In this document: one piece after another, positions 1 to 36,813 of the stretch
Position numbering within the stretch: position 1 is the stretch's first letter
Layout of the letters: every line of letters begins with the position of its first letter
Source: a virus
Virus record (IMG/VR): IMGVR_UViG_3300042485_000262
Location: 1 to 36,813 of that record
Length of the DNA stretch: 36,813 nt
Strand: one strand, 5' to 3'
The notes under the pieces: model-generated
Databases searched by the model: none
Seen by the model: only the letters and a program-made list of their open reading frames with translations
Told to the model about the DNA's origin: nothing
Program-made: the position numbers and the translations under genes

Positions 1-81
1 AATAGCGGTCATTAGAACTTCTTCATCAATGTCTTTGGCCATTTGACGGGCAATGTTTGTGAGGATATCGTCTTGTGTCAT
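1..81 (-). CDS. Hypothetical phage protein, 3' part off the left edge
   Basis: The first 27 codons of a gene reading leftwards out of the window; the protein begins MTQDDILTNIARQMAKDIDE. The N-terminus is helical and acidic. It lies 4 nt downstream of the next gene's stop and probably belongs to the same transcript. The SD-like sequence is weak (AGAG). Function unknown. Confidence 0.6.
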   Translation of the reverse strand, partial: MTQDDILTNIARQMAKDIDEEVLMTAI

Positions 82-85
82 TGCA

Positions 86-556
86 TTACTCTTTTACGTG
101 GTCCTTAGTTAGTTGTGCCACTAACAAGAATCGTTCGTAGGCTTTACGCACACTGGGATTAGTCATTAACTTATCAGCTTCTGCTTGCATGGCTTTGACT
201 CCAGCTTCGGCTGCTTCTCTGTAACTGCACCACTCTAATGCATAACGTTCATTTCCAAACGTTTTAGCAAGGGCCTTCCATGCTTTCAACTGTGCAGGTG
301 TTAGGGGCTTGTCACGCTCAGGCACCCGAAGGGCACTGGCATCCATAATGCTTTTGCTTATAGCATCTTCAGCAACACGGCCCGCGGCAATCATCGGAGC
401 ATAGGCAGGATCGATATTGAACCGTCTGCTTGAACCGCCTGGGTAGACATCTACTAAGTGTGTGCCTTTGGGAAAGCTATCGCAGAACTCTGAACTGTAT
501 GTACTGTGCGGAATGTACTTACGTCCTTTTTTGATATAGAAAATTGTCTCGGCCAT
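86..556 (-). CDS. Conserved hypothetical phage protein (156 aa)
   Basis: A soluble 156-aa protein with no signal peptide or membrane segment. The N-terminal half holds a KKGRKYIP segment and a PGGSSRRFNIDPAYAP segment that resemble a widely shared phage hypothetical family; the C-terminal half is helical (roughly residues 85-155). Its own sigma-70 promoter lies at 587-615 inside the end of the upstream peptidase gene, giving a leader of about 25-30 nt. Function unknown; the family resemblance is from memory. Confidence 0.8.
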   Translation of the reverse strand: MAETIFYIKKGRKYIPHSTYSSEFCDSFPKGTHLVDVYPGGSSRRFNIDPAYAPMIAAGRVAEDAISKSIMDASALRVPERDKPLTPAQLKAWKALAKTFGNERYALEWCSYREAAEAGVKAMQAEADKLMTNPSVRKAYERFLLVAQLTKDHVKE

Positions 557-571
557 ACGTCACCATTAGAG

Positions 572-1333
572 TTACTTTATAATGTAAGTATACATGATCT
601 CTTTTAGTCTGTCAAGTCTATCCTGTTTAGTCTTGGCTCCCAATATTACCACAGCATAGGTTTGATTATCTTGTTCGACCAGTACGGCCACGCACCATCC
701 AGCGGCTGTGGTTAGCCCTGTTTTGGTTATGACAATATTTTCAAATTCAAATAGTGCAGGACCATTGGTATTTTGTAAAATAATAGTATGCGTTTTCTTT
801 TTTAGAACTGTTTCGAATTCAGCTTGCCGCTTGGGCGAATTTTCTCTAATGAACGGTTGAAAACTAGCAGCTACTAATAGTCTATGTATATCTAGAGCAG
901 TGCTTTTATTTTCGTTGCTCAAACCGCTAGCATCACTAAAATGAGTATTATTCATTCCCAGGGTCTTGGCACGTAGATTCATTTCTTGCAAGAACGCTGC
1001 TCTGCCACCCGGATAATCAGCAGCCAATGTTTCCGCTGCTGCATTATCGCTTCTAACCAACATGGCTATTAATAACTCTTGCCTAGTGTAGATCTTGCGT
1101 GGAAGTACAGCTGGCCAGTTTGATGACAATGTTAATTTACGATTTAAATCTAGGCCTGCATCTAACGCTACTAAAGCCGTCATTAACTTAGTAATGCTGG
1201 CTAACGGTCTAATATTTTGAGTGCCTTGCGAAACTAGTACAGTACCAGTGGTTTGATTATATACTAATACGCTTGAGCTAGATTTAGCCCAAGCGCAGTT
1301 TACAAATAAGGATAGTATTATAATCCATTTCAC
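572..1333 (-). CDS. Secreted D-Ala-D-Ala peptidase-like protein (peptidase S11)
   Basis: A 253-aa serine peptidase of the penicillin-binding S11 family (DacA/PbpG type), which trims or cuts peptidoglycan peptide cross-links in the periplasm. All three active-site motifs are visible: SITK at 46-49 (catalytic Ser46 and Lys49), SDN at 95-97 and KTG at 204-206. Residues 1-16 form a typical signal peptide (MKWIIILSLFVNCAWA). It is short for DacA (about 400 aa) and lacks the C-terminal membrane-anchoring domain, so it is closer to the PBP7-type endopeptidase core. Phage roles could be lysis support, wall remodelling during infection or superinfection interference; the sequence does not decide. Its 3' end carries the promoter of the next gene. 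Confidence 0.9.
   Translation of the reverse strand: MKWIIILSLFVNCAWAKSSSSVLVYNQTTGTVLVSQGTQNIRPLASITKLMTALVALDAGLDLNRKLTLSSNWPAVLPRKIYTRQELLIAMLVRSDNAAAETLAADYPGGRAAFLQEMNLRAKTLGMNNTHFSDASGLSNENKSTALDIHRLLVAASFQPFIRENSPKRQAEFETVLKKKTHTIILQNTNGPALFEFENIVITKTGLTTAAGWCVAVLVEQDNQTYAVVILGAKTKQDRLDRLKEIMYTYIIK
587..615 (-). promoter_or_regulatory. Sigma-70 promoter for the 156-aa hypothetical
   Basis: On the minus strand TTGACA (610-615), 17-bp spacer, TATACT (587-592). It lies within the 3' coding end of the secreted peptidase gene. Confidence 0.7.
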
Positions 1334-1340
1334 GCAAGTG

Positions 1341-1853
1341 TCACTCGATAGAATGGGTTTTAATCATGTCTCTTAGAATTTGTTCAACGTAGGCGTTCAA
1401 TGACTTGTCAGCTTCGTGCGCCAGTTTCATCAATTCAAACAGTTGATCATCGTCGAGAGTCAAAGGAACTTCGACTCTAGTGTCATACGTTTCGCCAGCT
1501 TTAATGGCTAGACATTTTTGAATGAAGTCATCATCTACTTCTAGGCCAACGTAGTTGACATCATCCCATGCCTCATCTTTATTAACATCACGACGTTTGG
1601 CTTCTTTTTTATTCTTCTTACGAAAGTCTTCATTGATCATGCGATAGGCACGTTGATTCAGATAGTCGTGAGCTTGCACTTCGTAGACAGTTTGGTCTTT
1701 GGTATCAAAGATGATAGTAAAACTGTAGCCGTCTTGATCACCATTCCAACTGTCAAGATGATAAGCATCTGATCCATAGCATTGCCATCCGAAATCACTA
1801 CCTTCAGTGATCTTGTAGTCAACAAGTTCCATCCATTCTTTCATTGTAATCAT
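1341..1853 (-). CDS. Hypothetical protein with ribbon-helix-helix-like C-terminus
   Basis: A 170-aa protein. The N-terminal part (1-100) is rich in aromatic and acidic residues. The C-terminal 45 residues (about 122-167), with the segment VEVPLTLDDDQLFELM then KSLNAYVEQILRDMI, have the strand-helix-helix pattern of RHH/antitoxin-type DNA-binding proteins. A Lys/Arg-rich linker at 78-89 separates the two. The start overlaps the upstream gene by 4 nt and is preceded by AAAAGGAACC. The RHH assignment is pattern-based; function unknown. Confidence 0.7.
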   Translation of the reverse strand: MITMKEWMELVDYKITEGSDFGWQCYGSDAYHLDSWNGDQDGYSFTIIFDTKDQTVYEVQAHDYLNQRAYRMINEDFRKKNKKEAKRRDVNKDEAWDDVNYVGLEVDDDFIQKCLAIKAGETYDTRVEVPLTLDDDQLFELMKLAHEADKSLNAYVEQILRDMIKTHSIE

Positions 1854-2095
1854 TGTAGGTTCCTTTTAGAAGTATCAATATTATCTAGTGCTTGCACAAT
1901 CTTTTCTGCGTATTCGGGCTCGTCTTCAAAGAGCTCATCAAAATCAACAGGTGTAGCATTGGCCTCCATCTCGCCTGATTCAAACATTCGATGGATCTCT
2001 GCTACCATTTCGTCAAGTTCTTCCTGTGTTCCTTCAAAGCTGTCAAAACAGCCCGGAGCAAACTCGAGTTTAAGTGCTTTCTTTTCTTTAGTCAT
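1850..2095 (-). CDS. Small acidic conserved hypothetical (81 aa)
   Basis: An 81-aa strongly acidic helical protein, including a LEFAPGCFDSFEGTQEELDE segment, of a type I associate with many environmental phages. It overlaps both neighbours by 4 nt, so it is translationally coupled in a run of three genes transcribed from the promoter at 2415-2443. No motif gives a function. Confidence 0.75.
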   Translation of the reverse strand: MTKEKKALKLEFAPGCFDSFEGTQEELDEMVAEIHRMFESGEMEANATPVDFDELFEDEPEYAEKIVQALDNIDTSKRNLQ

Positions 2096-2409
2096 TCTAT
2101 TACCGCTTTCTCTCTGGGGGTTACAAAAACTTTAGTGCCAACATTGCGTATACTGTCTGCTAACTGTTGTGGCATATCTTTAGTATAGCTCAATAACTCT
2201 TTTCGACCTACACTGGACCAAAATGTCCATATTTCGGGAAATCGTTGTGGATTGGCCTTGGCTCTCATGATCAATAAGTGTACTGGCAATCGAGGAGCAG
2301 GCTTGTCTCCAAGCACAGCCCACATTGCTTTCTTATCTTGATCGCTAAGATCAATGATACACTCGAATCCCAACGAGTCCCAATAGGCTATAAACAGTTT
2401 ATCAGTCAT
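2092..2409 (-). CDS. Hypothetical protein (105 aa), probably leaderless
   Basis: A 105-aa soluble protein with no recognised domain. The ATG lies 5 nt after the -10 box of a perfect TTGACA-17-TATAAT promoter and there is no ribosome binding site, so the mRNA should start at or next to the AUG. It is the first gene of the unit running left through the 81-aa and RHH-like genes. Confidence 0.75.
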   Translation of the reverse strand: MTDKLFIAYWDSLGFECIIDLSDQDKKAMWAVLGDKPAPRLPVHLLIMRAKANPQRFPEIWTFWSSVGRKELLSYTKDMPQQLADSIRNVGTKVFVTPREKAVIE

Positions 2410-2414
2410 AGCTT

Positions 2415-2443
2415 ATTATATGCTAAGAACGACCAGGTGTCAA
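2415..2443 (-). promoter_or_regulatory. Consensus sigma-70 promoter, leaderless start
   Basis: TTGACA (2438-2443), 17 bp, TATAAT (2415-2420) on the minus strand, between the methyltransferase stop (2448) and the ATG at 2409. Confidence 0.85.
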
Positions 2444-2447
2444 TCGA

Positions 2448-3614
2448 TTAGACTTTCTTAAATAGATAGACTTGCTCAAACTTGTAGCCATTTTGAGCTT
2501 TGTTGTTGCCAGCGCCCGGACGAACATTCAACATCATTTTGATATTCTCAACGTGTGCAAAATTCATTTTGGTTGACAACTCACACCAACGATCTACAAT
2601 TTTGAATTGGTCCTTGTCAATTTTATAGTCTGCAATGTTGACAGCATAGATGGCACCATCGTCTAGTACCTTGTGTAACATTCTCAGTGTTGGCTCTACG
2701 TAGAGTTCAAACCAAGCATCCACATTGTCGCAACGGTTCATGCACTGTGTTTCTTCTTCACAATAGGTTTCAAGATTAAAGTAAGGAGGGCTGGAGAATG
2801 CTGCATCATATGTTTTAGGATCAGCATCAAACTCTTCGCTGACACCGTGATGCATGTTGAAGCCACTGCCTGCGCCAACTTCATCCAGTATATTGCCCAG
2901 AGCAAATAGACCGTTGTATGTTTTAGTATTTGGATCAATGCCTGTATAGTTGTAGCGCATGTTACTGGTTAGGGCACCCATCATTCGCCCACCGTAGCCG
3001 CTGCTGAAGTCTAGTACACGGCCCATAAATGTAGGACAGATGTATTCGTAGATAGCACGGGCGTTCATTGGCTTAAAGTTCTGGATACTGCCGCCGCTGA
3101 CCAAGTCCAATGCCCTACGTAGGTTCTGTGGTAGTACGGTTTTAGCACCTTCGTCTCTGTGTTTAAAACACAAATTGATTGCACGTTTTAATTTAGTATC
3201 ATTGTGGAATCTACCATGTAGGCTGACTTCTTTGTCCTTGCGAGTATAGGCTTCCTGCATGTTGGGAAACCAAAAGCGACAGAAGCTTTGTCCCGCTGTG
3301 TTACCTACACCTAATGTGAGGTTGTCCACAACAGAGTTCTTATCCATAATGCTCCTAATCTCTTCTACACAGCCTTCTAGACTGTAGTAGTTAATGGGCA
3401 ATACATTTAGACTTCTGTAGATGTTAAATGCATCTAGTTCAATTGCTTGCTTGCCAGCATCATCAGCTGCCGTCCATGCTTCTTTACTCAGTTGCATGAG
3501 ATTCTTAGTAACTGATTCGTATCCTGTAGACACCTTTTCCGTTGGAGTAATATTCCATTCGGAACAGAGATGCGTGTAATAGTTAATTACATCAGGATTT
3601 GTAATACTTGTCAT
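2448..3614 (-). CDS. DNA methyltransferase-like protein with SPPY motif
   Basis: A 388-aa Rossmann-fold methyltransferase of the amino-MTase type. SAM-binding motif I is LDFSSGYGGR (201-210), the acidic loop is TGIDPN (224-229) and catalytic motif IV is SSPPYFN (274-280), the SPPY form known from DNA N4-cytosine and some N6-adenine enzymes. The first 190 residues are an uncharacterised helical domain, possibly for target recognition. It is the last gene of the lipoprotein-SWIM-helicase-MTase operon and overlaps the second MTase-like gene by 23 nt. Substrate and target site cannot be read from the sequence. Confidence 0.85.
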   Translation of the reverse strand: MTSITNPDVINYYTHLCSEWNITPTEKVSTGYESVTKNLMQLSKEAWTAADDAGKQAIELDAFNIYRSLNVLPINYYSLEGCVEEIRSIMDKNSVVDNLTLGVGNTAGQSFCRFWFPNMQEAYTRKDKEVSLHGRFHNDTKLKRAINLCFKHRDEGAKTVLPQNLRRALDLVSGGSIQNFKPMNARAIYEYICPTFMGRVLDFSSGYGGRMMGALTSNMRYNYTGIDPNTKTYNGLFALGNILDEVGAGSGFNMHHGVSEEFDADPKTYDAAFSSPPYFNLETYCEEETQCMNRCDNVDAWFELYVEPTLRMLHKVLDDGAIYAVNIADYKIDKDQFKIVDRWCELSTKMNFAHVENIKMMLNVRPGAGNNKAQNGYKFEQVYLFKKV

Positions 3615-4767
3615 AGATTGCCTTTACTTTATTATAATTATCTAGTTTAGGTATCTGTTTCCAAAAACCTACACCATTTGCAGGATTAGTAGCATTGAGT
3701 GCCAAACTCAATTTAACAACGGCAGGAGTTTCCCAATATTCAATAATACGATTGGCTTCTGCTTGGGAAGCTGTTTCAATCCAAAGTGCGTTGTGTCCAG
3801 TACCGTATGTGGGACCAGCATACTTGACAGCACTTTGATTGCCAGTGTTACCATTCTTACTGATCACTACCTTGTGCTTGCCCACACCTTCCTTGCCTGT
3901 TAGTATTTTACTACTTACTTTGATAATTTTCAAGAAGTCGTCGCCCTTTGCACCCACTTGATAGATCAAAGGAGTACGTCCTGGATTGTTGACTACCCTG
4001 GGATCATTGGACACGAAGGGACCATAATGGGCATCGTAGCCCGGCAGGCCTGCATCACGTATTTCTTGTGCATAGGCATACATGACTAGGTCAGGACCCG
4101 GCAAACTAGTTGGAGTATCCACTAGGATAGTAGTAGCGCCGTCTGTAAACTCAACTAGAGTATTGGCCTTAACTGGATCAAAGACCATCATGCAGGTAGG
4201 CACACTCATGGTGCGTCCAATATAACGATAGCGAGTAATCTCTGTGATCAATCTGCCACTGTAGACTGTCTTGTTGGGCCTATTGAGTATGATCAACTTG
4301 CCGCATTGTCTGCGCCATTTGGGCACAAACTGATTAGTTGTTTCAAAGTCAATAGCCGAAATTACATAGCTGTATTGGGCATTGATATCAAAGCAATCTT
4401 GTTCTGTAACATTGACTGGGAAGTCTTTGTCGTTGACAGCACGTTTGAAGTTTGAACGTGCCACACGGGCCTGCGTTGAGTCAATGTCGTTGGCATAGAT
4501 CTGACGGGTAAAGATGTGTGCTAGTCGAGCCCGTTCGTCGGGGATGGCATCAACCAGTGCATCCATCAACATGTCAGCCAACACCAACATGATACTGCCA
4601 CTGCCGCATTGCGGATCACAATAGGTCACAGTGGGATCAGCTAGATCAATGGGATTAATCTCGGCCAACAGAGTACGGATATGCTGTTCAGCCAGCATGG
4701 TTTGATTGCCCTGACTTTCGTACAGTTTAATCTGCTGTATGCGCCGCTTGATGTTATTGGAAATCAT
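3592..4767 (-). CDS. Adenine-MTase-like protein with degenerate catalytic motif
   Basis: A 391-aa protein resembling N6-adenine methyltransferases of type I/III/ISP restriction systems. Motif I is clear (CDPQCGSGSI, 50-59) and the acidic motif YANDID follows at 91-96. Where these enzymes carry NPPF/Y, this protein reads VISAIDF (135-141), so the catalytic Asn-Pro-Pro is missing. It may bind SAM or DNA without methylating, or act as a partner of the intact MTase encoded next. It overlaps the helicase gene by 14 nt and the SPPY MTase gene by 23 nt, so the three are translationally coupled. Confidence 0.75.
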   Translation of the reverse strand: MISNNIKRRIQQIKLYESQGNQTMLAEQHIRTLLAEINPIDLADPTVTYCDPQCGSGSIMLVLADMLMDALVDAIPDERARLAHIFTRQIYANDIDSTQARVARSNFKRAVNDKDFPVNVTEQDCFDINAQYSYVISAIDFETTNQFVPKWRRQCGKLIILNRPNKTVYSGRLITEITRYRYIGRTMSVPTCMMVFDPVKANTLVEFTDGATTILVDTPTSLPGPDLVMYAYAQEIRDAGLPGYDAHYGPFVSNDPRVVNNPGRTPLIYQVGAKGDDFLKIIKVSSKILTGKEGVGKHKVVISKNGNTGNQSAVKYAGPTYGTGHNALWIETASQAEANRIIEYWETPAVVKLSLALNATNPANGVGFWKQIPKLDNYNKVKAIYDKYYKS

Positions 4768-6964
4768 TGTACTGACTCATTGCTCTATTGATGGTAATTT
4801 GATTGACAGCGGGCATGATCTTGCGCCACTCTGTGGGTGTTAGTCCCGTGATGTCTTCAACCAATATGGGATCAGCGGCCTGTGCAATATCGTTAAGACT
4901 GGTGTAGGTAGTGTTGTCACTCCATGCAACATCGATCAGTTTGAACACCTGCTTGAGAGCATAGCGAATACGCTGTACAGCTTCTTCTTGGGGATCTTGA
5001 TCGTTCTTGGGCCACCCACTTACTGGCTTCTTGAGCACACGCTTGTTGGCACCTGCCAGCACATCGTTCTTGTTTAATTGGCTAGTTGCTCGAGTTTGAT
5101 TAGCGTCTTTCTTCTTGCTCGCAAGTAGATCTGCAATGTCCTCTGTGATAGCATCACGTTCCACAGCTGAACCCACCCGATCCATATAGTTGTTGATATC
5201 CGATAGGAATCGCTTGCTGATCTCTTCTCCGTCTAAGGTGGTCCATTGATTGCCATCGTAGTCATAGACTTCGCTGACAGCCAACCACTGTGCGATCAAA
5301 GCAGCTGTGGGTGTGCCTGTGATAGTACTGACCTGCTCACAATGCTGATAAACCACACTGACAAAGCGTTCGGGCGCATAGTCATAGACCACAACACTAG
5401 TCTTGTCATCGTCTGCGTTGGGCGTCTTACAACGGAATGAGCCTTGGAAGTAGTCAGCTGCACTCTTGTCGTTGTTCATTTGATGCACTGACCACCATTC
5501 GGGCACTGATGTTCCTTCTAGGAAACGTCCACATGTCAGTGTGATAGTGCCCACACCGCCCTCAATGCCGTCACGCTGTATCAAGTTCTTGACAGTTTGG
5601 ATATCCTTGACACCCTTGCCGCTGGCATTGATGATCTTGCGTTTGCCAAAGAATGGATGCGTAGCCAGCATGTTAGCCAGGGCTGTGATAGCGGCCACAT
5701 CGTTGGGCAGGATCCAAAGAGCATGGCGGCTCAGCCGATCTGCTTGGGGGTTAAAGCGTTGGGGCGGTGTTTTATAGGTCTTGACCACATGTGTTAGGAA
5801 CTCATTGACAGCCATGGTATTCTTGAATTGACCCTGCTCTGTGGCCAGTAGTTTGGGGAAGGTGAAGCCATCTTCACCTATGAGCTCTTTGACCCGATCG
5901 GGCACAGTGATCATGGCATAGTTGATATCGGCTCTGTGCTTAAAGGCCTTGGCCACTACAGAGTCAGGGTCTGCCTGTGCAGCCTTGCGAAGCAGCTGTT
6001 CTTCCACGTAGTCAAAGTTGTAGACTCGATCCTGTTCATAGCGTCCACTTAGCACAGTCTTATAGGGTGTGCCGCTGAGTTCCAGCTTCTTAGCCATGTT
6101 GAGGCCTTCCCACAGACGTTCTGTATTGTCCGTTGTGGTTGCATAGTGCTGCTCATCAAAGGCCACTAGATCCCAGTGAGTAGCCAGGATATCTTTGACC
6201 AATTGATTGGGCTTGAGCCAATGTGTGTTTAGAAACTGTAGGCTAACAAATACCACGTTGACACCGGGGCCCAGATCCAGTCGCTTGATCTTCTTATAGT
6301 TGTGATAGTGCCAATCAACGTAGTTAACGTGTGTAGCGGCACCCTGGGGAAGCAGCTCTGCCCACGAGTCGTTGACACCCACTTTGGCTGTGACTACCAG
6401 AACTGTACGGGCTTTTTGGGCACGGGCTATTTCGTAGGTGATAAAACACTTGCCCGCCCGCATGATGGCATTGACCAATAGATCGTCATGTTTCTTGTAC
6501 TGAGTCTGGGCCCAGTCAACTATCTTCTGTTGATAGGGGAAAGCTGGAAAGGCTTCTTGTGCTAGGGCTCCGTGGCGTACTTCATTGACGATCTCACGAC
6601 CCACACGTACCACATTGTCCACACTCTTTTGAGCAGGGTCAAAGAACCATTCACTTGCTGTATTGTCACTGGGAACCCACATGCCCATGCGTTTCTGACG
6701 GGGGTGTAGTACACTCTGCTCTAGCTGACGTAACTTGCTGAGGCTAGTATGTTTATCCCCAGTTTCGCATAGATCGCTGACATCTTCTACCCAAAGGATC
6801 TCATAGGGATCTGCTGAGTTGGCCGCTGTGACCTGCTCACGAATACGCTGTTCCGCAGCTGCCCTAGCTGATATTGCCTTACGACGAGCTGATCCGTTTT
6901 TGACCTGATGGGCTCGCTTGTTGAGCTTGGTAGTGTACCAATAGATAACTGAGTAATACTTCAT
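4754..6964 (-). CDS. SF2 helicase, Res/DEAD-like, of a restriction-like operon
   Basis: A 736-aa superfamily 2 ATPase similar in layout to the Res/HsdR motor subunits of restriction systems. Motif I is NAIMRAGKCF (165-174), Walker B is DEQH (270-273), motif III is SGTPY (297-301) and a motif VI-like stretch is QGSFRCKT (507-514). The usual GKT/S is GKC here. The N-terminal 140 residues (very basic at first) and the C-terminal 150 residues match no nuclease I can see, so this is a translocase or helicase without an evident PD-(D/E)XK site. The gene looks more GC-rich than its flanks. It overlaps the SWIM gene by 4 nt and the MTase-like gene by 14 nt. Confidence 0.8.
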   Translation of the reverse strand: MKYYSVIYWYTTKLNKRAHQVKNGSARRKAISARAAAEQRIREQVTAANSADPYEILWVEDVSDLCETGDKHTSLSKLRQLEQSVLHPRQKRMGMWVPSDNTASEWFFDPAQKSVDNVVRVGREIVNEVRHGALAQEAFPAFPYQQKIVDWAQTQYKKHDDLLVNAIMRAGKCFITYEIARAQKARTVLVVTAKVGVNDSWAELLPQGAATHVNYVDWHYHNYKKIKRLDLGPGVNVVFVSLQFLNTHWLKPNQLVKDILATHWDLVAFDEQHYATTTDNTERLWEGLNMAKKLELSGTPYKTVLSGRYEQDRVYNFDYVEEQLLRKAAQADPDSVVAKAFKHRADINYAMITVPDRVKELIGEDGFTFPKLLATEQGQFKNTMAVNEFLTHVVKTYKTPPQRFNPQADRLSRHALWILPNDVAAITALANMLATHPFFGKRKIINASGKGVKDIQTVKNLIQRDGIEGGVGTITLTCGRFLEGTSVPEWWSVHQMNNDKSAADYFQGSFRCKTPNADDDKTSVVVYDYAPERFVSVVYQHCEQVSTITGTPTAALIAQWLAVSEVYDYDGNQWTTLDGEEISKRFLSDINNYMDRVGSAVERDAITEDIADLLASKKKDANQTRATSQLNKNDVLAGANKRVLKKPVSGWPKNDQDPQEEAVQRIRYALKQVFKLIDVAWSDNTTYTSLNDIAQAADPILVEDITGLTPTEWRKIMPAVNQITINRAMSQYNDFQ

Positions 6965-7305
6965 GCTGTAGCCAATTCTTTTACGTGTTTACACTGACCG
7001 CGGAAGGTATAACCCGGGCATGAACATGTCATTTCGTCTAGATTGACGATATAGCTTTGCCCCTTTGAACCCTCTACAACTCGAGTATTTTGGGGTGCAA
7101 GTACACGGAGACTGTTTTCAAATGGATCAGGCGTTACGGGTTGAAACTTACGTCCCGTACGGCTAAATGTAATGGGCTTCTTAAACCAAAACGGTTCTTC
7201 AGTACCTTGACGTATATAGGCCACCATCTTGTCCCCTTCCAGGAGATAAGTGTGGTTAACAGCGGAGTTATCGCTCCATACAGTGGTTTCTCTAAATGCT
7301 GGCAT
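6961..7305 (-). CDS. SWIM zinc-finger protein
   Basis: A 114-aa protein whose C-terminal 25 residues carry CSC-x8-CKH (Cys94, Cys96, Cys105, His107), the exact CxCxnCxH signature of the SWIM zinc-binding domain, used for DNA or protein contacts. The first 80 residues are an unrecognised beta-rich domain. It sits directly upstream of the SF2 helicase with a 4-nt overlap. SWIM domains accompany Snf2-type helicases and recombination mediators elsewhere, so a role as DNA-binding partner of the helicase is a reasonable inference. Confidence 0.8.
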   Translation of the reverse strand: MPAFRETTVWSDNSAVNHTYLLEGDKMVAYIRQGTEEPFWFKKPITFSRTGRKFQPVTPDPFENSLRVLAPQNTRVVEGSKGQSYIVNLDEMTCSCPGYTFRGQCKHVKELATA

Positions 7306-7313
7306 AAGGTCTC

Positions 7314-7529
7314 CTAGTAACAGTTGTTTTCACGATCAATGCCCCGGGCACAGTTGCTATTGCGTATGATAGCTTCATGAGACCAATTGGGCAACTGGGT
7401 AAACTTCTCGCCGCAACGGATGCAGGGATCGTATTGACGATAGCCCATTTGATACTTCTTAATGCTCATAGTGTCAACTGTAGCGCAGCCCGTAATGGCT
7501 AGACATAAGCCCAATATAATAGTTCGCAT
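7314..7529 (-). CDS. Small Cys-rich lipoprotein
   Basis: A 71-aa protein with signal sequence and lipobox (MRTIILGLCLAITGC), so it should be lipidated at Cys15 and lie in the envelope. The mature part has five more cysteines, including CIRC, and no membrane segment. I start it at the ATG at 7529 rather than the in-frame GTG 3 nt upstream, because GAGAGGAAG precedes it suitably. It is the first gene behind the promoter at 7554-7582. Possible roles are superinfection exclusion (Llp-like) or outer spanin; it lacks the proline-rich character of Rz1. Confidence 0.75.
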   Translation of the reverse strand: MRTIILGLCLAITGCATVDTMSIKKYQMGYRQYDPCIRCGEKFTQLPNWSHEAIIRNSNCARGIDRENNCY

Positions 7530-7553
7530 CACTTCCTCTCTGTGTATGCAGCT

Positions 7554-7582
7554 ATTATACAGGCTCTAACTGACATTGTCAA
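7554..7582 (-). promoter_or_regulatory. Consensus sigma-70 promoter of the lipoprotein-SWIM-helicase-MTase operon
   Basis: TTGACA (7577-7582), 17 bp, TATAAT (7554-7559) on the minus strand, with the same GGTTGACA start as the plus-strand array and an ATACACAGAGAGGAAG leader. Confidence 0.85.
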
Positions 7583-7662
7583 CCATCTTTTGGCTAGACT
7601 AGATACTCACCTTGCTCTGCTTTGCAGCGCAAATTTTGGCAGCGATTTTTACTATATACTAT

Positions 7663-7881
7663 ATGTCCAAGTCCAAACCGCCAATAGAAGCCAAGGATAT
7701 ACTCACACTGGTGGGACAGATCAATCCCTATAATCGCCAAAAGGATAATGATACTACACTGTATAACCTATATGCAGCTGGGTTTCTCGCTGCATATTTG
7801 GCTAGTCTTATGCGAGAAGATCCTTATATATACCGTCGCTTCTACAAGCATATAGAGTCCCGCAATGATCGAAAGAATTAA
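7663..7881 (+). CDS. Hypothetical protein (72 aa)
   Basis: A 72-aa protein with a central amphipathic stretch (about 33-48) and a basic C-terminus. I choose the ATG at 7663 (MSKSKPPIEAKD) over an upstream in-frame ATG at 7612, because the extra residues would overlay the promoter-like AT-rich spacer. There is no clear ribosome binding site. It overlaps the next ORF by 17 nt. Function unknown. Confidence 0.55.
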   Translation: MSKSKPPIEAKDILTLVGQINPYNRQKDNDTTLYNLYAAGFLAAYLASLMREDPYIYRRFYKHIESRNDRKN

Positions 7882-8050
7882 TCAAATCAACCGTGTATAC
7901 TCAAATTTCATTGAGCAGCATACATACAAGACTCAAACTGATCCAAAAACACTACAATCAACTACAGAGCATCTAGTGTGCCGTATATACACTAAGCAGG
8001 GACAGATACAAGAAATGGATTTTAAACATCTAGTTGATCTACGTGTATAA
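7865..8050 (+). CDS. Hypothetical protein (61 aa)
   Basis: A 61-aa soluble protein, beta/alpha by appearance, in a run of three closely spaced plus-strand ORFs. It overlaps the preceding ORF by 17 nt and ends 8 nt before the next. AGAAAGA-type purines upstream could serve as a weak SD. No motif recognised. Confidence 0.5.
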   Translation: MIERINQINRVYSNFIEQHTYKTQTDPKTLQSTTEHLVCRIYTKQGQIQEMDFKHLVDLRV

Positions 8051-8058
8051 GTAACATC

Positions 8059-8265
8059 ATGCAGCAATACTATATACTCACACAAGATACTAAGTTCAAA
8101 GACATAGTCACGTGGTTAGATACACATGGGCAATGGTATGAAGTACACTTAAATCGTACTCGATTCATCATTGAGCCGGGTCGTTTGTTAACAGAGTTTA
8201 TGTTGCTATACAGTGAACATATTGGTACAGTAGATCCTAGCTTAGATCTCGTGACTGGACTATAA
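8059..8265 (+). CDS. Hypothetical protein (68 aa)
   Basis: A 68-aa protein with a plausible alpha/beta composition (WLDTHGQWYEV, RFIIEPGRLLTEF). It shows no SD sequence and follows the previous ORF by 8 nt. The reverse strand over the same stretch is also open but looks less protein-like. Function unknown. Confidence 0.5.
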   Translation: MQQYYILTQDTKFKDIVTWLDTHGQWYEVHLNRTRFIIEPGRLLTEFMLLYSEHIGTVDPSLDLVTGL

Positions 8266-8306
8266 GCACAAGGCCCCGCTGCTAGCATATACAGTGATGT
8301 TACTAG

Positions 8307-8513
8307 CTAGTCAATATAATCATACTCAGGCACTCTGCGTAGTGTAGAGTCTACCAGTATGGCCCAAGCAACACGATCTTCTGGTATATAGAACCTATTG
8401 ACTCCCTTAACGGGTCCAGCTGACATCCAACCATTCTTGCTGACAGCTAGCCATAAGATCTCTTGTGTAGCTAGACTAGCACTTGATTCATAACAGAGTA
8501 TAAGCATATACAT
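8307..8513 (-). CDS. Hypothetical protein (68 aa)
   Basis: A 68-aa protein, the only minus-strand gene candidate between 7.5 and 9.3 kb. Its sequence reads like a real small alpha/beta protein (WLAVSKNGWMSAGPVKG, RVPEYDYID). A second ATG lies two codons in. I see no SD and no consensus promoter. Confidence 0.45.
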   Translation of the reverse strand: MYMLILCYESSASLATQEILWLAVSKNGWMSAGPVKGVNRFYIPEDRVAWAILVDSTLRRVPEYDYID

Positions 8514-8557
8514 GTATATAGCATAGGCAATGGGCTATAGTGCTATGCACGTATAGG

Positions 8558-8578
8558 CCCCGCTGCGGGGGTCAGGGG
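8558..8578 (+). terminator. Possible weak terminator hairpin
   Basis: CCCCG-CTG-CGGGG hairpin (8558-8570), followed after eight bases by a short T run (8579-8582). No strong U tract, so weak at best. Confidence 0.3.
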
Positions 8579-8832
8579 TTTTAGCGTGTATAGACTACAG
8601 GCCCCGCTGCTAAGAGTCTTCTATAGTGGATTATAGTGCTCTATAGTGGAAACCATTTGAACTATGCCTCTCTGCCCCACTCAAAAAGAATTTTTTCTAG
8701 CCTGTAGACCTGGTTCTGATTCCCACTTTTGACCAGTATTCAAGGATTCATCACACAATTTTGCACTTTGTCACACTTTTCTGCACTTTTTCTTATCTAG
8801 AACCCCTGTGTAGGACTCACTACGCATGGTGG

Positions 8833-8848
8833 GGTGATCTAGATCACA
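8833..8848. promoter_or_regulatory. CRP/FNR-family operator-like palindrome
   Basis: GTGATCTAGATCAC is a perfect 14-bp palindrome (8834-8847). With the flanking bases it matches the ideal CRP box TGTGATCTAGATCACA at 15 of 16 positions. It lies 157 bp upstream of the ATG at 9004. Binding is an inference. Confidence 0.5.
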
Positions 8849-9003
8849 CATGTTCACATTCTAGATCTATTGTGTTGCTATTCTATCAGTACGGTACTAG
8901 ACTGTGTCTAACTGATATATACAGTATAGGACCGAGAGGGACTCTATCACTGCAGCGATCACAGTAACACCACTAGCACTATATACACTACTAAGGATAA
9001 TAC

Positions 9004-9204
9004 ATGTTGACTCTAGCACACTTACAGTATAGCAATCACTCAGTACACATTAGTCAAAGCCAAGATCATCGTCATATACACTTTTTTAAGTATAACTCTA
9101 TACTATGTGAATATCAGGTATTTGATTCAGATGATCACGAACGTGCTGCAGACTATTTGCTAGCACCATTGCCCCGAGGTTCATGGGGATTTTCAGAAGA
9201 TTAA
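9004..9204 (+). CDS. Hypothetical protein (66 aa)
   Basis: A 66-aa His-rich protein with an acidic C-terminal half. AAGGAT seven bases upstream of the ATG is an acceptable SD. It is followed at 9226-9246 by a good intrinsic terminator, which supports it as a transcribed unit. No domain recognised. Confidence 0.6.
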   Translation: MLTLAHLQYSNHSVHISQSQDHRHIHFFKYNSILCEYQVFDSDDHERAADYLLAPLPRGSWGFSED

Positions 9205-9225
9205 GGCCCGGGAAAGACCCAGACC

Positions 9226-9246
9226 AAAAGCCTTTTTTAGGCTTTT
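9226..9246 (+). terminator. Intrinsic terminator, possibly bidirectional
   Basis: AAAAGCCT / AGGCTTTT 8-bp stem with a T5 loop, followed by ATTTCTTT on the plus strand. On the minus strand the 3' arm itself ends in TTTT, so it may also stop the leftward transcript from 9410. Confidence 0.7.
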
Positions 9247-9253
9247 ATTTCTT

Positions 9254-9354
9254 TGTGGATAGGATTCTTTGGCGGGAGAGCGAACAACCTGTGGATAAGT
9301 TTATTCTAGTGTTGCTCAAAAGCCACGCCAAAAGTTATCCACAGCTTATGCACA
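9254..9354. promoter_or_regulatory. DnaA-box cluster, candidate replication origin
   Basis: Four matches to the DnaA consensus TTATNCACA within 101 bp: TGTGGATAG (9254-9262, reverse, 8 of 9), TGTGGATAA (9290-9298, reverse, exact), TTATCCACA (9335-9343, exact) and TTATGCACA (9346-9354, exact to TTATNCACA). The last two lie 2 bp apart in tandem and face the first two. The cluster is intergenic and next to divergent promoters, as in bacterial and plasmid origins. Confidence 0.65.
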
Positions 9355-9403
9355 CTAAAACAAGCGCCCGCAGTCGCCGTCCACCCCCACTATGTTCGAA
9401 CAT
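9335..9403 (-). CDS. Possible 22-aa leaderless micro-ORF over the DnaA boxes
   Basis: Starts 6 nt after the -10 of the leftward promoter, at the AUG inside the palindrome ATGTTCGAACAT. It encodes MFEHSGGGRRLRALVLVCIS plus two residues. Its stop codon TAA is part of the DnaA box at 9335-9343. The start spacing matches the leaderless genes elsewhere in the window, but so short a frame can arise by chance. Confidence 0.25.
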   Translation of the reverse strand: MFEHSGGGRRLRALVLVCISCG

Positions 9404-9409
9404 GCTGCT

Positions 9410-9438
9410 ATTATAGCATTTTGAGCCCATGTTGTCAA
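9410..9438 (-). promoter_or_regulatory. Leftward consensus promoter into the DnaA-box cluster
   Basis: TTGACA (9433-9438), 17 bp, TATAAT (9410-9415) on the minus strand. Its transcript would run through the DnaA boxes to the hairpin at 9226-9246, giving an RNA of roughly 180 nt. Confidence 0.8.
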
Positions 9439-9493
9439 CAGGGTCTTTGGCCTGTGTTGCGTTAGAACAACGGACGAGTGCGGGGTCTTTTGG

Positions 9494-9522
9494 TTGACAG
9501 TTCGGGCGGGATCCGCTATAAT
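9494..9522 (+). promoter_or_regulatory. Consensus sigma-70 promoter for the GIY-YIG gene
   Basis: TTGACA (9494-9499), 17 bp, TATAAT (9517-9522). The ATG at 9529 coincides with the expected transcription start. First of the plus-strand array. Confidence 0.85.
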
Positions 9523-9528
9523 TACACT

Positions 9529-9855
9529 ATGACGACACGCAGAACACCCCGCAAAGACTGTAACTACATCATCTACGAGATGGTGGACGAGCACGGTAAT
9601 AACTACATTGGACTCACTCGCAAGAGCCAGCCCAATGTGACCAAAGTGGTTGCAGAACGCTGGCGTAAGCACAAGAGCCGGGCTCGTAATGAGAACCGCT
9701 TGTGGGCGCTCTACGTATACCTAAAGAGCGGTGGACTTGAGCTGGCATGGGAGCACCGTGTCTTAGCCATCATACGCGGACGCAAGGAAGCATATGAGTA
9801 CGAGCGCAGCTTGGTCAAAGAGCTAGCACCCTCACTGAATGATCAGTACCTATAA
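9529..9855 (+). CDS. GIY-YIG-type nuclease domain protein, leaderless
   Basis: A 108-aa protein made of little more than a GIY-YIG fold. YIIYEM (13-18) and NYIGLT (25-30) stand for the two signature strands, R45 with H48 (ERWRKHKS) for the catalytic arginine helix, and E92 in EYERSLVKELAPSLN (90-104) for the metal-binding glutamate. It could be a small nicking or homing-type nuclease or a host-DNA-degrading enzyme. I start it at 9529, not further upstream, because the promoter occupies 9494-9522 and the ATG sits 6 nt after the -10; there is no ribosome binding site. Confidence 0.8.
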   Translation: MTTRRTPRKDCNYIIYEMVDEHGNNYIGLTRKSQPNVTKVVAERWRKHKSRARNENRLWALYVYLKSGGLELAWEHRVLAIIRGRKEAYEYERSLVKELAPSLNDQYL

Positions 9856-9877
9856 CCCATCGGTTGACTGGGTTATA
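9851..9877 (+). terminator. Hairpin overlapping the next promoter
   Basis: Perfect 9-bp stem TATAACCCA / TGGGTTATA with a 9-nt loop that contains most of the -35 box of the following promoter. It starts right after the GIY-YIG stop codon. Terminator use is inferred; only GTTT follows. Confidence 0.45.
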
Positions 9878-9892
9878 GTTTGGTGCTATAAT
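9864..9892 (+). promoter_or_regulatory. Sigma-70 promoter for the gp88-like gene
   Basis: TTGACT (9864-9869), 17 bp, TATAAT (9887-9892). The leader carries GGAGCGAA (9912-9919). Confidence 0.85.
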
Positions 9893-9921
9893 TAACACTT
9901 ACAACGAACAAGGAGCGAACC

Positions 9922-10623
9922 ATGTTTAAACTATTAAGTACTGCAAACCCTAAGATCCAAAAAGGTACCAAGCTGGGCTATCTTAGCTTCATCTTGCACC
10001 TTGCGCCAGCTGATCTTAGCGGACGCGAGACTTGCCCCAAGCGCACCGCAGGCTGCACTGCTGCTTGCCTTAACACTGCGGGACGCGGTGGCATGTTCAA
10101 GCGTGGTGAGACGACCAACATGATCCAGAAAGCCCGTATACGCAAGACGGTTAGCTTCTTTGAAGATCGTGCCCAGTTTATGTATGATCTCTACAAAGAC
10201 ATCCAAAAGGCCATTAAGTTCGCAGAGCGTAAGGGCTTGATCCCCGTGTTCCGACTCAACGGTACGAGCGACTTGAGCTGGGAGAAGTATGATATGCTGC
10301 CCGGACTGAATGTATTCGAATGCTTCCCTACAGTACAGTTCTACGACTACACTAAGATCTTAGGTCGTAAGGTTGCGGGCTATAGTAACTATCACTTGAC
10401 GTTCTCTAAAGCGGACGGCAACGATAGTGATGTAGCAGATGCGCTCTTGCAAGGTATGTCAGTGGTTGCTGTCTACGATCGTATCCCAGCAGGTACTCCG
10501 AGTGCGGACGAAACTGATCTGCGCTTTTTGGACCCTAAGGGCGTTATGCTGGGACTCAAAGCCAAAGGCCGTGCAAAGAAGGACTACACGGGCTTCGTAA
10601 TTCGGTTGACAGAGGCGGCTTAA
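9922..10623 (+). CDS. Phage gp88-like conserved protein
   Basis: A 233-aa protein resembling the gene-88 family known from mycobacteriophages and many environmental phages. Visible family features are the Cys cluster CPKRTAGCTAACLNTAGRG (38-56), FFEDRAQFM, FRLNGTSDLSWE, VQFYDYTK, NYHLTFS and LRFLDPKGVMLGLKAKGKA-like C-terminal blocks. The three close cysteines could bind metal. Biochemical role unknown. SD AGGAGCGAAC. The codons for the last residues RLTEAA overlay the -35 region of the next promoter. Confidence 0.8.
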   Translation: MFKLLSTANPKIQKGTKLGYLSFILHLAPADLSGRETCPKRTAGCTAACLNTAGRGGMFKRGETTNMIQKARIRKTVSFFEDRAQFMYDLYKDIQKAIKFAERKGLIPVFRLNGTSDLSWEKYDMLPGLNVFECFPTVQFYDYTKILGRKVAGYSNYHLTFSKADGNDSDVADALLQGMSVVAVYDRIPAGTPSADETDLRFLDPKGVMLGLKAKGRAKKDYTGFVIRLTEAA

Positions 10624-10634
10624 GGCCGTATAAT
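10606..10634 (+). promoter_or_regulatory. Sigma-70 promoter inside the gp88-like gene end
   Basis: TTGACA (10606-10611), 17 bp, TATAAT (10629-10634). The -35 codes for Leu-Thr of the upstream protein. Leader has GGAGCGAA (10655-10662). Confidence 0.85.
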
Positions 10635-10666
10635 ACTAACATACAGACACAAAAGGAGCGAAACTT

Positions 10667-10930
10667 ATGTACACCGTAGAGATCTATAAGGCAGACAAGC
10701 GAGTCAAAGTCGGAGAACGACTAGTGTCAAAGAAGGACTACGACACTGACAATCGTAGCATGTTGGAGCACACTGTCAAGCATACCTACAGGGCAAGCCA
10801 GGGTTTCCGCTACGAGATTCACGAGACCTATGTAACCCGCACCAACATGATGGGTGGTGCAGAGTATCAGGAACGCTATGATACTCCGCGTTACTGTAGC
10901 CCTAGCTCAGAAGCCTACTGGTCAATGTAG
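10667..10930 (+). CDS. Hypothetical early protein (87 aa)
   Basis: An 87-aa soluble protein with a basic N-terminal half (KADKRVKVGERLVSKK) and a Tyr/Ser-rich C-terminal end. Single-gene unit with its own promoter and an AAAAGGAGCGAAAC SD, followed by an AACCCTA/TAGGGTT hairpin. No domain recognised. Confidence 0.75.
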   Translation: MYTVEIYKADKRVKVGERLVSKKDYDTDNRSMLEHTVKHTYRASQGFRYEIHETYVTRTNMMGGAEYQERYDTPRYCSPSSEAYWSM

Positions 10931-10938
10931 TCAAGATA

Positions 10939-10961
10939 TAACCCTACAGCGCATAGGGTTA
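10939..10961 (+). terminator. Terminator-like hairpin
   Basis: TAACCCTA / TAGGGTTA, 8-bp perfect stem with a 7-nt loop, followed by TTCTCT. Lies between the 87-aa gene stop and the next promoter. Confidence 0.5.
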
Positions 10962-10973
10962 TTCTCTGCACAG

Positions 10974-11002
10974 TTGACAGTTTGGGCTCTCTGTTGTATA
11001 AT
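10974..11002 (+). promoter_or_regulatory. Sigma-70 promoter
   Basis: TTGACA (10974-10979), 17 bp, TATAAT (10997-11002), followed by the leader ACATATACACAGACACAAAA and a GGAGCCCA ribosome binding site. Confidence 0.85.
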
Positions 11003-11032
11003 ACATATACACAGACACAAAAGGAGCCCAAA

Positions 11033-11296
11033 ATGTTGCATACATTTACAGTTAGCGCAGTTAATACACCTGCAAAAGCTAAAATTGTTTTTAATAAAAA
11101 ATTAGGTACTGTAAAAGTAGTAGTTGCTTTTAATGTACACAAAAAACTAAACAAAAATAATGAATTAGTACACGCTTTTCCTGTGCAAGCAAAATGCGCT
11201 TATGTAAGCGGAGATGTTGCTGCTACAGAAGTATTAAATGTATTGCACACTGCAAGCAAACAGCTTAACACTACTAACATAGAAGTAGTTGAGTAA
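11033..11296 (+). CDS. Hypothetical early protein (87 aa), AT-rich gene
   Basis: An 87-aa basic, Val/Ala/Lys-rich protein (MLHTFTVSAVNTPAKAK...). An in-frame ATG at 10982 exists, but it lies inside the promoter spacer; the SD AAAAGGAGCCC fixes the start at 11033. Codon use is markedly AT-rich (AAA, TTA, GTA) compared with the genes before and after the 11.0-12.65 kb patch. Beta-strand-rich; function unknown. Confidence 0.75.
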   Translation: MLHTFTVSAVNTPAKAKIVFNKKLGTVKVVVAFNVHKKLNKNNELVHAFPVQAKCAYVSGDVAATEVLNVLHTASKQLNTTNIEVVE

Positions 11297-11319
11297 ACTG
11301 TAGGGCTATTATAGCGTAG

Positions 11320-11348
11320 TTGACAATTTGGCTAAAGTGCGCTATAAT
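11320..11348 (+). promoter_or_regulatory. Sigma-70 promoter with flanking inverted repeat
   Basis: TTGACA (11320-11325), 17 bp, TATAAT (11343-11348). ATTATAGCG (11308-11316) and CGCTATAAT (11340-11348) form a 9-bp inverted repeat that encloses the -35 and includes the -10. Confidence 0.85.
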
Positions 11349-11378
11349 AAACACATGTTAAAACAAAAAGGAGAACAA

Positions 11379-11525
11379 ATGTTTACATTGCAAGTGCTTA
11401 ATAGTGCGCCCGAGTGGGAGCTTGTTAACAAACTGTTTAAAACAGAAGATGAAGCTATTGCGTATTTTTACGCAGAGCTAGACATGTTTGAGGACTACGA
11501 AGTAACGGAAATGCAAATAGCATAA
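11379..11525 (+). CDS. Small acidic protein (48 aa)
   Basis: 48 aa, acidic (MFTLQVLNSAPEWELVNKLF...), with a helix of alternating acidic and aromatic residues. The start at 11379 follows AAAAAGGAG by 7 nt; an earlier in-frame ATG at 11355 has no SD. Single-gene unit; function unknown. Confidence 0.65.
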   Translation: MFTLQVLNSAPEWELVNKLFKTEDEAIAYFYAELDMFEDYEVTEMQIA

Positions 11526-11532
11526 TAACCCT

Positions 11533-11551
11533 AAGCCTGTAAGGGCTTTTT
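11533..11551 (+). terminator. Intrinsic terminator
   Basis: AAGCC / GGCTT stem (11533-11537 with 11544-11548), 6-nt loop, then TTTA; stop codon of the 48-aa gene 8 nt upstream. Confidence 0.5.
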
Positions 11552-11559
11552 ATAGCACA

Positions 11560-11588
11560 TTGACAGTTTGGACAGAGTGTGTTATAAT
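11560..11588 (+). promoter_or_regulatory. Sigma-70 promoter with flanking inverted repeat
   Basis: TTGACA (11560-11565), 17 bp, TATAAT (11583-11588). TTATAGCACA (11550-11559) pairs with TGTGTTATAA (11578-11587), 10 bp with one G-T. Leader GGAGCGAA at 11611-11618. Confidence 0.85.
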
Positions 11589-11621
11589 AAGTTTTTAAAC
11601 AATGCAAATAGGAGCGAAACT

Positions 11622-11972
11622 ATGCAAGCAGTTACATTTAACACAAACGGCAATGGCTATTGGAGCAGGGCTGTTAAGGCAGTAGAGGTTGTTGATATGC
11701 AAGTTGCTTACATTAACGACGAGCGCGACTTTGGCGAGCTGCGTGTGTACTTTAACACGGACACTTGGGACGTTAACACAGACGGTCTCATTTACACAGA
11801 CAAGCAGTTTATGAGAGAGCTTAAAGCGTTTTTAGACGCACAAGGCTTGCCGGGCAAAGACATTAGCTATAGCGAGCAGGGTATGCAGGGAGACGACTAT
11901 GTTAGCTGCGACATTATAGGTGCTAAATTTTTGCGGGCATGGGAAGCTAAGTTTAATACTGTACTAGCGTAA
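11622..11972 (+). CDS. Hypothetical early protein (116 aa)
   Basis: A 116-aa acidic alpha/beta protein (MQAVTFNTNGNGYWSRAVKA...) rich in Asp, Asn and aromatic residues. AGGAGCGAAAC gives the start. Single-gene unit followed by a promoter with a 12-bp inverted repeat. No domain recognised. Confidence 0.75.
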   Translation: MQAVTFNTNGNGYWSRAVKAVEVVDMQVAYINDERDFGELRVYFNTDTWDVNTDGLIYTDKQFMRELKAFLDAQGLPGKDISYSEQGMQGDDYVSCDIIGAKFLRAWEAKFNTVLA

Positions 11973-11977
11973 AGGGT

Positions 11978-12018
11978 TATAGCACACGCTTGACATTTTG
12001 GACAGCGTGTGCTATACT
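11978..12018 (+). promoter_or_regulatory. Sigma-70 promoter within a perfect 12-bp inverted repeat
   Basis: TTGACA (11990-11995), 17 bp, TATACT (12013-12018). TATAGCACACGC (11978-11989) and GCGTGTGCTATA (12005-12016) are exact complements with the -35 in the 15-nt loop and the -10 in the right arm. Confidence 0.85.
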
Positions 12019-12044
12019 TACAGTATAAACAATAAGGAGCGCAA

Positions 12045-12266
12045 ATGAAAGTAAAAGTTGTAAACATAGAGGCGGCAGGCTATTATGCTAGCGAACATGC
12101 TAGCGGTAGTACTGTAAAAGTAACACTGCAACGCGGCAAAGAGATTGCTAGCTGTGAGCAGATACTTATTTGGGACGAGGAGTACGCAGAGGACTGCTTT
12201 GAGGAGTGGAAGGACTGTGCGCTGGCAGGTGAAGAGGGATACACTTACACAAAGGAGACAGCGTAA
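12045..12266 (+). CDS. Hypothetical acidic protein (73 aa)
   Basis: 73 aa, acidic C-terminal half with three Cys (CEQ, DCFEEWKDC). First gene of a three-gene unit (12045-12654) whose members overlap by one base in TAATG junctions. SD AAGGAGCGCA. Function unknown. Confidence 0.7.
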   Translation: MKVKVVNIEAAGYYASEHASGSTVKVTLQRGKEIASCEQILIWDEEYAEDCFEEWKDCALAGEEGYTYTKETA

Positions 12267-12433
12267 TGTTAACAGCAAAACAAAAAGAACTACTTGAGCA
12301 AGCTATTGATAAAATGCATGAAGCAGATGCACTAGTGCAGCAAGCACTGGGAGATACAGACAGTTGCTACGACACGCACTGTGGGATAGAGGATTTAATT
12401 GCAGACTTGCAAGCGGACGTAGAGGACAATTAA
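12266..12433 (+). CDS. Small helical protein (55 aa)
   Basis: 55 aa (MLTAKQKELLEQAIDKMHEA...), almost entirely amphipathic helix apart from a central CYDTHCG. Start and stop overlap both neighbours in TAATG, so translation is coupled. An AAAGGAGA sequence lies 10 nt upstream of its ATG. Function unknown. Confidence 0.7.
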   Translation: MLTAKQKELLEQAIDKMHEADALVQQALGDTDSCYDTHCGIEDLIADLQADVEDN

Positions 12434-12654
12434 TGCTGAACAATGTGCTACAGTGGACAGGCACTGTTTTTATTTTGCTAATGTATGTACTGATGAACTT
12501 TTTTAGAGAGTTGCAACTAGATGCAGTAGCTGGCTTACTAGGGGGGTTGTGTTATTTTGTGTGGACTGTGCGTGTGGCAAATAAGCCACAGATGCTGGTT
12601 AACGTTGTTGCAATAACCGTATGCGCTGTAGGGTTATTTAAAGTATACGGTTGA
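12433..12654 (+). CDS. Small membrane protein (73 aa)
   Basis: 73 aa with two to three hydrophobic segments (about 10-25, 33-48 and 55-70) and few charges, so an inner-membrane protein. Start at 12433 in TAATG overlap with the previous gene. Its stop codon TGA is part of the next promoter's -35 (ggTTGACA). Possibly a superinfection-exclusion or membrane-active early protein; nothing specific is recognised. Confidence 0.7.
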   Translation: MLNNVLQWTGTVFILLMYVLMNFFRELQLDAVAGLLGGLCYFVWTVRVANKPQMLVNVVAITVCAVGLFKVYG

Positions 12655-12679
12655 CAGTTTGGCTAGAGTGCGCTATAAT
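12651..12679 (+). promoter_or_regulatory. Sigma-70 promoter containing the upstream stop codon
   Basis: TTGACA (12651-12656), 17 bp, TATAAT (12674-12679). The TGA stop of the membrane protein is bases 2-4 of the -35. Confidence 0.85.
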
Positions 12680-12704
12680 AAACACATAGCAACAAAGGAA
12701 CTAC

Positions 12705-12851
12705 ATGACAAGCACACAAGCTAAACAAAAAATCGACAGTCTTATGCTACAGTTACAAGACATGCTAGAGACAGTAGGCCTCGACGAGCACGAGCGCATA
12801 CAAAATGCTTTTAATGCACTTGCAATGGAACTAGACGACGTTGTATATTAA
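12705..12851 (+). CDS. Small acidic helical protein (48 aa)
   Basis: 48 aa (MTSTQAKQKIDSLMLQLQDM...), predicted as two amphipathic helices and acidic overall. AAAGGAAC precedes the ATG. Own promoter; followed by the promoter of a leaderless gene. Unknown function. Confidence 0.65.
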   Translation: MTSTQAKQKIDSLMLQLQDMLETVGLDEHERIQNAFNALAMELDDVVY

Positions 12852-12865
12852 CAACACTAGGGCGG

Positions 12866-12894
12866 TTGACAACTCCGCCCAAATACGTTATAAT
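12866..12894 (+). promoter_or_regulatory. Sigma-70 promoter, leaderless start
   Basis: TTGACA (12866-12871), 17 bp, TATAAT (12889-12894); ATG at 12901, 6 nt after the -10. Confidence 0.85.
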
Positions 12895-12900
12895 TAACGC

Positions 12901-13083
12901 ATGAACACACAAACACCACTCAGTCAAGCTGCCGATCTTAAACAAGCTATCCACCTGCTCGATCAAGCGGCCAAACTAATGTACAACCTCGACGTCCGCT
13001 TGTCAGACTACAATGCCGTGCAAGCAGTAGCCGCAAGCCTGGAAGCCGATGTTACGGAGCTTCTAACACACGGCCAAGTCTAA
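12901..13083 (+). CDS. Helical protein (60 aa), leaderless
   Basis: 60 aa, mostly helical (LKQAIHLLDQAAKLMYNL then ASLEADVTELL). The ATG is at the expected transcription start and no SD can fit between the -10 and the ATG, so translation should be leaderless. Unknown function. Confidence 0.7.
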   Translation: MNTQTPLSQAADLKQAIHLLDQAAKLMYNLDVRLSDYNAVQAVAASLEADVTELLTHGQV

Positions 13084-13085
13084 GG

Positions 13086-13114
13086 TTGGCAGCCCGCCCA
13101 AAAGGCCGTATAAT
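13086..13114 (+). promoter_or_regulatory. Sigma-70 promoter
   Basis: TTGGCA (13086-13091), 17 bp, TATAAT (13109-13114); the -35 begins three bases after the previous stop codon. Confidence 0.8.
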
Positions 13115-13145
13115 TAACACATACACAAACACACTGGAGCACACT

Positions 13146-13406
13146 ATGGACATCAGCAACATTGAAAAAGTTTACTCAGGACGTTATGGTTGCATGTGCG
13201 GCTGCAAAGGCAAGTACAGCTACAACGAGGGCGTGGCACGTGAAGACTGGCAGGGTGCGGTTAGTACCCGTAGCATTAAGATCATTGCTGGCAAAGTGTT
13301 TGCAGACCCCCGCGCTGATCGTAAAGACCCTGGCTACGTTAGTGTTATTGATCGCGAACGCGGTACGATCAAAGTTGTTTATTTTAAAGAACCGGTTGAC
13401 GCTTAA
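13146..13406 (+). CDS. Hypothetical protein with CxCGC (86 aa)
   Basis: 86 aa (MDISNIEKVYSGRYGCMCGC...). The Cys cluster CMCGC at 16-20 could bind metal; the rest is beta-rich and basic. ACTGGAGCA is the SD and fixes the start at 13146, although the frame is open into the promoter. The C-terminal PVDA is encoded over the next promoter's -35. Resembles small phage proteins annotated as hypothetical; function unknown. Confidence 0.75.
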   Translation: MDISNIEKVYSGRYGCMCGCKGKYSYNEGVAREDWQGAVSTRSIKIIAGKVFADPRADRKDPGYVSVIDRERGTIKVVYFKEPVDA

Positions 13407-13424
13407 GCCAAAAGGCGTTATAAT
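13396..13424 (+). promoter_or_regulatory. Sigma-70 promoter overlapping gene end
   Basis: TTGACG (13396-13401), 17 bp, TATAAT (13419-13424). GTT GAC codes for Val-Asp of the upstream protein. Leader GGAGCGAA at 13446-13453. Confidence 0.85.
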
Positions 13425-13456
13425 ACATACATACAAACAAACATTGGAGCGAAACA

Positions 13457-13702
13457 ATGAAAGTAGCAGAACTTGTAGAGATGCTGGGTTACATGGACCA
13501 GGACGCAGAAGTACACTTTGCCTACAACTACGGCGACCACTGGAGGACACAGGTTGCTCCCAAGGTTGACAATGTAGAGCAAGGTGTTGTGGAATACAGT
13601 TCATACCACAGTATGGACAAGATTGTAGACGACGAAGACTGCTACGACGAAGAGACAGGCGACTACAAGGCAGACGTGCGGAAAGTAGTGGTGCTGGGAT
13701 GA
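13457..13702 (+). CDS. Conserved acidic hypothetical (81 aa)
   Basis: 81 aa. Its start MKVAELVEMLGYMDQDAEVHFAYNYG follows a pattern common in small phage and plasmid proteins (helix, then D-x-D/E-V strand). Strongly acidic C-terminus. Followed by an ATGA overlap with the next gene, so they form a two-gene unit. Function unknown. Confidence 0.75.
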   Translation: MKVAELVEMLGYMDQDAEVHFAYNYGDHWRTQVAPKVDNVEQGVVEYSSYHSMDKIVDDEDCYDEETGDYKADVRKVVVLG

Positions 13703-13935
13703 TTACAGCAGACAAGCTCGCCCTGCTGATCAATATGCCCTCTGTTATGCTTACTACAGCTATACAAGAGGCAGGCTACAAGAAGGACAGCTTCACGGGT
13801 GCCAAGTTCGTAGGTATCACTAACGGCGGTCAATTTTGCTATTTTGTCACCTATGTCGAGGACGGAAACATCTGTAATACTAAAGTGTTCCTTACCTATG
13901 ACCCTACAGCGGACAGGGTTTCTGCAAGCTACTGA
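13699..13935 (+). CDS. Hypothetical protein (78 aa)
   Basis: 78 aa. The N-terminal 30 residues (MITADKLALLINMPSVMLTTAIQEAGYKKD) look helical like a small DNA-binding or adaptor helix pair; the rest is beta. Translationally coupled to the previous gene through ATGA. An ACCCT/AGGGT hairpin lies within its last codons. Function unknown. Confidence 0.7.
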   Translation: MITADKLALLINMPSVMLTTAIQEAGYKKDSFTGAKFVGITNGGQFCYFVTYVEDGNICNTKVFLTYDPTADRVSASY

Positions 13936-13964
13936 TTGACTGACTTGCCAAAAGGCCGTATAAT
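13936..13964 (+). promoter_or_regulatory. Sigma-70 promoter
   Basis: TTGACT (13936-13941), 17 bp, TATAAT (13959-13964), starting at the base after the upstream stop. Confidence 0.85.
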
Positions 13965-13990
13965 TAACACATAGCAACAAGGAGCAGTCA

Positions 13991-14350
13991 ATGACAGTAG
14001 TTTTCAACAAAGCAAGCGAGCAACGTTTTACAGCCAATGACGTGCTGTGGTCTAAGCGTGAGCTGGTCAACGCAATGGTCGAGGCAGCACTGGTAGGCCA
14101 GACCGAGGGCTTCATTGAAATGATCGCGGACGGGCAAGAGGACTTGTCGCGTAACGGCATAAACGAAACTCTGCGTGGCGTTAAAGACAGCACACAGGAC
14201 TTTCTCAACGACATGATCGCTGACCTGCAACGAGCACTAGACAAGCGTCTAGCAGAAGTTAACTACGGCGCAGCTGTCACGGGCATTAAGTACGATCTAG
14301 CAGGCAACGTTATAGACATTGAAGTTGACGTAAGCGTGGGCACTGAATAA
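13991..14350 (+). CDS. Hypothetical early protein (119 aa)
   Basis: 119 aa, helical to about residue 88 (KRELVNAMVEAALVGQTEGFIEMIADG) and a short beta C-terminus (GIKYDLAGNVIDIEVDVSV). SD AAGGAGCAG. Own promoter. No family recognised. Confidence 0.75.
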   Translation: MTVVFNKASEQRFTANDVLWSKRELVNAMVEAALVGQTEGFIEMIADGQEDLSRNGINETLRGVKDSTQDFLNDMIADLQRALDKRLAEVNYGAAVTGIKYDLAGNVIDIEVDVSVGTE

Positions 14351-14387
14351 CCCATCGGTTGACAGGGTTACCAAAAGACGCTATAAT
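14348..14387 (+). promoter_or_regulatory. Sigma-70 promoter with -35 in a hairpin loop
   Basis: TTGACA (14359-14364), 17 bp, TATAAT (14382-14387). TAACCC (14348-14353) and GGGTTA (14365-14370) flank the -35, which sits in the loop; the same AACCCATCGGTTGAC sequence occurs at 9854-9868. Confidence 0.85.
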
Positions 14388-14419
14388 TAACACATACACA
14401 AACACACTAGGAGTTCTAA

Positions 14420-14827
14420 ATGGGTACACGATCGATGGTTGGCGTTATGGTTGGCAACAAGTGCCGCGCTGTTTATGTTCACTTTGACGGCTATCTCAGC
14501 GGTGTAGGTGCAGAGCTTCAGAGCTACACTACAGAAGCAGAAGTGCTAGAGCTGATCGCAGACGGTGATCGTAGCACATTGGACGGCGGCTTCTACGCAG
14601 AACGCGGTGAGACAGGTGTTGAGCCTAAAGAGTACGAGACCTTTGAAGAGTTCTACGAAGCTGTTGAGGGCTGTTGGGGCGAGTACTACTATGTCTTTAA
14701 AGACGGTGTTTGGTACTGTGGCGACACCTACGGCAAGTACAAGCAGCACGGCGACGAGAACAGCATCAGCAAGAAGCTTGTGCCCTACGAGGAAGCCCTT
14801 GCAATGCAAGAGGAGTGTTGCGAATGA
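14420..14827 (+). CDS. Conserved phage hypothetical, MGTRS family (135 aa)
   Basis: 135 aa starting MGTRSMVGVMVGNKCRAVYV and continuing HFDGYLSGVG. This opening, beta-strand then H-x-DGY-x-SGVG, is shared by many phage and plasmid proteins annotated as hypothetical. The rest is acidic and Tyr-rich, ending in EECCE. SD AGGAG. First of a three-gene unit joined by ATGA overlaps. Biochemical role unknown. Confidence 0.8.
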   Translation: MGTRSMVGVMVGNKCRAVYVHFDGYLSGVGAELQSYTTEAEVLELIADGDRSTLDGGFYAERGETGVEPKEYETFEEFYEAVEGCWGEYYYVFKDGVWYCGDTYGKYKQHGDENSISKKLVPYEEALAMQEECCE

Positions 14828-14967
14828 GTGACGAAGAACTGTTTAGTCAAGTAGTCAACCAGCTGAGAGCAGACATTGCCTGGAGGGATTTTACAGCCAT
14901 TGAAGAGCTGTTGAAGTTCGTCCCCCGTGAGAACCTAATCGCTTACCTATCAGAGGAGAAACAATGA
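14824..14967 (+). CDS. Small acidic helical protein (47 aa)
   Basis: 47 aa (MSDEELFSQVVNQLRADIAW...), two helices, acidic. The ATGA overlap at each end couples it to both neighbours; AGGAG lies 10 nt upstream. Unknown function. Confidence 0.7.
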   Translation: MSDEELFSQVVNQLRADIAWRDFTAIEELLKFVPRENLIAYLSEEKQ

Positions 14968-15182
14968 GTGTAATGAGTGAACTAGCTTGGGACATTGAGT
15001 ACCGAGCCTGCGAAGAAGGCATGAGTGCAGAAGACATTGCCAAAGACCTAGATGTGCCAGTTGAGCTGGTCAACAGTTGGTTCAAAGACAACGGCATTTG
15101 GGACAAGGAACCTGATATCGTGTTTCCGGACAGTTACCCCCTTGCAGACGAACTGAGCCCCTACGCAACCAGCAATTCCTAG
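14964..15182 (+). CDS. Putative helix-turn-helix protein (72 aa)
   Basis: 72 aa. Residues 20-42 (MSAEDIAKDLDVPVELVNSW) fit a helix-turn-helix of the Sigma-70 region 4/IS-type HTH pattern: A-x-D/E-I-A-x-x-L-x-V-P-x-x-x-V-x-x-W. The acidic tail is Pro/Ser-rich. A DNA-binding regulator is a reasonable guess. Coupled to the preceding gene by ATGA; AGAGGAGA is the SD. Confidence 0.7.
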   Translation: MSVMSELAWDIEYRACEEGMSAEDIAKDLDVPVELVNSWFKDNGIWDKEPDIVFPDSYPLADELSPYATSNS

Positions 15183-15207
15183 TGTTGTTTTAGTGCAACA
15201 GGTCTAG

Positions 15208-15236
15208 TTGACACTTTGGCTGTTTGATCGTATAAT
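15208..15236 (+). promoter_or_regulatory. Sigma-70 promoter, leaderless start
   Basis: TTGACA (15208-15213), 17 bp, TATAAT (15231-15236); ATG at 15243, 6 nt after the -10. Confidence 0.85.
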
Positions 15237-15242
15237 TACTAT

Positions 15243-15383
15243 ATGAACACAGCAAAAGTAACTCCAAAAAAGACCCGGGCACACTTTGTCCTGTTCTGTG
15301 CTGGCACGCCTTTTAAGCAGAAGCGAGTAGAGAACAAGCAGGCCTATAAACGTCAACCCAAACATCGCAACAAGGATCAATGA
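15243..15383 (+). CDS. Small basic protein (46 aa), leaderless
   Basis: 46 aa, very basic (14 Lys/Arg; MNTAKVTPKKTRAHFVLFCA...), likely nucleic-acid or ribosome binding by charge. ATG at the predicted transcription start, no SD. The stop TGA overlaps the next ATG (ATGATG). Confidence 0.65.
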   Translation: MNTAKVTPKKTRAHFVLFCAGTPFKQKRVENKQAYKRQPKHRNKDQ

Positions 15384-15622
15384 TGCCCACTATCAATAAC
15401 CTAACTCCAGAGCAGGTCGAAATGTTGGACTTCATGTGGAACGAGCTTGACTCTGCAGAAGAGTTCACTGAGTGGTACGACTGTTTGGACAGCGATCAGC
15501 AACGCATGGCTGACAACCTACAGCGCCTAGTCATTATGGAAAGCATCGATGAGGATATGCTCAAGCTCAAAGAATACCCTGATGCTCGTAGGGTTATTGA
15601 TCAGTTCCGGTTGACGAAGTAA
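15380..15622 (+). CDS. Conserved small acidic protein (80 aa)
   Basis: 80 aa, helical and acidic (LTPEQVEMLDFMWNELDSAE, then LDSDQQRMADNLQRLVIMES). Starts at ATGATG overlapping the upstream stop; either ATG is possible (15380 or 15383); AAGGATCA precedes. C-terminus FRLTK is encoded on the following -35 (CGG TTG ACG). Similar small acidic proteins are common in large phages; function unknown. Confidence 0.75.
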   Translation: MMPTINNLTPEQVEMLDFMWNELDSAEEFTEWYDCLDSDQQRMADNLQRLVIMESIDEDMLKLKEYPDARRVIDQFRLTK

Positions 15623-15639
15623 CCAAACGGCGTTATAAT
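15611..15639 (+). promoter_or_regulatory. Sigma-70 promoter overlapping gene end
   Basis: TTGACG (15611-15616), 17 bp, TATAAT (15634-15639); the -35 codes for Leu-Thr of the upstream protein. Confidence 0.85.
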
Positions 15640-15667
15640 TACTACTTACACACAGCAAGGAGCAAAG

Positions 15668-15931
15668 ATGAATATTAGCACACTAGAGCAGTATGTAGAG
15701 CGTAAGAATACATGGTCAAAGATGTTTGGCACCCCAGCACTGAGCCTGCTCAACGCTAAGGATCGTCAGAAGATCGCAGACAGTTTGGACAGCGACATGA
15801 GCCCAGAGAACCTTACCTGCGACGGCGAAGTGCGTGGCACACAGTTGATGGCCAAGACCAAGTTCCTGCAACGATGCGTATCAGAGTTGAAAAGCATCGA
15901 CCCTTCAGTAACCTTTTACGAATACATCTAA
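15668..15931 (+). CDS. Hypothetical early protein (87 aa)
   Basis: 87 aa, helical, with no recognised motif (MNISTLEQYVERKNTWSKMF...). SD AAGGAGCAAAG. First of a unit with the YubB-like gene 9 nt downstream. Confidence 0.75.
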   Translation: MNISTLEQYVERKNTWSKMFGTPALSLLNAKDRQKIADSLDSDMSPENLTCDGEVRGTQLMAKTKFLQRCVSELKSIDPSVTFYEYI

Positions 15932-15940
15932 GGAGCTCAT

Positions 15941-16567
15941 ATGCCTAATTGGTGCGACAACTCAGTAGAACTTTACCACAAAGACCCTGCTATGATTGAG
16001 CGGGCCCGCACAGCGTTCAATGATGGACGCCTGCTAGACGAGTTTATTCCAGTGCCCAAGGATCTACACATTGTAGCAGGGCGAGTAGGTGATGACGCTA
16101 ACCCAGAGCAGAAGAAGCTCGAAGAGGACACAGCCCGTAACCTTGCCACATACGGCTACGCCAACTGGTATGACTTCTGTGTTGCTGAGTGGGGCACTAA
16201 GTGGGACATTGGTGCAGACGGTAACCCGGCACAGGACATCCCAGGTGGATTGATGTTGAGCTTTGAGTCAGCATGGGCTCCTCCAGTAGGTGCTTATGAG
16301 AAGCTCATAGAGATGGGCTTTGAGATCCGTGCTATGTATTACGAACCAGGCATGGCATTTGCTGGCATCTGGGACAACGGTGACGATGACTTCTACGAGT
16401 ATGGCGGCATGAACTCAGAGCAGATTGCTGAAGAGTTGCCCGAAGTGTTAGACGAGGCTTTTGGTATTTCCGAGAGTGCGGCTATGTGGGAAGAAGAGAA
16501 TCAAGAGATTGATTTGGATGGAGGCCTTAGTGCCGTTAACGAACAGGAACAAAATGAAAACAAATAA
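15941..16567 (+). CDS. YubB/api92-like ferredoxin-fold protein
   Basis: A 208-aa protein starting MPNWCDNSVELY, the hallmark opening of the YubB/api92 family (DUF1281 type) of phages and conjugative plasmids, predicted to adopt a ferredoxin-like fold. Other family-like blocks are the FIPVPKDL segment, NWYDFCVAEWGTKWDIG and LSFESAWAPPVGAYEKLIEMGFEIRAMYYEPG. The C-terminal 50 residues are an acidic tail. Molecular function is not known for the family. SD AAGGAGCTC. Confidence 0.85.
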   Translation: MPNWCDNSVELYHKDPAMIERARTAFNDGRLLDEFIPVPKDLHIVAGRVGDDANPEQKKLEEDTARNLATYGYANWYDFCVAEWGTKWDIGADGNPAQDIPGGLMLSFESAWAPPVGAYEKLIEMGFEIRAMYYEPGMAFAGIWDNGDDDFYEYGGMNSEQIAEELPEVLDEAFGISESAAMWEEENQEIDLDGGLSAVNEQEQNENK

Positions 16568-16682
16568 AGAAAAGAACACGCAGCACGAAAAGGATCAGAT
16601 CCTTAAGGTGCGCCCTAAGCAACCGGCTTATGACTTTGCTCCGCTTGAAGCTGTAATTAGGCAATGGATCGTAGGTAAATAA
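16554..16682 (+). CDS. Small basic protein (42 aa)
   Basis: 42 aa (MKTNKEKNTQHEKDQILKVR...), basic N-terminal half and a short helix at the end. It overlaps the YubB-like gene by 14 nt with AGGAAC ahead of the ATG. Real but uncertain; unknown function. Confidence 0.5.
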   Translation: MKTNKEKNTQHEKDQILKVRPKQPAYDFAPLEAVIRQWIVGK

Positions 16683-16686
16683 AAGC

Positions 16687-16938
16687 ATGAGCAAATTAGC
16701 GTTCTACGGCAGGCCTTGGGTGATCTTTGATGCTAAAAACCGTCTTCATCGCAAATGGTTCGCCGAATTCAATCGTACATTCAGCTGGGGGCATTGCCCA
16801 GTTCGATTTGTAGTCAATGAAGAAGCTGGCGATCTAATTACCCAAATCCAACGCGAACTGATCGCGTTTTATGTAAACAAAGAGTTTACATCAGCCCGTG
16901 AGAACCCTGTTGTAAAAAAGCCACAGAAAAAGAAGTGA
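16687..16938 (+). CDS. Hypothetical protein (83 aa)
   Basis: 83 aa (MSKLAFYGRPWVIFDAKNRL...), beta then helix, with a basic tail KKPQKKK. It follows the 42-aa gene by 4 nt without a good SD and is probably coupled. Unknown function. Confidence 0.65.
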   Translation: MSKLAFYGRPWVIFDAKNRLHRKWFAEFNRTFSWGHCPVRFVVNEEAGDLITQIQRELIAFYVNKEFTSARENPVVKKPQKKK

Positions 16939-16944
16939 TTTTGG

Positions 16945-16973
16945 TTGACTGATTGGGCTAGGTTTGTTATACT
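16945..16973 (+). promoter_or_regulatory. Sigma-70 promoter
   Basis: TTGACT (16945-16950), 17 bp, TATACT (16968-16973). Confidence 0.8.
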
Positions 16974-17004
16974 ATAGGCTAAGTTAAACAAAAGGAGCAA
17001 GCAA

Positions 17005-17325
17005 ATGGTTACAGCAGAATTCATTGCAGCAGGTAAAGTGTTCGCAGAAGCAGCAGGTCAAGAGATGTACGCTAAGGTTGGCGAGCGTGATGCTTGTGGT
17101 TTTGGTTGGGTTGAGGTCTACGTTGATCGCACTAACTCCAAGCAGGCCAAAGAACTGATCAAAGCAGGCTTCCGTAAGGACTACAAACCAAAGTGCCTGA
17201 GCATGTGGGATCCAGCAGGTGTTCCTACTCAGAGCATTTCAGTTAAAGAAGCGGGTGCATACGCCTACGCCAAATATTTGCAGGGCTTAGGTTTGCGAGC
17301 TTATGCAGGGTCCAGAATGGACTAA
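17005..17325 (+). CDS. Hypothetical early protein (106 aa)
   Basis: 106 aa, alpha/beta (MVTAEFIAAGKVFAEAAGQE..., FGWVEVYVDRTNSKQAKELIKAGF). The strand-helix order with a trailing Gly-rich helix is compatible with a small ferredoxin-like fold, but no family is recognised. SD AAAAGGAGCAAGC. Confidence 0.75.
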   Translation: MVTAEFIAAGKVFAEAAGQEMYAKVGERDACGFGWVEVYVDRTNSKQAKELIKAGFRKDYKPKCLSMWDPAGVPTQSISVKEAGAYAYAKYLQGLGLRAYAGSRMD

Positions 17326-17337
17326 AAGAATACGGTT

Positions 17338-17383
17338 TGGTTAGCCAAAAGAGATTGACACTTGGCTAACCAGACTGTATAAT
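17338..17383 (+). promoter_or_regulatory. Sigma-70 promoter with an 11-bp inverted repeat
   Basis: TTGACA (17355-17360), 17 bp, TATAAT (17378-17383). TGGTTAGCCAA (17338-17348) and TTGGCTAACCA (17362-17372) are perfect complements with the -35 in the 13-nt loop. Confidence 0.85.
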
Positions 17384-17389
17384 AAGGAC

Positions 17390-17404
17390 ATGCTGAGAAG
17401 ATAG
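17390..17404 (+). CDS. Possible leaderless upstream ORF, MLRR-stop
   Basis: ATG CTG AGA AGA TAG begins 6 nt after the -10, the same spacing as the leaderless genes, and precedes the 118-aa gene by 44 nt. The unusual AGA-AGA pair could stall ribosomes. It may regulate the downstream gene or be chance. Confidence 0.3.
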   Translation: MLRR

Positions 17405-17448
17405 GCTTTGAAGCATTAATTTTAAACACACACAGAAAGAGGCACATT

Positions 17449-17805
17449 ATGGCTACAGATAAACTTTTTACCGTTTGCGGTACTTCTAAACTTGATGGCG
17501 AGTACAAGGTTCGCTTTGCCAATGATACTATGCGTATCAAGGTACTGGCTAAACATGGTCACGAGGACATTACTCTTATTGAGTTGCCCCAAGCTATGAG
17601 CAAGCTGGAGGCAGTCAAGTTCATTAAGACTGTTGACGAGTTTGAAGGTGCTGGTGCACAGAGCGCCATCGCTGACTACTTGGATCGTAAGGACGAAGCT
17701 CCTAAGGCAGTTGCTGCTCCTAAAGTCAAGGCCACCGCCCCTAAGGCCCCTGCTAAGACTAAGAAGGTAGCTGTTCCTGCAGACGCAGAAGACGCTCCAT
17801 TCTAA
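17449..17805 (+). CDS. Early protein with Ala/Pro/Lys linker and SSB-like acidic tip
   Basis: 118 aa. Residues 1-80 form a compact alpha/beta domain (KLFTVCGTSKLDGEYKVRFA, then MRIKVLAKHGHEDITLIELP). Residues 82-108 are an Ala/Pro/Lys-rich flexible linker and the protein ends DAEDAPF, like the acidic -DDIPF tip through which bacterial SSB recruits partners. The domain itself is not recognisably an OB fold. The leader is 59 nt, unusually long for this array; the SD is AAGAGGCAC. Confidence 0.7.
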   Translation: MATDKLFTVCGTSKLDGEYKVRFANDTMRIKVLAKHGHEDITLIELPQAMSKLEAVKFIKTVDEFEGAGAQSAIADYLDRKDEAPKAVAAPKVKATAPKAPAKTKKVAVPADAEDAPF

Positions 17806-17812
17806 ACTAACG

Positions 17813-17856
17813 CACCGTATCGTACACTGAGATAATTAATAGTATGCGATACGGTG
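17813..17856 (+). promoter_or_regulatory. 10-bp inverted repeat with extended -10 in the loop
   Basis: CACCGTATCG (17813-17822) and CGATACGGTG (17847-17856) are perfect complements, followed by TTTCATTTT. The loop holds TGAGATAAT (extended -10, GATAAT at 17831-17836), and the ATG of the next gene (17844) abuts the right arm. It may combine terminator, promoter and start-codon masking. Confidence 0.5.
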
Positions 17857-18038
17857 TTTCATTTTCCACAGAATATTTAGAAGGCGGGTGCGTAGTTATA
17901 CGTGACTTCCAATCAGAACCGAAAGGTCGAGTGCTATCTATCGTAGTACGCGACAACAGGTACGAAGCTGAGCAGACAGCTCAATACATTTGCGACTTAT
18001 TAAACAAAGACCTAAGAAATGAACTGGGAACTTTATGA
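17844..18038 (+). CDS. Hypothetical protein (64 aa), possibly leaderless
   Basis: 64 aa, beta then helix (MRYGVSFSTEYLEGGCVVIR..., YEAEQTAQYICDLLNKDL). No SD; the ATG lies 7 nt after an extended -10-like box with no clear -35. It overlaps the next gene by 20 nt. Unknown function. Confidence 0.65.
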   Translation: MRYGVSFSTEYLEGGCVVIRDFQSEPKGRVLSIVVRDNRYEAEQTAQYICDLLNKDLRNELGTL

Positions 18039-18210
18039 GGTTTGGGCCGTTGATCTTGACGGCCGCGAAGAACTCGTTGAAACCACTAAGAGCATGAAGG
18101 AAGCGAGAGTTATTGCTCAAACACAGCTCGAGCTAGAAGACTGCACCAAGTGCTACATCTACAAAGAAGATGAAGAAGGTGACTTGATCAAAGTCGATAC
18201 GATACGATAA
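18019..18210 (+). CDS. Hypothetical protein (63 aa)
   Basis: 63 aa (MNWELYEVWAVDLDGREELV...), beta-beta-helix-beta and acidic. Starts inside the previous gene (20-nt overlap) and ends 7 nt before the tRNA cluster. Unknown function. Confidence 0.65.
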   Translation: MNWELYEVWAVDLDGREELVETTKSMKEARVIAQTQLELEDCTKCYIYKEDEEGDLIKVDTIR

Positions 18211-18217
18211 GAATTAC

Positions 18218-18302
18218 GCGACTGTGGTGAAATAGGTAGACACAAGAGACTTAAAATCTCTCGCTGAAGGGCGTACCGGTTCGATTCCGGTCAGTCGCAC
18301 CA
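18218..18302 (+). tRNA. tRNA-Leu (UAA)
   Basis: 85 nt with CCA encoded. Acceptor GCGACTG/CAGTCGC, anticodon loop CTTAAAA (anticodon TAA), long variable arm as in class II tRNAs, T-arm CCGGTTCGATTCCGG. First of a three-tRNA cluster. Confidence 0.95.
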
Positions 18303-18309
18303 AGAGTAA

Positions 18310-18387
<78 letters not shown>

Positions 18388-18390
18388 TAT

Positions 18391-18467
18391 CAGCCCTTAG
18401 CTCAGTTGGATAGAGCAACAGCCTTCTAAGCTGTAGGCCACTGGTTCGAATCCAGTAGGGCTGGCCA
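18391..18467 (+). tRNA. tRNA-Arg (UCU)
   Basis: 77 nt with CCA encoded. Acceptor CAGCCCT/AGGGCTG, anticodon loop CTTCTAA (TCT), T-arm CTGGTTCGAATCCAG. It reads AGA/AGG. Two bases after the CCA begins the next promoter's -35. Confidence 0.95.
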
Positions 18468-18469
18468 GG

Positions 18470-18498
18470 TTGACAGTCGATTCGTTTGGTGTTATACT
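18470..18498 (+). promoter_or_regulatory. Sigma-70 promoter after the tRNA cluster
   Basis: TTGACA (18470-18475), 17 bp, TATACT (18493-18498). Leader GGAGCGAA at 18519-18526. Confidence 0.85.
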
Positions 18499-18528
18499 GT
18501 AGTTACAGTGAACAAATAGGAGCGAACT

Positions 18529-18756
18529 ATGAAGATCAAACTAGCTATTGTGGTAACCACAGCCGTTGCCCTGCTGTTGATGTCAGGTTGTGCATCAACT
18601 AGCAATACCAGCCAAAACCCCTACGCAACCGCTATCATTGCAGCCAACACGGTACGCAATGCACAAGGTTTGACCCGTAACGGAGTCAACGCAGAGCTGA
18701 ATCAACAGCTGAAGAACATGTTGCGTAATTACAACAGAAGCCAAGGTAGCTATTGA
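18529..18756 (+). CDS. Small lipoprotein (75 aa)
   Basis: 75 aa with a classic lipoprotein signal: basic N-terminus, hydrophobic core and lipobox LLMSGC (16-21), so lipidation at Cys21. The mature part is Asn/Gln-rich and hydrophilic. Promoter and AGGAGCGAAC SD place it in the early array, which fits a superinfection-exclusion lipoprotein better than a late spanin; inference only. Its TGA stop lies in the next -35. Confidence 0.8.
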   Translation: MKIKLAIVVTTAVALLLMSGCASTSNTSQNPYATAIIAANTVRNAQGLTRNGVNAELNQQLKNMLRNYNRSQGSY

Positions 18757-18781
18757 CACTTTGGCTTCTTGGCTGTATAAT
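18736..18781 (+). promoter_or_regulatory. Sigma-70 promoter with a 9-bp inverted repeat
   Basis: TTGACA (18753-18758), 17 bp, TATAAT (18776-18781). AGAAGCCAA (18736-18744) and TTGGCTTCT (18761-18769) are complements with the -35 in the loop. The lipoprotein stop codon TGA is within the -35. Leader GGAGCGAA at 18804-18811. Confidence 0.85.
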
Positions 18782-18812
18782 TAACACATACACTAAACAA
18801 CTAGGAGCGAAA

Positions 18813-18995
18813 ATGCTAGTTCACTTTATCAACTCAGGCTTCAACACAGACAACGGTATATTTGAAGTTGAAGTACACAGCCTAAAGATCGACGGCAACA
18901 ACCGTCCCTACGCTATTGTGGCCAATCCCTTCCGCCCTACAGATTCATGCCGTGCAGAGTTTAATGGCACTGAATGGGTGGTTGACTTTGATTGA
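18813..18995 (+). CDS. Hypothetical early protein (60 aa)
   Basis: 60 aa, beta-rich (MLVHFINSGFNTDNGIFEVE...). The frame is open upstream through the promoter, but the CTAGGAGCGAA SD sets the start at 18813. The C-terminal VVDFD is encoded on the next promoter's -35. Unknown function. Confidence 0.7.
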   Translation: MLVHFINSGFNTDNGIFEVEVHSLKIDGNNRPYAIVANPFRPTDSCRAEFNGTEWVVDFD

Positions 18996-19010
18996 TTTTG
19001 GCGCTATAAT
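18982..19010 (+). promoter_or_regulatory. Sigma-70 promoter overlapping gene end
   Basis: TTGACT (18982-18987), 17 bp, TATAAT (19005-19010); GTT GAC codes for Val-Asp of the upstream protein. Confidence 0.85.
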
Positions 19011-19040
19011 AGCTGTACACTGAAACATTAGGAGCACTAC

Positions 19041-19208
19041 ATGGATTACCTAATTAAGATGGAAATGGCACAGGCACTTATCCTACAGGCCATTGCGTTG
19101 GTTGAGAAAGTTGACGGGTTAGAGTCAGTAGAAGAAGGCTTGAGAGAAGCCAATTGCAACCTCAGAGAAGAGATTAACGAGTACAAAAGCCACGCAGATT
19201 TTGGTTGA
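19041..19208 (+). CDS. Small helical protein (55 aa)
   Basis: 55 aa (MDYLIKMEMAQALILQAIAL...), almost entirely helix with heptad-like spacing, possibly a coiled coil. SD TTAGGAGCA. The stop TGA is part of the next -35 (ggTTGACA). Unknown function. Confidence 0.7.
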   Translation: MDYLIKMEMAQALILQAIALVEKVDGLESVEEGLREANCNLREEINEYKSHADFG

Positions 19209-19233
19209 CAGATTGAGCAATCCTTGCTATAAT
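19205..19233 (+). promoter_or_regulatory. Sigma-70 promoter containing the upstream stop codon
   Basis: TTGACA (19205-19210), 17 bp, TATAAT (19228-19233). Leader GGAGCGAA at 19256-19263. Confidence 0.85.
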
Positions 19234-19267
19234 ATACACATACACTAGCAAACAAGGAGCGAAACTT

Positions 19268-19648
19268 ATGAGCAACGAATTCAAAAGCTGGGAAGAGATG
19301 ACTACTGTAGAGCAGTATGCATGCCAGTTCTGGGATATGTACAAGGATGCCTACGGCGTTCGCCCACGCGGTATCGATACCTCTAGCTGGACAGAGGCAG
19401 AGTTCGAAGCTGAGTTCGTTCAGTTGAGCAAGACCATCGATGAGAACTACCGGGACCAGTTGGCCCGTGAAGAAGTGGCCAAGCATGACTTCGAGATGCG
19501 TATGCTGAGCCTGCTCCAAACAGGTGCCAAGGATCGTGAGATGGCCCTGCGTTGGATACACGAGGCAGAGGGTAGCAACGGTGACGACGAGTACCTTTGC
19601 TTCTTGCTTGGTCTTCCATATCGTTACTTTGTCAAGGAGGCAGTATGA
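19268..19648 (+). CDS. Conserved hypothetical (126 aa)
   Basis: 126 aa, helical and acidic, with a C-terminal motif set MALRWIHEAEG and LCFLLGLPY that I associate with a family of phage and bacterial hypotheticals (WI.EAEG...YL...LGLPY). SD AAGGAGCGAAAC. Forms a two-gene unit with the next gene (ATGA overlap). Function unknown. Confidence 0.8.
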   Translation: MSNEFKSWEEMTTVEQYACQFWDMYKDAYGVRPRGIDTSSWTEAEFEAEFVQLSKTIDENYRDQLAREEVAKHDFEMRMLSLLQTGAKDREMALRWIHEAEGSNGDDEYLCFLLGLPYRYFVKEAV

Positions 19649-19869
19649 TTACAGTAGAGTCTAGAAGCAACTACGATCAGCGTCACGGTGGATGCTTTGA
19701 TCGTGGCTCGGCAGACAGCTATTATGGACGAGTGCGTGATCCACACTTCTATGTGGCGGGCACTGGAACCAGCGATAGAGTCACTGATCTAACACCCTCA
19801 GAGATCCAGGCCTACTTGGCGGGTTATCAGTGGAACGAACAGTTTGGAGACAAAAAGAGTTGGGATTGA
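19645..19869 (+). CDS. Conserved hypothetical, SRSNYDQRHGG motif (74 aa)
   Basis: 74 aa. The block SRSNYDQRHGGCFDRGSADS followed by YYGR...PH-FYVAGT is a distinctive motif seen in small phage and bacterial proteins that often accompany the preceding 126-aa family. Start at 19645 (ATGA overlap, AAGGAGGCAG SD). Function unknown; the Tyr/Arg/His clustering suggests nucleic-acid contact. Confidence 0.8.
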   Translation: MITVESRSNYDQRHGGCFDRGSADSYYGRVRDPHFYVAGTGTSDRVTDLTPSEIQAYLAGYQWNEQFGDKKSWD

Positions 19870-19873
19870 TTGG

Positions 19874-19902
19874 TTGACGACTTGTCCAAAAGGCCTTATA
19901 AT
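19874..19902 (+). promoter_or_regulatory. Sigma-70 promoter
   Basis: TTGACG (19874-19879), 17 bp, TATAAT (19897-19902), 5 bases after the upstream stop. Confidence 0.85.
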
Positions 19903-19935
19903 ACATACATAGACAGCAACAAGTAGGAGTTAGAA

Positions 19936-20109
19936 ATGCGTAGAACCCAAGCAGACCGTCAAGCAGAAGCCGCTCGTGCCCAACAGATCACTGAGCAACG
20001 TGTCCAGGATCGCAAGACCGGAGAGTTCTACAATCCTAAAGAAGCTTTCGACAAGCTGATGAACAAGCCCGAAGTCCTGGCTAGCTTGAAGCGTTTGGCA
20101 GTACGTTGA
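19936..20109 (+). CDS. Small basic helical protein (57 aa)
   Basis: 57 aa, basic and helical (MRRTQADRQAEAARAQQITE...), likely nucleic-acid binding by charge. SD TAGGAGTTAG. The stop overlaps the next ATG (TGATG). Unknown function. Confidence 0.7.
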   Translation: MRRTQADRQAEAARAQQITEQRVQDRKTGEFYNPKEAFDKLMNKPEVLASLKRLAVR

Positions 20110-20255
20110 TGAAGTATACACTGATCACCCGCTCGGGCAAGGTGTATACTTTCTATGTAGCAGCTCTGGCAGAGCAGTTCCAGCAGGCCTATGGCGGACA
20201 AGTAATTACCCAAGACATTTTGGTTGACAAGGTTGCCCAAATCCAGTATAATTAA
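20109..20255 (+). CDS. Small protein whose C-terminus is a promoter (48 aa)
   Basis: 48 aa (MKYTLITRSGKVYTFYVAAL...). The last 11 residues, LVDKVAQIQYN, are encoded by the complete promoter of the next gene: GTT GAC from the -35 and CAG TAT AAT TAA from the -10 and start of the leader. Coupled to the previous gene. Unknown function. Confidence 0.65.
   Translation: MKYTLITRSGKVYTFYVAALAEQFQQAYGGQVITQDILVDKVAQIQYN
20224..20252 (+). promoter_or_regulatory. Sigma-70 promoter entirely inside coding sequence
   Basis: TTGACA (20224-20229), 17 bp, TATAAT (20247-20252); the -10 supplies the last Tyr and Asn codons of the upstream gene. Confidence 0.85.
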
Positions 20256-20282
20256 CACATAGACAGCAACAAGGAGCAGCAT

Positions 20283-20474
20283 ATGGGTTACAAGGTACTG
20301 GGCAAAACAGAAGACTTGATGCAAGGCTACGAGCCCCGCAAGGGACTTGAAGGTCCATTTAACTTCAACGGGCGAGTGTTGTATTATGACAACGCAGAGG
20401 GCAAGTACTGGGATCCGCGTACAGACTTCTATGTCACCTACGATGAATACTTTCGGTTGACAGGCCTCATCTAA
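20283..20474 (+). CDS. Hypothetical early protein (63 aa)
   Basis: 63 aa, Tyr-rich (MGYKVLGKTEDLMQGYEPRK..., KYWDPRTDFYVTYDEYF). C-terminus FRLTGLI overlays the next -35. SD AAGGAGCAGC. Unknown function. Confidence 0.7.
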   Translation: MGYKVLGKTEDLMQGYEPRKGLEGPFNFNGRVLYYDNAEGKYWDPRTDFYVTYDEYFRLTGLI

Positions 20475-20485
20475 ACCTGTATAAT
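20457..20485 (+). promoter_or_regulatory. Sigma-70 promoter overlapping gene end
   Basis: TTGACA (20457-20462), 17 bp, TATAAT (20480-20485). ACAGG (20460-20464) and CCTGT (20476-20480) are complementary and join the two boxes. Leader GGAGCGAA at 20508-20515. Confidence 0.85.
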
Positions 20486-20519
20486 TAAGACTTAAACACA
20501 GCACATAGGAGCGAACCAA

Positions 20520-20912
20520 ATGGCTTATATTTCCGCAACAGACGTCCAGGCAATCCGCACAGAACTCAAACAGCGTTTCCCCAAGTGGAAGTTCGCAGTG
20601 CGCAAAGGCGCAGGTAGCCTGTCAGTAGATGTCAACATCATGCAGGGCACTGCGAGCTTTGATGATCATTTCAGTAATGGACGCCGTTATGCACAGGTTA
20701 ACCAGTACTGGATCGCAGACCACTTCAAAGACTCTAGTGAGCGTCAAGCTATTGAAATGATCAATGAGATCATGCACAATGCTCCGGGTCGTGCAGGTGG
20801 CAAACAGTACTTCGATGAGAGCGATGCACAGACTGACTACTTCCACACAGCGTTCTACACGCACTTGAGCATTGGCAAATGGGACAAAGATTACAGCTGC
20901 GTAGAAGGTTAA
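20520..20912 (+). CDS. LPD29-like domain protein (130 aa)
   Basis: 130 aa resembling the large polyvalent-protein-associated domain LPD29: start MAYISATDVQAIRTELKQRF, then PKWKFAVRK and VDVNIMQG, with a Tyr/Phe-rich C-terminal half (SDAQTDYFHTAFYTHLSIG). Such domains occur alone in phages and within polyvalent proteins of mobile elements; the activity is unknown. SD AGGAGCGAACC. Confidence 0.75.
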   Translation: MAYISATDVQAIRTELKQRFPKWKFAVRKGAGSLSVDVNIMQGTASFDDHFSNGRRYAQVNQYWIADHFKDSSERQAIEMINEIMHNAPGRAGGKQYFDESDAQTDYFHTAFYTHLSIGKWDKDYSCVEG

Positions 20913-20916
20913 ATGG

Positions 20917-20945
20917 TTGACAGGGTTGCCCAAACCCTGTATAAT
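20917..20945 (+). promoter_or_regulatory. Sigma-70 promoter with an inverted-repeat spacer
   Basis: TTGACA (20917-20922), 17 bp, TATAAT (20940-20945). ACAGGGTT (20920-20927) and AACCCTGT (20933-20940) are perfect complements linking the two boxes. Confidence 0.85.
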
Positions 20946-20976
20946 TAACACATACACTAAACAACTAGGAGCTGAT

Positions 20977-21174
20977 ATGACTAACGAACAATTTGCTAAG
21001 ACCTTGAAGGTAGGTGTGTTTGCTGACCGCGACACAGTTGCTGAAGCACTAGAGTACGCTTACGCCGTGTTGAAAGGTAACCCTGCAGGCCTTACAGCTC
21101 TGCATGTGGTACTGAACACAGTGGCTAACCAGATTGAGCTGAATGCTCTACACGAAGAATTAGGAGTAGCATAA
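20977..21174 (+). CDS. Hypothetical helical protein (65 aa)
   Basis: 65 aa, helical (MTNEQFAKTLKVGVFADRDT..., LTALHVVLNTVANQIEL). SD CTAGGAGCTGA fixes the start at 20977 even though the frame is open into the promoter. TAATG overlap with the next gene. Unknown function. Confidence 0.7.
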   Translation: MTNEQFAKTLKVGVFADRDTVAEALEYAYAVLKGNPAGLTALHVVLNTVANQIELNALHEELGVA

Positions 21175-21272
21175 TGGCGGACGTTCTACATGCACTTTAT
21201 ATGACAATGGAACTGTGGATCTTTTTGGCAGTTCTAGGAGTTAGTATTTTAGTGGTTGACGGTTGGCGTTAA
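21174..21272 (+). CDS. Single-pass membrane micropeptide (32 aa)
   Basis: 32 aa: MADVLHALYMTMELWIFLAV, then LGVSILVVDGWR. Residues 10-28 form one membrane helix. TAATG overlap with the 65-aa gene; AGGAG lies 7-11 nt upstream. The last residues VVDGWR are encoded on the next promoter's -35 and spacer. Unknown function. Confidence 0.55.
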   Translation: MADVLHALYMTMELWIFLAVLGVSILVVDGWR

Positions 21273-21284
21273 AGACAGTATAAT
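21256..21284 (+). promoter_or_regulatory. Sigma-70 promoter of the structured RNA
   Basis: TTGACG (21256-21261), 17 bp, TATAAT (21279-21284). Transcription should start near 21291; no protein-coding frame follows for about 400 nt. Confidence 0.85.
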
Positions 21285-21290
21285 AGATAC

Positions 21291-21630
21291 ATAGACAGAA
21301 GCAAGGCGATCCTCAAATGTAAGAACCCAGCAGAAATGCAAAAAGGGTTGTAACCAAGGGATCCGAAGCGAGTTTGGAGACTCGGCCTAAACGATAACAT
21401 AGACAGTTAGAAAAGAGTTAAAGGTTACCTACACCGTTAGGCACAGTAAGAGAGGAGCACAGGGGCCGCCCTACGCAATCTTACAGTGCATGAAATAAGG
21501 TCAGCGGCTTAGGCTGTGTGGACCCGGAGAAGCGGCGGAGTATGTAGGCAGTAATGACGGTACAAGCCCTTGTGGAGACGGTCCCTTGGGTAGACTACAT
21601 GTTCCTTTAGTTCTTTTCTAACTGTCATGA
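21291..21630 (+). ncRNA. Structured noncoding RNA of unknown class (~340 nt)
   Basis: No frame is usable: AUGs are followed almost at once by stops (AUG-UAA at 21317, AUG-AAA-UAA, AUG-UAG). The RNA can form a 23-bp closing helix, 21402-21424 with 21604-21626, with two G-U pairs and no mismatch. Inside it lie 21441-21450 with 21480-21489 (9 of 10 pairs) and ATGTAG/CTACAT (21542-21547 with 21595-21600). The 5' part holds a GCA-GAAA-TGC tetraloop hairpin within AACCC/GGGTT and a CGAGT/ACTCG hairpin. I do not recognise tmRNA, RNase P RNA, 6S RNA or a group I intron core. It is transcribed from its own array-type promoter. Confidence 0.7.
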
Positions 21631-21635
21631 CTAGG

Positions 21636-21664
21636 TTGACAGCTAGCCAAATTAGTTGTATAAT
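21636..21664 (+). promoter_or_regulatory. Sigma-70 promoter
   Basis: TTGACA (21636-21641), 17 bp, TATAAT (21659-21664), directly after the structured RNA. Leader GGAGCGAA at 21683-21690. Confidence 0.85.
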
Positions 21665-21694
21665 TAACACTTACACACATTAGGAGCGAACCAA

Positions 21695-22078
21695 ATGGCT
21701 AAGACACTCAAAGACATCGACAGCAACAAGCTGGGCGACTACCTGGAAGACTACTGTAACGATGCATTGAACAAGCGGCTCCGCAAGTTCCTAGTTCTAG
21801 ATGATCCAGCTAATATTGAGAACATCCTGGACAAGGCTAACTTTGAAGATGTTACCAACGAAGACATCCTAGTGGGCATTGCGGTGGCAGAAGCCACACT
21901 GGTACAGGTTAATCGGGTACTGAAAGCACAGGGCATCAACTTTGCATTCCGACGCTTTGATATGATCGAATACGATACCTATATGTTAGTCAACACTAAC
22001 GAGAATCTCAAAGCCACTGCCCAGCGGGTGCGAGAGTTCCCCTTCAAGACCAAACAGGTTGACAGTGGCCCGTTTTGA
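21695..22078 (+). CDS. Hypothetical early protein (127 aa)
   Basis: 127 aa, helical and acidic (LKDIDSNKLGDYLEDYCNDA..., ILVGIAVAEATLVQVNRVLKAQG). SD AGGAGCGAACC. The C-terminal QVDSGPF overlays the next promoter, whose -35 supplies Val-Asp. No family recognised. Confidence 0.75.
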   Translation: MAKTLKDIDSNKLGDYLEDYCNDALNKRLRKFLVLDDPANIENILDKANFEDVTNEDILVGIAVAEATLVQVNRVLKAQGINFAFRRFDMIEYDTYMLVNTNENLKATAQRVREFPFKTKQVDSGPF

Positions 22079-22087
22079 CAGTATAAT
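22059..22087 (+). promoter_or_regulatory. Sigma-70 promoter overlapping gene end
   Basis: TTGACA (22059-22064), 17 bp, TATAAT (22082-22087). A second TTGACA at 22075-22080 contains the upstream stop but is badly spaced. Confidence 0.85.
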
Positions 22088-22117
22088 TACTACTTAAACA
22101 ACACATAGGAGCGACTT

Positions 22118-22393
22118 ATGAATGTACAGCAAATCAACACAGCGATCATCACAGGCCAACTGAGCAACAGCGATCTGGACTCAATCCAAGACGCTATCCG
22201 ATTCGCCAAAAGCCGCATTGCCAATCAAATGAGCGTGACACTAAGCCCAGGCCGCAAGGTCACAATGACACACGTCAAGCTGGGCGGCCGTGTTACAGGC
22301 ACCGTGCTCAAGGTTAAGATCAAGAAGGCAGATGTGCGTTTGGACACGGGTATGATCTATACAGTGCCCTTGAGCATGTTGACAGCTGTCTAA
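22118..22393 (+). CDS. Hypothetical basic beta protein (91 aa)
   Basis: 91 aa. N-terminal helix pair (1-35), then a small SH3/KOW-like beta part: LSPGRKVTMTHVKLGGRVTG, TVLKVKIKKADVRLDTG and MIYTVPLSMLTAV. The KOW-like reading is an impression, compatible with RNA or ribosome contact. C-terminus MLTAV is encoded on the next -35. SD AGGAGCGACTT. Confidence 0.7.
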   Translation: MNVQQINTAIITGQLSNSDLDSIQDAIRFAKSRIANQMSVTLSPGRKVTMTHVKLGGRVTGTVLKVKIKKADVRLDTGMIYTVPLSMLTAV

Positions 22394-22407
22394 ATAGACT
22401 GTATAAT
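22379..22407 (+). promoter_or_regulatory. Sigma-70 promoter overlapping gene end
   Basis: TTGACA (22379-22384), 17 bp, TATAAT (22402-22407). GACAGCTGTC (22381-22390) is a palindrome. Last promoter of the array. Confidence 0.85.
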
Positions 22408-22436
22408 AACTAATTAAACACATAGGAGCGACTTAT

Positions 22437-23306
22437 ATGAATAAAGGTTACAAGGTTCTCAAGCTAGACGCAGAGAAAGCCACAGTCAAGTCAATGGAGC
22501 AGTTGGCCATTGAGAAGAATCTAACTGAGACAGATGCAGAGATCATCGAGCGTCTGCGCCAACGTTTTGACATCCTGGACGACATGACCCGTGCTGTCAA
22601 GAAGGGTGATGTACGTGCTATGATCGTAACAGGCCCGCCAGGTGTAGGCAAATCCTTTGGTGTTGAGACAGTACTGAGCAAGCATGATGTGTTCGCAGAC
22701 ATTGCCAACAACTCCAAGCTGAAGAAGTACGAAGTAGTCAAGGGCGCTATGAGTGCAATTGGACTCTACAAGAAGCTCTACGAGTACTCAGATGCCAAGT
22801 GTATCCTAGTGTTCGATGACTGTGACAGTGTCCTGCTTGATGACCTTAGTCTTAACATCCTTAAGGCTGCATTGGACAGTTCAAAGAAGCGTACCATTCA
22901 TTGGAACACTGACAGCCGTCTCTTACGTAGTGAGGGTGTGCCCAACTCATTCGAGTTCAAGGGTGGTGCAATCTTTATTACCAACATTAAGTTTGAGCAC
23001 GTTAAGAGTAAGAAGCTGCAGGATCACTTGATGGCACTTGAGAGCCGTTGCCACTACTTGGATCTGACTATTGATACAGAGCGTGAGAAGGTCTTGCGTA
23101 TTAAGCAGATCGTAGCAGACGGCATGCTGGACTCATATGACTTTGAAGAGTGGCAGAAGCTGGAGTTGCTGGACTTCATTGATACTAATAAGAAGAAGCT
23201 GCGCGAGCTAAGTCTTAGGACTGTGCTTAAGATCGCAGACTTGCGCAAGAGCTTTCCAGATCGTTGGAAGGCTGTTGCAGATGTAACAGTAATGCGTAGG
23301 ACGTGA
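22437..23306 (+). CDS. AAA-type ATPase (289 aa)
   Basis: 289 aa with Walker A GPPGVGKS (66-73), Walker B ILVFDDCD (123-130) and an IFITNIKFE sensor-1-like strand; an acidic/helical lid follows (200-289). The layout is of a single-domain AAA protein as found in T4-like and other marine or freshwater phages; partner unknown (possibly replication or a remodelling role). Last and largest gene of the early array. SD TAGGAGCGAC; the start at 22437 fits. Followed by an RNA element and a strong terminator. Confidence 0.85.
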   Translation: MNKGYKVLKLDAEKATVKSMEQLAIEKNLTETDAEIIERLRQRFDILDDMTRAVKKGDVRAMIVTGPPGVGKSFGVETVLSKHDVFADIANNSKLKKYEVVKGAMSAIGLYKKLYEYSDAKCILVFDDCDSVLLDDLSLNILKAALDSSKKRTIHWNTDSRLLRSEGVPNSFEFKGGAIFITNIKFEHVKSKKLQDHLMALESRCHYLDLTIDTEREKVLRIKQIVADGMLDSYDFEEWQKLELLDFIDTNKKKLRELSLRTVLKIADLRKSFPDRWKAVADVTVMRRT

Positions 23307-23446
23307 TTCGCTCCCACTAGTACGCTGCTGTTATAGTAGTGCTAGGGCTGTAGCCAAGTGCAATGCTTGCTCTACACGCTCTAGTTGTTGTGCCCCTAGT
23401 GTTATAAATCCGATTCGCTCCCGGTGACACTAGGGGTTTTTTTTTT
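23305..23446 (+). ncRNA. Candidate anti-ribosome-binding-site RNA (3'-UTR or sRNA)
   Basis: The transcript beyond the AAA gene holds GATTCGCTCCC twice (23305-23315 and 23412-23422). Its core UUCGCUCC is the exact complement of GGAGCGAA, the ribosome binding site of nine genes in the array. The second copy lies in the loop of the terminator stem; the first abuts a CACTA/TAGTG hairpin. No consensus promoter is visible just upstream, so it would be a processed 3' end of the AAA mRNA. The complementarity is seen; regulation is inferred. Confidence 0.4.
23393..23446 (+). terminator. Strong intrinsic terminator of the early array
   Basis: CCCCTAGTGT (23393-23402) and ACACTAGGGG (23427-23436) form a perfect 10-bp stem with a 24-nt loop, followed directly by T10. 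Confidence 0.9.
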
Positions 23447-23759
23447 GGCTGCAATTTATTTACCATGACGAACTAAAAAGAAAAGTGATCAGAGAAATTA
23501 TTTCTCTCGGGGCCGTGGTGGTGAGGTCGGTGACGAGGTGGGGGGTCGGGGCTTTATATATTATATTATTAATACGCTATTATTAACGCTTAGTGGTGCT
23601 AAATCACCAGGCAGAAAGCATAAGTACTTCACCTAAATTTTTTGCGCGGCAGATTTTTTACCCTACAGGACCCATTTCGGGCTATATAGTGTTCCCGGTC
23701 TTTAGACCCTGCCAACTGATGAGCTTGCGAAGCTGTGGGCGATGAACAATCCCAACGGT
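23447..23759. other. Noncoding spacer between convergent units
   Basis: No gene seen. Contents: an AGAGAAAT/ATTTCTCT inverted repeat at 23491-23507, a G-rich tract on the plus strand (23509-23552), an AT-rich segment and small hairpins such as GGTC-TTTA-GACC near 23697-23708. Confidence 0.5.
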
Positions 23760-24395
23760 TTAGATAATATGCAAGTGTCTACACACAGCATCAACACTGC
23801 TAGCCGTTAGAGCAAGGTTTAACACTATAAACACACTGTCACTGTTACTGGCATTGAACAGAGCGTGCTCCAAACAAGTGTCAATAAAGTAGACTCTACC
23901 ATGTTGAAAGTTCACTACACGATCTTCCAGCATGAAATACATCTTTGGCGGGTTACAGTTTTCCAATGGTACAAACAGTCTAAAACAGTCTATGTTGATT
24001 TTTCTATTGTCTCTATGTGTAGGGAAGTAGCCACCGGGATTCAATCGTATAACATGGCTGCGCCTAATCCAAGGTTTTAGATTACCTATATAAGGTTCTG
24101 CATGTTCAAACACGGGCGTAGGCACTTTAATATCCAATTCAGTTAGCCTAGTTCCACGCTCTCTATTCCATTCCTGTAGACTGTCAAGATCCGGAATTCC
24201 CGATAACTCTCCGTCTAAGCTGGTAATGCTAAGACCCTGTCGCGGTATGGGCTTACGTGGATTATAGGGTTTCCACTGGTCTTGAAATGCGTCGATACTG
24301 GCTAGAAACTTTTTGGGATTGTACTCTAGATCTAGACCGTAACAGTGTCCAAAACGAGTAAGTTGAAAATACAGTAGGCTATTGTCGTGTAACAT
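23760..24395 (-). CDS. 2-oxoglutarate/Fe(II) oxygenase, Asp/Asn hydroxylase-like
   Basis: 211 aa. The double-stranded beta-helix iron site is visible as HRD (127-129) and the distal His in LEHALF (His177), in the context VIRLNPGGYFPTHRDNRKIN, CFRLFVPLEN and GRVYFIDTCLEHALFNAS. This matches aspartyl/asparaginyl beta-hydroxylase-like phage oxygenases (the PGGYFPTHRD arrangement). Substrate unknown: a protein side chain or a modified base are both possible. TAAATA lies 4 nt upstream of the ATG, so it may be driven by a late promoter without a normal leader. Confidence 0.8.
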   Translation of the reverse strand: MLHDNSLLYFQLTRFGHCYGLDLEYNPKKFLASIDAFQDQWKPYNPRKPIPRQGLSITSLDGELSGIPDLDSLQEWNRERGTRLTELDIKVPTPVFEHAEPYIGNLKPWIRRSHVIRLNPGGYFPTHRDNRKINIDCFRLFVPLENCNPPKMYFMLEDRVVNFQHGRVYFIDTCLEHALFNASNSDSVFIVLNLALTASSVDAVCRHLHII

Positions 24396-24506
24396 GAAAT
24401 ATTTAGTGCTTGCGAGTTATATGACTATATAATTAGGCTAAAAATTTTGCTGCAAATTTTTTTTTTTTGGGCAGGGTAGGTATCTAGCATTCAGTTAAAT
24501 AACATT

Positions 24507-25655
24507 ATGCACACTTCGAAACCCTTATGCTGGGTTCCCTACTACTCAGCTGAAATTACCTACAAAGAAACTAAACCCTGCTGTAAGTTCAACTACAGTG
24601 ATCTCCTACCATATCCCAATATTCAAGACTTCGATTCAGACTCTGCTAATGTATGGCGCAAAGAGAGTTTTATGGGTCAAGAGCTGGCCAATCAATGCCG
24701 TGCCTGTAAGGTGCCCGATGGTGTACACAACTTTGAACGGCAGAATCGCAAAGAATTTATCAAGCTAGGATGGACAGCACCCACACGCCCAAGTCTGCGC
24801 AAGCTGATAATAGGCATGGACAACATCTGTGCATCATCGTGTATACAGTGCGGTCCACACTTTAGCAGCACTCTAAACAACTTGGCTAAAACACAAGACT
24901 ACCAGCAGATATTGGGTCAAGAGTATCAATTACCCGGAACTCAACAGATCGACTTTAATCAACTAGAGGGCAAGCTGGCTGATCTTGAAGTATTACACCT
25001 ATACGGTGGTGAACCCCTAATCAGTCCAAATTTAGAAAAGCTAGTCACTATGCTGCGCAGTCAAAGTCCCAAGCTGCGTAGAGTCGGTATAAGCACGGGA
25101 CTTACACGTATCAAAGAACGCAACGTTGCGCTGTTGGCAGAACTGGGTGTGCCCGTACTCTGTAACATTAGTCTAGATGGACCCATAGAGTTAAATTCAT
25201 GGATACGTGGCATTACACCCGACGAGTTTACCCAGAGTTGGGACATGTTACTCAAGTATGGACCTAATATAAGAATCATAGGATTTCAAACTACCATAGG
25301 CAGCTATAACACATTTGCTCTACCAGAACATGTCAAGTTTATGCAGTCACTGTGGCCTCAAGTTGGACATCGTTTACCACCGCACATAATGAGCACTATC
25401 ATACACAAACCTGAACAGCTACATCCCAAGCAGCTGCAGACAGCAGAAAAAAATGCCATTGTTCACAAGCTCACTGAATACTTACCTACAGCACCTACAT
25501 GGGCTCGAGAGTTAATTACCACAGCTATCCATGCACAGCAAGAGCCCGCAACTATAGACTGGGCGTTGGTGCAACGTAGAATGAATACCTTTGGTTTTTG
25601 GCGAGGTGATACTAGACAGTGGCAGCAACAGTACGATCATTATATGGGAGGTTAA
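24507..25655 (+). CDS. Radical SAM protein
   Basis: 382 aa. The 4Fe-4S cluster motif CASSCIQC (Cys108, Cys112, Cys115) fits CxxxCxxC, preceded by LIIGMDNI and followed by LYGGEPLISPNL (SAM/glycine motif GGEP). Extra cysteines at 25-26 (KPCCKF) and 64/67 (CRAC) suggest an auxiliary cluster at the N-terminus, as in twitch/SPASM-type peptide-modifying enzymes. Reaction unknown. It diverges from the oxygenase gene across a 111-bp gap; TTAAATAA lies 5 nt upstream of the ATG. Confidence 0.85.
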   Translation: MHTSKPLCWVPYYSAEITYKETKPCCKFNYSDLLPYPNIQDFDSDSANVWRKESFMGQELANQCRACKVPDGVHNFERQNRKEFIKLGWTAPTRPSLRKLIIGMDNICASSCIQCGPHFSSTLNNLAKTQDYQQILGQEYQLPGTQQIDFNQLEGKLADLEVLHLYGGEPLISPNLEKLVTMLRSQSPKLRRVGISTGLTRIKERNVALLAELGVPVLCNISLDGPIELNSWIRGITPDEFTQSWDMLLKYGPNIRIIGFQTTIGSYNTFALPEHVKFMQSLWPQVGHRLPPHIMSTIIHKPEQLHPKQLQTAEKNAIVHKLTEYLPTAPTWARELITTAIHAQQEPATIDWALVQRRMNTFGFWRGDTRQWQQQYDHYMGG

Positions 25656-25768
25656 TAGGCCTTAAAATCTTGCTGCATTTTTTTGCGCTGGCGCTTCGCG
25701 CTCTTAGTCTTGGTATCTAGCGAGTTTCCCATCAAATAGATAAGTACAAATATAACTAGAGACTAACC

Positions 25769-26218
25769 ATGCTACACATCATTAACAATCTTGCAGATCC
25801 CCTAGTAGATCTTCTGCGGGACGACCCTGTTCGTCCCGAGATACCTACTGCAGCTAGAGTACATGACTCAGCTGAGATATTTGTATGGATCCTAGATGGC
25901 AAGCCCGCAGCCGTTACCTGTGTGCGCTACTGTGCTGCTGTACCCCGTTCAGTACAAGAGCTGGATCAATCTGCAGAAGAAACAGTGGCTGTGTTCTACA
26001 CTATTTGGAGTTATCAAGCGGGTGCGGGTCGACAGTTGATACGTGCTGCTGCGGGACATATACAGAACAATCGCAAGGGCATTAGCCGTTGGGTAACACT
26101 GAGTCCCAAAACCGAAATGGCCCGCAAGTTTCATCACTCAAACGGTGCGCTGACACTTCAGGAAAACGACACCACCATCAACTACGAGTATCTATTAGAT
26201 ATCGTCAATGTTGTTTAA
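25769..26218 (+). CDS. GNAT-like acetyltransferase
   Basis: 149 aa with the layout of the GNAT family: strands EIFVWILDGKPAAVTCVRYC and VAVFYTIWSYQAGAGRQLIR, where the QAGAGRQL stretch stands for the acetyl-CoA pyrophosphate loop (normally Q/RxxGxG/A), then a helix and the C-terminal strand-loop with Phe/His (FHHSNGALTLQENDTTINYEY). Similar proteins are common in T4-like cyanophages. Substrate unknown. It overlaps the convergent helicase gene by 24 nt. No SD. Confidence 0.7.
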   Translation: MLHIINNLADPLVDLLRDDPVRPEIPTAARVHDSAEIFVWILDGKPAAVTCVRYCAAVPRSVQELDQSAEETVAVFYTIWSYQAGAGRQLIRAAAGHIQNNRKGISRWVTLSPKTEMARKFHHSNGALTLQENDTTINYEYLLDIVNVV

Positions 26219-27634
26219 CAGCTGACGCAACTTGGTACTTTCCACACGTACTTGACTAGTCTTGACCACCATGCCCTGTGTGGGATCTTGGGCTGCTATT
26301 TCGCCAGTAGCGGGATCAACGATCGAGTTACGTTTAATACTGTTCATAATGGTGCTGCTGCGGGTTTCACCTGATCCCGAGCTTTCATCACTTTGCTCTT
26401 CTGAGTTGGTAATGCGCAGTGTATCAATATCAAAGTCCAAGTCAATTTTCTGCCCAACACCACTTGAACTACGTGTCTTCATCAGCTGGATTTGATACTT
26501 GCCCCGTTCACGCATGGCTCTTGATGTAAAGATACCAAACACGTTATCTGCTGTTTGAATCTTTGATAGTCCACCTGAAATATGGCTGTGATCAAACTCA
26601 ACTTCTTCAACAGCACCACGGTTCAACTGTGCCGCTGTGACAAACACACAGTTCTTTTCCACAGCTAGGTTACGCAGCTCTTCTGATACATACTTGTCCT
26701 TGACAAACAAGTTTTCCGCTGAAATCTTCTTGCTTAGGGGCATGAGCAGGTCCATATAGTCCACTAGCAATACGTCACACTTGTGCCCCATTTTGACTTC
26801 GTATTCTTTTAGATATGCACGTACATCGTTGGCTGTTTTACCAGAGGGCATATACTTGACCTGTAGGTTACCACTCTTCTTGCCAATGACTTTGACACGC
26901 ATTTCCACTTCATCAATCTGTTTAAACACTTCTCTAGTAGGGATTCCAGTCAACATAGAGTCCACACGCATACTGACCAGTTCTTCTGAAAGTTCTAGTG
27001 TTAGATAGATAACATTAAGTCCAGCGAGTGCGTAATTTACTCCAAGATTAGCTAAGAACAGACTCTTACCAGCACCTGATCCACCAGCAAAGATATTGAG
27101 CTCACCACGGTTAAATCCACCAAACAGTTTCTGATCTACAGCGGCCCAGCCAGTTGAAATCTGTCCGTTCTTGTCCTTGATACGCAGTAGTCTAGCACGG
27201 GGATCTAGGAAGTAGTCAGTGCCCATGTCTTTCTGTAGGCCAATTTGCACTGCCTTCTTGATCAGTTCTTCTACTGGGCCATACTCACCTTTTTCCAACA
27301 GATCAGCTGACTCTAGAATAGCCTTTTCCAGACCCTTGTGACGTACAAAGGTTTCAAAATCTGTCAGCAACCAATCATAGTGTGCTTCCTGTAGATCAGG
27401 AGGAACAGCTAGGGTCTGTTGTGTGGCTGCGTTGACAATCTCAGGTGTGGGAATGATGTTGTGTTCATCTACATAGTCTTTGAGAAACTTGGCCACACCC
27501 TGTAGCTTGCGATCAAATAGACTGGGATCCCAAATGCCTTGACAGCGAACAAAGGTCTCTGCATCGCCCAGCATCATTTCTAAGTATAGCTTTTGGATGT
27601 CATATCCGTAGTCTGCGTTTTGTCTTGTTGTCAT
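26195..27634 (-). CDS. Replicative DNA helicase, DnaB/T4 gp41-like
   Basis: 479 aa, length and layout of T4 gp41: N-terminal helical domain (to about 150) and RecA-like motor with GGFNRGELNIFAGGSGAGKS (172-191; Walker A GGSGAGKS), a Walker B stretch DVLLVDYMDLL, and an AQLNRGA/ISGGLSKIQTADNVFGI region typical of DnaB-type helicases. It unwinds at the replication fork as a hexamer with the primase encoded upstream. The ATG lies 6 nt after a -10 box with no SD, so it is probably leaderless. Confidence 0.9.
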   Translation of the reverse strand: MTTRQNADYGYDIQKLYLEMMLGDAETFVRCQGIWDPSLFDRKLQGVAKFLKDYVDEHNIIPTPEIVNAATQQTLAVPPDLQEAHYDWLLTDFETFVRHKGLEKAILESADLLEKGEYGPVEELIKKAVQIGLQKDMGTDYFLDPRARLLRIKDKNGQISTGWAAVDQKLFGGFNRGELNIFAGGSGAGKSLFLANLGVNYALAGLNVIYLTLELSEELVSMRVDSMLTGIPTREVFKQIDEVEMRVKVIGKKSGNLQVKYMPSGKTANDVRAYLKEYEVKMGHKCDVLLVDYMDLLMPLSKKISAENLFVKDKYVSEELRNLAVEKNCVFVTAAQLNRGAVEEVEFDHSHISGGLSKIQTADNVFGIFTSRAMRERGKYQIQLMKTRSSSGVGQKIDLDFDIDTLRITNSEEQSDESSGSGETRSSTIMNSIKRNSIVDPATGEIAAQDPTQGMVVKTSQVRVESTKLRQLLNNIDDI

Positions 27635-27640
27635 TGTGTT

Positions 27641-27669
27641 ATTATATACTCTATTGTCAGTTAAGTAAA
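27641..27669 (-). promoter_or_regulatory. Sigma-70-like promoter of the helicase, leaderless
   Basis: TTTACT (27664-27669), 17 bp, TATAAT (27641-27646) on the minus strand; ATG 6 nt downstream. The -35 matches 4 of 6 consensus bases and overlaps the 3' end of the carbamoyltransferase gene. Confidence 0.6.
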
Positions 27670-29127
27670 GACTTTTACATCGTAATGGCTCTGGAAGTTC
27701 ATGGCATCCACTCGGTTATTGACCATGGGCTTACCCTTGATGTTTAGACTGGTGTTGAGCAACATGGGACATCCAGATCGATCATACCATGCTTCTAGCA
27801 CCTGTCTGATGGGTGTTCCATTTTGCGGAACTGTTTGAACACGACTAGTCCCGTCCCTATGAATGACAGCAGGAAATAAGTCAGGATGCCTACAGCGACT
27901 GATGTATTGCATATACCTATGATCACTGCTACTACCACACAGATCAAAGTACATGTCAGCATGTTCCTCCAAAATAACGGGCGCGAATGGTCTAAATTGT
28001 TGTCGTCTCTTGATTGCATTTACTGTGTCCTTAATATCATGACCTCTGGGATCTGCCAATAGGCTTCTATTGCCAAATGCTCTAGGTCCAAACTCTGCAC
28101 GTCCCTGTGCAACTCCGCATAGAGAATTGGTTATCAAGTGATCAACTATCTCATCGGGACTGGCTTTTATTTTCAAATCGTAACCTAGATCGCAACCTGG
28201 CCAAGGCATGTGTGTTCTAGTTTTGGCCAACACAGCACCAACACTGCTGCCAGCATCTCCAGGATTAGGCATGATCCAAACATGGTTGAAATGTTTGAAT
28301 GCAATGGGGTTAGCCGAACAGTTGAGCGCACATCCGCCCATGATTACCAAGTTAGTGCTGCCAGTCAGTGCCTTGGCCTTACTGATGATCTTGTCAAAAT
28401 AAGACTCGTATATTCTCTGTGTAGCAGCGGCAATATCAAATATATCGTTGACCACTAGGTCGGGTGCCCACTCTTGGCAACCTCGATGTAGATTGCCTTT
28501 TAGTGCAACCAGCTTACTAGAGTTGTCGTTAAAAAAGTCTTGCCTAATTCTATCATACAGTTTCTTTGGGTCGCCATATGCGGCCATACCCATTAGGATA
28601 TATTCTTCTTCGTTAGGCTTTAAAAAACAACGCTGTGTCATGGCTGAGTACCATAGACCTAGACTGTTGGGATAACTCTGACTGTATACTCGACGTAGTC
28701 CTTGTGGGCTACCTTGCCAAATAGTCAGTGTTTCAAACTCACCTATGGCATCTATCACTACCACGGCTGCTTCTTTATATCCGCTGGTATAGAATCCGCC
28801 AGCTGCATGACTTTCGTGATGCATAACAGTTGATATAGGTGCTGATACATTCCACTGTTTAAGATATCGTTTTATGTTATTGCTTCTATGATTGAATCCC
28901 TGCCCTGCATACCACTGTCTAGCGGTTTTGTATAAGGGCTTTTCGTACCACACTACTTCGTTGGGTTTACCCCAGCGATTTGCATATTTGACAATGCTGT
29001 CACATAGATCGGCATCATTTTTTTTGCCGCTGAATCTTTCGCTATGGCTAGCAAAGACTAGTTGATTGTCATCGAATACTGCCAGTGCGGCATCGTGACT
29101 GTTTGCTGAGATTCCCCAAGTAATCAT
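27661..29127 (-). CDS. NodU/TobZ-type carbamoyltransferase
   Basis: 488 aa. N-terminal ITWGISANSHDAALAVFDD and HHESHAAGGFYTSG (the metal/ATP-binding His motif) with VVVIDAIGEFE, then C-terminal YrdC-like GRAEFGPRAFGNRSLLADPR (carbamoyl phosphate/ATP binding) and KRRQQFRPFAPVI and LNTSLNIKGKP. These are the hallmarks of the NodU/CmcH/TobZ family, which transfers a carbamoyl group to hydroxyls. Homologues are frequent in T4-like phages; a role in DNA or glycan decoration is suspected but unproven. ATGA overlap with the 40-aa gene upstream. Confidence 0.9.
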   Translation of the reverse strand: MITWGISANSHDAALAVFDDNQLVFASHSERFSGKKNDADLCDSIVKYANRWGKPNEVVWYEKPLYKTARQWYAGQGFNHRSNNIKRYLKQWNVSAPISTVMHHESHAAGGFYTSGYKEAAVVVIDAIGEFETLTIWQGSPQGLRRVYSQSYPNSLGLWYSAMTQRCFLKPNEEEYILMGMAAYGDPKKLYDRIRQDFFNDNSSKLVALKGNLHRGCQEWAPDLVVNDIFDIAAATQRIYESYFDKIISKAKALTGSTNLVIMGGCALNCSANPIAFKHFNHVWIMPNPGDAGSSVGAVLAKTRTHMPWPGCDLGYDLKIKASPDEIVDHLITNSLCGVAQGRAEFGPRAFGNRSLLADPRGHDIKDTVNAIKRRQQFRPFAPVILEEHADMYFDLCGSSSDHRYMQYISRCRHPDLFPAVIHRDGTSRVQTVPQNGTPIRQVLEAWYDRSGCPMLLNTSLNIKGKPMVNNRVDAMNFQSHYDVKVFT

Positions 29128-29246
29128 TTGTAGATGAACGGATCTCGTTTACGTAATTCTGCTAAACGCTTTTTAAGCGATCGATAATCTTTATAACTTT
29201 CAATAGGATGTCTAATCCAATCCCATATTAACATTAGTTTATCCAT
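29124..29246 (-). CDS. Small basic phage protein (40 aa)
   Basis: 40 aa: MDKLMLIWDWIRHPIESYKD followed by YRSLKKRLAELRKRDPFIYK. A Trp-rich helix, then a very basic helix ending RDPFIYK. It overlaps the primase stop by 13 nt and the carbamoyltransferase start by 4 nt (ATGA), so all three are translationally coupled; AAGGATGAA is a good SD. It resembles small T4-like cyanophage proteins; function unknown. Confidence 0.7.
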   Translation of the reverse strand: MDKLMLIWDWIRHPIESYKDYRSLKKRLAELRKRDPFIYK

Positions 29247-30211
29247 TTTTTCATCCTTAGTTGTATTTTTAAAGGCATAGATTCTTTAGCAGATACAATG
29301 CTCCATAGTGTATATAGCCTTCCGTATTGTCGCATAGCATCATTTACATCTTTAACACCATCCGGCCAATCGGGCATACTAACTGACCAGCCTAGTTCAA
29401 TTGCCTGTTCAGCCATCTTGATACCTGCTGCATCTCTATCGGGAACTACAATAACTTCTCGATTAAGTTGATTGAGTAGAGCAACCTGTTGCGGTCCTAC
29501 TTCATTACTCATGACAGCACATCCATCTATGCATATAGCATCCAACGGGCCCTCTGTTATCAGTACAAATTTACGATCATGTGATTGTCTATCTAGATTG
29601 AATACATAGCCGGGCTGTTGTTCACTGATGTATTTGATCTTACCGTCTTTGACCAGTCGTGCTGTATAGCCTACAATTCTATTTTGATAAAAGAACGGAA
29701 CAATTAATCTGTTGTTAAACCCATCTTCAGGAGTCCAATAGAATGGATAGTCTTCTAGATATAATCCCCTACTGATCATGTATTCCATAACAGGCACTAG
29801 TTCTTCAGGTGGTGAATGTAGAAAACTACTAATGGGCTCTGACCCTAGTGGTAATGCCTTGTCTATGAATGTGGGCAACACCGCTTGAGTACCAACATAC
29901 TGCGGATCTTCTTTAAGGCGTAGTGCTTCAAGCACACACTTGTTAATTAGATCATCTGATGCATTTAACCAGCGTAGTAATTTTTTAAATTTAACACTTA
30001 GCGGCCTACCTGGTTGCCAACTGGCTTTGAATCCACAGTTAAAACAATGATAGCTAACGCCCTCGGTTATCATAATACCACCACGCTGCCGCTTATCCAT
30101 ACTGTCGCCGTTATGGTGACAACATACAGCATTGAAGCTGATCCACCCACTAGGAGTAGCTTTGCGCTTTGGAGGTAGATGTGCTGTAGTTGTGTCTATG
30201 ATGAGGCTCAT
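29234..30211 (-). CDS. DNA primase, zinc ribbon plus TOPRIM (gp61/DnaG-like)
   Basis: 325 aa. The N-terminal zinc site is formed by CCHH (30-33) and HCFNCG (55-60). The TOPRIM domain follows with VLITEGPLDAICIDG (catalytic Glu), VVPDRDAAG (DxD-type) and a final Gly/Asp-rich end. It makes RNA primers for the gp41-like helicase encoded two genes further on. It has a sigma-70 promoter with the ATG 6 nt after the -10 (leaderless, no SD). Confidence 0.9.
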   Translation of the reverse strand: MSLIIDTTTAHLPPKRKATPSGWISFNAVCCHHNGDSMDKRQRGGIMITEGVSYHCFNCGFKASWQPGRPLSVKFKKLLRWLNASDDLINKCVLEALRLKEDPQYVGTQAVLPTFIDKALPLGSEPISSFLHSPPEELVPVMEYMISRGLYLEDYPFYWTPEDGFNNRLIVPFFYQNRIVGYTARLVKDGKIKYISEQQPGYVFNLDRQSHDRKFVLITEGPLDAICIDGCAVMSNEVGPQQVALLNQLNREVIVVPDRDAAGIKMAEQAIELGWSVSMPDWPDGVKDVNDAMRQYGRLYTLWSIVSAKESMPLKIQLRMKKWIN

Positions 30212-30217
30212 AGACTT

Positions 30218-30246
30218 ATTTTACAACAATACAGTTACTTTGTCAA
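30218..30246 (-). promoter_or_regulatory. Sigma-70 promoter of the primase, leaderless
   Basis: TTGACA (30241-30246), 17 bp, TAAAAT (30218-30223) on the minus strand; ATG at 30211, 6 nt after the -10. It overlaps the end of the structural gene. Confidence 0.75.
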
Positions 30247-31048
30247 GTGTTCCGGTGTTTCCTATTTCCAAATCATACTTGACTCTAAACCAAGCCATTT
30301 CTCGTGTATATGTTGGGTAGCTGTATGTCTTGGTTAGGGTTGCGGTAGATGTGGCAACGGCGAATGCTTCGATATCTACCCAGTCAGTTCCTGTACTAAC
30401 TACATCACTGGTAGTATACTGTACTGTAACGGTGCCAGCTAGAGCTTTGAATTCAAAATTCAAATCTACTGTATCGTCTTCAGCAGCTCGTAGTATATTG
30501 GGTTGGCGTATTTCCACAGCATCGCTATAATAGGTTGGTCGCCAAGGCAGACTAGTATTGGTATTGGTAATTGGAATGAATCTAGTAATATATCGAGCCG
30601 GAACACCAGTGGCCAACACAGATCCAATTAGTTCAATATTACCCTTTGCACCAAACTGGGTGTCAGCATACATGACAGTTCTAGTAACTGTTTCATCTTC
30701 GTTGACTGTTTCGTTATAAATTGTAAAATTTAAAAATTGTGGGGTAATGTTAGATAATGCATCCTCAGCAATGGTAATAGTAGCAAGCCCGGTAGTTGCC
30801 GAAGGTGCCACATCAACGGTTGCTAGGTCTCTGCCTAGTGTATCAGTTATAGACATTTTAAGAGTCATTTCACTAATGTCTATCCGTTTTTGGTCTGAAT
30901 TTTTTACATCTAAGGTAAGTACATTGTCTACACCTTGATAGATTTTTACACGATTTTGATACACGATGTTCCACCTCACAGGAAATAAAGCCACATCCGC
31001 AACTACATTAATTCGGTTTGGGTATAAATAACTTGAAATTTTTTGCAT
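30221..31048 (-). CDS. Virion structural protein, beta-rich
   Basis: 275 aa, almost entirely beta strands with Thr/Asp/Asn-rich loops (MQKISSYLYPNRINVVADVA..., VKIYQGVDNVLTLDVKNSDQKRIDI in part). The opening resembles baseplate/neck-region proteins of T4-like cyanophages. I start at 31048 because a TATAAATA late promoter at 31070-31077 would begin the mRNA downstream of the next in-frame ATG (31066). It is the only clear virion gene in this stretch. Exact virion part unknown. Confidence 0.65.
   Translation of the reverse strand: MQKISSYLYPNRINVVADVALFPVRWNIVYQNRVKIYQGVDNVLTLDVKNSDQKRIDISEMTLKMSITDTLGRDLATVDVAPSATTGLATITIAEDALSNITPQFLNFTIYNETVNEDETVTRTVMYADTQFGAKGNIELIGSVLATGVPARYITRFIPITNTNTSLPWRPTYYSDAVEIRQPNILRAAEDDTVDLNFEFKALAGTVTVQYTTSDVVSTGTDWVDIEAFAVATSTATLTKTYSYPTYTREMAWFRVKYDLEIGNTGTLDKVTVLL
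31023..31030 (+). promoter_or_regulatory. T4-type late promoter, rightward
   Basis: TATAAATA on the plus strand, 46 nt before the ATG at 31077 and inside the first codons of the leftward structural gene. Confidence 0.65.
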
Positions 31049-31069
31049 TTGGATAAAAGCCCTCACTAC

Positions 31070-31077
31070 TATTTATA
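31070..31077 (-). promoter_or_regulatory. T4-type late promoter, leftward
   Basis: TATAAATA on the minus strand, 21 nt before the ATG at 31048 of the structural gene. It overlaps the first base of the rightward ATG at 31077. Confidence 0.75.
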
Positions 31078-31451
31078 TGGTTAAACTAAGAGACAACATC
31101 GAAAATCAACTACCCTTTATAAGTGTGTTAAACTACGGCGAAGCAGAATACGTAGGTATCATAATCAACCAGGATCAGTTTGTTACTAGTTTTTATGATT
31201 TAGAATCTATCAAAACACCTGAAGAAAAAACAATGCTATTAGAACTTGGAGAAGCCTGGTGGTGGGAGTCGAATCGTCAGATTCCTATAACTATCTTCTT
31301 GCGCAGAGAGATCGAGCCATTTAAATACAGTATCAAAACATTTAATTCCAAGGATGTTAAGATTGTATTAGGACCCGTAGTTAACCTAATGAATCTTACG
31401 TTAAAGCGTATTAAACGTAAGAGTGTACAATTAGTCCGTAAAACTCGTTAA
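31077..31451 (+). CDS. Hypothetical protein (124 aa), late promoter
   Basis: 124 aa, alpha/beta with a basic tail (KRIKRKSVQLVRKTR). Motifs: EAEYVGIIINQDQFVTSFYD and LRREIEPFKYSIKTFNSKDV. Resembles small hypothetical proteins of T4-like cyanophages; function unknown. It is alone on the plus strand with a TATAAATA 46 nt upstream; no strong SD. It overlaps the convergent DnaE-like gene by 4 nt. Confidence 0.7.
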   Translation: MVKLRDNIENQLPFISVLNYGEAEYVGIIINQDQFVTSFYDLESIKTPEEKTMLLELGEAWWWESNRQIPITIFLRREIEPFKYSIKTFNSKDVKIVLGPVVNLMNLTLKRIKRKSVQLVRKTR

Positions 31452-32026
31452 CTGAAATCGTAGCTGATTTGTTCGCAAATTAAATTCATTTGCACCACTA
31501 CAACCATGGCATAAGCTACAGCATGGGCTTTCTTAAAGTAGTAGTCACCGTTCTCGGGTTTCTCCCAAATCGTCTTCCCAATCTCCGTCCATTCCTTCCC
31601 TATAAGGTGTTTCTTCGCTGGGCGGATTAAAGCGAGACACATTGCCAATTCGTTGATGGAAGATGGCTTCATCTGTCTCAATAAGCTCCCATACCCATTT
31701 ACGTGGAATAGTAAAGCCGTGAAATCGTCTTGTTCTAATAGATCCCATAGTGGTTCTGTCTCCATTAACTTATGCAAGTGAGCGTCATCCTTAACGCCTT
31801 TGTATATACTAACATTCAAAAAATCTAATTTAAAATATCCTCGATCTTCTGCCTGTTTATAGTCTATGTTTGAGAGATTAGTTGCGGGGTCGTGGGGTAT
31901 ACTTTGTAGGTAAACACCTGTGTTGTGTCCCACTAATTTGTCATTGTCGATACGACTTGCCTTGACGTGTTTAATGACGCCAAGTGCCGAATCTCTATCA
32001 AAGAAATCAATGTCAATATCTGGCAT
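31448..32026 (-). CDS. Miniature DnaE-like (C-family polymerase palm) protein
   Basis: 192 aa that aligns end to end with the catalytic core of bacterial DNA polymerase III alpha, which is about 1160 aa. MPDIDIDFFDRD (1-12) matches the palm motif PDFDVDF, YFKLDFLNVSIYKG (64-77) matches FDFLGL, FHVNGYGSLLRQMKPSSINELAMCLALIRP (107-136) matches the ESRGM...RPGP block, and FKKAHAVAYA (164-173) matches FNKSHAAAYA. The three Asp that bind metal in DnaE (two in the first motif, one in the second) are all kept at 3, 5 and 68. PHP, thumb, fingers tip and C-terminal regions are missing. Coupled to the 59-aa gene by TAATG. Catalysis is unproven. Confidence 0.75.
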   Translation of the reverse strand: MPDIDIDFFDRDSALGVIKHVKASRIDNDKLVGHNTGVYLQSIPHDPATNLSNIDYKQAEDRGYFKLDFLNVSIYKGVKDDAHLHKLMETEPLWDLLEQDDFTALLFHVNGYGSLLRQMKPSSINELAMCLALIRPAKKHLIGKEWTEIGKTIWEKPENGDYYFKKAHAVAYAMVVVVQMNLICEQISYDFS

Positions 32027-32205
32027 TAATGTTTTACCTCTGATTCAAATAGTATTAACGGTAGTGCATCTACCAAGTATGATGCGTATGCATCTGCTGA
32101 TGCTAGGTCGTCAAACCCAGTTAGTTTTACATATACTGCTGTGTCATCTTCACTAAGGATAACTTCTAAATCAAGTTTTTGTGCGTCTAAATTTGGTGTG
32201 ATCAT
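32026..32205 (-). CDS. Small acidic protein (59 aa)
   Basis: 59 aa: MITPNLDAQKLDLEVILSED, then beta/helix (AVYVKLTGFDDLASADAYASY). It overlaps both neighbours (4 nt and 1 nt), so it is coupled within the DNA-replication operon. Acidic; could be a small accessory factor of the DnaE-like protein. No family recognised. Confidence 0.7.
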   Translation of the reverse strand: MITPNLDAQKLDLEVILSEDDTAVYVKLTGFDDLASADAYASYLVDALPLILFESEVKH

Positions 32206-32903
32206 AAGTTTGATTCCTTAACTACTTCTCTAACTAATTCTAAATCACCTCGATATTTTTTAAACTTATTAACCCATACCGGTGGATCTATGACAGTACT
32301 TATCGAAGATAACTGCTCATCGCTTAATGTACTTAGTAGATTTTTGCCACTAGTACAGTTGAGTATTAACCATGGACTAACTTTACCGTCTTTAATGTCA
32401 TAGGTGGCTCTGTTAGTACTAACATATTTAAAATAGTGATTCCATAGACTGTTATTATCGTTTGCCCACGCCTGCATATGAGTTACACTACGTTGTAGTG
32501 CGGTTTCTACATTTTCAGTATGAATTAGCTCTAACACATATTTTTCATATAGCTCGTCACGACACCAATGATCTAATTTAACTCCGCTACGCACAACCCA
32601 ATCAATATAGTTATCCGGATACAACGGACCAACATTGCTAACATAACTACCAAATTTTACAAATGCATTGTAGTAAGGACTACGTGCAAATTCATCATAT
32701 GTTTTAACTGATTTAGCCTGCTGTGTCAGTTGATAAAACCTAACATAGGTCTGATACCCCACTACTACATGTTTCTCTTCTTTGGCCAAGTGTCTACGTT
32801 TCTGTTCACACATATGAACAGTCAGTGTCTTTTCTTGTGTGTATGCTGATTTACAAAATTGACAAATATAAGGTTTATTGTTCACGCTTAAATTTAACAT
32901 CAT
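32202..32903 (-). CDS. Hypothetical with N-terminal C2H2-like zinc finger
   Basis: 233 aa. Residues 11-31 (KPYICQFCKSAYTQEKTLTV then HMC) form a C2H2-type finger: CxxC-x12-H-x-C. The remainder is helical, with the block FVKFGSYVSNVGPLYPDNYI and an aromatic segment near DHWCRDELYEKY. I recall similar proteins in T4-like phages near the clamp-loader genes but cannot name the function. Overlaps both neighbours, so it is part of a coupled operon. Confidence 0.7.
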   Translation of the reverse strand: MMLNLSVNNKPYICQFCKSAYTQEKTLTVHMCEQKRRHLAKEEKHVVVGYQTYVRFYQLTQQAKSVKTYDEFARSPYYNAFVKFGSYVSNVGPLYPDNYIDWVVRSGVKLDHWCRDELYEKYVLELIHTENVETALQRSVTHMQAWANDNNSLWNHYFKYVSTNRATYDIKDGKVSPWLILNCTSGKNLLSTLSDEQLSSISTVIDPPVWVNKFKKYRGDLELVREVVKESNL

Positions 32904-33376
32904 TAAAACATCTTAGCAATTTCTTGTTTGCTATATCCGTGGCTTTCGGCTAATTCTTTAAGTTCGGCAAGTGTGGATATTTCTGCCAACACTTGAATTT
33001 CATCATCCTTGAGATGTGGGAATTTTTCTTCTAAGAACTTAATACGCTTGTTGTCGCCTTTCTTTTTCTTAAAGCCTATCCACTCATGATAAAATATCTT
33101 TTTACTTTCATGACTGCACATACACAACAGTTTCCACATTAACTTTGGATGCTTTTGTAAATCGAACCAGTACTTGTTAAAGAATTCATTGACTGTTAGT
33201 ACAAAATGTTCTTGGGTCTCCCTAGGCTGACTTTTAACATTTGACACGTATCTGTTAAGGATAAAAAACTCTTGCTTGAGAGATTTTTGTTGATCTGCAT
33301 CTATTTCATCCCACATGGTTGTAGCACCCATGTCAACGGCTGCAAGTTTTTCTTTAAGTTCGATCTTTTCGCTCAT
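32903..33376 (-). CDS. Probable clamp-loader small subunit, gp62-like
   Basis: 157 aa, all-helical. The pattern matches the gp62 family of T4-like phages: SKxVSN-type helix (FFILNRYVSNVKSQPRETQE), HFVLTVNEFFNKYWFDLQKHPKLMWKLLCM, a basic WIGFKKKKGDN segment and a C-terminal helix pair ending SYSKQEIAKMF-like. gp62 supports the sliding-clamp loader gp44 at the fork. Divergent, so this is an identification by helical pattern and order of genes, not by a catalytic motif. Confidence 0.5.
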   Translation of the reverse strand: MSEKIELKEKLAAVDMGATTMWDEIDADQQKSLKQEFFILNRYVSNVKSQPRETQEHFVLTVNEFFNKYWFDLQKHPKLMWKLLCMCSHESKKIFYHEWIGFKKKKGDNKRIKFLEEKFPHLKDDEIQVLAEISTLAELKELAESHGYSKQEIAKMF

Positions 33377-33726
33377 AATGGCTTGTCCTTGGATAGTCTG
33401 TATATCATTATAGCACGATCAAGAGCCTTTTGTAAAGCAGGATTGGTTGGAGCTGCCCGACGAATTTCACCCCACATTTTACTTTCCATCATATGTTCGT
33501 GCAACGGTCTGCCATCACTTGTTCTTGAGTCAGGTTGCCAATTATTGCCTTTGTTGACATAGGGTTGGATACTAGCTTCAAATGCCTGTTGATGCATCTG
33601 TTGTTGATGATCATAGTCCCAACCAATTGCTTGTCGTGTGCCCGGGTCGGATCCAAACTCTCTAGCGTAGGTCACACCGTTTACCTTTTCGTATACGTAG
33701 GTTGCACCAGGCTTTAGTGTACCCAT
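33373..33726 (-). CDS. Conserved hypothetical (117 aa)
   Basis: 117 aa, aromatic and acidic/basic mixed (MGTLKPGATYVYEKVNGVTY..., RTSDGRPLHEHMMESKMWGE). Resembles a hypothetical of T4-like cyanophages. Overlaps the neighbours by 4 nt and 1 nt. Function unknown. Confidence 0.7.
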   Translation of the reverse strand: MGTLKPGATYVYEKVNGVTYAREFGSDPGTRQAIGWDYDHQQQMHQQAFEASIQPYVNKGNNWQPDSRTSDGRPLHEHMMESKMWGEIRRAAPTNPALQKALDRAIMIYRLSKDKPL

Positions 33727-33914
33727 TATAGTAACTTTGCCTGATCTTTAAATTGTTCAATCTCATCTTTAAGACGCAATTTTATTTTTTTAAGTGTTTC
33801 AATTTTAAGATCATTACCGCGTTGATTGTATAACACAGTAATGTCTTCGTCAATTTTTCGATGTTTATCTTCAAGGTGAGAAATATGATGTTCTATTTTT
33901 TCACGGGTAAGCAT
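33726..33914 (-). CDS. DUF465/YdcH-like coiled-coil protein
   Basis: 62 aa, one long coiled coil. LEDKHRKIDEDITVLYNQRG then LKIETLKKIKLRLKDEI fits the DUF465 (YdcH) family of small bacterial proteins: L-x-x-KH, DID-spaced heptads and a conserved LKKxKLxLKDEI end. Rarely functionally studied; possibly a host-derived protein. SD AAGGAG is 6 nt upstream. Part of the replication operon. Confidence 0.75.
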   Translation of the reverse strand: MLTREKIEHHISHLEDKHRKIDEDITVLYNQRGNDLKIETLKKIKLRLKDEIEQFKDQAKLL

Positions 33915-33924
33915 TATAGACTCC

Positions 33925-34431
33925 TTATAGAATTTTACTTAAATCTATTAATTCGTTTTGTCTTGATATCTCTTTTACAAAATAGCTGCATAACGGTTTA
34001 GGTTCAGTACCTAATGGCACAGCCAGTAATTGACCATTTTTCATTTTAGGGAAATACCATTTAACGTCATTGTAGAAATTTACAATTTCGATCTTTTTAA
34101 ATTCTACTCTAAAACTACTTAACGGATTAAAACATAATGCTTCGAAGCCTCGATCATTTAAACTAGTAAGTGGTAATATTTCAATATCACAACTACTTGA
34201 ACTGTCACCTACAGCAATTGACCAATCAACTGGCATGGCTACTTCGTGTTCGCCTATCCTCAGCACCATTGCTGGACTGTTGAAACTTTCAAGAAATATA
34301 AGTGGCATAAAAAAGAAATCTGGTTCTTTAGAGTCACTATTATCTAATACTGCAAATCGTGTACTGTCATCGACTTCGTCTGGTAGGTTATTTAAATCAA
34401 ACCCTATATTTTCTAATGTTAATATTTGCAT
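33925..34431 (-). CDS. Conserved T4-type hypothetical (168 aa)
   Basis: 168 aa, beta-rich with conserved blocks FFMPLIFLESFNSPAMVLRI and DVKWYFPKMKNGQLLAVPLG. Similar proteins occur in T4-like cyanophages; function unknown. First gene of the operon downstream of uvsW, behind a TTGACA-17-TAAAAT promoter; SD AACAGGATAG. Confidence 0.75.
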   Translation of the reverse strand: MQILTLENIGFDLNNLPDEVDDSTRFAVLDNSDSKEPDFFFMPLIFLESFNSPAMVLRIGEHEVAMPVDWSIAVGDSSSSCDIEILPLTSLNDRGFEALCFNPLSSFRVEFKKIEIVNFYNDVKWYFPKMKNGQLLAVPLGTEPKPLCSYFVKEISRQNELIDLSKIL

Positions 34432-34458
34432 CTATCCTGTTTCCAATGTAGTGTAGTA

Positions 34459-34487
34459 ATTTTACAACACTTTGTTGTTTTTGTCAA
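34459..34487 (-). promoter_or_regulatory. Sigma-70 promoter of the gp62/DnaE-like operon
   Basis: TTGACA (34482-34487), 17 bp, TAAAAT (34459-34464) on the minus strand, between the uvsW stop and the 168-aa gene. Confidence 0.75.
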
Positions 34488-34490
34488 CCT

Positions 34491-35963
34491 TTATTTCCAG
34501 TCTATCTTATCTATCGTGAACGGATATTTGGCTTCTTTATAAAACTTCTTCCTCGCCGTAAGATGCCGCTTTGCGTACTTACATGTTGAGGTGATATCCC
34601 AGATCTGAACGAAGTCTTTGTCTTCCGCTTTTCTAATGCCTCGCCCAATGCTTTGTATAACCCTTGTAAAGCTCTTTCCGGACTCCACCATAACCAGATT
34701 AAAAATCCTAGGGATATTAAGACCAACAGCGGCCACACCGTAAGTCGCCACAATAATCTTATTGTCAACAGTTTTAATTTCGTCATACTCTGTCTTTCTA
34801 TCTTTAGTTTTTACTTCGCCTGAAATAAACACACTACCTTCAATCTCGTTAACGATAAACTTACCAGTCTCAATCCTGTTAACTAAGACTAATGTGTTAC
34901 CACTTTCAGCAATACCTTTGATCATCTTACTAATATAGATCATACGAGTTTCATCAGTTACTAGATACTTGTATTCTTCAGCATAACTTTTAAACTCTGG
35001 CAGATCAATGAGTTGCGCAACACTAACATGACAATTAGACAACACACCTAACTCTTGTAACTCGTGGGCTTTGATGCCTCCGATGACTGGCCCAATGCTG
35101 GCAAATATCTGTTCGTACTCAAATGCTTCCTTAGGTACAGTGCCAGTTAATCCCCAACGAATTGGAGCATTTGCTAGGTTCTGTGTTAACAAGTTTTTCA
35201 ACACTTCTGCTTTGGCCATATGCACTTCGTCTACAATGACACACTTAACACCTTCAAGAAACTCTGCCAATGTCAATATAGCATGTTCCATATTCTTACT
35301 TTTCTTGTCAAGAATATTAAGACTTTGCCAAGTACAGATAGTATGCGTTTTGTAGAGATCCTTACGGTCTCCGTAGTACACACCTACATCTAATCCCACG
35401 TTGACAAAGTCTTCTTCAGTTTGTTCAACTAGTGACTTGTTAGGAACAATGGTAATAGTTCTACCTAGAGGTTCGCATAGTTGTGCCAAGGTAGCGGTGG
35501 TAATAGTCTTACCTGCACCTGTAGCAACCTCTTGCAAGGCTTGTGGATTTTCTAAGAATCGATTTACTGTGTCTACTTGATAATCACGAAGCATGATAGG
35601 CTGACCTGCTTGTTGATGTCCTTTAGGCCAACACTTGCCTTGGTCAGCCCAATATGTTTCAGTAACTTTATTAAACTTAATATTTGCCGGTTGTCGTTGG
35701 TCCTCGACCTCACTTACATCATAACCAGAGTTTTGAAGTATTTCTAGAATACGCGGTAATTGGTTAATATAGCCGTTGCCGCCCATGCCGAATAGTGTAG
35801 TCTGTCCATCCCATCTACCTAGTTTGTATGCTGGATGATACTTGGCATATGGTATTTCGTACTTAAACTGGTTAGACAATTTTCGTCGAATTTCAACTGG
35901 CAGTCCTTCTAATTTGATATTTACTTCATCTCTAATAACTAGTTTACACAATGACATCAACAT
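34491..35963 (-). CDS. uvsW: UvsW-like SF2 helicase
   Basis: 490 aa, close to T4 UvsW length (about 500). The N-terminal UvsW domain (KYHPAYKLGRWDGQTTLFGM) precedes the helicase core: motif I ATGAGKT (147-153), DEVH (245-248), TGT in place of SAT, and motif VI QSIGRGIRK near the C-terminus. UvsW branch-migrates DNA and unwinds R-loops, which shifts replication from origin to recombination start in T4. Overlaps the upstream gene by 20 nt. Start ATG-CTT-ATG ambiguous by two codons. Confidence 0.9.
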   Translation of the reverse strand: MLMSLCKLVIRDEVNIKLEGLPVEIRRKLSNQFKYEIPYAKYHPAYKLGRWDGQTTLFGMGGNGYINQLPRILEILQNSGYDVSEVEDQRQPANIKFNKVTETYWADQGKCWPKGHQQAGQPIMLRDYQVDTVNRFLENPQALQEVATGAGKTITTATLAQLCEPLGRTITIVPNKSLVEQTEEDFVNVGLDVGVYYGDRKDLYKTHTICTWQSLNILDKKSKNMEHAILTLAEFLEGVKCVIVDEVHMAKAEVLKNLLTQNLANAPIRWGLTGTVPKEAFEYEQIFASIGPVIGGIKAHELQELGVLSNCHVSVAQLIDLPEFKSYAEEYKYLVTDETRMIYISKMIKGIAESGNTLVLVNRIETGKFIVNEIEGSVFISGEVKTKDRKTEYDEIKTVDNKIIVATYGVAAVGLNIPRIFNLVMVESGKSFTRVIQSIGRGIRKAEDKDFVQIWDITSTCKYAKRHLTARKKFYKEAKYPFTIDKIDWK

Positions 35964-36813
35964 CTCCGGCTAACGGTTTCTTATCACCGTAGTATATAAT
36001 TAAATCAACATCACTAAAATAAACTGAACTTTTATTGTTTTTAAAACCAGGAATAAGAGAAATGACTGTTTTAGGTTTCCATCCACTTTTTACCATGAAT
36101 TTTGGTATTTTATTATTGGCAATCCCAGCTACTGTAGTTACCTCTGTTAGAGGCTGGTTGTACTTTAAATCTTTTACACTTTTGTTAAACTGATCACCCT
36201 CAACTCCTTGATCAAATCTAAAATAAATTCCTGTTTGATTGTCGACATTATTTTGTATCATAGCATTTGACAATAAATTCAGCATTTTTTTATCAACTTT
36301 TGCGTCATGCCCGTCGAATACACAGAGCAATGGCAATCGAAGCAGATCCTTCAAGCTAGCAAGTAACTCATCTAGCGGGTACTGTTGACTGTTGACAAAA
36401 ATCTTTGTTGACGATCGTTGAGCTATGGAATTTTTTAGACTTTTTTCGGTGATTTTTTCGGTTATAGTATATTGGTATCGAAATTTTCGGTCATGCAACA
36501 GTAAGAGGTTATCAATAGTAATTGGTCCAACGTCGTCTTCGATGTGTTTTTTAAGATTTTCATTTTCTAAAGAAAACACACGAAACGGAGATTTCTTATT
36601 TTCTAAAATTTCTGAAATTTCATGGTAAAAATTCATGATTTTTTCGTCTATTTCAAATCTATCGTTTTTGAACTCATTTACTAATGCAACTATGTTCTTC
36701 TCTGTTAGTACAGCAGAATAGTGTCGCGGGCCATTGGCCACTAAGTTACCATCCAGCAGGCCGTTAAGTTTAGCTAGCTTGGTTTTTATCCGTTTATCAT
36801 AGGTAAATTCCAG
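35944..36813 (-). CDS. Conserved T4-type hypothetical, 5' end off the right edge
   Basis: At least 290 aa. The frame stays open without stop to the window edge (the edge translation is LEFTYDKRIKTKLAKLNGLL, then DGNLVANGPRHYSAV), so the true start lies outside and the GTG at 36741 is internal. Resembles hypothetical proteins next to uvsW in T4-like cyanophages (LRLPLLCVFDGHDAKVDKK, YFRFDQGVEG). Nothing is catalytic by eye. Confidence 0.75.
   Translation of the reverse strand: MEFTYDKRIKTKLAKLNGLLDGNLVANGPRHYSAVLTEKNIVALVNEFKNDRFEIDEKIMNFYHEISEILENKKSPFRVFSLENENLKKHIEDDVGPITIDNLLLLHDRKFRYQYTITEKITEKSLKNSIAQRSSTKIFVNSQQYPLDELLASLKDLLRLPLLCVFDGHDAKVDKKMLNLLSNAMIQNNVDNQTGIYFRFDQGVEGDQFNKSVKDLKYNQPLTEVTTVAGIANNKIPKFMVKSGWKPKTVISLIPGFKNNKSSVYFSDVDLIIYYGDKKPLAGDVDVIV

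Follow-up and report, generated by a model that had tools for sequence, protein, structure and literature searches.

Two structured RNAs in tandem behind an early-type promoter in a virus contig related to jumbo phages

What is encoded by a stretch of about 340 nt that follows a strong promoter-like sequence in a virus contig and offers no usable reading frame? An earlier note, made from the letters alone, had proposed one structured RNA of an unlisted class behind its own early promoter. The stretch lies in a window of 36.8 kb, by which we mean the whole piece of DNA analysed, an IMG/VR virus record (contigs of this collection may be fragments); the nearest cultured relatives of its replicative helicase and of the neighbouring AAA protein are found in the group of the Pseudomonas jumbo phage PA5oct. 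The window also encodes a radical SAM protein and a Nol-like carbamoyltransferase (24507–25655 and 27661–29127).

Two modules behind one promoter

The predicted promoter of the unit, TTGACG-17-TATAAT at 21256–21284 (+ strand), carries 11 of 12 consensus bases, confirming the earlier assignment, and is found at the same place in relatives. The next unit (ORF 21695–22078) has a predicted promoter of its own, TTGACA-17-TATAAT at 21636–21664 (+ strand), in which all 12 bases match. In fact, the + strand between 18.0 and 23.5 kb contains 12 promoter-like sites with 11–12 of the 12 consensus bases, including 21256–21284, and 19 sites with at least nine matches were observed vs. a mean of 6.6 in shuffles. 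Most of the 12 strong sites (18000–23500, + strand) are located just upstream of a small ORF. As anticipated, no + strand ORF of at least 40 aa exists within 21285–21630, where two ORFs, both antisense, were found.

Does the stretch then encode a single RNA? A blastn search of the region against 80 loci encoding the AAA protein gave two distinct sets of matches, one covering query positions 39–150 with the remainder absent (L059, L018) and one covering 157–386 with the first part absent (L012, L020, L031, L063). Pattern scans of IMG/VR, run separately for the two halves, retrieved many further copies of each. We therefore rejected a single 340-nt RNA, since the halves occur apart and are distributed independently in other phage contigs: the stretch is two separate structured RNAs, RNA1 and RNA2, in tandem behind one early-type promoter. 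What stood of the original proposal is the absence from Rfam, the covariation described below and the promoter-proximal position in nearly all relatives; the unity of the 340 nt did not.

The Rfam covariance search, suggested earlier as a check, gave no significant match to a common family. At curated thresholds, three tRNAs were the sole matches in the window, and 21230–21700 had no convincing match among 4,227 families at E-values up to 10. Neither RNA1 nor RNA2 matched any of these families, and ten further RNA1/RNA2 loci likewise gave no family match for either RNA (E up to 10), so that a known Rfam class was rejected for both. Descriptions of RNA1 or RNA2 were not found in open-licence papers, preprints being outside the scope of this search. 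We rate the two as new RNA families belonging to an established kind, i.e., phage non-coding RNAs near tRNA islands, and claim no new functional class.

Folds and covariation

RNA2 (approximately 21400–21628, + strand) was delimited by its blastn homologues and by the core of a covariance model, R1, and is closed by stem P1, in which 21402–21424 pair with 21604–21626. The 23-bp helix noticed earlier is thus real: its 23 uninterrupted pairs comprise 21 Watson-Crick and two G-U pairs, whereas 300 dinucleotide shuffles yielded helices of at most 16. Inside lie two domains, resolved by covariation per pair. Domain P2 (21428–21548; 21428–21433/21543–21548 and 21434–21438/21534–21538) surrounds the hairpins P3 (21441–21448/21482–21489, inner part 21461–21464/21469–21472) and P4 (21499–21501/21522–21524), and domain P5 (21556–21603; 21556–21562/21596–21603 and 21566–21576/21582–21591) ends in the loop GACGG. 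Among relatives, the core measures about 160–240 nt.

For R1, 39 sequences were aligned, the structure was derived by RNAalifold with constraints set by eye, and a covariance model was then built, to which the core of the window (21420–21608), itself part of the training set, scores 130 bits. The model matched 16, 72, and 94 times in three sets of fetched loci; these raw counts include overlapping loci of one contig as well as near-identical contigs, and the analysis rests on A2, an alignment of 96 distinct RNA2 sequences. Here, standard pairs occupy 90.4% of the cells, and both sides change in 44 of the 50 pairs. When the partners were slid by one to three columns, the paired fraction was 38–46%, and none of 500 shuffles attained any of five measures. 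Model pairs ranked first to fifteenth in a scan for column covariation, which is not fully independent as A2 was fitted to the model; model-made alignments in general lean toward the structure of the model, and the window belongs to the training sets. The scan pointed to no additional pseudoknot within RNA2. Of the 50 model pairs, 45 form in the window.

Most RNA2 loci were fetched via the seed GGTTACCTA, and conservation at the seed is consequently in part ascertainment. Three loci (L088, L133, L136) carry CCAAC/GUUGG vs. CCUAC/GUAGG elsewhere, a compensatory change free of seed bias because these loci were fetched through RNA1. A putative pairing of the GGUUACC segment with 16S rRNA was set aside: a match of this length probably arises by chance, the segment is also partly paired, and its invariance stems partly from the search seed.

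RNA1 (approximately 21291–21391, + strand) is a pseudoknotted RNA of about 100 nt, scoring 118.8 bits with model R2, whose training set includes the window. Support for several helices, for a hairpin of the GNRA type and for a pseudoknot of three pairs comes from an alignment of 22 sequences. In the window, the helices are assigned to 21304–21307/21385–21388, 21309–21313/21358–21362, 21324–21328/21345–21349, and 21369–21373/21380–21384, the hairpin to 21330–21339 and the pseudoknot to 21355–21357/21374–21376. The hairpin has a GAAA tetraloop, so that both the tetraloop hairpin foreseen for the 5′ part and the inner helices are present. In this alignment, 99.3% of the cells are paired and 7 of 27 pairs change on both sides; support for the fold is thinner than for RNA2, since most RNA1 pairs never vary, and the covariation of the pseudoknot consists of one pair, C-G to U-A in two sequences. 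R2 also picks up more divergent copies.

The comparison of relatives proposed in the earlier note has thus been made, and these substitution patterns show the predicted folds of both RNA1 and RNA2 to be evolutionarily conserved. Covariation, rather than fold energy, is the decisive evidence for structure. The energy of the stretch is moderately unusual (z −3.2), and so modest a value is what would speak for an artefact or a hidden coding region, to which we assign a next to negligible probability in view of the covariation of RNA2 and RNA1, the stop codons in all six frames in nearly all RNA2 members and RNA2 core lengths that are not multiples of three.

Occurrence and genomic surroundings

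On 16 large virus contigs (185–364 kb), R1 detected a single RNA2 in 13 and no copy in the other three, and R2 found one RNA1 in three of the 16. RNA2 thus occurs once per genome in those large contigs that carry it, making it a recurrent single gene in many giant phages, and is not essential to all these phages, as three contigs do without it. At the locus L218, two copies of RNA2 follow each other in tandem. The compact, many-helix fold with its conserved unpaired segments might recall a ribozyme or intron-like element; this we hold to be very improbable, given the single copy, the intergenic location outside any gene and the lack of a match to an Rfam ribozyme or intron.

Among cultured phages, blastn with RNA1 and RNA2 gave promoter-length matches only. 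The RNA2 models matched neither T4 nor any of six cultured jumbo phages, and the copy already known from L132 was recovered in the same run; R2 was applied, among cultured jumbo phages, to one PA5oct stretch. Of note for this closest cultured relative is a putative lncRNA based on RNA-seq, ncRNA004 (PA5oct 246116–246734; L290:5040–5658), which lies about 2 kb upstream of the AAA homologue and resembles RNA1/RNA2 in position. R1 did not match this region, and kinship of RNA2 with it was rejected. A bacterial origin of RNA2 was rejected as well on exact-pattern scans of bacterial genomes, in which one pattern gave zero matches and another 11, none of them RNA2 by the model (best 13.7 bits); as the model is much more sensitive than scans of this kind, divergent copies could have escaped them. 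In one contig (L004/L247), the AAA protein is 97% identical to that of the window and a clearly different RNA2 subtype lies several kb off, an indication that early-region modules are exchanged or shuffled.

A TTGAC/TATAAT-type promoter lies at most 260 nt upstream of 83 of the 96 RNA2s, with RNA1 in between in 17 cases. Downstream, 46 of the 96 have a tRNA no more than 300 nt away, and many of the others have small ORFs or further promoters. In several loci, a conserved stretch, GTTACAGGGTGTTGGCC...GCCCGCCCAATCTAAT, is located 3′ of RNA2 (L012:660–760, L031:430–510) and may be another small RNA.

Of 32 distinct RNA1 cases, 31 lie immediately 3′ of such a promoter, and RNA1 occurs without RNA2 in L018, L059 and others. 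It is followed by RNA2 (16 cases), a ribosome-binding site with start codon (nine), another promoter (two) or other sequence (five), the last being partly structured RNA. In L014 (4855–5195), three elements come after RNA1: another sequence closed by a stem, a gene resembling tRNA-Asp and a GC-rich, structured-looking stretch of about 180 nt; the tRNA is the sole Rfam match there.

Proposed roles and comparison with known RNAs

The length of P1 across the 96 RNA2s is bimodal, with 2–9 pairs in 28, 12 in one, and 15–30 in 67, and the long stems consist of several unrelated sequences, each self-complementary. At about even chances, we propose that RNA2 is an early, stem-excised, trans-acting RNA and RNA1 a 5′ leader element. 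RNA2 would be made early from the early-type promoter and fold into P1–P5; where the closing stem is long (15–30 bp, as in the window), host RNase III would cut it from the longer transcript, similar to an rRNA precursor, and the freed RNA could act in trans, bound to a host or phage partner. The unrelated but self-complementary stems favour excision, as with helices cut by RNase III, and the roughly 28 of 96 stems too short for this enzyme argue against it. Phage RNase III (PF14622) was absent from 15 large contigs, so that the host enzyme would be needed. In tRNA arrays (L141, L145, L152 and similar), a separate hairpin lies 5′ of the long P1, where RNA1 is located elsewhere.

For RNA2, conserved as a single copy in front of genes that are not conserved themselves, a trans role is the simpler explanation. 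Its place near the promoter, as expected for a cis leader, speaks against this, as does the finding of no intrinsic terminator near RNA2. Both RNAs could accordingly be cis-acting 5′ leaders, modelled on HK022 put RNAs or rRNA leaders, that make the polymerase termination-resistant or lend stability to untranslated RNAs, e.g., tRNA arrays. We consider this possible, though rather improbable. Both RNAs are promoter-proximal, RNA2 heads a tRNA-carrying unit in the 46 cases given above, and terminator-like sites are not enriched around the region. However, RNA2 often lacks a tRNA array behind it and the next promoter follows immediately, leaving no conserved downstream target; this varied context of tRNA arrays, ORFs and promoters argues against one fixed cis target, and P1 joins both ends of RNA2. 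For RNA1, a cis role is our preferred reading, favoured by its near-constant place behind a promoter and the varied features that follow: on any transcript carrying it, it may protect the 5′ end or modify the polymerase.

In a narrower version of the trans reading, which names a mode of action, RNA2 would be a decoy, occupying a host factor or defence protein as a tRNA-, repeat- or rRNA-like mimic. The early promoter and the tRNA neighbourhood would fit, but RNA2 resembles neither tRNA nor any other Rfam family, and we deem a decoy improbable. Going further, RNA2 could be a dedicated host-takeover RNA of a widespread group of giant phages, single-copy, early and stem-excised, its folded core binding a host machine, and RNA1 a second new class, which we view as a doubtful prospect. 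If true, the machine would be the ribosome, the polymerase or a nuclease, RNA2 would stand for a functional class without a known phage RNA representative, and RNA1 would be a promoter-proximal pseudoknot protecting or licensing its carrier transcripts. The proposed processing of RNA2 is testable in laboratory E. coli, the native host not being required.

Regarding known systems, the Rfam models of tmRNA, RNase P, 6S, group I and group II had no match in the window or the ten further loci, in line with the lack of such signatures stated before; the sole tmRNA-type row, a permuted tmRNA (17.9 bits, E 6.5), lies outside RNA2. A retron msr-msd RNA and a bacterial Y RNA were rejected, as PF00078 reverse transcriptase and PF05731 (Ro60/TROVE) are absent from the 15 large contigs, 13 of them with RNA2. 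The put RNA of HK022 is likewise structured and lies close to where phage early transcripts begin, and the position of RNA1 behind its promoter fits a put-type element; no sequence or structural relation between the two was found.

In rRNA precursors, leader-trailer helices are cut by RNase III (PMC10250234); like a long P1, such a helix joins the two ends of the RNA, and the rRNA is released from a longer transcript (PMC10250234). This likeness concerns the way of working, not the family, processing of RNA2 being a proposal.

The T4 RNAs rnaC and rnaD (species 1 and 2), small stable RNAs without known function, also lie beside tRNA genes; they are classed as late (PMC9697503), in contrast to the early-type promoter before RNA2, and kinship was rejected since neither R1 nor R3 matched them above chance. 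GOLLD and ROOL, phage or prophage RNAs of no known function, often reside near tRNA islands (PMC12286853), a setting shared by RNA2 with its frequent downstream tRNAs. The earlier comparison with both, in style only, therefore holds for the setting and fails for size and family: many GOLLD members exceed 800 nt and ROOL is larger and highly complex, i.e., several hundred nt vs. the shorter RNA2 core, and neither Rfam model matched the window or the ten further loci (E up to 10). The early regions of giant phages thus contain structured RNAs overlooked by gene finders and Rfam alike. While T4 rnaC/rnaD, GOLLD and ROOL still lack a known function, RNA2 offers about 100 distinct members, a well-supported fold and a clear single-copy gene.

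Follow-up and report, generated by a model that had tools for sequence, protein, structure and literature searches.

What use would a phage with a T4-type replication cluster have for a 192-aa protein that resembles a small piece of the bacterial replicase DnaE? The question is raised by a 36.8-kb stretch of viral DNA (36,813 nucleotides, here called the window), in which the minus-strand open reading frame 31448..32026 encodes such a protein. The frame, which begins with ATG just as delimited in the preliminary description, has a GAGG-type ribosome-binding site, and its start codon overlaps the stop codon of the upstream gene. That description regarded the product as a stand-alone DnaE palm that might be an active mini-polymerase or repair enzyme, a decoy binding clamp or loader components of the host, or a structural relic. 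On the evidence presented below, it is very likely that the window protein is the C-terminal unit (C-unit) of a split minimal phage Pol III alpha.

Genomic setting and identity of the window protein

The window holds minus-strand genes for a DnaB/gp41-type helicase (26195..27634), a T4 gp61-type DNA primase of the Toprim kind (29234..30211) and a UvsW-type helicase (34491..35963), in agreement with the T4-type replication cluster recognized earlier. The C-unit gene overlaps at its 3' end, by 4 bases, a convergent small gene (phrog_11637, 31077..31451, plus strand), and a conserved neighbour lies upstream (phrog_11058, 32202..32903, minus strand), the gene in the same place in PAC2 being called C2H2-type. 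The order C-unit, convergent ORF, 'structural' or hypothetical gene, primase and helicase recurs in RaK2, CBB, PAC2, Phosso and Atu_ph07, except that Phosso and Atu_ph07 have an extra gene and Atu_ph07 has no annotated primase. Upstream of the C-unit, uvsW or a helicase is found in RaK2, CBB, PAC2 and Phosso. An overlapping neighbour on the opposite strand also occurs in Atu_ph07, RaK2, PAC2, Phosso, CBB, Slicko01, XaC1, SCTP-2, 121Q and Munch, and is not seen in XacN1 or RAS14. In addition, a carbamoyltransferase with both Pfam halves is encoded between the helicase and primase genes (27661-29127, minus strand) and could play a part in modifying DNA bases or sugars. The 157-aa protein encoded at 32903-33376 (minus strand) gives a sub-threshold match to Pol_alpha_B_N of the eukaryotic Pol alpha subunit B (E 0.0088), which is probably due to chance.

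The window protein matches the PHROG 11778 profile 'DNA polymerase' at 2.2e-71, with residues 3-186 on positions 8-194 of 197. Taken alone, it remains below threshold against the Pfam Pol III fingers model (E 0.0018, 18.1 bits, cut-off 22), and phmmer finds only weak matches in the PDB, both of them Pol III alpha. A profile of 53 sequences reaches the Pol III alpha chains of the PDB at E 1.2e-4. The hhalign match of the C-unit profile to the single E. coli sequence is weak (E 0.026); fold comparison was decisive. The AlphaFold2 model of the C-unit, computed on a 53-row alignment (pLDDT 88.6, pTM 0.69), has DnaE or PolC in all 14 of its top rows (Z 9.1-5.4), with 155-188 residues aligned at rmsd 4.2-5.4, and the first unrelated row follows at Z 3.1; Foldseek gives modest E-values (best 2.7e-4). 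Structure prediction thus yielded no better match to an unrelated fold than to the DnaE/PolC palm, and the DnaE-type order of the palm motifs claimed before is supported by both alignment and predicted fold.

Fold comparison and alignment confirm that PHP, thumb and C-terminal half are missing from the protein, much as stated in the preliminary description, and alignment with DnaE indicates that the mid-fingers (E. coli ~646-750) are gone as well. The chain starts with MPDIDIDF (32003..32026, minus strand), the catalytic strand of DnaE (E. coli 399-406), which contributes the first and second catalytic Asp as D3 and D5. The GS nucleotide-binding motif is not in this chain; in relatives it is carried by another protein, the N-terminal unit (N-unit). 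Modelling suggests that the window chain holds one half of the family C palm fold, the other half residing in the N-unit of the relatives.

The N-unit, the break point and the distribution of the pair

The N-unit is defined here as a separate gene of the relatives bearing the DnaE-palm segment that precedes the catalytic Asp, including the GRGS motif. Its product has ~170 aa (156-185 aa) and ends in the loop equivalent to FERFL. A PF07733 search of 11 relatives' records detects the N-unit gene, at profile positions 12-98, in eight of them: all five phage records and all three contigs of at least 269 kb. The N-unit model (pLDDT 90.7), of which only residues 60-168 match DnaE/PolC, covers E. coli DnaE ~270-393, and the profile alignment ends the N-unit at 392; the C-unit model covers 401-784, starting at 400-403. 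Both models match only C-family polymerases, at adjoining stretches. Because the N-unit model ends at 393 and the C-unit model begins at 400-403, the predicted folds place the split at E. coli DnaE 393/399, within loop 393-398, which separates the GRGS segment from the first catalytic strand. N-unit residues 1-60 (e.g. 5001-5180 of locus L101) are confidently predicted and matched by no DnaE structure in the comparison.

Consequently, the palm is not 'stand-alone' as first described: relatives encode the GRGS half of this palm in a gene of its own, so that the C-unit alone cannot form the full active site. No natural fusion was found, since of 160 loci of up to 10.6 kb not one contains both units; their distance in relatives is usually tens to ~190 kb (~180-186 kb in three long contigs). 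The CBB N-unit precedes the clamp-loader gene by 1.1 kb. A PF07733 search of the 36.8-kb window gave no match, because this palm model needs the N-terminal half, and the window's own partner is out of view since the window is only a 36.8-kb fragment. Two candidates for additional pieces were rejected. A weak PF07733 stretch at 53 kb in CBB (E 5.8e-4) is interrupted by three stops within the matching frame and is ascribed to chance, and a separate fingers piece was dismissed when, in 8 of 9 records, the fingers model matched only at the C-unit. The fingers model also gave an additional CBB stretch at E 0.019, inside a 565-aa frame.

By tblastn, 63 phage records contain the C-unit and 60 contain the N-unit. 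When the two listings were compared by eye, 58 of 60 C-unit phage records, among the matches listed (60 of 63), also had the N-unit. The two records without it by tblastn were PP728206.1 (109 kb) and OQ508956.1 (Slicko01, 141 kb, complete), and in the latter the N-unit was found by profile (E 2.6e-15). This complete genome of an Alishewanella phage (locus L099), well below jumbo size, has both units, so that the occurrence of the split polymerase extends beyond jumbo phages. In a profile search the N-unit was present in 5 of 20 records, the other 15 being contigs of 58-148 kb. Among viral contigs, there are at least 552 candidates for the C-unit family and at least 596 for the N-unit family. 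The hosts of tblastn-detected C-unit phages range from Agrobacterium and Sinorhizobium to Pseudomonas and Enterobacteriaceae. In cellular genomes, relatives occur at four loci, all from MAGs with contigs of 3.5-60 kb, and these are likely phage contigs binned with cells.

A family B polymerase, which the preliminary description ascribed to T4-type phages, is encoded in all 16 relatives tested (9/9 and 7/7). It is divided into two open frames in Slicko01 (OQ508956.1, 3529-5033, 578 + 322 aa) and in Atu_ph07 (NC_042013.1, 212336-213688, 578 + 418 aa). A PHP domain was detected in none of nine relatives' records, the 14 controls all being positive.

Active-site residues and possible function

The retention of the three Asp in relatives had been named earlier as a check. 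All 14 sequences of a diverse phage set, and all 87 C-units of a larger one, retain D3, D5 and D68 (E. coli D401, D403 and D555). The smaller set, consisting of the window and 13 phages first found by tblastn, is free of motif-pattern selection. In contrast, invariance in the larger sets (87 and 88 rows) arises partly by selection, because short peptide patterns that contain the motifs were used to choose loci L001-L080 and L100-L179; some rows are near-identical, and L093 and L101 lie on one contig. Invariant in all 14 C-units are D3, D5, D7, H34, K66, D68, R135, P136, K138, H168 and Y172, whose E. coli counterparts are D401, D403, D405, H511, K553, D555, R639, P640, H760 and Y764, K138 being left out of the positions tabulated against DnaE. 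K66-L67-D68 (31823..31831, minus strand) corresponds to E. coli K553-F554-D555 and provides the third catalytic Asp and its adjacent Lys. R135-P136 (31619..31624, minus strand) corresponds to R639-P640, equated with Mtb R667-P668 of the base-pair pocket, and FKKAH (31523..31537, minus strand) contains H168, the equivalent of H760. According to the accessible text of the respective sources, DnaE has this catalytic triad with H760 as its proposed steric gate (PMC8485763), Mtb Arg667 and Pro668 belong to the base-pair pocket, and Mtb R667 and H787 contact an inhibitor occupying the position of the new base pair (PMC8922275). Mtb R667 and H787 are equated here with E. coli R639 and H760.

On the N-unit side, the G.GRGS core is present in 88 of 88 sequences. 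DnaE Arg390 is Arg in all 75 full-length sequences and Glu in 13 of 14 aligned N-units (the 14th being an alignment gap), and its position is Glu or Asp in 88 of 88 N-units of the larger set; in the Slicko01 N-unit, inspection by eye shows Glu at this place. The list of invariant N-unit positions from the 14-sequence comparison is left out of account, because its Slicko01 row came from a wrong frame (a helicase). By alignment, C-units are also devoid of the fingers stretch bearing R709/R710. The full-length set comprises E. coli and 74 ORFs from viral contigs, 74 of 80 dnaE loci having entered the alignment and six with open frames below 700 aa having been dropped. Divergent rows are locally misaligned, with one gap each at D401 and H760 (C-units) and at Arg390 (N-units); despite these gaps, the equivalents of D401 and H760 are present in all 14 C-units. 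In Taq Pol III alpha, we take the residues corresponding to R390, K553 and the R709 region to contact the triphosphate; a literature search found no paper giving the triphosphate contacts of DnaE. If R390 and R709/R710 make such contacts, dNTP binding of the split pair must differ.

The window protein is proposed to be the C-terminal half of a minimal two-chain nucleotidyltransferase of family C (Pol III alpha type). It would supply the triad of catalytic Asp with the neighbouring Lys, the Arg of the base-pair pocket and the steric-gate His, and the distantly encoded N-unit would contribute the preceding pair of helices together with the nucleotide-binding GRGS motif. Presumably, the two units associate non-covalently and rebuild one palm active site, and the pair may perform short, distributive synthesis linked to repair, gap-filling or recombination rather than fork replication. 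Auxiliary synthesis is favoured because thumb, PHP and C-terminal half are absent and a family B replicase is encoded in the same genome. With a probability of roughly 0.6, the halves assemble into an active auxiliary polymerase for repair or gap-filling, polymerisation and role both being inferred. The earlier reading as an active mini-polymerase or repair enzyme accordingly survives in two-chain form, its activity being presumed. Against it, the dNTP side is changed, a grip on DNA is hard to place in an enzyme without a thumb, and there is no fixed proofreading partner, since a DnaQ-type nuclease domain occurs in only 4 of 9 relatives.

The same changes leave some room, although distinctly less, for the split pair being a nucleotidyltransferase with a remade nucleotide pocket, engaged in untemplated tailing, priming or end-modification rather than templated polymerisation. 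The Asp triad and GRGS core are retained, whereas an acidic residue stands at the Arg390 position and both the thumb and the R709/R710 segment are lost. Such a two-chain, thumb-less family C enzyme, with a rebuilt dNTP-side pocket but invariant metal, base-pair and sugar contacts, and assembled only when both halves are made from their two separate replication clusters, would be a distinct nucleotidyltransferase and not a trimmed replicase; this reading seems rather doubtful. The base-pair-pocket Arg and steric-gate His are nevertheless invariant, and roles in pairing and sugar choice are assigned to them in the available portions of PMC8922275 and PMC8485763. Still less probable is a non-catalytic scaffold, in which a folded palm holds replication or recombination proteins and keeps its Asp for structure or metal. 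Loss of the thumb and mid-fingers would be expected to cripple processive synthesis, and of the two replication clusters that contain the genes, one has primase and helicase nearby and the other, in CBB, the clamp loader, but active-site positions are selectively conserved in proteins only 32-55% identical to that of the window.

The remaining two readings of the preliminary description fare poorly. The window protein resembles the core of the host replicase and could in principle be a decoy binding host clamp, loader or proofreading parts. DnaE contacts these partners through its PHP domain and C-terminal half; precisely these parts are lost, and active-site residues are among the invariant ones, so that a decoy is very improbable. 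Least probable of all is a degenerate relic of a captured dnaE: the gene is a small fragment of a large one, but it appears, as judged from substitution patterns, to be under purifying selection (dN/dS ~0.10), it gives a single match per record in 16 of 16 relatives, and it has been kept from alphaproteobacterial to enterobacterial phages. The dN/dS values (median 0.097, range 0.043-0.165) come from 45 pairs among 70 sequences, with 85-99.5% protein identity and dS <1.5, and serve as a description and not a test because the non-independent pairs share sequences.

Relation to known polymerases

An active enzyme rebuilt from both halves, with ~360 aa divided over two chains against 1160 aa in E. 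coli, would have, to our knowledge, the smallest core of any family C polymerase. An active pair would make testable which parts of a bacterial replicase the chemistry needs, and would explain why many large phages have a second, bacterial-type polymerase beside their family B replicase. No biochemical test of a split Pol III alpha was found in the open-access literature searched.

The window protein belongs to a kind already described by Iyer et al. The split minimal Pol III alpha of jumbo phages was reported there in 2021 (PMC7824862), and the split pair itself is therefore not new. In the accessible part of that paper, many large phages carry the two-piece enzyme beside their own main polymerase, with two distantly encoded proteins, one N-terminal and nucleotide-binding, the other C-terminal and binding Mg and template, as here; the pair stands beside a family B polymerase, as in the relatives examined here, and no difference in kind from the window protein emerges from that part of the text. 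It was also proposed there that the two-part form resembles an early state (PMC7824862), which an active pair would make testable. What is added here is the exact break at 393/399, the invariant residues, the Arg-to-Glu change, the loss of the mid-fingers arginines, the dN/dS values and the pair in a 141-kb phage. As far as the available text of these papers goes, a 172-aa 'truncated' alpha subunit, CBB_328, was noted in PMC5259590 and is the N-unit of CBB, and a Pol III alpha subunit was named in Atu_ph07 (PMC6102473).

The closest known proteins are CBB gp287 and RaK2 ORF124 ('DNA polymerase'), which share the family (phrog_11778) and gene order of the window protein. Its 32-55% identity to the C-units of isolated phages holds among the matches listed (60 of 63), and it begins directly at MPDIDIDF, whereas the RaK2 and CBB proteins have 10-20 extra residues. 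With DnaE and PolC, the C-unit has in common the palm, part of the fingers fold and the active-site residues; the split pair differs from them in its two chains, in lacking PHP, thumb, mid-fingers and C-terminal half, and in the replacement of Arg390 by Glu. A functional parallel only is offered by ASFV, which carries a minimal viral polymerase of family X according to the accessible part of PMC11646218: this too is a virus-encoded repair polymerase cut to its nucleotidyltransferase core, but it is of another polymerase family and consists of a single chain.
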